From Eunapius fragilis (Eukaryota > Porifera > Demospongiae > Spongillida > Spongillidae): a stretch of DNA of 64,000 nucleotides. Below the pieces are notes generated by a model that did no database searches, had not been told where the DNA came from, and worked only from the letters and a program-made list of their open reading frames with translations. The DNA lies in the NCBI GenBank assembly GCA_963681505.1, contig OY811973.1, forward strand, positions 12,641,525 through 12,705,524. Direction: 5' to 3'. Positions 1 to 64,000 of this stretch are shown here, piece after piece. Position numbers and translations under genes: made by a program. Each line of letters opens with the position of its first letter. Positions within the stretch are counted from its first letter, which is position 1.

Positions 1-580
1 TAGTGGAGAGGGGGAGGTGACACAGTGATGTAGTGGAGAGGGGGAAGTGACACAGTGATGTAGTGGAGAGGGGGAGGTGACACAGTGATGTAGTGGAGAG
101 GGGGAAGTGACACAGTGATGTAGTGGAGAGGGGGAGGTGACACAGTGATGTAGTGGAGAGGGGGAGGTGACACAGTGATGTAGTGGAGAGGGGAAGTGAC
201 ACAGTGATGTAGTGGAGAGGGGGAGTGACAGTGATGTAGTGGAGAGGGGGAGGTGACACAGTGATGTAGTGGAGAGGGAGAAGTGACACAGTGATGTAGT
301 GGAGAGGGGGAGGTGACACAGTGATGTAGTGGAGAGGGGGAGGTGACACAGTGATGTAGTGGAGAGGAAGAAGTGACACAGTGACGTAGTGGAGAGGGGG
401 AGGTGACACAGTGATGTAGTGGAGAGGGGGAGGTGACACAGTGATGTAGTGGAGAGGGGGAGGTGACACAGTGATGTAGTGGAGAGGGGAGGTGACACAG
501 TGATGTAGTGGAGAGGGGGAAGTGACACAGTGATGTAGTGGAGAGGGGGAGGTGACACAGTGTTGTAGTGGAGAGGCACA
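1..580. repeat. 30-bp G-rich minisatellite, array 1
   Basis: About 19 tandem copies of a 30-bp unit with the core TGGAGAGGGGGAGGTGAC followed by acagtgatgtag. Copies differ mainly in the length of the G run and in a/g changes. The array runs off the left edge of the window. The same unit forms the 3.9-kb array at 38.2-42.1 kb. Because the unit is a multiple of three and has no stop on the minus strand, it gives long false reading frames. Confidence 0.97.
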
Positions 581-955
581 GACACTAATTCATCCATAGT
601 GTTGGGGGAGGGGCACTAATACGTCCATAGTGTTGGGGGAGGGTCACTAATTCATCCATAGAGTTGGGGGAGGGGCACTAATACGTCCATAGTGTTGGGG
701 GAGGGGCACTAATACATCCATAGTGTTGGGGGAGGGGCACTAATAGGTCCATAGTGTTGGGGGAGGGGCACTAATACGTCCATAGTGTTGGGGGAGGGGC
801 ACTAATACATTCATAGTGTTGGGGGAGGGGCACTAATTCATCCATAGTGTTGGGGGAGGGGCACTAATACGTCCATAGTGTTGGGGGTGGGGCACTAATA
901 CGTCCATAGTGTTGGGGGAGGGGCACTAATACGTCCATAGTGGGGGAGGGTGGCA
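581..955. repeat. 31-bp minisatellite, array 1
   Basis: About 11-12 tandem copies of a unit with the core CCATAGTGTTGGGGGAGGGG followed by cactaatacgt. It follows the 30-bp array directly, and the same order of the two families recurs at 42.2-42.5 kb, so they moved together in a segmental duplication. Confidence 0.96.
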
Positions 956-1330
956 AACCAGAATTGAACAGTAAACGAGGAAATACTGAGAAGAATAAAA
1001 GCGGGTTTCTCCCCAACTGTATTACTTTGCTCATAGATATATGCTCCGCTGCCCCGCAGTGCGCTATTCGACTATCCGTTTGGCCTCTGTGTACCATATC
1101 GTGTACAATTTCGTTTTCTATCGTCGTAGACAGATACAAAATCGTGCACGCATGGAGTCCATAAATTATGGAGGAACTGGTGGCATTACTTATATGTCTC
1201 GAACAACGGATTTACTTAGCTTGGCCTTAGGTTTACGTTATGCATGTCTCTCCGATCGAAGCCGGCTCCTAGCTAAATGCAAGCATGGATATCACTGTCA
1301 CGGTGCGTACTGTACTTAATAAGGTACTTG

Positions 1331-1651
1331 CAGGGGCGGATACAGGATTTTCCAAAAGGGGGGGTTGAGACCCGCGATACGAAATGCGGGGGGGGGGGGG
1401 GGGGGGGGGTTCCGCTTCAGGTAGGATACGAAAAGCGGGGGGGGGGGGGGTGCTGTCCGCTTCAGGCCCGATATGAAAAGCGGGGGGGGGGGGGGGGGGG
1501 GGGGTTGCTGTCCGGCGCTTCAGGCCCGATACAAAAAGCGGGCGGGGGGGGGGGTGGGCTGTTTAGCAGAAAAGGGGGCGGTACCTTATATGAAAGGGGG
1601 GGGTTGCAACCCCCAAAACCCCCCCCCCCCCCCCCCCTGGATCCGCCTCTG
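1331..1651. mobile_element. short TIR element, GCGGATCC family
   Basis: A 321-bp element starts CAGGGGCGGATACAGG and ends GGATCCGCCTCTG, forming imperfect terminal inverted repeats. It is flanked by a 5-bp direct repeat ACTTG (1,326-1,330 and 1,652-1,656). The interior is mostly G and C homopolymer runs. A second member with its own 5-bp duplication lies at 46,957-47,274. It has no coding capacity; the superfamily is not assigned. Confidence 0.75.
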
Positions 1652-1656
1652 ACTTG

Positions 1657-3130
1657 TGTTCCTGTGTCTAAAGTGCAGCTGCAGGCGACTCACCTTGGCC
1701 ATTTATTTGCATGGTCTACTTCAGTGGCAGTGTAAACAAACCAGCTGAGTCCGCAACTATAATTGTAATACGTAGGCGGTAAATATAGTTCCAAAAAAAA
1801 TTATGGTAATACGGTATCGTTGCTGGGTTATAGTTTAGTAACTACCGTAGAGATTTTAAAAGGCGATCGAATTTTGAGTTTGTATGTTGTCGGAAAATGC
1901 GTTTACATGCATAAACACCTTATGGCAAAGAATTATTCCATTGAGTAAAAGAAATCGACCTTTATTAGCACACATAATTATTAAGAGTATGACATGCACG
2001 TGCTAATATGGGACTATTCCCTTCCCAGTCAGTTAACCTATTGCCTTTCGATCATGCCTATATGCCACCAATTTCTCATGACAGTTCTTATCATCACTTG
2101 TGGTAATGATGATTAGCCATGAAATGTGATGCACCACACATGCAACATGTTTTGATCTTGCCTAACCATGCATGGCTGCATGCGGGTTAGCCGGTATAAA
2201 GCCCTGTAACACTGACCAGTACAGGTAGAGTTGCCAGCATAGGCACACCAAAGTGCCCAGTAATATGATGTCTCGTTACTTTGACATGGCTAAACTCACT
2301 GAGCAGTCTATAGCTATTGAAGTGTTCAGGGGTATTATGAATACAAAGTAGGGTGAGAAACTCCGTAAGACAGCTGGGGGGGATAGATAAGTACTCGCCT
2401 CAGAGAATTATTGTTGGCAAAGATAGGCCGGTTGTGGTGGGACACTGCACTGTTTGGTATGCACAGCCTCCGGGCTGATGGTGCTACCACAGAAGCTAAT
2501 AAGTCCCTGATAGACTGTTCAAGCAGCATGGTATAGCTGGAAGTCAGAGACTGCCAAGGATGCATGGTACATAAAAGAGCTGTAAAAAAGTGCTTAAAAG
2601 TGAGCAAGTGCTTGGGTTTGTGAGCAGTTTGTATGCACTATAAAAGTGGACACTCCTTTCATTGCATTGTCTAGTTGTAGAACACATACATGTAAGATAT
2701 GTCCATGTTTTTTGTCATGCACAGACGGTGAACACCAATGTTAAATGTTATTGTGCCGTGGTCATCTTGCATGAGCATGGAGGCAGGAGGAGCCTGTGAT
2801 TTTTCACTGTGTGCAGGTTGGTATGAGGGGGGGGGGGGGTCTCGGCCCTAGACCCAACGACCCAACGCAGAATGTAGAACCAGTTATTATAACATTAGTG
2901 CTTGGAGTGTAATTACATGTACAACACAATTTAGGTATCACATGACAGGGAGTGTGACATGACTCCCTGCATCTGATTGGTGCATAGCGACATAATTATG
3001 TTGCTATGCACAAAATTCGCCAGATGGATGTGTGTGCATATGCGTGTGTTCCGAATATATTTAAGCACATATGCCTTGAAACTAAAGCATTGACAACTTT
3101 GCTATACGTATATTATATATACATAATTAT
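1657..3130. other. no gene seen
   Basis: Only short overlapping reading frames without splice support were seen. From about 2,700 the sequence matches block B. A short sequence around 2,245-2,300 (tgcccagtaatatgatg and onward) recurs near 4,840 and 43,815, which suggests an old dispersed repeat. Confidence 0.6.
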
Positions 3131-3139
3131 ATATATATC

Positions 3140-3393
3140 TATGGGACGGTGTCCAGCAGAATCACCCTTCTGGCTAGTTTTTCAAGTTTTCAAATTTTTT
3201 GATTTCCTTGAACACCCATGAGCTTCTGTCAAATGGTCCTTACGCATCCTAAATCGGACTATCCATCACAAAGTTATTAGGCACTGAATTTATAATTAGC
3301 CATACATTTCAATGCGAGCGTTACTTTTCTTTTGCTTGTTCTGGAAATTTTGAAAAAGTACCATAAGGGTGATTAGCTGGACACTGCCCCATA
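3140..3393. mobile_element. foldback MITE in a TA-rich site
   Basis: Inverted arms ATGGGACGGTGTCCAGC (3,141-3,157) and GCTGGACACTGCCCCAT (3,376-3,392) continue inward imperfectly. The element is embedded in TATATA sequence. Block B has an unoccupied site at about 43,045, where the flanking sequences join directly, so this is a real insertion that postdates the duplication. Confidence 0.7.
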
Positions 3394-3689
3394 TATATAT
3401 ATATAATTATATATATATATATGTATGCACTAAAGCTGCGTAGAGGTAGGCCTGCCATGGTAGGGAACACTGGATAGAGAGGGGCTAGATTTTTTGTGTG
3501 TGTGGGTGGTAGGGGAGGAGGTTCTATTGAACCGATTGACCTACCTCCCCCCCCCCTCCCCCCATGGATCAGCCACTGTTTCCCATGCTGTTCTAAATTG
3601 GTTTTTTTTTCACTATAGGAAACAAACATCATTACAGCAATATGCCTTTATTAACCATGTGTACTAAAAATGTTACAACTGATTCAAAA

Positions 3690-4070
3690 TCACACCTCAT
3701 CACCAATCCCCACACATCTGCCAATCACATAGCCATGTTTCACAGACACAACACTACCATCCTCCTCCTTCCTCCACTTCTGATCTTCCCCACCATTGGA
3801 GGTAGTGACAAAACATTTGGGACGTCCTCCTTCATCAACCTGATAGGTGAGTACCTTCCCATGAAGGCTTGAAATGACCAGGTAGTGTTCCCCATCAGGT
3901 AGGGGGTGGAGGTACCACTGCTGGCTATCAGTGGGTGTGGTAGCCCTGGGATTGAAGATGGCAGCTGCTCCATTATCCTTGCAGACAGGACCATTGGCTA
4001 GGTGCTCCAGGTCAAGCATACGATCATCAGTGTAGTGTTGGATGTAACACAACTCATACTCCGTTTCACA
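3690..4070 (-). CDS. beta-trefoil domain 3, last exon
   Basis: A 381-nt terminal exon, phase 0 at its acceptor (ccacacag), ends in a stop. Motifs are DSQQWYLHPLPDG, YLVISSLHGKVLTY and DQKWRKEEDGSVVSVK. A close paralogue lies at 43,290-43,664. Confidence 0.88.
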   Translation of the reverse strand, partial: CETEYELCYIQHYTDDRMLDLEHLANGPVCKDNGAAAIFNPRATTPTDSQQWYLHPLPDGEHYLVISSLHGKVLTYQVDEGGRPKCFVTTSNGGEDQKWRKEEDGSVVSVKHGYVIGRCVGIGDEV

Positions 4071-7000
4071 CTGTGTGGAGAATTATTCAAATCAACTGAA
4101 GTCAGTAGTTCAGTCCCCAGACCTTTGCATTATGTTCTTATGCTAAACATATTAACATGTGTGTATAGCAGCTATACTGCCTAGTCTTACTAATAAACGG
4201 TAATGGGTGGTAATCTGTGATGTTTTAATGTAAGTTCTTTCGAACAAATAATGCTCCAATGAACACAAGTAAATAAAAAACCTTCTCTATGAGAAAGTTG
4301 GTGGAATATAGGATTTGAAGGCAATGGTGGTGTAAAAAGCAAGGAAACAAGGGTCTGTAATAGTAAGGGAAAATGTCACAGTCCTATATTTAGCCCATTT
4401 GTAGCATATCTATGTTCGTGTGCTAAATATAGGACTATGACATTTTCCCTTACTATTACAGACCCTTGTTTCCTTGCTTTTTATACCACTATTGCCTTCA
4501 AATCCTATATCCCACCAACTTTCTCATAGAAAAGGTTTTTATTTCTTGTTTCATTCATTTTTTCTTTGTTCATGCACATTTTTCAGATGCGCAATTGATC
4601 CGTTGTGCATGTACCCATGCAGACTAAAAAAGAACAGGAGTCATCATTGGGGCCAAATATTATCTACGAAATAGTTGTGAGTACGAGTCCGATAATATGC
4701 AACAAGGCACAGTAATATAAACGGTTAATAAGCACACTTTAATCGTAATAATAATATACGTTAATGAACATTATATTATAAGACTAACCAGTACAGGGAT
4801 GGGGATGAAGTGGTTATTGCCCGCACAGGCAGTGCCCAGTAAATATGATGACTTGTTACTTTGACATGGCAAAACAATAAGACAACAATCCATAATGATG
4901 TGATACAATGTATTTATGAACAGAATTGAAGATGATGACTAAAAATATTGTCCCAATACAGTCCTAACTAATATGTGAGACCACTATATGACCCATCAGC
5001 ACTATCCTAAGGTAATGATGAATGTGTTCCAGATTACATTGAAATCAATAATAGGAGTTATTTTTATTTACAATTCATACATTGCATTATCAGTGGTGTA
5101 AAGTTACATCACAATATGCTTCTAACATGTGGATATGTACAGATTTACCTTCACAATAGTAAAAGCAAAGTTTTTCTTATCTCCAGTTCCAGCTATGTTA
5201 ACAAGAATAAGGTTATACCTCGAAGCTTTGCTAGCTGGTGGCCTAAAGATTTTTTTATTCAGTTTCTTGGACACAATGTTAGTGCCCTCTCTTATCCAAT
5301 GTTGGCTTTCATCATCATCGTTACGTTCTGTAGCCCTCACATCCAATCCTTCTCTTCCACCTTTACAATACAAAGCTTTTCCATTCAACTTTGAAACAAT
5401 CAAAAACCTTCCATCATTCTGTTGACCACTTAAATCACAAATGTACCATTGTTGGGCCTCAGTTGGTGGGGGCGTATATTGATTGGCTGCAATGATGGCA
5501 GTGTCAGTTATTTCAACACAACAATCACAGCATTCAATGTAGTAGACAGGAACAATCTGTGAACATACAAAGCAAAATTTATCCTATAGTAGGAATACAT
5601 CAATTACCATATAAATCTATTTAATTTATATGGGAAAGTATCAACCTTCAATTTCATCACTATCAAATTTGATGTTACATAAATCTGTATACCTTCGTAA
5701 CCTTTCATTCCAAATCTGGGCTTGTAGCTATGTAATTACTCAGATCATTGACTTAACCTTAATTCTCCAGGTCCAAGTCCTACGTGTAGGACCAATATTT
5801 GAAAATTCATTATAAATAGAAATGCAGTTTTTTGGCATCCATTTCTCTACTGCTGTTGATGTGTCTATCGTGCTAAATTTGTCAGTCTATTTTTTAAATC
5901 ACACCCTTGGTTACACGATGCTAATAAACAGATATGGTTCTTAAAAATGCATTATGTAGAGAATTTAATTGTCACAGAAAAAAGCACGACAAGTATAACT
6001 TTTTTGAAGCTACTATATACATTCTATGGCAGTGGTTTTACTCTATTTGCCATTTTTACCAAAACAACACCTGTACGTTTTCAAGATTTTGTCCATTCAC
6101 TTGGCTATTCTCGCAACATGCGTCTGACAAATACCTATCGTTCATAAGCTTGTGGAGCTAGCAATTTCCAAATCTACAATGTACTTTTTATATGGTTAGT
6201 GCAAAAGACCTGTCTTACTACCCCCTTCTTTTAACATGTTGCTCTGATCTTCCCAACATTACTTTTTAGTACTTTAAGTTGCTTTGCAATTTACCGCAAA
6301 TACATCTTTTAGCAATGCAGTATTGATTGTATTTGACAATCTTAGAAGAATTGCAAGAAAGTAAAAATATTTTCTGAATTAATAACCATTTCTACAGTAC
6401 AATGAGATTTTGGTTTGTTCTAGTTTGCAAAAAATTAATTTTAACTTTCGTCCTATGCGTAGGACAATAATCCTACGTGTAGGACGACGGGAGATTAAAG
6501 GTTAAATGTTATCAATTACAAGGTTATAGTGTTAACACTCAGCTCGATTCGATGTTTGCTTTTGAGCAGGAAAGCGTGCACTCAATTTGCACACCAATAT
6601 CCAAGTAATGGATAGTCAATAAATAGCTGCTGGACTCCACTACATGCATATAAATATACCGTTGATGCACCTATGACACTTGTACCTGGAGCTACGTGGA
6701 ATTCTACCCGATGGATTGACAAACTATGTCAACTGTCATTCAGCCTAATGCAACTACGCATCATTGACCAGTGCTTCTTATTTACAATATATGTAGCACA
6801 GTTAAAAAATAGCTTTGTGGTGGACATGGCTGCCATGGAACAAGAGAAATTAGTATAGTGATACAAGTAATGAATCAGCTCTACAGTGCAATGGAGCCAT
6901 TTATCTCAGACCACATGAACAAATTTAGTGTGCCTCATGTTGAGCTTGTATTGGAATCCAGTTTGTGGATCATAAGAAAGTGTGTACCAAGTTTAAATTA

Positions 7001-10000
7001 TTGCATGGAGGAAGTTGCTTCTGTTGATCCAGTAGTTGCTACACTTATTTTGCCCTCATGTGGCATTGGCTTTCCATGGTACCATCTCTGTGGCAGAGCT
7101 CTGTGAATTCCAGACTGCCATCCCATTGGTGGCTAGGCATTGGTGCCTTCTCCTATGTCCCTTCGAACTACCTTGCACATGGTCTTAATACCTTGGGCCA
7201 CCATGCTTTGATGTGCAAGCATAAAGGTGATGTACATAGAGGCTTACTTAAGTCAAAGGGAGTAGGCCATGACCATATATATTGCATTTGTACGCCTATG
7301 CTTGCAGCTCACCTTCCACTAACAATATAAGGGGTTTTCTATTTATCAACTTACACAGCATTCAAGGCAGTTGAACGATGCATACATGTACGCATACAAT
7401 TAAGCTGTGGTTTTAAGTTGCAGATGATGATATCTGCAACTAAAAAAGTTGCTGACAGCAAGTTAGGCAGCAAAATGTGCTAACCTAATGCATAACATTG
7501 GAGTCATATTGCGATGTGTAATGACATTCTTTAATAATTTGCCCTAGTTTTCAGGGCACTTTGGCATGGCTAGTTGGCCCTGGTGATTTCATGTCTGCTA
7601 ATATAGCCACTAGACCCATCTTGTTGTCGCACCTATTGAAACATTATACTTGAAGTTTAATAAGATAACAGTTTGCATTGCACAAGTAAAGAAAACATTC
7701 TATAGGGAAAATGTCCTAGTCTTGCCTCCAGTTAATATATAAACCCTTGTTGGTTCATACGATTGTATAATATTGTAGGGGTCTGTTGTGTACTAATATA
7801 TATTAATTAATGAACCAGTACTTCATGTACAGTTCATTAATGGCTGCTCAGGAATATATAACACACTGTGAGTTTTGGAAGGCACTTGCCTCAGAGCTTT
7901 TGAAACAAGAGGAGTATGAAGCTTCAACCACAATGTCCAAAAGATGCAAGGAAATGACTGAATCTCCTGGTCTTCAATTGCAGGCAATTCCACTGTACAG
8001 CTCTTTGGACATAAAATCACAGGCATTCAAACAAACAAGCCTACGGAAACCAGATATGTGCAGCTCAGGTGTATAGAATTTCTGGTCAAACCGTCTTATG
8101 CAGTGTTCTTAGAGCTGTGTGCAAGGCAAGCACATTGCAAAGCACTGACTAAAAACTTAGACGTGAACTAAAAAATTGTCAAAGTACACTTACATTTTGT
8201 TTCTTTCTTTGTATATGAACATTTGGCACACCTACATTGGTATGAAACTACTGAAATATTACAGCATGCTTGAATTCAAGGCTATTAAAAAACCTAGTCC
8301 AGGACAGTCATCAGTAAAAGCCCTGTAGCTGTAGCACACGTAGCTATTACATCATGCACGCACTGCGCACTTGGGATTCCGTGCTTGTGTATACTTAGTG
8401 CATTGCTAATCACTTCTCTTGTGATTAGAGCTGGTCTTTGTCGCCAGAAGTGGGATATGACCGATGAGCTGAACACCGGCATAAAGCAGAGCAGTGGCCG
8501 CAATGAGGGGGGGGGGGGGGGGGGGGGGCAAAGCGCCACTGGAGCAGAGGACCACTCAGTTCAGTGTGACACCTCTGACAAGGTTTGTCGTCGAAACAGA
8601 TTTCACGCTGTGGATTCAGCTAGTAGAGCTGTATCTAATTGGACGGTTTACTGGAACACTTTAAAACCGCACTTTATTAAACCTCCTCAGTAATTGGCTG
8701 CTTCGGAGAACGAACGTGACTGGGATTTACATATTTCGATGATGATAGCTTACGAAACCAGTGTGCGGGAGTCCACTGTTTGCACACCCTTCTATTTGAT
8801 GTTTGGCGGGAGGCACGCCTTCCTGCTGATGTGATGTTTCAACTTCCTTCTTCCCCTTTTCAGGTAAACTAGTATGCTCTGGATGTGCGGTTTCGCATGC
8901 CAGGACATTTGTACTCGTCTAAATTTAGAACAGCGACACCAAAAAGCTTTATACGACAGAGCAGCAAACGGATCACCCTTCGCAGTTGGCGATCCAGTAT
9001 GGCTTCATTGTCTTGCCATACCAAAGGGGAAATATGACAGCAACACTATACGACAAGGTACTAAAGGAATTGAAGAAGTGCGGAACACTAAAACTCCATA
9101 AGGTATTTGCTTTTGGTATCAAATACAAAGACCAGCTTTAATCACAAGAAGTGATTAGCAATGCACATACATCAATGTATACAGACATGCAATCCCAAGT
9201 GCGCATGTGCGTGCATGATGTTATAGCTACGTATGCTACATTACTCCCCCTCCCTCCCCCTAAGAGTCTGTGGCATTAAGAATCATAAATGTTGTGTCCA
9301 AAATTTTCGGGCTTTCTGCGGCTTCGTGTCAATCTTCTTGTACTTGAACAATTTGCTCAGCAATTTCATCATTGCCTTGCGCTGCGATTTAATGCTCATT
9401 TTCAGCCTGCAGTTGCTCGTGCTCTACGTTATTTTGGACAGTGTCGTCCCGGAACTCAACTGTAATCTCCTCCTCTGGATTGTTCTGGTCCTTCCACACC
9501 CACGTTTATGATTCCATCATCACCTTCAGGCATACTGGGCCTATGTTGCACAGACGTCCTGTTCTTCCTTACTCTTTCACGATTGCACATATAGTTTCAA
9601 GCGATCAAAGTGTGCAACTGTTTTATTCCGGGGGTGATCCCTGTGTTGGATTTTAAAAAGTACGCTACCCAACCAATTTAGTTTAGATGCAACACTACAC
9701 TTTGCAACACATTTGCCCAGTTCAAGTGAATCAGCACGAGCTCTTATTGCATCTCCATTTATATGTCTAGGCCAATAACTTTTTTATAATAATCGCAAAT
9801 GCATAAGACCCCATGTCTTTTCAGTATTGCCTCTAAGATTGAAAACTCCGAGTCCATAAACACAAAGCATCCTGAGACATACAAGCCATTCAAGCCTCCA
9901 TTTTCACTCATTCGAAATTACCAAATAATATTCGTACCTTTCCATATTCTTCTTCATATTGAGCATGACCAAGTTGTCATAGTAACAACCAAATGTGTTA

Positions 10001-13000
10001 ATTAGCTGGCGCTACAAAAATAAAGTCTGACCAGTGAAAATAAAATGCAAATCATTACACATTGTTTGGTACAAACGGCATCAGTTGAAATTGCTTCTAT
10101 CGCAAGTTATATGAAAATAAAGGAAGGAGGAGAAGAACATGGAGAACAACGGGACTAGACACAAGGGGCACTCAGAGGTGGATTAAGGGGAGGGGGAGGG
10201 GTTTTCAGGGGGTTCAGCCCTCCCCCACCCCCCCTGTCTCCCTTTCCTACAAACAATGACATAATGCATACTGCAATTCATGGGGCATTCTGATAGTGTA
10301 CCGTTCATGGATATGCAAGCTGGCATATACACTGTAATGGACTGGTAATTTCTAAGTGTGTAGCAAAAAAATTTGCTTACGTGCAAAGTACGTGCTTTTC
10401 CTCTCATCCTTATTTATGTTGGATCTACCATACGTTTTCGTGGAGTCTGACTAGTGCGAAACGATTTGTCTTTAACTCCTTGTTCGATTTCTTAGCCATT
10501 ATCTGCACTGTTCATTCGTCGGAAGCCTCAAGAGGCATATCAAATCAAGTGTATTACTGTAATATCTAATAGTGTGCACCAATTGCTTAACATGCAATAT
10601 GCAAACAATTCATGCCTGGAGGAAGGTGTTAATAAAGCCATGCATCTTTTTTACTAATCCATAATGCATTCTACATTTGGTAAACATATTTCCCCACTGC
10701 ACATGCACACAACGGTGTGTATTATATGCAAATACTCTGCATGACGTACACCCACCATTCTCAAGATGCTTTAAAAAAAAGCCCAGCATGTTGACATAAA
10801 GTGCATATGCATGTTATGGAAAGACATAAAGTGCATACACATCCAAGATTATAAGCGTTCACACAATGCTGGGTACATGTATGTTGTTCTGCTTGAAGGT
10901 ACTTCAACTTGTCATTACATCTGCATACCATACCCATCTATCTACACACATGTACAGCATACCATTTAGTAAGTATACAAAGATGGTTGACACACAGTGT
11001 TACCATTTCACATGGACTTACAGCTGGCCTTTCATCAAACATCTGGCTCCTGTCATCTTCCTGCCTCTTACGGAGGACTGCTGGATACCCATGTTCTCTA
11101 ATAACTCCAGAGATACGCAGTGCAAAGTTCTCTCTCTGTACAGACATGATATGGTCCCCATCCTTCTTCCATAGTAGGCTTTCCTTGGATGGCTGCTTAC
11201 TGTTATCACAGGACAACACTTTTCCATTCAGTTTGGAGACAATCAGAAATGTGCCATCATCTGATTGGTCAACTAGGTACCACAGCTGGCTGTCATGAGG
11301 GGGAAGTCCCCTCTTACTGATCACAACTTTATTATTATCATTCTTCAGTTCCAATACACAACCATTCAACTGGCTTGTGATGTAGATTGGAGTGGAGTAT
11401 GACTGGAAGGGAGAGACCAATTACTTAACCCTTAGCATCAGGTCTTAGGTCATGGTTGTAAAACACTTTCTACTCATATTACATTGTACAGCCGCAGAAG
11501 CTCATTTCATAGGTAATGTGTGGAGAGGGTGCTAGCTCTGAGTGTTATATAAAAACTGGGGAATGGTGTGCCTACATGTGCAGTTATAATACCCTAATAC
11601 ATGTATGTATAACAATTGTTTAACATTATTAATGCTCCCACGTACATGTGTATACTGCAGAATGTAAATAGCCCAGCTCAGGGTACAAGTAATATGTACT
11701 TAGTAAGTAGCTCACCATGCACCACTGTAGTAAGGTACATGTATCACTAACCTCAATCCTTGGTGGTATGTCACACCACTCAGCTACATAGACATGAAGT
11801 TCCCTACAGAATCATCGCACATTATGTGCGACCCATTATGGAATGTTTATAATGCATACCAATTTGATATAAAATGTATGGTTAAATTTGACATCACATG
11901 TAATTTAGCTTTCACTATCAGGTTAAATGCTTTAGTTCTGTCATACACTTAGATGGTTGCATATTTATGAGTTGTGCAAATGATTTTACCACCATTATGT
12001 GATATGGACTTCAACTACAAGTGAATGATGCATACCTTACATCAGAAACACTTCATCCCCCTCCCCTCCTCCCCTAAGGGCGTTCAGCTTACAATGTTGC
12101 CAGCTGCTCTTCATTAACACGTCCTGGGACTACAGAGAAGAAGTATGCAATATTAATACACCCAAACCAGCAATGGGCTTTAAATGGAAGTGGAGACCAA
12201 TATACTGGTAATGTACCTGTACTACACATACCCTCATAATGTTCAAAATGATCATTGATAATTATAGTTGCCCCTCCCACCCCACAAGGTCACAGTCACA
12301 CAGAGGTAGGTCCCCAGGCTATATAGTGTGAGTGTGTGTGTGTGGGGGGGGGGGGGGGGGGGTTGGGGCTTACGTATTGGATCATGTGAATTGCCATGTA
12401 CATGTGGTGAGATAAAAACTAATTGCCTCATAATCTGTAATAGTGTCCTTGTTGACATTGAAACTGCATTAATTACTACAATGTATAAGCATAACCTGTA
12501 CAATGTCCCATACCAGATATACTCTTCCTGTGACGATTGAACAGCCAGTAGGCCAAGATTGCTATGGTCACTACAAATACAACAACGGGTACACCAAGAC
12601 CAATTCCAACACCAACACCAACTGCAACTGAGGGAACAGAACTATCACATAACACAGTTATACTAGAGGTGTACTTAATGAATGTACACCTGTGCTCATC
12701 TTTGTATGCATGAGATGAACCATGCACATGTACATACAGGTTACATGTATGCAAACTGCATAGATGTGTTGAATTACATATAAATCCATTGAGTAGTGTA
12801 TTAACAACTGGTTCCCAGCTGGCTAGTATTTGCATACCCAACACCACAAAAAGGTAACAGATTCACGAGAATTTATAACTAACCTGATGGCATACAGGCA
12901 TACTCAATGCATGTATACCTGTACTCATCACTGTATGCACGGGATGAACCTTGCACATGTACACAAACCAATATACAGATTACATGTATGCAAACTGTGT

Positions 13001-15084
13001 TGAAAGAAGGATTTACATATAAATCCATTATTCAATCTGGCTAGTATTTGCATACCCAACACCACCTCCTGCTGCAAAAAGGTAACAGAGCAGATACAAC
13101 TAACCTGATGACGTCTGTTCATTAATAATCTCAGTACCTGTGATGGATTAAGAACACATCTTGTCAAATAAGGCACACAATAGCTAATTAATTAACCAAA
13201 CATAACATTTCCACAGCCCTAACCTTGCTTGGGGTCACTCCATGGCCCAACTCCGTCCCCATTTATGGCTGCTATGGTAACAGTGTACAGGGCTCCTGTT
13301 GTCTTTACATTTTGGATATAGGTACAATCTGATCCAGAGCAGATGACCTTAGCAGAAGGTGAGGATGTGGTGTTGAAACCTTGTGATGAAGACATTATCT
13401 GGTACCTTGTGACGTTACCTCCCTATATAAGGGCAATAGTGGTGTATAATGAAATATGCAGTGTTATCATTAGTAATATAATGTTACTACAGTGCAGTTT
13501 GCTTGTTGCAGCTTTGCTTGCAGTACATATCCCGTTTGAAGCAGTTGCACTCTACGTCAGGCGACTCAGGCCAAATTGTATTTTCCAACGTTAATCATAA
13601 CGCCTAACTGCAAACTAATAACAATGCGTAACAGCTGCTAAACGTAACTATTGCGCCTATTGCGTAACAGCTGCCCGTATATTATTGACTGCCAATGCAA
13701 GCTAAAAAAAATCCCACGAATAAAAGTTAATACTACAACACAGACAATATTCTTCCATATTGCACTCCCTGCTAAGAAGAAAAAAAAGGGATGAAGGGAA
13801 AAAAATTGACATCACCAGGATTCTAACCGTCTGTGGTTTTTCTTTGTAACAGTGTTCCACATGCGCACGCGGGGTTTCGTGCATGTGTACCAGACGGAAA
13901 GAAACCTGTTTACAAAGTCTTCTAGCTCTATGGAAGGCCATATCAATAAAGTAATATATAGTACATGTACACTAACATGCTCTGAGTGGCAACTGCAATT
14001 GATGAAACTGTGTTGTTGTTTTAAAATTGTTTGAGACTATAACATTATTCTGTATCAAATTCATGGGCACATAAAGGTGCCTTCCGCACTTCAAGGGTTA
14101 ATGTGGTGCTCATGTACACCCCAGGTGTCATTGATGTGGTGCTCATGTACACCCCAGTGGTCATTAATGTGGTGCTCATGTACACCCCAGTGGTCATTGA
14201 TGTGGTGCTCATGTACACCCCAGTGGACATTAATGTGGTGCTCATGTACACCCCAGTGGTCATTAATGTGGTGCTCATGTACACCCCAGTGGTCATTGAT
14301 GTGGTGCTCATGTACACCCCAGTGGTCATTAATGTGGTGCTCATGTACACCCCAGTGGTCATTGATGTGGTGCTCATGTACACCCCAGTGGACATTAATG
14401 TGGTGCTCATGTACACCCCAGTGGTCATTAATGTGGTGCTCATGTACACCCCAGTGGTCATTGATGTGGTGCTCATGTACACCCCAGTGGTCATTAATGT
14501 GGTGCTCATGTACACCCCAGTGGTCATTGATGTGGTCTCATGTACACCCCAGTGGTCATTGATGTGGTGCTCATGTACACCCCAATGGTCATTAATGTGG
14601 TGCTCATGTACACCCCAGTGGTCATTAATGTGGTGCTCATGTACACCCATAGTCTCATACCACATGCGTCCATGTGATGATCAGTTGGGTGGTCGTATCC
14701 AGTAGTAACTGCTGCACCCTGATGTTTGTAGGGGGGGGGGACACTGGAGGGGGAGGAGCTAGAGGTAATATCATGGCAACGTACCACGTTGGTACACTTA
14801 CATGTTCCAGTGTTTATGTATGTTGAGTTACTTCCAGCACAGTTGATGGCCACCACTGTTATGAAGATGGGGGTATTACTGGGTAAGCCATCAAATGTGG
14901 TGTTAGGTGACAAAGTGACTACACTTCTTTCACTTCCTGTCCCCATCAGAGAGATGTTGTAGTAGGCGGGGCTACCTCCATATGAAGAAGCTGTCACCAT
15001 GACAACCAGAGTATTCAGTCCAGGTGCTCCTGATACAGAGATTGGTCCTGGTGGAGCTGTAGTTTGTGTGTGTGCGCGTGCGTG

Positions 15085-15162
<78 letters not shown>

Positions 15163-15839
15163 TTACACATGTACATGTAAGTGTGCATCAATGTGTGTGT
15201 ATTGCACAAAAATAACAGGAGATGATATAGGTATTCAATGTAGTCATGTGCCTTAAATGCTTGCATTATACACCTGAATATCAAATATGCATTAGTGCAC
15301 CTCAGGTCTATAAAAAATGTTAGCCTTACCTACAGCATACAGGGTGGTTGATCCGATAGTTCCTATGACCATACCAGATTGGCCAGTAGATGTGCATGTT
15401 ACCATGGTACCATTCAGACCAGATGACATCACAAAGGACAGTGTGGAAGCATTGCAATAGCCTGCAATAGGATTGGAGTTTGTTGCTGTGAATGTTGAGG
15501 CACACACAGCAGGTGTCTGGGTGCCACAGCTGACACTAGCAGATTGGTCCAAATTCAGTATACAGCTTGGAGATGATGTCGTCCATCTTGTGATAGTCCC
15601 AAGCATACCACCAGGTACGTTACACATCAGCTTCACTGCAGTGTTTGGACATATCTGCTGTGCACAAGGCTGGCCATCTGCCTGACATGGAAGAGGTTGC
15701 CCTGACGACACTGTGGATGGTAAATAAAATAAAATAAACTGTACTGTTACATGTATGGATGCATGTGGTATAGATAAATGGTACACTCACTTGAAATTGA
15801 AAGAACCAATGTGAAGATTATCACGAATGATGTGCACAT
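3690..15839 (-). CDS. receptor: Ig-like, 2 FnIII, TM, three cytoplasmic beta-trefoils
   Basis: Twelve exons on the minus strand: 15839-15791, 15710-15330, 15056-14802, 14743-14661, 13422-13224, 13137-13105, 12627-12514, 12129-12093, 11803-11752, 11402-11022, 5556-5149, 4070-3690. Every junction has GT-AG ends and every phase agrees, giving 790 residues. The start is the only ATG followed by a signal-peptide-like stretch (MCTSFVIIFTLVLSIS). Residues 17-143 are cysteine-rich and Ig-like, with no family match claimed. FnIII-1 spans 144-229 and FnIII-2 spans 229-323; in FnIII-2 an 83-nt exon supplies the PPPTNIRV...ITW half. The transmembrane helix (334-363) is followed by NRHRKS, which predicts a cytoplasmic C terminus. 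Three beta-trefoil domains (402-528, 529-664, 665-790) carry SKLNGKVL and QxW-like motifs typical of ricin-B lectins. A surface adhesion or recognition receptor is inferred; the ligand is unknown. Alternatively, exons 9-12 could belong to a separate lectin gene, but phase continuity argues for one gene. Confidence 0.75.
4262..4552. mobile_element. foldback MITE, AACAAGTAAATAAA family, copy 1
   Basis: About 290 bp with two arms of roughly 130 bp that are near-perfect reverse complements: acaagtaaataaaaaacctt at one end and its complement at the other, with ggtgtaaaaagcaaggaaac in both arms. It lies in the last intron side of the receptor locus and is absent from block B. Related copies lie at 27,002-27,294 and 60,563-60,860. 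Confidence 0.85.
5149..5556 (-). CDS. beta-trefoil domain 2 exon
   Basis: A 408-nt exon, phase 0-0, encodes 136 residues with a CCDCC cysteine cluster near its start, then AQQWYICDL, FLIVSKLNGKALYC and SQHWIREGTNIVSKK, which match the three-fold ricin-B pattern. The acceptor is gttcacag, the donor GTAAAT. A 5.5-kb intron, the longest in this gene, separates it from domain 1. Confidence 0.85.
5557..11021. other. long intron of receptor gene
   Basis: The 5.5-kb intron lies between beta-trefoil exons 1 and 2. It contains a Ty3/Gypsy integrase fossil (about 8,690-9,110), a short G run at 8,508-8,528, and a relic resembling the GCGGATCC family at about 10,172. Small reading frames at 6,673-7,330 and 7,810-8,076 have no recognisable domains or splice context, and I see no supported host gene here. 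Confidence 0.6.
8690..9110 (+). mobile_element. Ty3/Gypsy integrase fossil fragment
   Basis: The plus-strand translation shows remnants typical of the integrase core end and C-terminal region of Gypsy-type pol (ERDWDLHISMMIAYETSVRE, TPFYLMFGGRHA, LYDRAANGSPFAVGDPVWL). It is a short broken piece with no LTRs seen, lying inside a host intron. Its age is probably old, since frames and surroundings are eroded. Confidence 0.7.
11022..11402 (-). CDS. beta-trefoil domain 1 exon
   Basis: A 381-nt exon of the receptor gene, phase 0 at both ends, encodes one complete ricin-type trefoil of 127 residues. Visible repeats are ITSQLNGCVLELK, SQLWYLVDQSDDGTFLIVSK and LLWKKDGDHIMS. The acceptor is cttccag and the donor GTAAGT. 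Preceding exon 9 (11,803-11,752) encodes the linker ELHVYVAEWCDIPPRIE. Confidence 0.85.
12660..13105. repeat. tandem duplication around exon 6
   Basis: Two diverged copies of a roughly 220-bp segment (about 12,665-12,890 and 12,895-13,105). Both contain ttacatgtatgcaaactg, tttacatataaatccatt and ggctagtatttgcatacccaac, and end at a ctaacctgatg motif, which on the minus strand is the donor end of the 33-nt exon 6. The second copy includes the real exon end; the first keeps only a donor-like vestige. Confidence 0.75.
14098..14655. repeat. 33-bp minisatellite at exon 4 donor
   Basis: About 17 tandem copies of a 33-bp unit with the core GTGGTGCTCATGTACACCCC followed by agtggtcattaat or gat. On the minus strand the array begins within a few bases of the GT donor of exon 4 (14,660). 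The paralogous intron has only about four copies (36,322-36,440). Confidence 0.95.
15062..15157. repeat. TG/CA microsatellite at exon 3 acceptor
   Basis: A (TG)n tract with a few interruptions. On the minus strand it is (CA)n and ends five or so bases before the AG acceptor of exon 3, taking the place of a normal pyrimidine tract. Confidence 0.95.
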
Positions 15840-17270
15840 CTGTGTAGTAATATGCTGTGATTCCAAACACTCACACTACTACCATCTCCATCTATACTAT
15901 TTAATTAACACCAATATCATTAACTTTTTCAGATACAATCATACATTGTACAACATAATAAATTTAAAGGCTGATATATTTCATTATGGGATGTCCCTGT
16001 ACGTACTAATGGTATGCATGGAAACTATATAAATTGTTGCCATGACTACACGTAATCAATCTGGGCTATTGAGTTTTTGCCCAGAGGAGGTAATACTTCA
16101 AATCCTCCCTATGTAAGAAAGACCTGACAATGGACTGACAAATGGATGGCAATGGAAGCTTTGGATGTGATCATCAGCACTGTATAACCACGCAACATTC
16201 TCCTGCCCCTCCCACCACACACATATAGTGTTCAGTACAAATTATAGCCAGCCCAGTTACCATTGAGCAGGGGAGGTTTCAAATAATAACCTCTTAGAGG
16301 TGATGTTAGCATACTGGTCAATAAGAATAACAATTGCCTATGGGAATGTAACGCCCACACAACCCTATGTAATCAGTTGACGTCATTAATTACATCTACT
16401 TCAATAGAGTTGTCCAGATGTATTATCCAGAAGATGTCCGAGAACGGATCAGTACACTCTTTCAGTACCTGCTGTACATTACATAATTATGTGTATCGGT
16501 GTTCAGTGTGTGTTGCGCCATGCATTACTCGTCATTATAGTTCCGTTTGAGTTCAAGGACAAGAGCACACAGTCGGCTCACAGTTTTCACCTATAGCCCA
16601 CAGTGTTCACACCTATTCATGCAGACATGCACAGGATAACACCAGCCATGTCACTGCCATGCCCACCTCAAACCTTCCACTGAAATAATAAATGAAGTAA
16701 CCAGCAGAATGCTAACTACATACCAGCAAACCAGGTACCTGTGTAGCTCCATATATGGAGAAGTTCAAAACGTACATAAAATCAGAGCATGCAAGCCACA
16801 GGTCAGATAGTCAAAGCATAACAAGACCATTCTCCCCATTTGTGGACACTACTCTAGTTTATAACATGATAATTATGCAATGTCCTTGCCAACCAGGGGT
16901 CAGAAATGTGAGCTTCAGGTACAAAAGTGAAAGTGGAGTTCAACTGGCACCATTTAAAACCTTAAAACAAAAGAGGCATCATCATTCTATTCATATACTA
17001 ATTCTCATGACACAGCTATATCGCTACGGCAAGTTATGGCTCGTGAAAGCGGGTAACCCTCGAGAGACTCCTTGGCTTACAAGTGAGTTTCCAAGCTCCC
17101 AACCCTAGAAAAGTTTCTTTTCAGGGTTATTCTAAGAGACATGTTTTTGCGCTAGCGGTGTATGTTGATAGACAGACAGTTAGTACTGCTTGCTACAGTT
17201 TATAACGGATTAATCTTTCTGAACTCTATTTTTTAAGGAGTAGGTATTCTGTGGAACTATTGACAGGAGG
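15840..17270. other. 5' flank of receptor gene, no gene seen
   Basis: This is the region upstream of the receptor start codon. No convincing TATA box or coding exon was recognised. A plus-strand frame at 16,755-17,108 has no domain or splice support. Confidence 0.5.
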
Positions 17271-17276
17271 TGTTTC

Positions 17277-17719
17277 TTAATAATCAGGGTGAAGTGTGTA
17301 GCTGGGACATGTACTGGTACATTCATTGGTGTAGCAATTCAATGTCACATGGCTTGATTCAGCTCCTTGCTCTCCCAGAAGACCAAATCCTACGTACAGT
17401 GTATATACTCTTTGCCCAAAGCCTTCCAGCAGGTGCATTTTGATGAGAAGGACCTCCTGAACTGTGGTTGTAATAGCAAGTGCTGGGGGTTGCCATGAGC
17501 ACAAGTGATCAGCACAAATGTAGACTGCACAACGCAATATCCATCAACAGTACTAGTGCATGTACATGTATTATAGGTGTTGCCGGCAGAGGACTGTTGT
17601 CCATGATGTATACAGTATACTTTGCTCCACTGCAGTTGGGTATTTCGTACACACCATGCATTCTGTGCAGACTGATTCCCAGGGGGTTGGTGTAAGATGG
17701 ACAAGCACGAGGAACACAT
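17277..17719 (-). other. possible cysteine-rich exon(s), unassigned
   Basis: Two overlapping minus-strand frames are cysteine-rich: 17,719-17,390 with YNTCTCTSTVDGYCV, and 17,537-17,277 ending in LNCYTNECTSTCPSY. An acceptor-like aaccacag lies at about 17,462. They could be exons or remnants of an extracellular protein, but I cannot build a consistent gene. From 17,720 to 19,440 nothing is recognised. Confidence 0.2.
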
Positions 17720-19459
17720 AGAAGGATTATTAGAACTGGCTAATCTTATTTAGTTAGAACCCTGGAGGCGGGGCTATTGAAGGGATTGCTGCAGTAATCT
17801 TAGCTGGACCATTGTGGGCTGGTCTGCTCCTGGGGGTGTTCTTTACCATGCAGTTTTCCCCTCGCCAGATTTGCACACCTCTCGCAACGCAGAACCACAA
17901 GTAATAACTCAACACTAGTGCATCGATGGTTTCGCATATAGCTATGGTGCAGCACTTGAAAAACCTTTCAAAGTTCTGACAATCAACTAATCAATTGGAA
18001 TGTACTTTATTTGAAGGAGAAGCACAGGGCAGCAAAGTTTCATGACATGATAGTACTTTTGATTTCACACGAGTAGGCCGCATGCATTGTAACTAAAGCA
18101 GAATCGCAATAAAGAATGTATGCCTGTGTCATCTGCTCTGGGTATTATGTGTGGCAGAATAACACCTACAGAACAATCACACTTCCGGTTGCTTGGATTT
18201 AAAGCTCAGAAATAAACAGGCATTGGCTACATCACCCAGCCTTCCCATACATGATTTGAACCAGTTAGTGGGTGAAAAAAAAAGTGGTTAAAATTAAAAA
18301 CTTCGTTATTGGAGAAGTAGCGTACAACTACAACAACATGCTCAACAGTGCAAACAGTGACCTAGATATCCGTAGTCACGGCCCCAGACCCTTGTCACAG
18401 CAGAGCATGGGTTACATTACCGCTACATGTACATGAACTGGGTTGTGGGCCAAGACTAAGAGATCTATTCAATTATTGACAGGGCGAAAAAATAGTTTCA
18501 CATATATCTCGATTTAATTCCAGCCTTAGTAACTATTTTAATTCCAGCCTTAGTAACTATTTTTTAATTGGACCATGCATTATTTCTCAGTAACATCAAG
18601 CTGCAGATAAGTTGCAGGAGTTTGTCGGAAATTACTTTTGAGTTTTTGCTAAAATCATCTTTGTCTAAAACCACACTATGAGAGAGTTTCCTTTCATATT
18701 CTAACATGGTTCAAAGTAATCTTTACCTTGTATATCACCCACTGAACCTTCCACTGCCTTTTACTAAGTACACTGAGGGTGGGATATTTTATTTGGTAAG
18801 CCAACTGCTCTTCTCTCCTTCCTCCCACTTGCACGGAAGAACTCTTCCAGCCATGTACAGAACCATTAGTCACTCGATCGGATTTTATGTCTAGAAAACC
18901 ATTATTGATACCAAGGCCTAACCACCCCTGTCTGCTAACCTCCGGACCCTCCCTCTTCTTTCGTATCGGGCCGTAAGTGGACAGCCACCCCGGCTACACC
19001 CCCGCTCCCACCTTTTCGTACCGGAACTGACCTGACCAACCCCACCCCCCATTTCTCGCCTGCATCAGTAGGGGTGTAGGGTTAAATAATGGAATAACCC
19101 AGTGATGGCGGCCGCAAAGGGACGAATACATGTGGCGGTATCGTATTTTACGAAGATTCCCCTCTGAAACCGAGAAGTAGCCATATCCGCACCCGTGTGG
19201 GGAACTATAACACCTCTGCTAACGCTTATAAGTTATAACACTTTACAAACCCCTCGAAGGATTTAATACAGTCTCATGTATGAATGACTCACCTTTGCGT
19301 CTCTTCTGTATACGGCAACTCAGTGTTACCACAGCCAGCTTTATTTCGCCAACGAATCACGTGCGTAATGAACGCCATTAATTGTTTATGTATGAATGTG
19401 ATTAGTGCAGGTCACGCGCAGCAGCGATGACTCAGCGCAGCGATCTCATACTACCCAGC

Positions 19460-19650
19460 GTATTCGAATATTACAGGGCCGTAGGAACGGGAATAAAACC
19501 TGTAAGGTTAATGGTGGAGGCGTGGCCAAGATAGTTGGGGTGGGTGCGGGAGGGAGTACCCTTCCCACCCCAGCTAGGGGGTATGGGAGAGCGCTGTAAG
19601 CTCCCCCATCGGGGTCTGGGGCTCCGCCCCAGAAGCTCTGCTACTATAGT
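19460..19650. repeat. dispersed repeat with GGGGCTCCGCCCC palindrome
   Basis: A GC-rich stretch containing ggggtctggggctccgcccc. A similar gcgaagccccagaccccggg motif lies at about 47,138-47,158 inside another short element, so this is a dispersed repeat of unknown class. Confidence 0.45.
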
Positions 19651-20796
19651 ATTTTGAAGTCATGAAACTGCTTTTAAATAGCGCAGGCTATAGACCTTAT
19701 TCACGCGCCATTTTGAATAATTATTGTCATGTGATTCGCTTGTGATTTCTTTACGACTGACTGTTTTACGAGGTTAGCGAGAGTACTGATGGGTTTCAAA
19801 TCATCATAGCTTGCTTAAAACCTTCAAAGGTGAAGAATTATGTAAGATCTCTGTGCAACGAGTCGCTCTGTGTTTCGGTCGAGGCTGTACGCTATGCAAT
19901 GGCTTGTTCTCCCTCTGGTGGTCGGTAGAAGCGGTTAAAATATAAGGTTTAAAACAGCATGGTTATTTACGGTGCGTAGAGTGCGCCAAAATAAAGTTTA
20001 GCCCTACCTGTACTTAGCGAACAGGCATAATTCCATTTTTGGGTGGATGGAATAGGGTAGTCTGGGGACCCGACTGATGGCTCTGGTGACTTGATCCATA
20101 GATTATAGTGCTTGATCGCATCCGTTTTGTGCACTAGTTGGTATCATGAAATCTCATGAATATAATAATGTGGATAACGGTTCACTGCACAAGCAGTACT
20201 AGTCCCCAGACTATTTAGCATTAGTATGGCGGATAATCTTTCTGTCCTTTGTGGATATGACCAAACCAACCTTCCACTCGAAAGGCGCAGCCTTAGCGGA
20301 ACATCTTCATCTAGCGTTGTACGTTTATGGCGGATGTTCGCGCAATATAGGAAGGCAGACATAACAAAGACTCTTGCCATATCCAGTTGGTAACACTCCA
20401 AAAACGTCCTGCCCAGTGGCAGGCTATAGCTAAAACTACTTCCAACTGAAGGCTCTTTATCTCGGTAAACCTTAGTCTTTCCACAGCGTAATGGATAGCA
20501 TGAACTAACATCCGTATATCAGCCATTACAAAAAACACGTGGTATACACAACCAAAAATTTTTCATCGAGTCAGGACCGTAAACAATCCGCAACGGTTTG
20601 TTTACAGGTTTTGAACGGATAAATTTACACGTATAGATTCATGTCCGAAGGGAACATTCCGATTCCGTATGTAGGTTACAATCGGACTCGAAACCGATAA
20701 CGGGCCTGACACAGTCTGTACTGCAGAGCGTAACGGCATGGTAAATCCCTTTTATGGGCCTGTTCTAATAATGCGCTAATGTTTATCCAAAAATTG

Positions 20797-23700
20797 TTAT
20801 AAAATGCAGTACACATTATAACAGAACAACGGCAATGTCAATGTCCAGTCATGCTTAAGAACACACTGCGTGGTAGCCATTTCTTCTCTTTCCACGTTCT
20901 GAAGAAGTTCTGCATCCTGTAGTTTGCAGCTAGAACCACATTCATGAACCATTGACACAGCTCTAACAATGGCACTGCTGTCCACAGTGAAAAGTTTCCT
21001 TGACAAGTAGTAGAGTGGACAGTCAAAAGAATTAAAAACTGGTTGTCCATCTGGTTGCTCCACTGCTTCAAAACCTTGTACTAGACAATACGTATGTCCA
21101 GCCTCAGACTTAATGGTAGTCAGGAGCTGTCCATATTTGAACTATTAGAAGAGATGAAGTAGTATATTAATGGATTAAAAAAAAAGTAGCATACCTCACA
21201 GAATGGTGGATCGAGTTCTATGTAGTCCCCTGCATGAACTAGTTCCACCGTATGTGACATAACAGCTTTAAACTGTTGCAGCTTCCCATCCATAAGGCTG
21301 CCAAGGTGCACAGTGACATCATACAGTGTATGGTGGATCCATCTTCAGAATCTGCTCAAGTGTCGATTCTACTCCAAGCTCAGTTATAGCCACTTTCAGA
21401 AACATAAACTGGTCACACGCACCTGATGGCTTTAAAATACTGGATGTAAAAGTAAATCATCCCAAACACCCTCCCCCTCCAGCCTCCTTTTTAACACCCT
21501 CTTCTCTCTCCTCTCCCCAACACCCTCTTCTCCAAAGGAGGATCTGGATACATGTAGCATAGCTTTGGGGAGCCCGGCAGCCCTCCCTGCCTCATTCATT
21601 CCCTGTCATTAAATGTGTGAAAGCTTATGAGAATCCACCCTGAGTGATTACAGGGTTCCCCATACTTCTTTGCTGGCAAGTGTACCCTACCCTATAGCAT
21701 TATTTTTTGATCTGCCAATGCTATTTTCTACACCCTCCTCTAATCTCTATCACCTACCATTCTTGCTGTTGCTGCAGTGTATATGGCTTTGTGAGCATTT
21801 AACTCCTTACTAGGTGCTGAATTGAGAAAGCGTTGTATTGGTTTGAGTAGTAAAGGTCATGGAGACCTGTATCACAACTGGCAACACATATACATTGTTA
21901 CATTCTACATGCAAGCACCACAGTTACGTGTGAACAAACCTTTCCTTGTCATTATAATAACCACCTTCACAAACGAAGCGGAGGTGTTCAATCACAGCAA
22001 AATGCACAGCAATATCTCTGCTAGGAGCCTGCTTGTTGCCAAATATATTCTGCATCCGTATATTGGAGTTAAACGATTCAGGTCTAATAGGGAAAAAATT
22101 TAAACATGTAGTCATACACAGAGGTGCTTTAGTGTACAACACCAACCGTTCAGCACAGAAGCTAGATGATGGTCCATAGTCTTGCATGCACTGAACTAGG
22201 TGAAGGATGTAATGAACTTTCTGTTTTCGGAGCATTGTAGGCATGAAGTCTCGAACAGAGTGCACAAAGTCTACACATATCTGGTGCCATGCTTCTGCCT
22301 TGGATAACTCAAAGAAACTGCAGTAAGCAATTTGAAAGACCTGAATATTACAAATTGTGTGAAGCAGTAAACATAAATACTACTACCTCAACATCGCCAA
22401 CCTTAGATAAGTTCACAAGAACAATCAACTCTCCATTTGAAAGGTATGGGGACAGAATAAATATAGCCATCTGCATCCATGCCTTGTAGTCTCTACCGAC
22501 AAAAGACTGGTAGTGATAACACACGTTTCCATGGATCTTGACTTTAAATCCAGAATGATTAAACGCACGGATCCTAGCCAGCACTCCCCTTTTCTGTGTA
22601 GGCGACAGCTTTGGCATTACATCCTTCAAAAATGCTTTACAAATGCCAAGGGGAATGGTGTGTAGTGCTTCTACAGGCAAACACCTGAATAGGCAATATC
22701 TTAAAGTTACATTATAATACGAAAAACCTCTCACCTGTACAGGTCAGAAGGTACATGCAACAGTGGGTTGCTAACTTCTCTAACTCCATAAAGTGTTCGA
22801 TGCTGCTCTCTCAGTGCTTCTGTACGCTGCGAGCGTATTATTTCCATCTGCTGCAGGGACTGTTGCAAGGATCTCTCCTCACATACCAAACAGGGGGAAG
22901 TATCACGGTCTGCCTGTACATAAAATATAAATTATACAATAGTGTGTCCACTACATGTACAGACAACATACCATACAGAATCTGCAGTACTTATTTGCAG
23001 ACCCACCAAGATGATTGACCAACTTTGATGCTTGTGGATTGTCACAAATTATGCAAAGTAGTGGAGCAATGACTAAAACCTGTTCATTCAAATGTGCATC
23101 ATATACTTCAATACCATCCATTTCTAAGCCTGTCAATTCATCAGCAATTGGACCACTCATGCCTAATGCATCCATCTGATCAGAACAACAGATGAAATGT
23201 ATGTTCTCATGTTTTGCATTTAGATTCCGCGGCAGACCAGCAAGCATAAAGGACCAACTTTCGAATTTATGCCACTTTTTACTTTTGTTTTCGCTGGTGT
23301 CGTCGAAAAACAAAACAAGTGGTACAGTCACAACTCTACGTCCAGCTGCTTTTGCCTTAAAAGGATGTGGAGACAAGTATTGTGCAGTTTCCTATAACAG
23401 TTAGTATGCAACTCATCAGTCAATTGAATCACACCATATAAATTCAACACCCTATCTTTGGGTATATAACACCTAAGCAGCACTATCCCCCCTCCCCTCT
23501 TTGGCATCAGATGCTTTACTGCATGACATAGCCAACAACGTCCTATCCCAGGCAAATCTCTAACTTACACTTATGCCCATATGCAAATGTGAAACAAGTT
23601 TTACCTCAGAAGAAAATCTCTTAAATGAATCAGTAGCTGCCTCCCACTGTACAATGTCCGTTGGTTTCTGTTCCACAGATGTTATCAGTGATATGCATTG

Positions 23701-26700
23701 TTCAGTACGGCCAAACAGAATACGAGTGTTTACTGGAAGAAAATAGATTGTGCTATCTGGCACAGCAATCTTGAATTGTCTGGCATCAAGCAAAAGATCT
23801 CCCTCAAAATATAATTCAACATCATCACCCTAAAAAGTAAATTAAGTAGCAATAATGTTTGCATAAACCGGCAATGTTTGCATAAACTGGCAATGTATAC
23901 ATACCTTTTGAAAGAACTTCACTATAAAAGCTGTGGTCATTCCAAATTGAGGATGAGAAAAGGCAACACACTCTCTCAGAAAGACAGGGATGTCATTTGT
24001 AGTTATCATTGGTGTGAAGAAGCGAGGGTCTGTATTCCACCTTTTACCATGAAATACTTCCCTGCATGTGAAGATGAATGCTGTAAGTTCTGCCTAATGG
24101 CAGAGCCCATAAACCACCACTATTTACACAGAAATGCCCTGAATCAGCTGCTGCATACACACAGTGACCAAAAAGTTCAAACAGAACCCAGGTTTCCTTC
24201 TTTAACTCAGGGATACGGATAAGGAATTGTGAGCTAGGCCATGCATTTTAGCCTTTCGGAAGTAATTGAACAATGTAGGCCACACCTTGAAAGGTTAGGG
24301 TGTTACACGTACTTGTAGATGGTGGTCACAACTGGATAACGTGTCAAATCACGAGCAATTTTCCTTTTTCCAAGACAGCTTGATAGTGTAGATCTCATAG
24401 AGTTGTAGTAAAATGGATAACGATCGGGGGACAAAAACTATTGCAAGCAAATAAAACACTGATTACAATTTCTTCAATAAACTATACCTTCAAAGATGGT
24501 ACAAATCCTGGTAGGAGGAATTTCCGTACTTTAGACAGACTAGGTACAGAATGGCCTGCACTTTGAAGCATGAACCATATGAAGGATAAATTTGATTCTC
24601 CCTAAACCATGTCAACCAGTCTATCTGAACCTGCGGCAGCAGGTTCAATATAGGATTGATTGAGGGTTGATGAATGTCATTAATAAAACTTCACTAGCAT
24701 CTGGAGGGACAACGGAGAAACGGATCGCTTATCTCTTTGTCGCGGCGGAATGAGAGCACAACGATCTACAGTTCTACGTTTGTTCCGTGTCATAAAACGG
24801 TGTGGTTATAGAGAAACAAACAATTTCCTGTTTCTCGTGCCCAATCCTAAAATAATTCTCCATCGTCGTCTTCTTCTTCTTCTTCTTAGGAAGGTATAAC
24901 TCGAGCTAAGAACGGTTTTGGAGGACGGGAATAGTACCAATCGCTTCGAAATTTACCGGCACGTTATCCTTACATGTCATATAGACATACATATATCAAG
25001 TTCTATTTATTAATAATTTTAGGCAGTTATAAATACTCTAACCTGCACTAACTTTATTTGGTGTTCCACTTTGGCTAATAGTGAAGTTCTTTTTCTAAAA
25101 ATGCAAAAGAAGAGATCTAAGCAACGAGCGGAATACCTCCAAAAGCAAGACGAGAACAAAGCTAAAGCCCGAGCGCTCTACAAGGCCAATCCCCCCCCCC
25201 AAAAGAAGGCCTCTGTACGCGACAACTGCAAGGCCGATCCAGAAAAGAAGGCCTCTGTACGCGACAGCTACAAGGCCGATCCAGAAAAGAAGGCCTCTGT
25301 ACGCGACAGCTACAAGGCCGATCCCGAAATGAAGAAGGCCTCTGTACGCGACAGCTACAAGGCCGATATTGAATCTAAGCGATCTGCTAAAAGGTGGCGA
25401 TACGAAGAGGACCCCAAGGAGAACCGTGCTGCTCAAAGGCGGCGATATGAAGAACCTCGAGGAGAACCGTGCTGCTAAAACTAAAGGCGGCGATATGAAG
25501 AGGACCTCGAGGGAAATCGCGCTGCTAAAAGGGAGAAATATCAGCTACCATTAAGCATCTAAAAGGAGTCGGTATTGGAATGACCCCGCTGTCCGATTGG
25601 CTAAATGTGAGAGGACGCGGTACCGCAGGGGTCACAGAACTACCACTACCACCCAAAGGTATGTTATGGCATGTTGTATTAACATTAAAAAGCTGTGCAT
25701 GCAACATTTGTACAGCATAGTCGGGCGGCCCTACTACCGTGTTTGGTCGGGTTTGTCATACACCCTACTACCTGTAGGTAGTAGGGCCCGCCCGACTATG
25801 TACACCACGGATCTGCACAAAAACCATTCACTTCACATGCATGGTGGCTCAACTGTGTGTACAGTAGTGTCTATTGTTTTAATCTGATAAAGCTTCCTTA
25901 TCTGAAGACTTCCTAGTCTAGCCATGTACTGTGAATGTTGCAACTGTATGAATATAGTTACAGTTGCATGGGCTGAGAACTAAATAGCTGCAAGAAAATT
26001 ACTGCAACTATATCCTTTTCCCATATAGCTACTCCTTGTATGAACCCAAATCTCATGCACCAATGGAGTATAATGGTGGTCTTGAAAAAGCTACTCCTAG
26101 GGGTAGTGATCTGCCTGTGCAGCAGTAAGTAAGATAAGCCACCATTAGGTACTTCTATAGCAGCACACTCACATTTATAAAAACAAACCTTCTGCCCACA
26201 CTCATAAAGCTGCAGACCCTGTCCACAGATATTACCTCACATGAGAACATATCCTTATCGATCGATCTACATGCATGCTGCCATGTACTGCCATGTAGTT
26301 CACTTCCTTAGTTCCCACACTACCCATCTATACAACTTAAGTGCATGTAGGCTACACCTCCATGTTTAGATGGGACCATTTTTACTGGATCAAATTTGAC
26401 CAATAGAATTTTAGCACAACTGACACGTATACACCCCTTCCCTCCCTGTCATTAATATGATGGAATTGGACTCACAGTCTGCACACGTGTTAAGGCTTTG
26501 CAGGTATAAAAGCCACTCATCCGCTGAATAGTGCACTTAGCAAAAAGAGGTAAAATTTTAATAATACTCTATGTGCATGTGTAAAGGCTTTGCACTTTGC
26601 TTTAAAAAATAAAGAAGTAAAAATTTAATCATACTCTCTGTTACGTATATGTAGATGGCTGACGACCTTTGCGGGTTTTTCACCAACGAGGGGTCGGAGG

Positions 26701-27932
26701 AGGAAGAGTACATTCATCCTCCAACTCCTCTCCCCTTCACCCCACCACCTCCAGAAGCCCCGCTTCTGCCACCACCACCAGCAGCACTGCCCACACCACT
26801 ACCAGCAGCTACTCCCGCCGGCACCACCAGCGCTGCCCCCACCAGCGCTCCTGCCCCCACCATCAGTGCTGCCCCCACCACCAGCAGTACTATTAAAGTT
26901 ATTTGTTCTTGCATTAAGAGATAAAGGGGATCATCCATCCTCTTCCTACATTTGATTATTGACTATGATACTGCTATGACAGGGTGGAAAAAAACTTATG
27001 AAACAAGTAAATAAAAACATTCTCTAACGAGAGAGTTGTTGGTATATAGGATTGACCAATGGTGGTGTAAAAAGCATGGAAACAAGAGTGACAGAAATAT
27101 TATTGGAAAATTGAAATAGGCCTATATTTAGCACACAATACAACACACATGCCTGAATAATGGGCTAAATATAGGCCTATTTCAATTTTCCAATAATATT
27201 TCTGTCACTCTTGTTTCCATGCTTTTTACACCACCATTGGTCAATCCTATATACCAACAACTCTCTCGTTAGAGAATGTTTTTATTTACTTGTTACTATA
27301 ATAAGCATGTACATATTTACGCACCATTGGATGAGGACCATGAATCAGAATGTAGAGGAGAGCAAACAATAGGTTTGGAAAAGGTTTGCAAGTAGATGAA
27401 CGTTCCAAACTCCTCGCAAGTTGTACAACATCTATAGTATCATAAAACACAGTGAATCTCAAAGTGGTTACCTTCAGGACTAATATAAATGGCTGTGGAT
27501 GCTTAAATTATAGCGTACCTGACTCAATGACAGATTCATCTTCATCGGAGCACCCATCCTCGTACGTGTATTGACAATCCTCGTCATTTCGATCAAATCC
27601 AGCTCCAACGTCTTCTATAAATCCTTCCTGTTTTTAAGAATACAGTCATTAGATACGCGTGAACTAATTGAAAACCAGTACTTCTGAGCAGCGGTGTTGG
27701 TTTTGCTCCTTTGACACGTGGGAGAGACTTTCTACTAAAATTCGATGCCTTTCAGTTCCGAAGTGCCGCTCTAAATTACTCTCGCTCATGAATCCTCGAT
27801 CGCATACGTCACAAAAGAACTCTACAAACACAGACAGTACACTTTTACTTAGCAAAGCTTATACAATCGATATCTCTAAACTATGAAAGTTCAAATGATA
27901 AACAAACCGTTTGCAACTATTCCGCCCGCCAT
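20797..27932 (-). CDS. Plavaka/CACTA-like transposase, 15 exons
   Basis: Exons: 27932-27908, 27821-27682, 27627-27519, 27431-27325, 24601-24488, 24437-24313, 24061-23905, 23829-23569, 23391-22972, 22913-22735, 22684-22387, 22340-22147, 22083-21965, 21422-21195, 21141-20797. The product is about 940 residues, and phases agree except for one apparent extra base near 21,318. A C2H2 finger (C-x2-C-x12-H-x5-H, about residues 10-32) is followed by an acidic stretch. The DDE core shows LFFDDTSENKSKKW (about 374), CDNPQASKLVNHLGG (about 462) and CAERPESFNSNIR (about 708), then GNKQAPSRDIA and a C-terminal VHECGSSC. These motifs are familiar from fungal Plavaka transposases, so the family call is from memory. 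Intron 4 (2.7 kb) hosts other repeats. The role is inferred to be cut-and-paste transposition; a domesticated host gene is the alternative. Confidence 0.75.
25071..25478 (+). CDS. Lys/Arg-rich protein with 14-residue repeats
   Basis: A plus-strand frame of 135 codons lies inside intron 4 of the transposase gene. Residues 47-100 hold about four copies of KKASVRDSYKADPE (42-bp unit), followed by degenerate RRRYEEDPKENRAA copies that continue out of frame to about 25,660, where a GTATGT donor-like site follows. Such KADPEKK arrays are common near the N terminus of mobile-element proteins in sponges and cnidarians (recalled, not searched). It is probably a degraded gene fragment. Confidence 0.45.
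   Translation: MANSEVLFLKMQKKRSKQRAEYLQKQDENKAKARALYKANPPPQKKASVRDNCKADPEKKASVRDSYKADPEKKASVRDSYKADPEMKKASVRDSYKADIESKRSAKRWRYEEDPKENRAAQRRRYEEPRGEPCC
25716..25800. repeat. 85-bp hairpin element
   Basis: Inverted arms CATAGTCGGGCGG and CCGCCCGACTATG, extended by CCCTACTACC and its complement, enclose a loop of about 38 bp. It is a likely miniature inverted-repeat element; a 4-bp TACA repeat lies near both ends. Confidence 0.65.
25915..27000. repeat. dispersed repeat shared with 60.25-60.56 kb
   Basis: Segments such as tgcaactgtatgaatata, actccttgtatg, aacccaaatctcatgca and gcattaagagataaa occur in the same order at 60,250-60,560, where the middle is shortened. Both copies end in the AACAAGTAAATAAA foldback sequence, so the two parts may form one larger non-autonomous element. 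Confidence 0.7.
26655..26924 (+). CDS. Pro/Ala/Thr-rich reading frame, doubtful
   Basis: A frame of 89 codons begins MADDLCGFFTNEGSEEEEY and becomes a low-complexity run of Pro, Ala and Thr (PPTPLPFTPPPPEAP), ending inside dispersed-repeat sequence. The N terminus looks protein-like but there is no partner exon. The opposite strand is also open through the GC-rich repeat. Confidence 0.25.
   Translation: MADDLCGFFTNEGSEEEEYIHPPTPLPFTPPPPEAPLLPPPPAALPTPLPAATPAGTTSAAPTSAPAPTISAAPTTSSTIKVICSCIKR
27002..27294. mobile_element. foldback MITE, AACAAGTAAATAAA family, copy 2
   Basis: The two arms, about 130 bp each, are almost perfect reverse complements and start with AACAAGTAAATAAAAACATT. They enclose a short loop around cacaatacaacacacatgcc. 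The element sits in intron 4 of the Plavaka-like gene. Such a long hairpin could form double-stranded RNA when transcribed. Confidence 0.9.
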
Positions 27933-28030
27933 GTTGTCAAAATAATAATAAACCAACGACCACGTGGCCATGATTAAATTTTATTCGTTGGCGGGCTTTC
28001 ACCTTTGATCACTATTACTGGTATAGTAGT

Positions 28031-28324
28031 ATGCATCGCTTAGTTTCTGCTGGATTTGGCAGTGCGAGTTCAACAATTCGTGGCACTCCCAGTTCTACAT
28101 CAGCATCACTGACAATTTTGTCTTCAGGAACATCCAGTATAGCGTATCATGGCACTAGCTTAGGCCTACCTGTATCAACATCCAGTATGGCCACCGTACC
28201 TTCAACATCACGATCTGCTGAAGATTCAATTTCAGCATCTGAAATTCAAAGGACGCCATACGACCGTTCGGACCGTAACTTGGATACAATTCCACCACAT
28301 CAGCTACAACCTTGTCTAAAATAG
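28031..28324 (+). CDS. Ser/Thr-rich small protein, unknown
   Basis: A 97-residue frame begins 98 bp from the transposase start codon in the divergent direction. It is rich in Ser and Thr (SSTIRGTPSSTSASLTILSS) with a charged end (YDRSDRNLDTIPPH). The stop codon directly abuts a GTACTT sequence. No family was recognised; it may be a regulatory or accessory protein of the element, or an untranslated leader. Confidence 0.4.
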   Translation: MHRLVSAGFGSASSTIRGTPSSTSASLTILSSGTSSIAYHGTSLGLPVSTSSMATVPSTSRSAEDSISASEIQRTPYDRSDRNLDTIPPHQLQPCLK

Positions 28325-28677
28325 GTACTTCAAGATTTTTTTGAAATCGTGTTTTGTGCTGCGATTATAATATCATCAAAAAGAGCAAAAAAAATGCCGC
28401 AGAATGGCACCTTATACATGATATTTGGATTAGTATTGTCAAAGTTACAGCGTTCCAAAGACTGCATTTTGAGTGAACGGTATGGTATACGCGATCGTAT
28501 AAAAAATTGTGACGGTTTATGTGCTCTTTACTGCAGTTATTGAACCACTCAATATTATCTTGCCAGAATATAACTACATGTAGGGTACACATATATATGC
28601 ATACATATTAGATTAAATAACAATTTCAGGTATTTTCAGGTAATCAGTAACATAGTCAACTAAGAACTCATAAATGG

Positions 28678-29070
28678 TCATGTAGTAACGTAATCTCCTT
28701 CATCTTGATTTTCATCGTGTTTCCAGTAGGTTACAGTAACTTTTGGCATATTTGACCTTTTAGAACACTTTACTGATAAGACATGACCTTGGTAAAGGAC
28801 AATTTGGTTGTTGACAAACCACATATGTTCAAAGTGAAGTCCCACGGCTGGATTAGTGAGTATTGCAGTAAGGTGCTCTCTGATTATCCTGTAGTTCTGG
28901 GAATTCATCTTGCTGTTGGGCCTTTCCATCAGCCACATCCTGCAGGTTTTTGCAGTTTTCTTCTGAATGTGCCAATTTTTTTTTTCTACAAGTCGCTTGT
29001 CCTGTTTTTTTTTTTTTTGCAATATTTTTTCATGCATTTGACTAAGTACCTTAAACTTTTGAAATTGTTT
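28678..29070 (-). CDS. Lys-rich protein with Tudor-like C terminus, last exon
   Basis: A minus-strand frame of about 130 codons ends with a stop at 28,678. It starts with a lysine-rich helix-like part (MHEKILQKKKKQDKRLVEKK), then HLTAILTNPAVG, and ends in an HMWFVNN..LYQGHVLSV...VTVTYWKHDE pattern. That pattern resembles small barrel domains at the C terminus of several sponge and cnidarian mobile-element proteins (recalled). A caaaag acceptor-like site lies near 29,060. It is probably the last exon of the gene that includes 29,975-30,335. Confidence 0.45.
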   Translation of the reverse strand, partial: KQFQKFKVLSQMHEKILQKKKKQDKRLVEKKNWHIQKKTAKTCRMWLMERPNSKMNSQNYRIIREHLTAILTNPAVGLHFEHMWFVNNQIVLYQGHVLSVKCSKRSNMPKVTVTYWKHDENQDEGDYVTT

Positions 29071-29941
29071 GATTAAAAATTTCATAACTCTATCCTGCTC
29101 ATCTTGGGTGTTGTTTCAAGCCACTTTAAGGTTATTTATTTTAGTTTTCACCTTCCCATCTATAAATCCTATTGTAACATTAGGAGCAGTTCTGAAATGA
29201 TGGAAAGCTCAGCGAACATATTGCTACACACTCAATAGGCCAAGGTTTTATACAGAGGGAAAGAAAAGGACCCACAACTACTATATACATAGTTCTTATC
29301 TAAATAGTCTAAAAGACCAAGCCTCCTATCTGCTTTCAGCCATTGTCCAAAGTTACGTACCAGCACCTTCTGTAACTATCCACATTAACATGCACATATC
29401 ATGCATTACCAAATACAAATGCCAAGCACACCACAAATCTACATGCATGCATCACATGAATTCTGCAGAGCCTTGTAGCTACGTGATGACCACACAAAGC
29501 CTGCAATGTCCCTTCTATTTGAGTTGTTGCTGAAGCTTTTTGTCATGCTGGCTACATGTAAAATGTATGAAGGGAACTGCATATGTGATAAATGTTATCT
29601 TGTTGTTACATGTAGTGCATACCTTTGGTGTACATGTGAGTTGATGCATGGTGCATGTGGCCATGTTGTTGCCCCTCCTTGGCAATAAATGATACAACCC
29701 TCAGAGTTGCCTTATAGCAACAAATTTTAAAATTCCCCCTTTAAGGTTTTCCTAAAAGTTAAGTGCAGGAGCTGAGTATGTTTTGATGTGTTGTTGAGAG
29801 GCTACCATCAAGGTACTCAATGACTTTTATAATGCTAGCTATAAGCCTTGACAAGATTTCTGTCATGTTATCCTTATCCTTTGTACTAAAACTTGCAAAC
29901 TCAAAATCTCCTTTAGTTTAAATTGTCTGTGTAAACATCTT

Positions 29942-30335
29942 TCATCCGTGAGAACTGCTTGGCTTGTCAACTACTGGACACAATGAGGTAAAAGTATGAG
30001 GTGCTGAAAGAGTTTGAATTGGTAGGATAAATTGCTTATCTAACAGCTTAATCATGGCATCACAATTCCGATCTGCAAACTTCTTTATATATATCGTTTT
30101 TATTGTAGATATGAAGCGTCGTATTGATCGCTGTAAGGCATCCACGTTGAAAAATGCTCCAGCTTGCAGAGAAGCCACTTTTATGGCAGTGTCTGAAATG
30201 CTTTTATTTGTGTCATTTGTATATAGGTACATCACCAATCCTTTTCTTAGTACAGGCAGTAGAATATTATTGTCAGCACTCATATCACTTCTAAATGTTT
30301 CAAGATGCTTGTTAAAATCATTGGCAGTCTTCGTC
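29942..30335 (-). CDS. upstream exon of unknown gene
   Basis: An open minus-strand stretch runs from an acceptor-like tatattag at 30,336. It encodes RTKTANDFNKHLETFRSDMS, then a mixed helical sequence (ALQRSIRRFISTIKTIYIKK, KLLDKQFILP). A possible donor GTAGTT lies at about 29,974. Composition and lack of internal stops suggest coding. No family was recognised. It may belong with the exon ending at 28,678; the link across 29.1-29.9 kb is not resolved. Confidence 0.4.
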
Positions 30336-31188
30336 CTAATATAAAAAGTGACAGATTTGTTTCCAACGTCTACATATTTACTTCGTGACCGTTAAGTAAG
30401 TCAATGTATATGGCCTGGGGACTAGGCTTGAAATGAAAACCTTGTTTAAAAAGTACCTTGGGAGTCGGTTGTAGATTACAGAATTGCAATTCCTAGTAGT
30501 GTTGCATTAGCCATGAAAGGAATCTTAACTAAAAAGTTGCGCCGCTCGAAGATTAAGGTACACTCTAATTAGAGTTATAATGTGCTCGATCATTCGATAC
30601 ATAAAACTATTTTCTGCTGTTTTGAAAGTTACAAAAACTAGTAAAAAAAACAGTGCTTCTTACACTAGGAAACGTTTTAAGTGATTTGGTTTTGCACAGA
30701 GCGTATACCAAGTGCAAACACATATGCCATCTGATAACACCTTGGGCATCGTCTGAAGTCGATGATAAAAGAAATGTAAGTAGATAATAACCTTTGGAAC
30801 CTGTTTATCAGAACTCTATCCCCGCCGCTCAACACGTATAAAAGTTTTACAAAATATGAAAGTCAGCCAATATTTCAGCGCGCCAGAAATATTGAACGAG
30901 TGTAGTTTTCTAGGTTTTGACTACACAGAGGCTTAGATCATTTAGTATCCTACCTGAAAAGCACAGCAGAGTCCTCAATTGCTACCAAACCAATACAAAC
31001 TAGCCTTCGCTTCTATGTCCCGTATAACTTCAATCTATCACTTCCGTCACAATTTTTACTCCTTATTTCGGTTACCACTTTTTCGGTACACGTACGTCAT
31101 ATATTGAAGTACCTATCTAAAAAGCATCTGCGAAGAGCTGAAAAGGTTGAGACGTATAGTTGAAGTGTTGCAAGCAGAACAAAAGAAG

Positions 31189-31982
31189 ATGGCAGGAAGT
31201 ATGACGAAGTTTTTTGAATCTTCCTTTTCCATTGAAACCTGTTCCTTTAAAGTAAGTTAATGGATGAGTATTAATGTATGTTATGTACATTTGTGTTTTA
31301 TCATGCAAGGAGGAGCTTTGTGTTCAATTGGCAGTGCTGTTCTGCAATAATGTTAGAAGAGATCCATCCAAGTCGGATATCAATGTAAGTTTTCATTTAC
31401 CTGCACAGTAGTCTGCCTAAACTCAAATCCACATGCACAGGACATGCTAGGAAGGGTAATGGGCGTGGATGCAGTTATTCCACATAAGCTTCAGAAAGCG
31501 TTAAAGTTTTGCAACAAGAAACTTGCAGATATGCGATCGGAGGAAAGGCGACGAGTAAGCATGATGTTTAAACTGATGTATTTTAATCTATATCCATATA
31601 CAATCTAGCTGTTTGGTACTCAGCCATGCCAGGGATTTCTGACAATGAACACTAAACAATTTGCTGAACGATTCCTGGTAACATACAAAGTTAGTCTGGC
31701 AGACAATTTAGAAACGTATACAAAACATCTTGCTCTCATGGTAAGATACAAATGCAACAATTTGAAGTTAATTAATATTTTTTACTGTAGCGAACATTTG
31801 TGCGAACAACTGGGGATTCAAGCAGAGAAAAGACGCATAAAAAATTTGAGAAATGGATTGTTACTGTATTTCATGGAGACCCATCAACTGATGACCTGAG
31901 CGACATTGCTGCTAATGATGCGGAATTTGATTATGGCACTGCGTCTGCTCCAGTTGCTCCACTTTCTGGTGACTTCAATTAG
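31189..31982 (+). CDS. intact five-exon gene of unknown function
   Basis: Exons: 31189-31251, 31310-31384, 31441-31554, 31609-31740, 31791-31982. All introns are GT-AG, 54-58 bp long and phase 0. The product is 191 residues: MAGSMTKFFESSFSIETC, a helical middle (DMLGRVMGVDAVIPHKLQ, KKLADMRSEERRR), FGTQPCQGFLTMNTKQFAER, and an acidic C terminus (STDDLSDIAANDAEFDYG). The frame is also open upstream to about 31,125, giving an additional coiled-coil-like LKRLRRIVEVLQAEQKK, so the true start may be earlier. No family was recognised. It sits inside the inverted-repeat-bounded block with the transposase, so an accessory DNA-binding role is possible but is only inference. Confidence 0.65.
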
Positions 31983-34370
31983 CCAAATGGGTATTAAGTT
32001 TAGGACTGTGACTTTAACTATTTCCGATCGTGATTTCATTATTCATCCAGTCATTCTGATTACTTCACTCATCCAGTGATTTCATTTATTTCTCATTCTG
32101 ATTACATGTACCTCAATCATCCATGTTTTTGTGATTTCATTTTTTATTTTTTTCATCCAGTGATCTTTCTTGATTATAAGTTTGCATTGCATTATATGGG
32201 GCATGCATTCATAGGGTAGCTAGCTGGTAGGGTCTTATTCATTTATGAAACAGGCCATCAAAGATGAAAGTGCCAATTTGCATGGATTCGTAACAATTGG
32301 TCATGTCAATGTCATCCCAGCAAAAAAAGATTTGCCCAAGATCTTGCACGAACTGCCAAGATTATGCCGACCAACTTCTGGCTAATATCTTGCCCTTGTT
32401 TACTCAAGATAAACCACCCGGCTGGCATGATATGATGGCCACGATCTTGCCAGAACCTCGCCGCTGGGCATCCAAAGACCACGTAAAGTGCACCGCGCCA
32501 TTGGCACTTATTATTAAGAAGTTATTATTTTCAGACCGGTACGGGCTGTTAGCACTTCGTAACAGAGCCGTAACCACACTTTGTACGGTACGTTGTCGAC
32601 TCAATACAGAATGGAACTACAACCCGTTCCGAATCGACTTAACAAACCCGAACCAAGTCGTTAATTACTACGGACCTGACCCTATTCCGATATCGGCCCT
32701 GTGTCGGAATGTCAATGCCTTCCGGTTCCGTATCGGGCTGTATTTTTTTGGTTGTGTAGATTTATATTTTCATATCGTTATGGCTTATAGCATAGATAGT
32801 ATAGTATCTATGCTTATAGTTAATGACTACATGCTCGTAGGTGGGGCATAAATTAGATTCATGCTACTGCACGAATTCGTGCAGTAGTGCACAAAACGGA
32901 TGCGAGCTAGTCACCAGACTGATAGTACAGCCATCCGTCGGGTCCCCAGACTAGGAATAGGGCAAACTGTGTTCCCTTTTGCAACTTGTATTCAAATATA
33001 TATTCACAAAAAAGAATATAATATCATTCTAGAAAGGTCCTAAAGTGCGCATCACCTTACAGCACTTTTGTATCCCGTTCTGATGCAGAGTTATTCAATT
33101 TAGAATTCCATCGATGCCCCGGAAATTTCAACTTGGACTCAGACCAAAACGAGAGCGATGGCATTGCTCTGATGTTTCAGTTTACCCTGTTCGGTGTTCC
33201 AGTCACTGTTTCACGTTTGTTGTGTGTATATATTGTGAATTACCTTCATCATAACCAAAATAGGTATCTTATATCGACAGCGCCATTCGGATCCGCCAGT
33301 TAACTATTAATAATTGTCACATTTTGTCACACAATAATTAATTCAAAATGGCGCGTGAATAAGGTCTATTAATTATTAAACCAGATGATTCGCTTTGATA
33401 AATATGACAATAGCACATGCAACAGCTACAGTCTTAGAATGGCACGATGTCGTCAAAACTTTCCGAACACCTCTAACCTATGCTCATTCAAGCTAACAAA
33501 TTCGTTCTAAGATGTTGGATTTAATTTCTCGACGGCTGATTTGGCGCATCGCCCACGATTGGGGTTTAGGTTTCTAGATCTGAAGCAGAATTCATACCCG
33601 CCGCTACCCACGTCACAATGAATTTTCAAATTGATTAAAATTTTTTTTATTAATAACTTAAACTCTGGCCAAAAACTTGTACGGCTTTGGCCGTATAGGC
33701 CGTAGTGGTTGCTACGGCCCTGTATTAAGATTAAGAGTCTCAGTGGTAGGTGCTGGTAGGTGCAGCAAATGAATACATATTAGGCTTGAGCAGTATCGGA
33801 AGGCTCGGCACGGCAGCCGAAGAGGGGGTTAGTGTCCGAACACTACTGTTTCAATACATTGAAACGTGGGTCAAAAAGACCTACGCCCAGAAATTATGGC
33901 TGCGTGTGCTTAGCAACGAAATATTGCAATCGAACAACGTTGGAATGTGCGCTACTCTTCTTTAACACAACACTTGGTTGCATGTTTTATGGTTATAAAA
34001 CTTGTACTCTATCCGACACCACAAGTAGCACGAGCCACTCGAACACTATGAGACTTAAAACATAATAATGATATACACTTTTAGCGGTACGTCATTTTAC
34101 TCATTGGCTTGTGTACAAACTGTTGGAGTTTTCTGGCTCCAACGGCGCATTGCGTTGTCTTGCACATGGAATGAACTTGATAATTTTTTTGTTTTCGAAG
34201 TGGCTCTGTTATACGTTTTGAAGTTAACAGTTCGTGCACGAGACCTAGCAACTAGGTCAAAACGGTTAATCAGTATAGTACTACGTTATAGTTGTGCACG
34301 GACTGTTTTATACAACAGACACTGGCATTTTAGAAAATGAAAGGTTCTAATGTCCCTGCAGGCTTGCATG
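31983..34370. other. no supported gene
   Basis: It contains the right inverted-repeat end of the candidate large transposon (to 33,369). A 184-codon plus frame at 32,297-32,851 has no domain and overlaps repetitive motifs (caagatcttgc and variants). Frames at 33,750-34,340 are likewise unsupported. Confidence 0.55.
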
Positions 34371-34429
34371 GTCTCACTGACTCTCACATACTAGCCCTGA
34401 CCCCATGTACAACCAGCCCTATCCCCACA

Positions 34430-35030
34430 ACTCAACCCTGACCCCATGCACAACCAGCCCTGACACCATGCACAACCAGACTTGTCCCCATCCACAATCA
34501 GCCCTACCCTCAGAACCAATCCTGGGCCTATGCACAACCATGCAGCCCTGACCCCATGTACGCATGACCCTACAACCAGCCCTGGCTCCACAACCATGCC
34601 TCACAACCAGCTCTGGTCCCACACCAACCCTGAGCCCATGTACAACTGTGCTAACCTGGCCTCGTGAATGCACAACCCCACAACCAGCCCTAGCCCCACA
34701 ACCAGCTCTGGCCCCACAACCAGTCATAGCCCTACAACCAGCTCTGGCTCCACAACCAGCTCTGGCTCCACAACCAGCTCTGGCCCCACAACCAGCCCTA
34801 GCCCTACAACCAGCTCTGGCTCCACAACCAGCCCTGGTCCCACAACCAGCTCTGGCCCCACAACCAGCCCTAGCCCTACAACCAGCTCTGGCTCCACAAC
34901 CAGCTCTGACCCCACAACCAGCCCTAGCCCTACAACCAGTCATAGCCCTACAACCAGCTCTGGCCCTACAATCAGCCCTGGCCCCACAACCAGCTCTGGC
35001 TCCACAACCAGCTCTGGCCCCACAACCATG
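34430..35030. repeat. 18-bp minisatellite
   Basis: Imperfect tandem copies of an 18-bp unit, CCACAACCAGCTCTGGCC and variants, with a more degenerate left part. The unit is a multiple of three, so three or more frames are open (PQPALA and TSSGPT types). The array occupies the place where exons 8 onward of the paralogous receptor would be expected. Confidence 0.93.
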
Positions 35031-36321
35031 GCGTGTGTTAGGCACATTTGTACTGCAGGGAGGTGGAGGGGCTTAGACATCAGATCATGTGATGCATGTG
35101 TGTACTGTCAAGGCAAGCAAATGGGAAGATTGCGATGTACAGTAAGGAGCTTAATTGCCTTATAACTCCACATGGACCTCACGACTGAATACTGAATACA
35201 CAGAAACAGTATCATAAGCTGTATACATACCAGATATACTCTTCCTGTGACGATTGAACAGCCAGTAGGCCAAGATTGCTATGGTTACTGCAAATACCAC
35301 AATGGGCACACCAAGGCCAATTCCAACACCAACAGCAACTGCAACTGAGGGAATCCATTAGTAATACATTTACTACACCAGTATCTCTACTCATCATTAC
35401 AAACATGGCAACATACATGTACCTGAATTGGTCTGACAGATTGCATACATGTATACCATGTCATATGTGCATCGATGTAACATGTAACATAAAGTATCAT
35501 ATAAGCTCCTCCTCTCTACAACCCCCCCCCCCCCCCCCACATCCCTTTCAAAAGCCGTATCGATTTCTGGATATTATTTTGCAGAAGCATTCATAGTTAT
35601 GGAAAATTATTTAAACACAAGCCATTTTTACTAATGGAGGCAGAGTGGGAGGGGGTGGGGTTGGAAACTGAAATGTGGTACTGTATGGTACATGTAAATA
35701 GTTCATGTCATTACTGAATAGCGAGAGTTAATTTTTAATTTCACTCCTTCTTATCCAGGTAGCCAAACCTACAAATGTAGCAGAGTAAATATTTCATAAC
35801 TAACCTGATGACATCTGCTTATTAATGACCTCAGTACCTGTGATGGATACAACAAAGATTAAACAGATCTGACGAATTCATTAATTCAGGCAGAAAGAAA
35901 CAGTTGTAGTTTTGAAATGTGAAAGTACAATCATACTATAGCACCAAACATAATATTTCCACAGCCCTAACCTTGCTTGGGGTCACTCCATGGCCCAACT
36001 CCGCCCCCATTTATGGCTGCTATGGTAACACTGTACAGGGCTCCTGTTGTCTTTACATTTTGGTTATAGGTACAAATCTGATCCAGAGCAGTAGTCCTTA
36101 ACAGAAGGTGAGGATGTGATGTTGAAACCTTGTGATGAAGACATTATCAGGTAACCTGTGACGTTACCTCCCTATATAAGGGCAATAGTGGTGTATGAGG
36201 AAATATGGAGCATCAATGAATGTGAGACATATGTAGTGTTATCATTAGTAATATAATGTTATTGACCCATAAATGAATGGCTGCTGAAAGCTAATTAAAG
36301 TTAAAGTCAAAGAGATATTTT

Positions 36322-36440
36322 AATGTGGTGCTCATGTACACCCCAGTGGTCATTGATGTGGTGCTCATGTACACCCCAGTGGTCATTAATGTGGTGCTCA
36401 TGTACACCCCAGTGGTCATTCATGTGGTGCTCATGTACAC
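36322..36440. repeat. 33-bp minisatellite, short allele in paralogue
   Basis: Four copies of the same GTGGTGCTCATGTACACCCC unit found at 14,098-14,655, in the same intronic position next to the exon 4 donor of the paralogue. Confidence 0.95.
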
Positions 36441-36849
36441 CCTAGTCTCATACCACATGTGCCCATGTGATGATCAGTTGGGTGGTCGTGTCCAGCAGTA
36501 ACTGCTGCACCCTGATGTTTGTAGGGGGGAGGGACACTGGAGGGGGAGGAGCTTAAGGTAATACCATGGCAACATACCATGTTGGTACACTTACATGTTC
36601 CAGTGTTTATGTATGCTGAGTTACTTCCAGCACAGTTGATGGCCACCACTGTTATGAAGATGGGGGTATTACTGGGTAAGCCATCAAATGTGGTGTTAGG
36701 TGACAAAGTGACTACACTTCTTGCACTTCCTGTCCTCATCACAGAGATGTTGTAGTAGGCGGGGCTACCTCCATATGATGGAGATGTCACCATGACAACC
36801 AGAGTATTCAGTCCTGGTGCTACTAATGCAGAGGTTGGTCCTGGTGGAG

Positions 36850-37019
<170 letters not shown>

Positions 37020-37519
37020 ATAAATGGCACAACTTTTGCACACAATGTGGTATGATTATTAAGACTAAAGAACACATCACGTCTAGGCCTTGCCCGGGCT
37101 GGTGGAAAATGTTCAGATGGAAACATTAAAGTCCTGGTCAGCATCGAGGAAGCATACGTTTATGTAGCATGTATTTTAATTATACTCATAGCAAATCAAT
37201 TACCACAATTCGATGTCAGCCATGCATGGTGAGAAAAAGAAACTTATATAGCGTAACGTGAAGTCAAAAAATTCAAGTTTATCCAGCTTTGATGATTGAT
37301 GCCGAATAAGCAGCTGAACAATGTAGCGCCAACTTACAAAGGCCTAGCCCACCTCGACTATTATTATTATGATTATTAATATTTAACACCAGATTAGCAA
37401 TGTTTTACACAGGGGTTTAATCTCCTATGGCAGGTCCTTACCTACAGCATACATGGTAGTTGATCCAATAGTTCCTATGACAACACCATTGCATTCATGA
37501 TGAAAGAGAGAGGGATTAA

Positions 37520-38030
37520 TTAGAGTATGTACAGAGTGCCACAGCAGTGTAGGGGTGTACAACATGTGTGTTGTGAAGTATGGATCCTTCTAAATCTGAA
37601 GGGACAAGCCACAGAGGTCAAACGTGGCCTCCCTCCATTGGATGATTCGTGATGGTATAGTGCATCATCGTTCTGATTGGTTGATTCATGTTATGGACTT
37701 GTTTGTTCTATTGCCTGGCGACTATAGTCAGTATATCTCACTGGGGTCTAGGAATATTGCAGGGGCTTAAAGTAGCATCTATGAAATAGAGCATGTACAG
37801 AGTGTAGGGATGCGCAACATGTGTGTTGTGAAGCATGTTGGAGACTGGTACTCTGCCCATACCAAAAAAGGTCTAGAGGACTGAACTGTCAAACATGAGG
37901 GGTCATTGGATGATTTGTGTTGGTGTTGCATGTGGTCACTATATTGTACATGTTGCTTGTGTGTTATTGAATCGCTTGGTGACCTTTGTGGGTCTCTATT
38001 TCCCTGCAGTGGCTTAATGGAACTAATCTT
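37520..38030. repeat. two diverged tandem copies, about 260 bp
   Basis: Copies at about 37,520-37,780 and 37,788-38,030 share gtacagagtg, caacatgtgtgttgtgaag, ttggatgatt and a closing gcaggggcttaa or gcagtggcttaa. They lie where most of the Ig-like exon of the paralogue is missing, so this insertion or rearrangement may have removed it. Confidence 0.7.
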
Positions 38031-38202
38031 TAGTGACTATAACATACACCCCTTGCTCACATACATGTAGTAACACCACTCACATGAGGTAAGGAGGATG
38101 GTAGTGAAGATGGTCACATATGTCCACATCTGTATAGGAAATGGAAGACCACATCATAATGTGATCACAAATCATTTCCCAGTCATGAAAATAATTAGCC
38201 TG

Positions 38203-41200
38203 TAGTGGAGAGGGGGAGGTGACAATGATGTAGTGGAGAGGGAGAGGTGACACAGTGATGTAGTGGAGAGGGGAGGTGACAATGATGTAGTGGAGAGGGA
38301 GAGGTGACACAGTGATGTAGTGGAGAGGGGGAGGTGACACAGTGATGTACTGGAGATGGGGAGGTTAACACAGTGATGTAGTGGAGAGGGGATGACAGTG
38401 ATGTAGTGGAGAGGGGGAGGTGACACAGTGATGTAGTGGAGAGGGGAGGTGACACAGTGATGTAGTGGAGAGGGGGAAGTGACACAGTGATGTACTGGAG
38501 AGGGGGAGGTGACACAGTGATGTAGTGGAGAGGGGGAGGTGACACAGTGATGTAATGGAGAGGGGGAGGTGACACAGTGATGTAGTGGAGAGGGGGAGGT
38601 GACACAGTGATGTAGTGGAGAGGGGAGGTGACACAGTGATCCAGTGGAGAGGGGGAGGTGACACAGTGATGTAGTGGAGAGAGGGAAGTGACACAGTGAT
38701 GTAGTGGAGAGGGGAGGTGACACAGTTATGTAGTGGAGAGGGGGAGGTGACATAGTGATGTAGTGGAGAGGGGGAGGTGACACAGTGATGTAGTGGAGAG
38801 GGGGAGGTGACACAGTGATGTAGTGGAGAGGGGGAGGTGACACAGTGATGTAGTGGAGAGGGGGAGGTGACACAGTGATGTAGTGGAGAGGGGAGGTGAC
38901 ACAGTGATGTAGTGGAGAGGGGGAGGTGACACAGTGATGTAGTGGAGAGGGGGAGGTGACACAGTGATGTAGTGGAGAGGGGGAGGTGACACAGTGATGT
39001 AGTGGAGAGGGGGAGGTGACACAGTGATGTAGTGGAGAGGGGGAGGTGACACAGTGATGTAGTGGAGAGGGGGAGGTGACACAGTGATGTAGTGGAGAGG
39101 GGGAGGTGACACAGTGATGTAGTGGAGAGGGGGAGGTGACACAGTGATGTAGTGGAGAGGGGGAGGTGACACAGTGATGTAGTGGAGAGGGGGAAGTGAC
39201 ACAGTGATGTAGTGGAGAGGGGAGGTGACACAGTGATGTAGTGGAGAGGGGGAAGTGACACAGTGATGTAGTGGAGAAGGGAAGGTGACCCAGTGATGTA
39301 GTGGAGAGGGAGAGGTGACACAGTGATGTAGTGGAGAGGGGAGAGGTGACACAATGATATAGTGGAGAGGGGAGGTGACACAGTGATGTAGTGGAGAGGG
39401 AGAGGTGACACAATGATGTAGTGGAGAGGGGGAGGTGACACAGTGATGTAGTGGAGAGGGAGAGATGACACAGTGATGTAGTGGAGAGGGGAGGTGACAC
39501 AGTGATGTAGTGGAGAGGGGGAGGTGACACAGTGATGTAGTGGAGAGGGGGAAGTGACACAGTGATGTAGTGGAGAGGGGAGGTGACACAGTGATGTAGT
39601 GGAGAGGGGGAAGTGACACAGTGATGTAGTGGAGAAGGGAAGGTGACCCAGTGATGTAGTGGAGAGGGGGAAGTGACACAGTGATGTAGTGGAGAGGGGG
39701 AGGTGACACAGTGATGTAGTGGAGAGGGGGAGGTGACACAATGATGTAGTGGAGAGGGGCGAAGTGATGTAGTGGAGAGGGGGAGGTGACGCAGTGATGT
39801 AGTGGAGAGGGGGAGGTGACACACTGATGTAGTGGAGAGGGGGAGGTGACACAGTGATGTAGTGGAGAGGGGGAGGTGACACAGTTATGTAGTGGAGAGG
39901 GGAGGTGACACAGTGATGTAGTGGAGAGGGGGAGGTGACACAGTGATGTAGTGGAGAGGGGGAAGTGACACAGTGATGTAGTGGAGAGGGGGAGGTGACC
40001 CAGTGATGTAGTGGAGAGGGAGATGACACAGTGATGTAGTGGAGAGGGGAGGTGACACAGTGATGTAGTGGAGAGGGGGAGGTGACACAGTGATGTAGTG
40101 GAGAGGGGGAAGTGACACAGTGATGTAGTGGAGAGGGGGAGGTGACCCAGTGATGTAGTGGAGAGGGAGATGACACAGTGATGTAGCGGAGAGGGGAGGT
40201 GACACAGTGATGTAATGGAGAGGGGGAGGTGACACAGTGATGTCGTGGAGAGGGGGAAGTGACACAGTGATATAGTGGAGAGGGAGAGGTGACACAATGA
40301 TGTAGTGGAGAGGGGAGGTGACCCAGTGATGTAGTGGAGAGGGAGATGACACAGTGATGTAGTGGAGAGGGGGAAGTGACACAGTGATGTAGTGGAGAGG
40401 GCGAAGTGTCACAGTGATGTAGTGGAGAGGGGGAGGTGACACAGTGATGTAGTGGAGAGGGGAGGTGACACAGTGATGTAGTGGAGAGGGGGAGGTGACA
40501 GTGATGTAGTGGAGAGGGGGAGGTGACACAGTGATGTAGTGGAGAGGGAGAGGTGACACAGTGATGTAGTGGAGAGGGGAAGTGACACAGTGATGTAGTG
40601 GAGAGGGGGAGGTGACACAGTGATGTAGTGGAGAGAGGCAAGTGACACAGTGATGTAGTGGAGAGAGGGAAGTGACACAGTGATGTAGTGGAGAGGGGAG
40701 GTGACACAGTGATGTAGTGGAGAGGGAGAGGTGCCACAATGATGTAGTGGAGAGGGGAGGTGACACAGTGATGTAGTGGAGAGGGAGAGGTGACACAATG
40801 ATGTAGTGGAGAGGGGGATGTGACACAGTGATGTAGTGGAGAGGGGGAGGTGACACAGTGATGTAGTGGAGAGGGGGAGGTGACACAATGATGTAGTGGA
40901 GAGGGGGAGGTGACACAGTGATGTAGTGGAGAGGGGGAGGTGACACAGTGATGTAGTGGAGAGGGGGAGGTGACACAGTGATGTAGTGGAGAGGGAGATG
41001 ACACAGTGATGTAGTGGAGACGGGAGGTGACCCAGTGATGTAGTGGAGAGGGAGATGACACAGTGATGTAGTGGAGAGGGGAGGTGACACAGTGATGTAA
41101 TGGAGAGGGGGAGGTGACACAGTGATGTAGTGGAGAGGGGGAGGTGACATAGTGATGTAGTGGAGAGGGGGAGGTGACCCAGTGATGTAGTGGAGAGGGA

Positions 41201-42085
41201 GATGACACAGTGATGTAGTGGAGAGGGGAGGTGACACAGTGATGTAGTGGAGAGGGGAGGTGACACAATGATGTAGTGGAGAGGGGAGGTGACACAGTGA
41301 TGTAGTGGAGAGGGGAGGTGACACAGTGATGTAGTGGAGAGGGGAGGTGACACAGTGATGTAGTGGAGAGGGGAGGGGACTCAGTGATGTAGTGGAGAGG
41401 GGGAGGTGACAGTGATGTAGTGGAGAGGGGGAGGTGACACAGTGATGTAGTGGAGAGGGAGAGGTGACACAGTGATGTAGTGGAGAGGGGAAGTGACACA
41501 GTGATGTAGTGGAGAGGGGGAGGTGACACAGTGATGTAGTGGAGAGGGGGAGGTGACACAGTGATGTAGTGGAGAGAGGCAAGTGACACAGTGATGTAGT
41601 GGAGAGGGAAGGTGACACAGTGATGTAGTGGTGAGGGGAGGTGACACAGTGATGTAGTGGAGAGGGAGAGGTGACACAATGATGTAGTGGAGAGGGGAGG
41701 TGACAGTGATGTAGTGGAGAGGGGAGGTGACACAGTCATGTAGTGGAGAGGGGAGGTGACACAGTAATGTAGTGGAGAGGGGAGGGGACTCAGTGATGTA
41801 GTGGAGAGGGGGAGGTGACAGTGATGTAGTGGAGAGGGGGAGGTGACACAGTGATGTAGTGGAGAGGGAGAGGTGACACAGTGATGTAGTGGAGAGGGGA
41901 AGTGACACAGTGATGTAGTGGAGAGGGGGAGGTGACACAGTGATGTAGTGGAGAGGGGAGGTGACACAGTGATGTAGTGGAGAGGGAGAGGTGACACAAT
42001 GATGTAGTGGAGAGGGGGAAGTGACACAGTGATGTAGTGGAGAGGGGGAGGTGACACAGTGATGTAGTGGAGAGGGGCGAAGAAA
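38203..42085. repeat. 30-bp G-rich minisatellite, array 2 (3.9 kb)
   Basis: About 130 copies of the TGGAGAGGGGGAGGTGAC unit also seen at 1-580. Variants (one G fewer, a/g changes, short deletions) recur in blocks, showing higher-order duplication. The plus strand is almost purely purine apart from t and c at fixed positions. The minus strand is open in several frames for over 1,200 codons, an artefact of the 30-bp period. Confidence 0.98.
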
Positions 42086-42231
42086 CACTGAAGGCAGTAC
42101 CTAACAGTCCCTAAATGAGTGTGCTGAGCCCACAAAATGGTGGCTACCTACATCTGTGTTGCCAGAAGACTACAGAAGCAGCTAGTGGCCCAACTGAAAT
42201 TTAACTTCTATAGTTATCTGATACCCCAATA

Positions 42232-42487
42232 GTATCCATAGTGTTGGGGGAGGGGCAATAGTGTTGGGGGAGGGGCACTAATACGTCCATAGTGTTGAGG
42301 GCGGGCACTAATTCATCCATTGTGTTGGGGGAGGGGCACTAATACATCCATAGTGTTAGGGGAGGGGCACTAATACATCCATAGTGTTGGGGGAGGGGCA
42401 CTAATGCATCCATAGTGTTGGGGGAGGGGCACTAATACCTCCATAATGTTGGGTGAGGGGCTCTAAATACGTCCATAGCGGGGGAGG
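42232..42487. repeat. 31-bp minisatellite, array 2
   Basis: About eight copies of the CCATAGTGTTGGGGGAGGGG unit in the same position relative to the 30-bp array as at 581-955. Confidence 0.95.
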
Positions 42488-43289
42488 GTGGCAAACCAGA
42501 ATTGAACAGTAAACTAGGAAATACTGACTAGAATAAAAGCGGGTTTCTCCCCAACTGTATTACTTTGACCATAGATATATGCTCCGCTGCCCCGCAGTGC
42601 GCTATTCGACTATCAGTTTGGCCTCTTTTTGTCATGCACAGGTGGTGAACACCAATGTCATTGTTGTGGTCATCTTGCATGAGCATGGGGGCAGGAGGAG
42701 CCAATGATTTTTCACGGGGTGCAGGCTACTATATACAGGGGGTAGTCTCGGCCCCAAACCCAACGCAGAATGCAAAACCAGTGTGAAGCAATTGCAACTG
42801 AAAAGTTATTAAAAATATAGTGTTTGGAATGTAATTATAACACCATTTATGAACTGTATCACACGACTGGGAGTGTCACATGACTGCCTGCATCTGATTG
42901 GTGCATAGCGACATAATTATGTTGCTATGCACCAGATGTATAATTCATTTATATGTCTGGGATGTGTGTGAATACGTATGTGTTATCCGAATTTATTTAA
43001 GCACATATGCCTTGAAACTAATGTGCTATTAACGCACTGACAATTTGCTATATGCACTAAAGCTGTGTACAGGTAGGCCCACTATGGTAGGGAACATTGG
43101 AAAGAGAACTAGGGGCTGTGTGTGGGTGGTAGGGGAGGAGGTTCTATTGAACCCACTGACACCCCCCCCACCCCTCCCCCATGGATCCGCCACTGTTTCC
43201 CATGCTGTTCTGTTATTTTTCCACATTTAGGAAACAAACATCATTACAGCAATATGCCTTTATTATAAAAAAGAGCATTTATAACTAAT

Positions 43290-43664
43290 TCACAATAACA
43301 CTTCAGTACCAATCCCCACACATCTGCCAACCACATAGCCATGTTTCACAGATACAACACTACCATCCTCCTCCTTCCTCCACTTCTGATCTTCCCCACC
43401 ATTGGAGGTAGTGACAAAACATTTGGGACGTCCTCCTTCATCAACCTGATAGGTGAGTACCTTCCCATGAAGGCTTGAAATGACTAGGTAGTGGTTCCCA
43501 TCAGGTAGGGGGTGGAGGTACCACTGCTGGCTATCAGTGGGTGTGGCAGCCCTGGGATTGAAGATGGCAGCTGCTCCATTACCCTTGCAGACAGGACCAT
43601 TGGCTAGGTGCTCCAGGTCAAGCACATGATCATCAGTGTCGTGTTGGATGTAACACAACACATA
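43290..43664 (-). CDS. paralogous last beta-trefoil exon
   Basis: A 375-nt exon, two codons shorter at its 5' end than the one at 3,690-4,070 and otherwise nearly identical. It has an intact frame from a ccacacag acceptor to a stop, with SQQWYLHPLPDGNHYLVIS and DQKWRKEEDG. No upstream beta-trefoil exon is visible to the right, where a plus-strand gene starts within 500 bp. It may be an orphaned exon, or its partners may lie beyond the window, but the exon itself shows no damage. Confidence 0.7.
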   Translation of the reverse strand, partial: YVLCYIQHDTDDHVLDLEHLANGPVCKGNGAAAIFNPRAATPTDSQQWYLHPLPDGNHYLVISSLHGKVLTYQVDEGGRPKCFVTTSNGGEDQKWRKEEDGSVVSVKHGYVVGRCVGIGTEVLL

Positions 43665-44142
43665 CTGTGTGGAGAATTGTTCAAATCAATTGAAGTTAGT
43701 AGTTCAGTCCCCAGGCCTTTGAATTATGTTCTTACGTTAAGCATATTAACATGTGTGAGACTGACATTTACAGGGATGCAGGTGATGAAGTGGTTATTAT
43801 CCGCATACCTATGTGCTCAGTAAATATGATGATGTTACTTTGACATGGCAAAACTATTATAAGACAACTATCTATAATGATGTGATGTAATGTATTCATG
43901 AACAGAATTGAAGATGATGACTAAAAATATTGTCCCTTTACAGTCCTAACTAATATGTGAGACCGCTACACAATTTGTTCATGTACTTGTACATATGACC
44001 CATCAACTACAAGTGCCAATCCTAAGGTAATGATGAATGTACCGTTGAAGTGTTCCAGATTAGGTAGAAACCAATAGTACATGTAGGTATGTTCACTTTT
44101 TCATATTAATATAACCTTCTGTTATGGAATTTGTCTATTCAG

Positions 44143-45577
44143 TTGGGGGAACTTTCTTAACTGAAGTAACTTACCAGGGTTCTGACTATACCACTGTCAG
44201 ATGTACATTCAGTGATGGTCTCTCTCACTACTGTCTGCTCTGCTGCAGTACTGACCAATCACAACAAGGCTATGCATACAGTAACATATCAGGTTTCATT
44301 GGCTCTGTAGTCACTGTTGGCCTTTATGGAATGAAGGCTGGAGCAGTGTACTATTGTAAACCATCTGCTGTAGGTGATGGCACTGTTGGGTGCCCAATGA
44401 CAGGAGGTTTGTTCCTTTGAATAATGTTGATTGAGATTTTAATGCACATTACCTGTTAAAGAGAATATGCCACATAACTATTGAGTTCTTAATTTCAAAC
44501 TCAAAGAGTATCAAGGTTATAAATGAATACCTTGCCAATAAAGCAAGACAAATGAGTTTGTTTTTTAAAGGACAAAAACATCATCATCTTACCTTGTTAT
44601 AAATATATCCCACTTGTTGCAGAAATGCTTTTGCAATTAATAGACACATAGATTTGTAATAGCTTTATACATACAATGCATACTATAATTGCACGACTTC
44701 TCATTAACTGTATTATACAATGCATGCATATATAATCACACAGTTAATGAGAGGTGGTGCAATAAATCAACTGAAACATTGTTCAGGTGATGGTAGGTCC
44801 ACACCATCTGACATTTCTTCCTTTTGTCCAAGAGCTCTCCAAGAGCTACCCTACTTCTCAACCAACCAGTGATTGTCTATGTGATGTCTGCCATTTGATG
44901 ACAATTTGGACATTAATCTTACTACAACATCTAAACTTTCAATTTCAATCCCTTCTATCCTCCTCAATCAAAACAAAATTATGTTCTGTATAGCAAATAT
45001 TCAAAGTCCCTTTTAACCTCTTTGTATACCTAACATTTGTAGGGAGTGGATCCGAAGTGGCTACAATACCTACTATGCCTATATCCCAAACACCCAAAGG
45101 TTAGTTGGAGGCAAAGGTGTGTCTGATATAATAGTTAATATAGTAATTTTTAGTCCAATGCTCTAACTTTCACATTCCACAAATACAATTGTTCTTAGCT
45201 GGTGAATGTGTAATCAGTTTTGCACCAGTGGTAAATATGTCTTGATGTATTTTACTTGTCGACCAATTCAAATGTACAAATATGGATATCTGCATACACC
45301 AGGACCATTGACTACCAATGCAGCTATTAAATTTGTTCCCAGTTCAACCATTGGTATAGCAGTCGGTATATCTGCCTCTGTCACCTTTGTGGTGTCCTTC
45401 TCTCTTGGAGTGTTGGTGGCTGCCATCCTGATATGCCTTTGTTACATACCGAAGATTTCTCACAAAAATATGAACCTCCATCCAGCTCCAATCAGTGAGT
45501 ACGAGGTGGTGAACACAACAACAAGAAATCTCCGTGCTGTTGAGATGAAGGCTAACACTTCTTATGGAGCTCATTAG
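44143..45577 (+). CDS. TM receptor exons with ITIM-like tail
   Basis: Exons: 44143-44406, 45043-45099, 45303-45577, all joined in phase 1. The first encodes an Ig-like cysteine-bearing domain (TTVRCTFSDG, HYCLLCCS, GAVYYCKPSAVG, VGCPMTGG). The second is a Ser/Thr/Pro stalk. The third carries TNAAIKFVPSSTIGIAVGIS, then a hydrophobic helix (FSLGVLVAAILICLCYIP), and a 35-residue tail with SEYEVV and a final NTSYGAH. SEYEVV fits the S/I/V/L-x-Y-x-x-V/L consensus of ITIM motifs. The first exon donor (GTTTGT) is weak, and the signal-peptide exon was not found; ATG at 44,124 is in frame but not signal-like. It is a partial model of a surface signalling receptor; the function is inferred. Confidence 0.6.
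44691..44761. repeat. small palindrome in receptor intron
   Basis: Arms TCTCATTAACTGT and ACAGTTAATGAGA, extended by gcac and gtgc ends, enclose a loop of about 30 bp. It lies in the first intron of the plus-strand receptor and is a likely MITE remnant. Confidence 0.55.
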
Positions 45578-45599
45578 CTTCCATATAATTTGCTTTTTG

Positions 45600-46000
45600 A
45601 TGTAACTATATGTGTGGACAATGCTAGTGATGCATTTCATCATTGCTTTAGTTCTAGTCATCATACCTCCCACTTGTACACAGAGTGATGTTAAATACTT
45701 GCATTCTCCCTTTTGTGATAGAAAAGAGTTTGAAAAATTACACGGCAACCTATCTAGCCAAAAACTGCAACAGATTTCCTGTGCAAGTGATTAGGAATGG
45801 GATTTTTACTAATGGATATATAATTGTGAGTACGGACATGAACTACCTCTATAGCTGTCAACATCCTGGAGCTGTGATATACATTTTACATAGTCCTAGA
45901 TGAATCTACATGCATTAACTGCTAGCCTTATGAAATCCTCCCGTATTCCAGGCTGCAATATTCCCGTATTCCAGGCTGCAACTTTAAAGCTGCGTATGAA
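45600..46000. other. 3' flank of receptor, no gene seen
   Basis: Short overlapping frames only; one (45,612-45,794) contains a hydrophobic stretch but has no splice context. Confidence 0.4.
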
Positions 46001-46005
46001 ACTCG

Positions 46006-46175
46006 CACAGGGAAAAATGCGTGGAATCATTTTGGAATCATTGCGTGATATTACAGAGAATCACACACAAATCACACGCTTCAGAATTTCTACGTAAGAT
46101 CACGCAATGATTTTTCAGAAGATTTAAAAATCCTCTGCAAATCAGAACTTGATTCCACGTGTTTTTTCCCCTGTG
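46006..46175. mobile_element. palindromic MITE, CACAGGGAAAAA family, copy 1
   Basis: 170 bp bounded by CACAGGGAAAAATGCGTGGAAT and its complement ending CCCCTGTG, with 3-bp direct repeats TCG on both sides (46,003-46,005 and 46,176-46,178). CAC...GTG ends with a 3-bp target duplication fit the CACTA superfamily. The second copy is at 52,397-52,549. Confidence 0.85.
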
Positions 46176-46956
46176 TCGGACGGCCCTTAAAAACACACCA
46201 AGCCACCCGTCCGTCCACGCATAGTACAGCGATACCAAAACCATTCGTACATCTCTAAAGCGCGCTGAGATAAAGTTTTAGAGCAGCACCGCGGGTTGCA
46301 AAAATATGGCTTAAATTTAACCCGCGGTTTACGACAGATGCGGGGAAATTTTGGGGATATATAATATTCATAACTCCCTCCTATAGATTTTTTTCTAAGC
46401 AAAACATGTTTAGTAATACTTCAGTCATTGTAGATGAAATTGTAAAAATGAAGAATCAGAAAGCATATTCAATTGTGGTACTGTAACATTTCAAAGCCAT
46501 CTCATTATCGTTTTAACGATGTACATGTACCACAGTATTCAAGTCACAGTTCTTTATTATTGGTTTCGTTGCTCATCAAAGCTTTTTTTAGCATAATAAA
46601 TAAGTAAAAAGGTTATGCATTAGCAAAGGACAATTAGAAAAGTCGCCATTCAGGAGATACTACATCTTTCAGTTCCCCTGAGAGCGATCGTCGGCAAATG
46701 AATGTGTTTAACTTATTAACCGTGATTGGAAAGTAAAACATTTTCACTTACAATTAGGGATGTTCTGCAGCAAAAGGTAAACATAGAAATGGAGCTTGCA
46801 GAAAATGTAAGTCCGGTGTATGCCATGATTGCTGTAGCTGTCGACGAAAAACCTGCGGGACGCCCTCCACAAACTGATGTACGGCTGCGACCAGTAGCTG
46901 AACAGACCCGGCATCATCATCATCATAGCGCTCCTGCTGTTCATGTCAGCACATCT

Positions 46957-47274
46957 CAGTGGCGGATCCAGGGGGGTGGGGGGGGGGGGGGGGGGGGAGG
47001 GGGGGGGGGTGGCGGGGGTATACTCCTCCCGCCAAGTTAGAAATTAAATATTCATAGCTACAAGGGGCGGTGTCTTATGTCGCGCTGATGATTTAAATCA
47101 TGCCGAAGTAACATGATAACAGCAAAAAAGCGGCTGGGGCGAAGCCCCAGACCCCGGGTACATCTTCCTCTCTTATGCGCAATATTTCGTAGCCACGCCC
47201 AAACCATGATTATTAAAGCCCCTCTCCTTTGCCCCTCCCCCCCCCCTCGCAAAAAAATTCTGGATCCGCCCCTG
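46957..47274. mobile_element. short TIR element, GCGGATCC family, copy 2
   Basis: 318 bp from CAGTGGCGGATCCAGG to CTGGATCCGCCCCTG with 5-bp flanking repeats CATCT (46,952-46,956 and 47,275-47,279). The interior has a long G run and a palindromic gcgaagccccag segment. It interrupts a frame that is open on both sides. Confidence 0.8.
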
Positions 47275-47279
47275 CATCT

Positions 47280-47555
47280 TCTATTGTTCCCACTGATGTT
47301 TCTGCTAGTGATACTGTCCCCGCTAATGTTCCTGCCAGGGCTACTGTTCCCGCTGATGTTCCTGCTAGTACTACTTTTCTCGCTGATGTTCCTGGTAGCG
47401 CTACTGTTCCCACTGATGTTCCTACTAGTTCTACTGTTCCCGCTGATGTTCCTACTAGTTCTACTGTTCTCGCTGATGTTCCTGCCAGGGCTACTGTTCC
47501 CGCTGATGTTCCTGCTAGGGCTACTGTTCCTGAACTTCCCGCTGCTGCAACGTAA
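47280..47555 (+). repeat. 30-bp coding-like repeat (VPADVPARAT)
   Basis: About nine copies of a 30-bp unit around CTACTGTTCCCGCTGATGTT. In one plus frame it reads as a 10-residue repeat, VPADVPARAT with variants, stopping at 47,555. Upstream of the GCGGATCC element, the frame from 46,780 (MELAENVSPVYAMIAVAVD...) may have been continuous with it before insertion. No function is assigned. Confidence 0.6.
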
Positions 47556-47820
47556 CAGTTGTTCTTGCTGACACAACTGTTCCCGCAAATATCACTTCTG
47601 ATGCCGCTATCATTGCTGATGTTCCTAGTATTGCTATCATATCACACAGCAATTATGGAAGTCGGGATTTCATTTGCCATGTTCTTAGTCTGCTATAGGT
47701 ACTGAAGCGTAATTCTGAAATAAGCCGTATGCCAAGTGTTGACCATCGAAAAGCGCTAGAGTTAAGGAAGGCTTGACTGCTGATGGTTTCAGGAGGATTT
47801 AATCCATATTCTGGAAGGGT

Positions 47821-50800
47821 GTGAAGGGATGGGTCAAGTTGCTCCCTGCCTGGAGCCTACCTGATGACAAGGTATTAAAGAAAATATTTTGTATACCAGG
47901 TGCCGAGGCTCAAGATAAAAATGAAGCAGATGCCAATGCTGCAGGTGAAACTGTCATAGGATCAAGTTCCCATTCCCATGTTACAGCAAACATCATCAAA
48001 GCCATTAAGTATGAGAAATTCGTTCCATATCTGGGAGCAAGGCACCTTCTGGCTCCTCTCGGTAATTTGCCGACCAAATTCTGGCTTGAGCATCTCAATA
48101 TGAAAGAATCATTGGTTGCTGAACTTAAATTTCAGGCCCAATTAGATGCTGAGTACTAACACCATGGTCTTCCCTTATAGCAGTACTCCAAATCACTTTC
48201 TCGTATCAAGGACAGTGCCATTAAATGTCTGGTGGATTTTGTCTACTCGGATGAAAATGTGACCCGGCTGGCATGGGTTGCCTGTAAGCTAAAGCAGAAG
48301 AACAAGCGATTCAGTGAACTACAATACATTTCTGAAATTAAGTCCCTTGTTTTGAAGTACGATATTGCCACAATGTACCGTAGTTACTTGGAGACTGTGG
48401 AAGTACAGATTGACCAAAAGTTAGTTGGTAAATCCCTATTCCGTAAAATTGTGCAACATATCACAGGTGGTGGCAAAAAGCAGGATGCAAGGGCTGGTGT
48501 TGACTATGTCAAGGTGAATTATCGCACTGATAACTTTGCATTATTGGATATAGTAATCTAAATACTAATGTCAGGACATACTGTGCAGAGTCAGATGAGC
48601 TTCTCTATGAGAGGAATGTTTGACTTTCTCTCGTATGGTTACGCTCAGCATGTAAATGACGGTGTAAAGGCCCAGTATGAGGCAGTTGGTATATAGTATG
48701 GAACAGTCAGAGCATACCATCTCTCTTCAAGAGCAGCTACAATTCCATCAGTACAATGAATTGCATGCCATGACTGAATATCCAGATGACTTTGATAGAT
48801 CTGATAAGCAGCAAGCTTTGATAGGCAGAGTTAAGGCCCGCCTAAATGCTTGTTCTGAAATCCATGGTTGTACTGGCACAGGTGCTACTTCTCACACTCC
48901 ATCCCACACACTTGATCTTGCTAAAGATCATGCTCCAAGGACAGATCACAGGACGATTGGATTCTTGGAGTGCAGTGCATGCCGTGGTCCATATCTATTT
49001 TATGACAAGTCGCGTCAAATCGCTATGGCCAAATTTGAGGAGACTGCAGCTGAAACCACATTGTTGTCTGATCTACTACTCACCATCCATCACTGTGAGC
49101 GTCGTACATTTCGTTATATGGCATACGTGGTGCAGAACGTTCAGCAACACCATCTTATGAACCTAGAGAGGAATAGTCTTGGTGGAGACACTATGAATGT
49201 AGTGTTTGACTTTAAACAGAAGTTTCTTTCCAAACGATTTCAGGAAGGAGGCGCTACCTACTATGGCAAAAAAGGTATGTTGTGGTTTTGTGCAACAGCA
49301 TATATAAAGCAGCAGCACAGTACAGGTTGTGGACGCTCCTACATAGGTGCCAAGAGTTACGGGAACATTGAAGAGGACCACAATGTTACCCATACATTCA
49401 TGAATGATGCAGTGGAAGATGAATACATACATGAAGAAATGCATAGTGATGATATGACAGCAATGGATGATGAGAATGAAGAATTGGAAGTGGTGTTGGA
49501 TGATGAGAATGACGAAGTGGCATTGGATGATGAGAATGAAGAAGTTACATCTGATGAGGAGATTGAAGAAGTGGTGTTGGATGATGAGAATGATCATGAA
49601 GAAGGAATGAATGATGGGAAAACCAAAAATAAAGATGTCAGTGCAACAAGAAGCGACACTGGTAATGAATGTTTTCTGCATTTTTTTGACAGTATTGTTG
49701 ATGGTGACGAAAAGGCAGATTCGTCAGTTGCTTTGTCAATGCCTTGAGGCAACTTTTCATGTACTATGGCAGCACTTTCCCCATGTCAGAAAGGTAATTT
49801 TGCAGAGTGATAATGCCAAGACCTTTGGCGGCAATGTGACCACACAGCTTTTTAGTAGCTAAGGCTGCAGGTCTCGAGTGCATTGGATACTACCACAATG
49901 AAGAAGGTACAGAGAAAGATGTGTGTGACACACACTTCTCACACCAGCAGGCTAGGGTTAATGCGTACATTAGTGAAGGCAGTGGTGGAAGGAATGTGTC
50001 AACTCCTAGACAACTGGTTGCTGCTCTTACAGCAAAGCTAAAAAAAATACCACAGTATTGCTCTTGAAACCAGATTTCAAGGTTCCATTTCGCACAGCAA
50101 CTCTCAAGACCATTTCAGGGATTGCTGCCTTTTATGCTTCTGAATACACTACATCAACCAGTGTCATTAGTAACATTGAGCAGCAGGTCACAACACTGAA
50201 TTTGTTTCGAAACATGGGACAGGATATTCCCTCTAAGACTATGACCATACCAGTAATCCAGCCAGCATCAATGGATGTGAACCCCTTTCAACAAGCTGGT
50301 GTTAATTTTACTGGTGTGACTGTTGTCATGAGCAGTGATCTGCATAGTGACATGACTGTATTAATTAAGGCCCAATGTCATTTTACATGTCAGAAGAGGA
50401 ATAATAAGAGCAGAAGTGAGCAGAAGCGAGAGAAGAAGAAAGAAGATGCTGCTTTGAAGCTGGGTGAGGTCAAGAAAATATATCCCCAGTGTAATACATG
50501 GACGTACTATTTTGCATTTAAATCAGAGGTGTTTCTAAATAAACATGCATGTTGTGGCACATACCTATCCAAAGATGCTCTCAGTGTAGCCATGCGCTAT
50601 GCAGATACAATCCTTGCCTCAAGGGATTTCACTTTGTCAAGTTGTATTTCTAATATGTCAACCTTATTCTCTTCGCAACACACTTCACCATATACTACAT
50701 TCTCATGTAATTTTCAAGTTTGATGGGGCCAAGTACGTAAGGCCATGCATCCAAAATTCAGCAGCAGGGTACAGCAATATATATTGCTCACTGTTGGCAA

Positions 50801-51139
50801 GAAGGAATAGCTAGTCGTGCCAAGGTTTCTGCAGAACCAGTCATTGTACGCCTAACTGACGAACAGATGGCAGTAAGAATTCGGTTAGCTGAGGTGCCTG
50901 TTGTTGGGCAAGTATGGACATCCTAACAGGCCATTGGGCAATCTAAGGATGTGCCTGATGGGTCAGCAAAGAGGAAGAAACGAAGGGGTCACCTAGAGAT
51001 GGATCTCAGCAATGACAAACCTCAAAAGAAGCAGGTGTCACACATCACATTTGACTGGAGCAAACCACTGCTCAAATGGTTGAAGCCTCAGCTTCAGAGT
51101 TATCTTGCTGAGCACAATGCAAATAAAACTGGAAACTAG
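47821..51139 (+). pseudogene. decayed DDE-like transposase gene
   Basis: Consecutive plus-strand frames read as one broken intronless protein: 47821-48159, about 48160-48561, 48677-49747, 49730-50057 region, 50058-50723, 50724-50814, 50951-51139. There are at least six frame changes or stops. Recognisable parts are FLECSACRGPYLFYDKS, a KKFLSKR..GATYYGKKGM-type block, an acidic repeat of DDENEEVxLDDEN, then FFDSIVDGDEKADS, ILQSDNAKTFGG and VCDTHFSHQQARVNAY. The FDSIVDGD, SDNAK and DTHFSHQ blocks look like an RNase H-fold DDE core, but I cannot assign a superfamily. The C terminus is basic (SAKRKKRRGHLEMD). It is a plain DNA-transposon-like gene, no longer functional here. Confidence 0.55.
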
Positions 51140-51334
51140 CCAGAGCTTATTGAACGAGTAAAAGCGTGCATGCTTAAAACTGTGTAATTGTACATGCTGA
51201 TATTGACAATTTGACATGCCCACTTGTGTATTTATATGCATTGCTAGCCAATATTCCATTGGCATTTTATGTATTTGCGTGAAGAGTAAGCAAAACAATT
51301 CCATTATTCTATAATCGCCGAAAGGAATCCAAAG

Positions 51335-51529
51335 ATGGGCGTGGTCCGTTATGCTTACCGCGCCGATACACTTCACTTAATATGTCGATGCAAACAGAGA
51401 AGCGATGAATATAATGGTATAAGTAGTGAAATCTACCAGGAATTGGCGAGTCCCTGGTACGGCATGTTTGTGGAGTTGTTCGAAAATACGAGCCTGTATA
51501 AAACCTGGGGATTTTTCATAGGGCAGTCG
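51335..51529 (+). CDS. possible first exon of unknown gene
   Basis: A 65-codon frame (MGVVRYAYRADTLHLICRCK...LASPWYGMFVELFENTSLYK) ends at a consensus donor GTAAGTAT at about 51,530. The sequence looks protein-like. No following exon was found before the gap at 53 kb, and no family was recognised. Confidence 0.3.
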
Positions 51530-52390
51530 TAAGTATGTACTGAGTATCAAAATGCTTTATATAGGAAATACTGCAAGAAAAAACGTGCAACTCTACTAGG
51601 AGGGAATTATTCATTTTAGGAATATCTCCAAAATAATCAAGATTTCCCACCATCTGTCGTAAACCGCGTGTTAAAAAAAATTTCGAAGCGGAGAGCCTAA
51701 AGTTTTGTTTAAACATGAAATCCCCGTTTTACCACACAATATATGGTTATACTTGTACCGTTCTTTCCAAACGTTCCCTGTAGTTGCAGTAATCCAAAAA
51801 CAACACAACAGCCCTTCTCCCAAAAATGGGTGGACGTGTTAATTAGTAATTAGGCTGCCCGCAATGCTTACAATAGACTCAATGGCGATAACGATCAGTT
51901 TCCAATCCTCTTGGTTAAATATCTATGGTATTTTGCACGTCATTTCGCTCGTTTCTTTTCCTGACGTGAAGGCATTTTGAGAAAAACAACTTCACTAACA
52001 AAAGAAGTTAAACCAAACGACGATTGAAGCACCAAAGCGTTTACTCTAGTTGTTCGCCAATTATACAAACATTTATTTTTAGATATCTAAAATTACGTCT
52101 TAATTATGCGTCTTACATAGACCGTATAGTCGATTGTTTACCAAAATATAACATCGACTATTTTATATGAAAGCGGCTCTTCCAGCCTATTCTGAAGCTA
52201 TTGGTGAAATTTTCAAAGCGTTCCTATCCCGAGTTATGCCAACAAGAAGAAGACCACGTTCCGGGACTGGGTACGAGGACGGGCAGTACCCTTTTGATCT
52301 CTACAACCGCGCGGTTCTGTGACATAAAACAAAGATGAAACTGCTCATTTTTGACTTCTAGTTCGATTGCTAAACGATCCGATCGTCGGG
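51530..52390. other. no gene seen
   Basis: AT-rich unique-looking sequence without supported coding frames or strong repeats. Confidence 0.5.
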
Positions 52391-52396
52391 AGTCTT

Positions 52397-52549
52397 CACA
52401 GGGAAAAAAAAGCGTCGAATCATTTAGAAATCTTTGTGTGATCTGATTGAACAATCACACAAAAATCAATAAAGCGTATGATTTTTGCGTGATTCTCTGT
52501 TCAATCACACCAAGGTTTCTAAATGATTCGACGCTTTTTTTCCCCTGTG
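52397..52549. mobile_element. palindromic MITE, CACAGGGAAAAA family, copy 2
   Basis: 153 bp, starting CACAGGGAAAAAAAAGCGTC and ending in its complement CCCCTGTG, with 3-bp direct repeats CTT (52,394-52,396 and 52,550-52,552). Arms of about 60 bp share aatcatttagaaa. Confidence 0.9.
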
Positions 52550-53002
52550 CTTGTTAGAGACGGGTCGCGTATTTTTAATGAGTTCATAGTCGGGGTCAAA
52601 TCTTATATGGAAGTTTCTATTCCGATTTCTAACTTCCGATACAATCGTCTACGCGTAGACAGCGATTGCTTGATAAAAAAATTTAAATATAATACTAACA
52701 CGCGGTCCATGATACCAACGTCAACAAAAAGTGCGCAACTGCCTCAAACAAAATGTTGTCGCTAGTGGATTCTGCTCCGATATTTGCATAGTTTACAACA
52801 AAATGATCATTTGGGTGAAGGTACACGTTTTTCTACATTAGCATGTCTTGTGGTTGAGGCACGCTATACACATGCATCAAAGACAGTGGGTCGAGCTCGT
52901 TCCTTTTTTTTCGGACATGATCGCGAGTAACTAAAATAATCAGGTTGTTTATTCCTATGTCTAATAGTCAATACAAGGCGGTAGACAAGGGGGGGGGGGG
53001 GG

Positions 53003-53202
53003 NNNNNNNNNNNNNNNNNNNNNNNNNNNNNNNNNNNNNNNNNNNNNNNNNNNNNNNNNNNNNNNNNNNNNNNNNNNNNNNNNNNNNNNNNNNNNNNNNN
53101 NNNNNNNNNNNNNNNNNNNNNNNNNNNNNNNNNNNNNNNNNNNNNNNNNNNNNNNNNNNNNNNNNNNNNNNNNNNNNNNNNNNNNNNNNNNNNNNNNNNN
53201 NN
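53003..53202. other. assembly gap (200 N)
   Basis: Exactly 200 undetermined bases follow a run of G and precede a run of C, so the gap probably reflects a homopolymer-rich element that could not be assembled. Confidence 0.99.
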
Positions 53203-53222
53203 CCCCCAGCAGCCGTACCGCC

Positions 53223-53352
53223 TTCGATAATATTATTCATAGTAGCAATTTGCATTGATATTTGTGAATAAATCTTTTTTAAAAACTGCCACGCCCCCTT
53301 CGATTTATCACAAATATCAATCCAAATTGCTTCTATGAATAATATTATCGAA
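53223..53352. mobile_element. foldback element, 45-bp arms
   Basis: Arms TTCGATAATATTATTCATAG and its complement CTATGAATAATATTATCGAA extend about 45 bp each around a loop of about 40 bp. It abuts a C-rich relic ending in agatccg at about 53,420 that resembles the GCGGATCC family. Confidence 0.75.
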
Positions 53353-53574
53353 AGCCTGGGAGGGGGGAAGGTTTAAACCCCCCAACCCCTCCCCCCCCCC
53401 CCCCCCCCCCCCCCCCCCAGATCCGGTGTGAGAGGCATAATTGACTCCCAGGCATAAATGACTCCCCCAGTCATTGACACCTAAGGTACTAATAACTCCC
53501 ACAAGGCATATATGACTCCCCAGCTGGAATTGTTTGAACCACGTTTTTTTTTGGTGCGCTTTAAGAGAGCTACG

Positions 53575-56330
53575 ATGGCGGATGATGAGTTCACCGCTGT
53601 GGAGACGTATTTACGTAGCAGCCAGTATCCTAAGGGTATGACAAAGGGCGAGAAGGCGAATTTTAGACGCAAGTGTAAAAACAATTTCAAGTTTGAAACT
53701 GGAATGTTATACTACAAGAAAGATGGTATTGACGAGGCACCACAGTGGAAGATATGCGTACGATCAGACAATGAAAAAAGGCGGATACTTGAGTCATGCC
53801 ATTTTGGAATAGAAGGTATGTACATATAAACTTTATAACTTGTCAGTGTCCCATGGATTGGGCTGTAGGGTGCCATCTGGGCAGAGATAAAACAATTGAG
53901 AAGGTTTCAAGTTGTTTTTATTGGCGAAATATGAACGAAGAAATCAGAAAATTGGTTCAGCACTGCGAGCAGTGTCAAAAAATGAATGCAAAATTTCCCA
54001 AATCTAACAGCAAACTCCATCCAATAGTTCCTGTTCCAAATGTGTGGCATCAGGTTGGTCTTTATTCGTCATGAATACTAAATTATGCATAGCATGTTGG
54101 CTAATTTTGTGCATTGACCTCATAGGTCCACTGCCCACAACTGTCAATGGAAATAAGTATGTGGTGACTTTGGTTGATTATTTTAGCAAATGGCCAGAAG
54201 CTGCACCACTTAAAGATAAGACTGCTCATGGAGTAGCATTGTTTTTGTATGAGTGTTTCTGCAGGTAAGTATATTTCATATAGCATGACTTTTTAAAATT
54301 CATCATTTCTTTGACATATATAGGCTAGGATGTTGTGAGGTCATAATATCAGATCAGGGGAGAGAATTCGTTAATGCAGTCCAACACGAACTCTTTCAAT
54401 GTACAGGAACCAAACACAAAGTTTCTTCTGCATATCACCCGCAAACAAATGGTTTAACTGAACGATTCAATCAGACACTGCAAGCATCACTTATTAAACT
54501 TGTCAATAGCAATCAAAATGACTGGGATGATCATCTGTCAGCTATCCTATTTGCGTATCGGACCAGTGTACAAAAAGCCACAAAACTTACACCCTTTGAA
54601 GTCATGTACTGTCGGTAAGTATCATGCAGTTGTATATAGCCCTTTTCATTACCGCAATCCTATACATACATGTACATTGTAGAAAACCGAAGTTACCTAT
54701 TGATATGGAGTACGCATTAAAAGCAGAAGACATTGGCAATGGTGCCGTGAGTGAAAATACACCTCAAAATGATGATGGAAGTGATTGTGTTCATATTGAT
54801 TGTGATAGAAAGAATGATGGTGAGGATAATAATGATGGTAATACAAAAAAAGGTGATGGATGTGATGAGTATAATGAATGTGTCGATGGTGATAGAAAGA
54901 GTGATGGTGAGGATAAAAATGATGGTGATATAAAAATAGGTGATGGATGTGATGAGTATGATGTCGGTGGATGTGATGAGTATGATGTCAGTGATGGTAA
55001 TTCTAGTCACAATAGTGGCAAGGGTAGCACACACAGCAGAATTAGCCATCATGGAAATAGTCACCAGAATGTCAATGAGATAGTTCTTTATGCAAATGAG
55101 ATTCATAAGATCAAGGGTGCAGTAACTCAAAAAGTGGAAATGAATACAAAGAAGGCACAGGAAAAGGACAAGTATTACTATGACAAAAAACATTGCAATC
55201 TGAAGGTATATATGTACTGCATACGACACTGTTATATAATGCAATACCCATTAAATCTGTAGGAATTTGGTCCAGGGGATGTTGTACTTCTTAGAAACAA
55301 CCATCGAGACTCTAAGAAGGGAGATAAGCTGAAGCAAAGGTGGCTGGGACCTTATAAAGTGTATGAAGTATTAGATAAAGGAGTCTGTCGATTGGAAAAT
55401 TCTACTGGAAATGTTTCTTGCCTTATAACTTTCACTCCTAATCCAATAAACACTGAACAGGTAGGTAAACACTTTTTAATACAACAATATAATGAAAAAG
55501 GCACTGTTTTATAAAAAAGGTAATGAAGAAAATTGTAACTAAAACAAGCAAGAAAGAAAACCAGCCAAAGAAGGTTAGATCATAATATTAAATGTTGATA
55601 TAATTATTTTTGTATGTCACATTTTAGAAAACACTATACTGGATTGATGAAATGTGCCTCACTCTCAAGCATAAAGATGCTATAGAAAACAATGAAATGC
55701 TGAATGATGAGCATATTCAGGCTGCTCAAAATCTTATGAAGAAACAATTCCCACAACTAGGAGGCCTTCAATCAACATTGCTCTGCCAAAATAAGGGCTT
55801 TTCTTCAGCAATAAAAAGTCATGGAGCATTACAGGAAGGTATGTATTTGGCATATATGTGATTTTTTTAGGACACTGCACATTGAAATTGTCATGTCTAG
55901 TTGTACAGATATTATTTGTTGCTGAAAGAGATCACTGGGTGGCCACTAGTTATCATCAAGATGAGATCAGGCTGTATGACAGTAAATGTTCCCCTAACTT
56001 ACATGGCAGTCTACAAGAACAGATTGCTCTTATCTACAAAGTAGCTGCAAATGGTAACACTGTCAAAGCTATTCCAGTCCAACAGCAGACTGGTGGTGAG
56101 GATTGCGGGTTGTTTTCCATTGCTTATGCTTATACCATGCTGCATTGGGGGAAGATCTACTGGGAGTAACTTTTGATCAATCAAAGATGCGTGACCATTT
56201 AATTGCTTGCTTGATCCAAAAGTGTCTAAAACCATTCCCCCCTGCCCTGGAACGAAGAGGAATTAAAAGGAATAAAATGAGAATCTTCCATATCCACCTT
56301 ATTTGCATATGCAAGCCGCCGTCTTTGTCC
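53575..56330 (+). CDS. Ginger-like integrase with Ulp1-type protease
   Basis: Spliced plus-strand gene. Exons recognised: 53575-53815, 53869-54053, about 54110-54264, 54324-54614, 54683-55205, 55263-55460, 55520-55573, 55628-55838, 55900-about 56140. Order of parts: N-terminal region, H2C2 zinc-binding domain (CHFGIEGCHLGR...CEQC), Gypsy-type integrase core with IDLIGPLP, SDQGREFVN and GLTERFNQ, an inserted Asp/Gly-rich repeat (KNDGEDNNDG type), a GPY/F module (QRWLGPYKVYEVL), and a C-terminal cysteine protease with RDHWVATSY, RLYDSK and QTGGEDCGLF (His, Asp, Gln, Cys). No reverse transcriptase or gag is attached. This set matches Ginger1 DNA transposons, in which extra protease domains are known. 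One intron boundary at about 54,054-54,110 is unclear, and the last part shows a frame change, so it may be inactive. Terminal repeats were not found. Confidence 0.75.
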
Positions 56331-57861
56331 TTGGAATCGGAAAGTCCTTGAGAGCCTCCAGTTTGGAGTTTTCTGGCCTCACAATTCCATTTCACACCAT
56401 ATGTCCAAGATATACGCATTGGACCATCCCGAACTGGCATTTATCCAACTTCACTGTTAATGCCGCTTTTCTCAATCTCCGGAACTCCCTCAAATGCTTC
56501 ATGTGATCCTTCCAATTATCGCTGTAAATCACTATATCGTCCGGGTAAGCCGCTGAGTAGCCCTCTGTTCCCCTCAACAATTTATCCATCATTCTCTGGA
56601 ACGTTGCTGGGGCTGTTGCAATCCGAAAGGCATTACTGTAAACTGGAACAGTCCATATGGAGAAGAAAAGGCAGTCTTAACGCGGTCCTCAGCTGCAACT
56701 GGCACTTGCCAATAACCTTTTGACAAATCCAAAGTTGTTATCACCTTCGCCCGTCCATGCAAGTCTGTCAATCAGTTCATCAATCCGCGGCATAGGGTAC
56801 GCATCCTGTCGCGTCACTCCGTTTAACCTTCGGAAATCGACACAGACCCGCAGGGACCCATCTTTCTTCTTGACAAGAACCATAGGCGACGCCCAAGGAC
56901 TGTTGGAACGTTCAATAACCCCATGCTTCAGCATCTCTGCCAACTCCTCCTTCACCGAGTCCCGATAGCAATATGGCAACCTATAGGGCGGTAACCTTGT
57001 TGGTGGGCCGTTAGTCTCAATTGTATGCACCGCAAGATTCGTCCTCCCTGGTGTATTTCTAATTACATCAGCGAAATCTTTGTGCAAAGTATGAAGCTGC
57101 CTCAGATGTTCGGCTCCAACCATCTTTCCTACTTTCATCTCACCATTCTCCTTGTTACTCTCCCATGCACAACGGAATCTCCTCTTCTCCTTCCTCGTTT
57201 ACTTCTTCCGTCCACAAGCACACCGTTGTTGGCATATTCCACTCTTTCAACATGTTCACATGGAAGATCCTCTTCTTTTTCCTCTTGTCATGCATGTTGA
57301 CTTCATAGGTGACTGGAGTAACCTTTTTGGTAATACTATACGGACCCTGCCAACTCGCCATCGATTTGCTAGTACTTGTCGGTAGTAATACCAGCACCTG
57401 GTCTCCATCTTTGAACTCACGCTCTCTTGCGTTTTGGTCGTACCACTGCTTCTGCTCAGCTTGAGCCAGCGTCAGGTTCTCCTTCACGAGTTCCGACATT
57501 TTCGACAACCTCTCCTGCACGCTCAACACATACGATACTATGCTCTCGTCACTTCCTTGGCTATAGGTGCTTCCCACGTCTCCTTCAGGATATCGAGCGG
57601 TCCTCTCACTTGTACGGTGGCCCTGGAGGTCGCGCGACCAAACATTGCACGACGCGCGGTTTTTGCGATTAAACAATATAGCAACGGTCCGATTCTGCGA
57701 TCAAGCAACGACCCGATTCCGCTATCTAACAACGGTCAATTTTTGAGATCTAACAACGGTCAATTATTGGGATCTAACAACGGTCTATTTTTGGAACCTA
57801 ACAACGGTCTATTTTTGAGATCGTACAGCGGTCCATTTCTCCGGCCAAGCGTACTATGGTA

Positions 57862-59976
57862 GGGTAGCGTCAGGTATGGTCGCCAGTGCAGGAGTGCTCG
57901 CCACTCTTCCTTTCAAACGTGGCGCTAGGGCTTACCTAACGTTTGTATGTCTTGGCACAAAATGGAAGTAATACTCCTGGGACTCAGTGTTTACGGCACT
58001 TTGTTCAAGTTTTATTTACTATTAACGTTTTTGCAAAATAATTATACAAAGTTAGCTACCTCATTTATAGGTAAAATGGCGCGGTAAACACCGCACAATT
58101 GCTGGCGGGTTCTATTGGTGCAAGTGAGTGTTAGCGAAGTATGTAGCACAGATTGGCGTAAAATCGTGCTATTATAGAAGAGCAGTTATTTCTGTACAAT
58201 GTACTTAGCTTTGTTTTAAAAGAAACCTTATGACTCAAGAATTAGTGAGGGTGGCGAACACTCCAACTGAATTTACGCTCGTAAGTAGTAGTCGCCAGGG
58301 GTGGCGACTACTCCTACCTCCACAAATTATGTCTTTAGGCTTAAATTGGCAACCATTCGGCTCCCAAATGTATCCTATATCTTGAGTGCTAAGCGTTTGA
58401 TGTTTGTATGTTGTGGAGGAGTGTTCGCCATAGGGGTACATAACGGGTTGTATCTCATTCCGCATGCGGTCCTTTCAGCTAAAAGCCTATTAAATGTAGG
58501 CCTATAGCATATCAAGCTGAGCTGGAGAGAGTACAGCTACTTCTGCAAATACAGAGAAAAGATTATCTTGAACTTAGACCTAGCTTACATATGCTGTACA
58601 TGCATAAAATGAAGTAATATCATATTGTAGTGTTCTGTAATGGAGTGAGAATTCAGCTGAGAGCATGGATGCAGTTCTGAAGGAAGTGAGGGAGGGTAAT
58701 ATGCATCCCTGGGCCTTCGCATGGATGATAACACTATATCTGCATAGCCATTGGCCTTCGTCTGGGGGCCCCACTTTGCATCACTCACATTTGCCACCAC
58801 TGTGGACACGCTCAGCACACACAGTTGTCGTTTTAGTGCTGACCGCCACTTCTACCATGACATGCTGAATGAAGGATATTCTGCACAGGGCTTTGTCCTC
58901 TGCCAATGTTCCTTCTCAGCTAGAGCCTACTGGTCTTGATCAGATGGTAAGCGTCCCGATGGAATCACCATGGTACCATGGTCGAATCGAATTGTTGGTT
59001 TGGGATGCAATCTGCGTAGACACTTTTGCCACTTCCCATCTATCCATGACAGCCTCTGAATTATGTGCAACAGCAAACCAAGCAGAGCAGACCAAGATCA
59101 AGAAGTACAATTACCTCACCTCCCATGCATACCATTCCTTCACACCTGTTGCCTTTGAAACAACTGGAGTGTCGCTCCATTTCTTTCCTATCAGACTCGG
59201 GTCACCGCATAGCAAACACCACTGGTGAAAAAGCTCTCTAGCATACCTCCTGCAAAGGTTTTCTGTTGCCATTCAGAGGGGGAATGCTGCATCTCTCAAT
59301 TAAAAAACAAAAATAAAAACTTGTTATGTGACATCTAAAACATGGAGCCTGATAAGGCACTATGCCATTGTTGATCACATATCATTTGTAACCTGATCCA
59401 TCTTCTCAGCAACCATAACATTACAGTAGCTAATTAATATTGGCATGGCACTATCTTATAACGATACATATACTTCAATCAGAGATAATATATAGATAAT
59501 ATATTATCTCTGCTTCAATCCTTAGCTGTATGTACAATTTCGGTAGTAAAAGAAGTGTTTATTAGTATGAATAAATGGTCGCCTCCTATACTAGTAACAA
59601 ATACAAAGTGAAGCATTCCTGGGGTGGTTAAAGGCTGCTCCATACTTGATAACTTGGTTGAGCAATGTTGTGTTACAATCCACCTTCCATGCGCTACGTA
59701 ACAACCAAATACAGGGGGGTGGCGAGCACTCCAACCATACGTGGCGACAGACCAACCGCACTGGCGACTATACCAGAAATCCGCTTAATTGGATAAAACA
59801 GTTGTTTTCTTTCGTACGGAGCACGTTTTTTGATAAACGAAGCGCTAGTAGTATAGAGTGATAGCTGACGATCTCTTGGGGTCAGGTATGTTTGTATAAT
59901 TATCCTTCCTGTTTGCTGTATATTCAAGACAACCGATATCGGCACTCGCGGGTGGCGACCACTACCTACGCTACCC
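57862..59976. mobile_element. nested element with TA target duplication
   Basis: 2,115 bp from GGGTAGCG to CGCTACCC, flanked by TA on each side. The arms are imperfect and contain repeated gtggcgac and gtcgcc motifs in both orientations (57,880, 58,252, 58,300, 58,425, 59,712, 59,952). The opposite arm of the host element gives the empty-site sequence ggtatatagac, which supports the boundaries. Small frames inside (for example 58,665-58,868) have no recognised domain. Confidence 0.75.
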
Positions 59977-60249
59977 TATATAGACAACGTGCATGACGTC
60001 ATATACATACAATAGCAAAAAGGTCAGTTAAATAGTATGGTTATGAGAGACGATCCTGTAGTCAACCGTCAGTTATGGCGTATCACCATCAGGCAAGAAT
60101 GTGCATGTATACGCACATGCATGCAGGACTAATAGTGCGATACTAGAGGCAACAGAAGACACTCCTGGCCATACTCGCTTATCTGCGGCTAGTTTACCAC
60201 GTGACTGTTGGGTAAGCGTGTATGATGCAGGCTACAATTAGCGCAGGAC

Positions 60250-60560
60250 CTTGTCTAGCCATGTACATGTACAATGTATGTTGCAACTGTATGAATATAA
60301 TTGCAGTTGCAAGGGCAGAGAACTATAGGTGAATGAAAATAACTGCAACCATATCCTTCTCCCATATAACTACTCCTTGTATGGATTAACCCAAATCTCA
60401 TGCACTAATGGAGTATGATACGATGGAATTGGACCAATAGAATTATAGCACAGTTATTTGTTATTGCATTAAGAGATAAAAGGGATCGTCCAAATTCTAT
60501 ATGCTCTTCCTACATTTCATTGACTACTATACTGCTATGACAGGGTGAAAAAAACCTATG
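60250..60560. repeat. dispersed repeat, short copy
   Basis: Shortened copy of the 25,915-27,000 repeat, with the same order of shared segments and about 700 bp missing from the middle. It forms part of the central loop of the 57,616-62,799 element. Confidence 0.7.
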
Positions 60561-60562
60561 TA

Positions 60563-60860
60563 GCAAGTAAATAAATACATTCTCTAACGAGAGTTGTTGG
60601 TATAGGATGGACCAATGGTGGTGTAAAAAGCACGGAAACAAGAGTGACAGAAATTTTACTGGAAAATTGAAATTGGCCTATATTTAGCACACTCACAAAA
60701 TAACAGCGCATGCCTGAGTAATGGGCTAAAAATAGGCCTATATCAATTTTAATTTTCCAGTAAAATTTTTGTCACTCTTGTTTCCATGCTTTTTACACCG
60801 CCATTGGTCAATCCTATATACCAACAACTCTCTCGTTAGAGAATTTTTTTTTTACTTGTT
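60563..60860. mobile_element. foldback MITE, AACAAGTAAATAAA family, copy 3
   Basis: About 298 bp, with arms of about 130 bp sharing ggtgtaaaaagca and ggaaacaagagtgacagaaa with the copy at 27,002-27,294. It is slightly more diverged between its arms than copy 2. Confidence 0.88.
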
Positions 60861-61158
60861 ATATATAGCAATACAATTAATACCTGGAACCAGACAAAGG
60901 AACAATCTAGTTTGGGATAGTATGTTTAGAAGGGGGAGTTGCAGGTGGCTAAACCTACTTTAACCTTAGACAATGTTCCCCTTTTAATGCCATACATGCT
61001 TTCCGATGCTACATCTAATTATAAGCAGGGGGTAGGTGCACAACCATTCGCCCTTCATCAAAACATTAAACATTGTTTACTCCCTAAACAAAAACATTTA
61101 ATGATTATGCTTTTAATTGCCGCATTTTTGCATTCATCATTTGTATACAACTGAACAT

Positions 61159-61392
61159 ATGTCGAAGGAGGATAGTCGCGATTCCCTATTGCATGATGCA
61201 TCTTTCCAAGATGATTTGCGTACAGCCCTCAAACGCGCGCAATCTCAGCGCGACGATCATCTGCAACAGCGAACTCCCCGCGGCGCGGACAATCGCCGCC
61301 GTCGTCGTCGTCAGGAAAATCTCTACAATCACTGCAAGCCCCGCAGAGAAAACGCAAACCGGAGGAGAGCTATGAAAACCATACACGTGTAA
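61159..61392 (+). CDS. Arg-rich small frame, unknown
   Basis: A 77-codon frame from ATG at 61,159 (MSKEDSRDSLLHDASFQDDL) is followed by a basic part (RRRRRRQENLYNHCKPRREN). It lies in the centre of the inverted-repeat element. The first half looks like real protein and the second is arginine-rich. No family was recognised; it could be a remnant of the element's own gene. Confidence 0.3.
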   Translation: MSKEDSRDSLLHDASFQDDLRTALKRAQSQRDDHLQQRTPRGADNRRRRRRQENLYNHCKPRRENANRRRAMKTIHV

Positions 61393-62247
61393 ATGAAAAT
61401 GGGTGACCACAACCGACAAAAAAATGTCAGATCGATTTTAGCACATGCACCATGTAAATATGACACACTTATACTACATACACAAACATGTAAACATGCA
61501 GCATGCACAGATGCATGCATATGCTATCAAGACCTGTAACTACCTTCCAATTTTACCACTGCATCCAAAAAGAACTTGACCACCACATTTGGGTCATTGT
61601 TAGTAGAAGTTAGTTCCAACCAAAGGATCTTCCGGGAGGAATCATATTCATGCGTGTACATTAATATTATGAAGCTTGATATGTACAAATATTTACCCAT
61701 CAATACAAGCATGAATTGGAAAGCCAAAAGGTTTCAACTTGTCACACCGGTCGATGTGCCAACATCAATTTGGACCCTGCAATGAAAACAAGTATATAGC
61801 GGCATGAATGATGATGGTGGCAATTCGTTGCTTTGTTCACGTAGGTTCTCCTTGTCAGTCTTTTTACTCTACGTAGCCGTGAGCCAACAGGATACATTAT
61901 GGCAAGTAGCATCATCACAGTTGATCTAGATGAGTGAAGACAGTGATCATGTGTACCTCACTAAAATATGGGGCACCACTTAATGGTGTATCCGTATACT
62001 TCATTTGAAGCAATCGCCACATTGCCCGGTACCCAAGACAGCAGTTGGACATTTGCAACTCATTCTATGGCTCCTCAATTTGGAGACGTCACACCACTCT
62101 GTATATTCGCAATGTATTGACCTTAATAGCTAGATGTATTAGTGCAAGGCATGTTTCCACAACCTTACGCCGTTTTAGCCCCAGTGCAGAGAGCCTTTTC
62201 TTGAGCCATGTCAACCTGAAGGTATAGTGATGCTCCCCTAGTTTACT
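61393..62247. other. no gene seen
   Basis: Centre-right part of the inverted-repeat element; only short frames without domains. Confidence 0.5.
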
Positions 62248-64000
62248 GGTCCTGCGCTAATTGTAGCCTGCATCATACAGGCTTACCCAACAGCCACGTG
62301 GTGAACTTCAGCAGATACAATGTAAGCGAGTATGGCGGCTATGGCCAGGACTCCAGGAGTGTCTTCTGTTGCCTCCAGTATCGCACTATTAGTCCTGCAT
62401 GCATGTGCGTATACATGCACATTCTTGCCTGATGGTGATACGCCATAACTGACGGTTGACTACAGGATCACACTATTTAGCTGACCTTTTTGCTATTGTA
62501 TGTATATGACGTCATGCACGTTGTCTATATACCATAGTACGCTTGGCCGGAGAAATGGACCGCTGTACGATCTCAAAAATAGACCGTTGTTAGGTTCCAA
62601 AAATAGACCGTTGTTAGATCCCAATAATTGACCGTTGTTAGATCCCAATAATTGACCGTTGTTAGATCTCAAAAATTGACCGTTGTTAGATAGCGGAATC
62701 GGGTCGTTGCTTGATCGCAGAATCGGACCGTTGCTATATTGTTCAATCGCAAAAACCGCGCGTCGTGCAATGTTTGGTCGCGCGACCTCCAGGGCCACCG
62801 TACACTTGCCTTCCATACACCAGTTCAAACGGTGAAAATCCTGTGGATGCTTGATGTACCTCTCGATAGTTTACGCGAACAGCACATACGGTAGCCACTT
62901 ATCCCAATCTTGACCCTCGGCGGTCGCAACTTTTCTCAGCATGGCCTTCAGCGTTCCATTGAAACGCTCGACCAACCCATCCGTTTGAGGGTGATATGGG
63001 CTGGTCCTGATTGGCCTCACATGTAAGAGTCGATACAGCTCCTCCAGTAGTCTGGATGAAAATTCGACCCTTGGTCCGTCAGAATCTCTCTCGGGACCCC
63101 AACTCTGGCGAACAATGGATCAGTTCCTCGGCCACATGTTCCGCATCTATTGATTTTAATGCCACAGCCTCTGGGTACCTCGTCGCATACTTGTTTCCCG
63201 ACCTGCTCCTCGGAAGAGGTCCAACAATGTCCATCGCGATCCTTCCAAACGGCTCTTCTATAATCGGTAGGGGCATAAGGGGAGCGTATCCCTTTCTCCC
63301 CTTGGAACACTTCTGGCATATCGCACAGCTAGCACTTGCACCACTCCGCCACATCACGATAAACTGACGGCCAGTAGAACCGCTGTAGTACTCGCTGCAC
63401 CGTCCGTTTCTTTCCCATTTGTCCAGCCAACGGGATTTCGTGAGCCACCGTCATGACCGTTCTTCGAACTAGAACCGGCAACACCAATTGCTCAATTGCC
63501 ATGCAGGCCTTCTCCTTTCACAAGTGGCTGCCAATGTCGATACAGCATCCCGTTCTCTTCATAGAACCACACATTCACCTTCGTGCGCTCTCCTTTTGCC
63601 GCTTTCCACAACGGCTGCAAAGTAGGGTCTTCACGCTGCAATCTCTGGATCTCTTCCACGTTGAACAACTTCTTCCCCTCTGCATCGAGGTGCTCCGCTT
63701 CTCTGGTGCCTTCAAGCCTTCCGCTTTATGTTGCACTGCCGCGTTTTCCAAACTATTCTTTAACTGCACTCTGCTTTCCATTGCAACGTCGCTATCCACC
63801 TGTTCCACCACAGGAGTGGCCTTTGCCCCACTCTGCTTCTCTTTTTGTTCGGTACGTTCATCTTCTTCCGTCCGCCTCTTTGCCTGAGCCCGCGTAGTCG
63901 TTGCCATCACCAAACTCTTCTTGAGACCTTGAACCGTCGGACCGATCTTCACCAGCTCCGGTACATCTCTTCCCAACAGCACTGACATTGGAAGCTTTTT

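Follow-up and report, generated by a model that had tools for sequence, protein, structure and literature searches.

The window, a 64,000-nucleotide stretch of the Eunapius fragilis genome, carries on its minus strand, from 15,839 to 3,690, a predicted gene of 12 exons in which all introns are GT..AG (Table 1). Its exon end phases (1,1,1,0,1,1,1,2,0,0,0) are consistent across 11 of 11 junctions, and the spliced model of 2388 nt encodes 795 amino acids with 0 internal stops. The predicted protein comprises, in order, a signal peptide, an Ig-like region, two FnIII domains, one transmembrane (TM) helix, two linker exons, and three ricin-type beta-trefoil exons. A first-pass annotation had proposed a 12-exon gene with phases matching at 11 junctions, and our model reproduced it, with GT-AG throughout and an open frame. 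The junctions it had named (12,093/11,803, 11,752/11,402, and 11,022/5,556) were identical in our splice model. The exon 12 C-terminus, GIG[D/A]EV, is the same ending found in a tandem copy of the gene (copy A), and an AATAAA likewise lies 3' of the stop in the second exon 12 copy of the window. A silicatein-like gene fragment (exon) was also seen, in agreement with the sponge source.

Table 1. Predicted exons of the window gene and related features (positions within the window)
Feature	Position	Strand	Evidence or remark
Exon 1: start codon and predicted signal peptide (MCTSFVIIFTLVLSIS)	15791..15839	-	Gene model, hydropathy
Exon 2: Ig-like ectodomain region, C-W-C pattern	15330..15710	-	Gene model, profile comparisons, paralogs
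Exon 3: first FnIII	14802..15056	-	Gene model; fn3 match in counterpart exon of sister gene L057
Exon 4: second FnIII, part one	14661..14758	-	Gene model, Pfam fn3
Exon 5: second FnIII, part two	13224..13422	-	PF00041 E 1.1e-8 across exons 4-5; paralogs
Exon 6: short, juxtamembrane	13105..13137	-	Present in copies A and B; unused in C and D models
Exon 7: predicted TM helix and RHRK stop-transfer	12514..12627	-	Gene model, hydropathy
Exon 8: predicted cytoplasmic linker	12093..12129	-	Present in copies A and B, length differing by 3 nt
Exon 9: predicted cytoplasmic linker	11752..11803	-	Present in copy A, where the donor GT lies 6 nt downstream
Exon 10: predicted cytoplasmic ricin-type beta-trefoil no. 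1, phase 0-0	11022..11402	-	PF14200, profile, fold model
Exon 11: trefoil no. 2, phase 0-0	5149..5556	-	Gene model, Pfam
Exon 12: trefoil no. 3 (third lobe short) and stop	3690..4070	-	Gene model, Pfam
AATAAA soon 3' of the stop	3647..3652	-	Weak: 7 AATAAA in region vs 9 expected
Second exon 12 trefoil copy	43299..43670	-	Protein 92% identical over 124 aa
Another, broken copy: Ig fragment, FnIII-1, FnIII-2, TM pieces	35232..37490	-	

PF14200 (RicinB_lectin_2) matched three stretches of the whole protein (E 8.2e-16; 58.9 bits, cut-off 25.6). Scanned per exon, 10 and 12 passed alone and 11 fell just below the cut-off (24.2), and PF00652 scored 26.1 on the whole protein, below its cut-off of 29. 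Exons 10, 11, and 12 each hold two QxW motifs, by a pattern that also accepts QxF (exon 10: QLW and QMF), and the third repeat is degenerate. When the trefoil profile was compared with the PDB, every chain at E < 1e-3, apart from ThreeFoil, carried the label lectin or ricin B lectin; the trefoil fold model (pLDDT 64.5) gave weak Foldseek matches, the best at E 0.026 and none below 0.001. The second FnIII matched PF00041 (fn3), and the profile HMMs thereby recovered in the spliced product the three trefoils and an FnIII domain expected from the first-pass annotation. The first FnIII, scanned alone, had no Pfam match, and the corresponding exon of L057 matched fn3 at E 2.5e-10. For the Ig exon, the C-W-C pattern was invariant in 8 of 8 family members, and no fitting Pfam match was found in any of the 8 scanned. 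Its profile matched IgA chains in the PDB weakly (best E 0.037, with an unrelated microtubule protein ranking higher at E 0.0032), and a single-sequence fold prediction had a pLDDT of 33.9. The make-up first proposed for this protein stood for the trefoils, fn3, signal region, and single TM, and these comparisons only weakly back the "Ig-like" label of exon 2.

Hydropathy (cut-off 1.6), from which the signal peptide and TM were both called, gave an N-terminal signal region and one TM, with no second hydrophobic segment. With RHRK directly after the TM, this agrees with the earlier placing of the trefoils on the predicted inner side. In the window gene product, the outer 322 aa contain 7 sequons and the 422 aa that follow the TM contain 0 (P 0.08, not significant), and K+R rises from 2.5% outside to 11.6% after the TM. 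Paralogs C and D each have 9 sequons outside and 2 inside, an inside count near expectation, and the trefoil exons of paralog E, 638 aa in all, have 6 (two E pieces held stray intron letters). This amino acid composition suits a cytoplasmic trefoil tail, the topology that we infer.

Judged by sequence matches across the genome, the window gene belongs to a multigene family. A trefoil followed an Ig hit on one strand within 16 kb in 16 of 57 cases. Random placement, repeated 200 times, gave a mean of 0.53 and at most 3 such cases, and flipping the strands gave 0; a trefoil lay nearby in another arrangement (opposite strand or upstream) for 5 of the 57. Merging two split rows left 55 loci with a related Ig exon: 16 are followed by a trefoil exon on the same strand, 9 have a short tyrosine-motif tail instead, none has both, and 30 have neither within 16 kb. 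Among the first 19 of 71 FnIII matches, 13 had an Ig exon upstream and a trefoil downstream on the same strand. These tail-type and FnIII-context counts used 40 trefoil hits (39 of 62 from one search and 1 of 54 from another), leaving out the lectins of contig C15 and a block at C3:7.25-8.19 Mb. The trefoil copies in that block were rejected as receptors and look like a dispersed duplicated block. A second rejected candidate, L041, had a 396-aa frame suggesting a processed (intron-free) copy, but its matches retain the exon-intron layout; a 24-bp minisatellite lies at its exon 2 donor.

The same order and strand of Ig and trefoil exons are seen in divergent paralogs located on C3 and C18. Paralogs C and D, which are divergent and lie on another contig, could be spliced in silico as Ig-FnIII-FnIII-TM-linkers-three trefoils with 0 stops, using linker exons picked for fit; their ectodomain and trefoil phases equal those of the window gene, and exon 1 was not located in either. 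One family member has five open trefoil exons. In copy A, exons 8 and 9 were recovered in order by blastn between diverged introns, and exon 8 measures 37 or 40 nt from copy to copy, a difference that is a multiple of three; no counterpart of exon 9 was found in copy B. Because exons 8 and 9 are collinear in copy A, the exon 8 length change is in frame, and the Ig-to-trefoil order recurs, the gene structure goes beyond chance. In copy A itself, several ectodomain exons are thrown out of frame by changes in length.

We next compared substitution rates. Exon 1 yielded no meaningful values, and in copy A the values for exons 2-4 and 7 are a product of the broken frames. Between C and E, dN/dS was about 0.42-0.44 in the trefoil exons and 0.27-0.40 in the ectodomain exons (FnIII-1, about 0.27). 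Between C and D, the value for FnIII-1 was about 0.60. Constraint on the trefoils was weaker in this pair, at 0.71-0.76 in two of three, and between the window gene and copy A, at about 0.5-0.64. Exon 9 showed 5 nonsynonymous and 0 synonymous changes between these two, part of it perhaps misaligned at the exon end. Against copy B, dS was 0.02-0.065 for exons 2-5 and 0.216 for exon 10, and dN was below dS in exons 2, 4, 7, 8, and 10 and not in exons 3, 5, and 6, with few changes each. The trefoil exons thus appear to be under constraint between C and E, and more weakly so in some other comparisons. Ectodomain exons were less diverged than trefoil exons both between the window gene and copy B and between C and E, so diversification may be inside, not outside, the cell.

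Asp, an aromatic residue, and Asn-Gln are the sugar-binding residues of R-type lectin repeats. We wrote this motif (D-aromatic-NQ) after seeing the lectin sequences and examined 6 of the C15 lectin matches from the same genome. Five of the 6 lectin trefoils carry it in all three repeats, and the sixth scored only once; in contrast, no repeat carried it in 15 receptor-family trefoils. Judged by this motif, the receptor trefoils seem to have lost the sugar-binding site, and its absence implies that the tail is probably a protein-binding scaffold.

Together, the sequence and the paralogs point to a receptor that combines an Ig-like/FnIII ectodomain with ricin-type trefoils in the cytoplasm. It is reasonably likely, in our judgment, that this is a type I receptor family whose inner trefoil array acts as an intracellular scaffold, replacing a tyrosine-motif tail. 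If expressed, the gene, a member of a multigene sponge family, would yield a type I single-pass receptor with an Ig-like region and two FnIII domains outside and a short linker and tandem ricin-type beta-trefoils inside. Each trefoil would occupy one phase 0-0 exon, so that trefoil number could change by exon duplication. The trefoils, which mostly retain the QxW core and lack the sugar-site motif, would form a protein-binding scaffold (an adaptor or a cytoskeletal link) engaged when the ectodomain binds a putative ligand. Since related ectodomains carry a short tyrosine-motif tail, the trefoil array may stand in for that tail as effector. The product may have a signalling or recognition role, as first proposed.

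The same exons could belong to two separate genes, the alternative that the first-pass annotation had named: one for an Ig/FnIII receptor with a short tail that ends a little past the TM, the other for a cytosolic trefoil protein, the two neighbors having been duplicated as a block. Read-through of the exon 8 donor meets an immediate stop, exon 8 is preceded by an in-frame ATG, sister receptors with short tails exist, and the divergence from copy B is uneven between exons 2-5 and exon 10. However, the first Met in exon 10 comes only at residue 86, no Met precedes or falls within exon 9 in the open frame that surrounds it, and copy A lacks an equivalent of the ATG before exon 8 and has a stop in between. 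With the recurrence of order and strand on C3 and C18 and the continuous frame of C and D, we consider two genes quite unlikely. Decay of the window copy into a functionless paralog would fit the broken ectodomain frames of copy A and the fragmentary state of the other copies in the window, but the 795-aa frame is open, every splice site is intact, and most exons compared with copy B, though not 3, 5, and 6, have dN below dS; we regard it as unlikely.

Other alternatives concern what the trefoils do. Ricin-type trefoils are known for the most part as secreted or extracellular domains, and those of the window gene could likewise face outward or be shed as ordinary lectins. The signal peptide followed by a single TM with RHRK and no second hydrophobic segment, the scarcity of sequons and abundance of K+R in the trefoils, and the missing sugar-site motif make this very improbable. 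Cytoplasmic trefoils might still bind glycans, such as those exposed on damaged vacuoles, for which galectin-8 is used. R-type lectin ancestry is clear and at least three domains per chain would confer avidity, yet the contrast in sugar-site motifs with the C15 lectins makes such binding rather doubtful.

The favored reading, a receptor with an inner trefoil scaffold, can be set beside known systems. R-type (ricin B) lectin trefoils (PF00652/PF14200) share its sequence family, QxW core, and trefoil fold, but those of the window gene are tandem, predicted to be cytoplasmic, receptor-borne, and without a detected sugar-site motif. Single-pass receptors of the same genome with the tail TVYEEV...NAAYG, many on the same chromosome, have a related Ig and FnIII ectodomain and a TM; unlike in the window gene, their tail is one short exon and no trefoil was found. 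Fascin, which bundles actin, consists of four tandem cytosolic beta-trefoils without a TM or ectodomain. It resembles the predicted tail in its tandem intracellular trefoils, appearing first at rank 20 of the Foldseek list and being absent among the 40 PDB matches listed for the trefoil profile search (E up to 1). Lectin receptor-like kinases, siglecs, and DC-SIGN are described, in passages of a review, as membrane receptors with an extracellular lectin domain (PMC12355970). Unlike in the receptors described there, the lectin-fold domains of the window gene are predicted inside the cell. The first-pass annotation knew of no such architecture, and among the matches listed in our literature searches we found no description of a receptor with a cytoplasmic trefoil array as its tail.

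To our knowledge, sponge adhesion and self-recognition receptors are poorly known. We tentatively suggest, as a possibility and no firmer, a new class of animal surface receptor in which former lectin trefoils, arrayed in the cytoplasm, serve as the effector, within a large sponge ectodomain superfamily paired with tyrosine-motif or expandable trefoil tails; its diversification may be intracellular, and it could serve self/non-self or microbe recognition. If true, a lectin fold would have been converted into an intracellular interaction module, and a superfamily with alternative tails would allow the effect of different tails on a related ectodomain to be tested.

We rebuilt the window gene, T, from the sequence of the window (C3:12,641,525-12,705,524; genome 219 Mb, 24 contigs) as 12 minus-strand exons, whose 2388 nt encode 795 amino acids with no internal stops. 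Its introns are GT..AG throughout and its exon end phases run 1,1,1,0,1,1,1,2,0,0,0, which bears out the first-pass annotation of a 12-exon gene with phases agreeing at 11 junctions. Hydropathy gave an N-terminal signal region and a single membrane helix at about residues 338 to 362, followed by RHRK, and a Pfam profile search of the spliced product gave three RicinB_lectin_2 stretches (E 8.2e-16); the annotated signal peptide, single transmembrane (TM) helix and three ricin-type trefoils were thus all recovered. The annotated Ig-like domain and two FnIII domains fared less evenly: one fn3 match was found (E 1.1e-8), and the Ig label for exon 2 is a weak one. That exon had no fitting Pfam match among the eight family members scanned, and against the PDB it matched IgA chains weakly (best E 0.037), with an unrelated microtubule protein ranking above them (E 0.0032). 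Its cysteines and tryptophan are invariant and in the order expected for Ig.

As to the organism, the silicatein active-site pattern CGASYAF, a mark of siliceous sponges in which Ser replaces the catalytic Cys, has one match in the genome and its reversed control pattern none; the surrounding frame matches the papain family (E 1.8e-10). COX1 (contig C24) contains nine in-frame TGA codons, in keeping with a mitochondrial code in which TGA stands for Trp.

Next to a single gene, the alternative is that the ectodomain and trefoil exons belong to two genes. In the tandem copies A and B, the exons corresponding to those of T align in the same order, with different intron lengths. Copy A departs from T in its weak exon 1, in exons 2 and 7, which have no GT at T's donor position, and in exon 9, whose donor lies 6 nt further on; in copy B exon 11 has two matching places, and no match was found to exon 9, nor to exon 12 within the sequence stretch examined. 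A candidate separate start upstream of exon 8 in T has no counterpart in copy A. Genome-wide, we compared 57 Ig-exon matches with 62 first-trefoil-exon matches. At 16 of the 57, a same-strand trefoil follows downstream within 16 kb (random placement, n = 200: mean 0.53, maximum 3; strand-flipped control: 0), and another five have one in some other arrangement. Adding the second FnIII exon to the comparison and taking the first 19 of its 71 rows, we found Ig upstream and trefoil downstream in 13. The remaining six comprise two rows for one broken copy in the window, one row that continues into a tyrosine tail, two rows with Ig where no trefoil was found and one row with neither Ig nor trefoil.

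The divergent paralogs C and D (contig C18), spliced in silico, run from Ig through TM and three small linker exons to three trefoil exons with no stops. Their ectodomain and trefoil phases are identical to those of T and their linker phases differ (three linker exons against two); neither model has an exon 6 counterpart or a located exon 1. Their linker protein sequences resemble each other (TYHCTARKHCAP and TYQCTARKHYAP), a part of the evidence that is weaker because the linker exons were selected for fit. In T the 322 residues outside hold 7 sequons and the 422 inside hold none (P 0.08 for a count this low), and the K+R content is 2.5% outside versus 11.6% inside. C and D each have 9 sequons outside, a number above expectation, and 2 inside, about as many as expected; family member E on C3 has 10 and 6. 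This composition is compatible with cytoplasmic trefoils, short of proof. The sequence supports the predicted architecture and the family well, and T is very probably one gene with its trefoils inside the cell. We did not find such a receptor described among the titles and abstract starts listed by full-text literature searches (bioRxiv and most subscription journals were outside their scope).

Each trefoil unit is one exon of phase 0-0. Member E has five open trefoil exons with fitting splice sites, the last closed by a stop codon, and further copies lie downstream, some with stops. Searched against the PDB, the family profile matched ThreeFoil, a designed R-type trefoil, at E < 1e-3, and the other chains matched at this level all bear the label lectin or ricin B lectin; the best structural matches of a low-confidence exon 10 model, each weak by itself, are mostly trefoil proteins. 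Between C and E, dN/dS is 0.42 to 0.44 in three trefoil exons and 0.27 to 0.40 in three ectodomain exons, and this codon comparison shows constraint on both. Constraint is weaker than this between the trefoils of C and D (0.31, 0.76, 0.71) and between exons 10 to 12 of T and A (about 0.49, 0.64, 0.59); exon 9 of T and A differs by five nonsynonymous and no synonymous changes.

Partial copies, repeats and related exons in the window and elsewhere in the genome
Feature	Location	Strand	Details
Broken T copy, ectodomain and TM pieces	window 35232-37490	minus	frame break in FnIII-2
Separate exon-12 trefoil copy	window 43299-43670	minus	92% identical
Tandem array, ~33 bp	window 14098-14648		intron 4; shared with copies A and B, seen as self-shifted matches
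Retroelement integrase-like fragments, by eye	e.g. window 9577-9783	minus	intron 10 (window 5557-11021, 5.5 kb)
Tyrosine-tail-type exon	window 45350-45577	plus	one TAG in matched stretch
Duplicated block, ~3.3 kb, six copies (L012-L017)	C3:7.25-8.19 Mb	plus-strand matches throughout	identity to L012: L013-L016 97-98%, L017 about 94% over 2.4 kb; carries first-trefoil-exon copy, in several frameshifted-looking or with stop
24-bp minisatellite	L041 721-1529		repeats exon 2 end and splice donor, frame open
Ricin-type trefoil exon cluster, tandem	C15:6.408-6.469 Mb		includes L002-L008 and L018; ~45% identity with exon 10

In related Ig/FnIII genes elsewhere in the genome (L056, L057), the last exon is instead short and encodes a TM helix and tyrosine motifs. 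This tail exon has 120 genome matches, on C3, C8, C6, C20 and other contigs, which we read as a very large receptor superfamily; the members looked at carry motifs of the YEEV and NAAYG type. Within 16 kb of 55 Ig loci, the tail is trefoil at 16, tyrosine at 9, both at none and neither at 30, and T's cluster on C3 is flanked by tyrosine-tail-rich stretches (12.1-12.6 and 13.0-14.0 Mb). Between T and B, dS is 0.02 to 0.065 in ectodomain exons 2 to 5 and 0.216 in trefoil exon 10; between C and E it is 0.20 to 0.36 in ectodomain exons and 0.59 to 0.89 in trefoil exons. The ectodomain and the trefoil tail of the gene seem to share only part of their history.

In R-type lectins, D, aromatic and NQ residues bind sugar. 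With a motif defined after inspection of the C15 lectin sequences, this set is kept in all three repeats of five of the six C15 ricin-type domains examined, and the sixth scored once. Among 15 receptor-family trefoils, including the detached exon-12 copy of the window, none has the complete set in even one repeat; the Q-x-W/F motif occurs at least once in 13 of the 15 and twice in 12. The simplest reading is that the trefoil fold would have been kept and the sugar site lost, and therefore that the trefoils may form a protein-binding scaffold. A receptor carrying its trefoil array as such a scaffold is our best inference for the whole, which we hold with moderate confidence.
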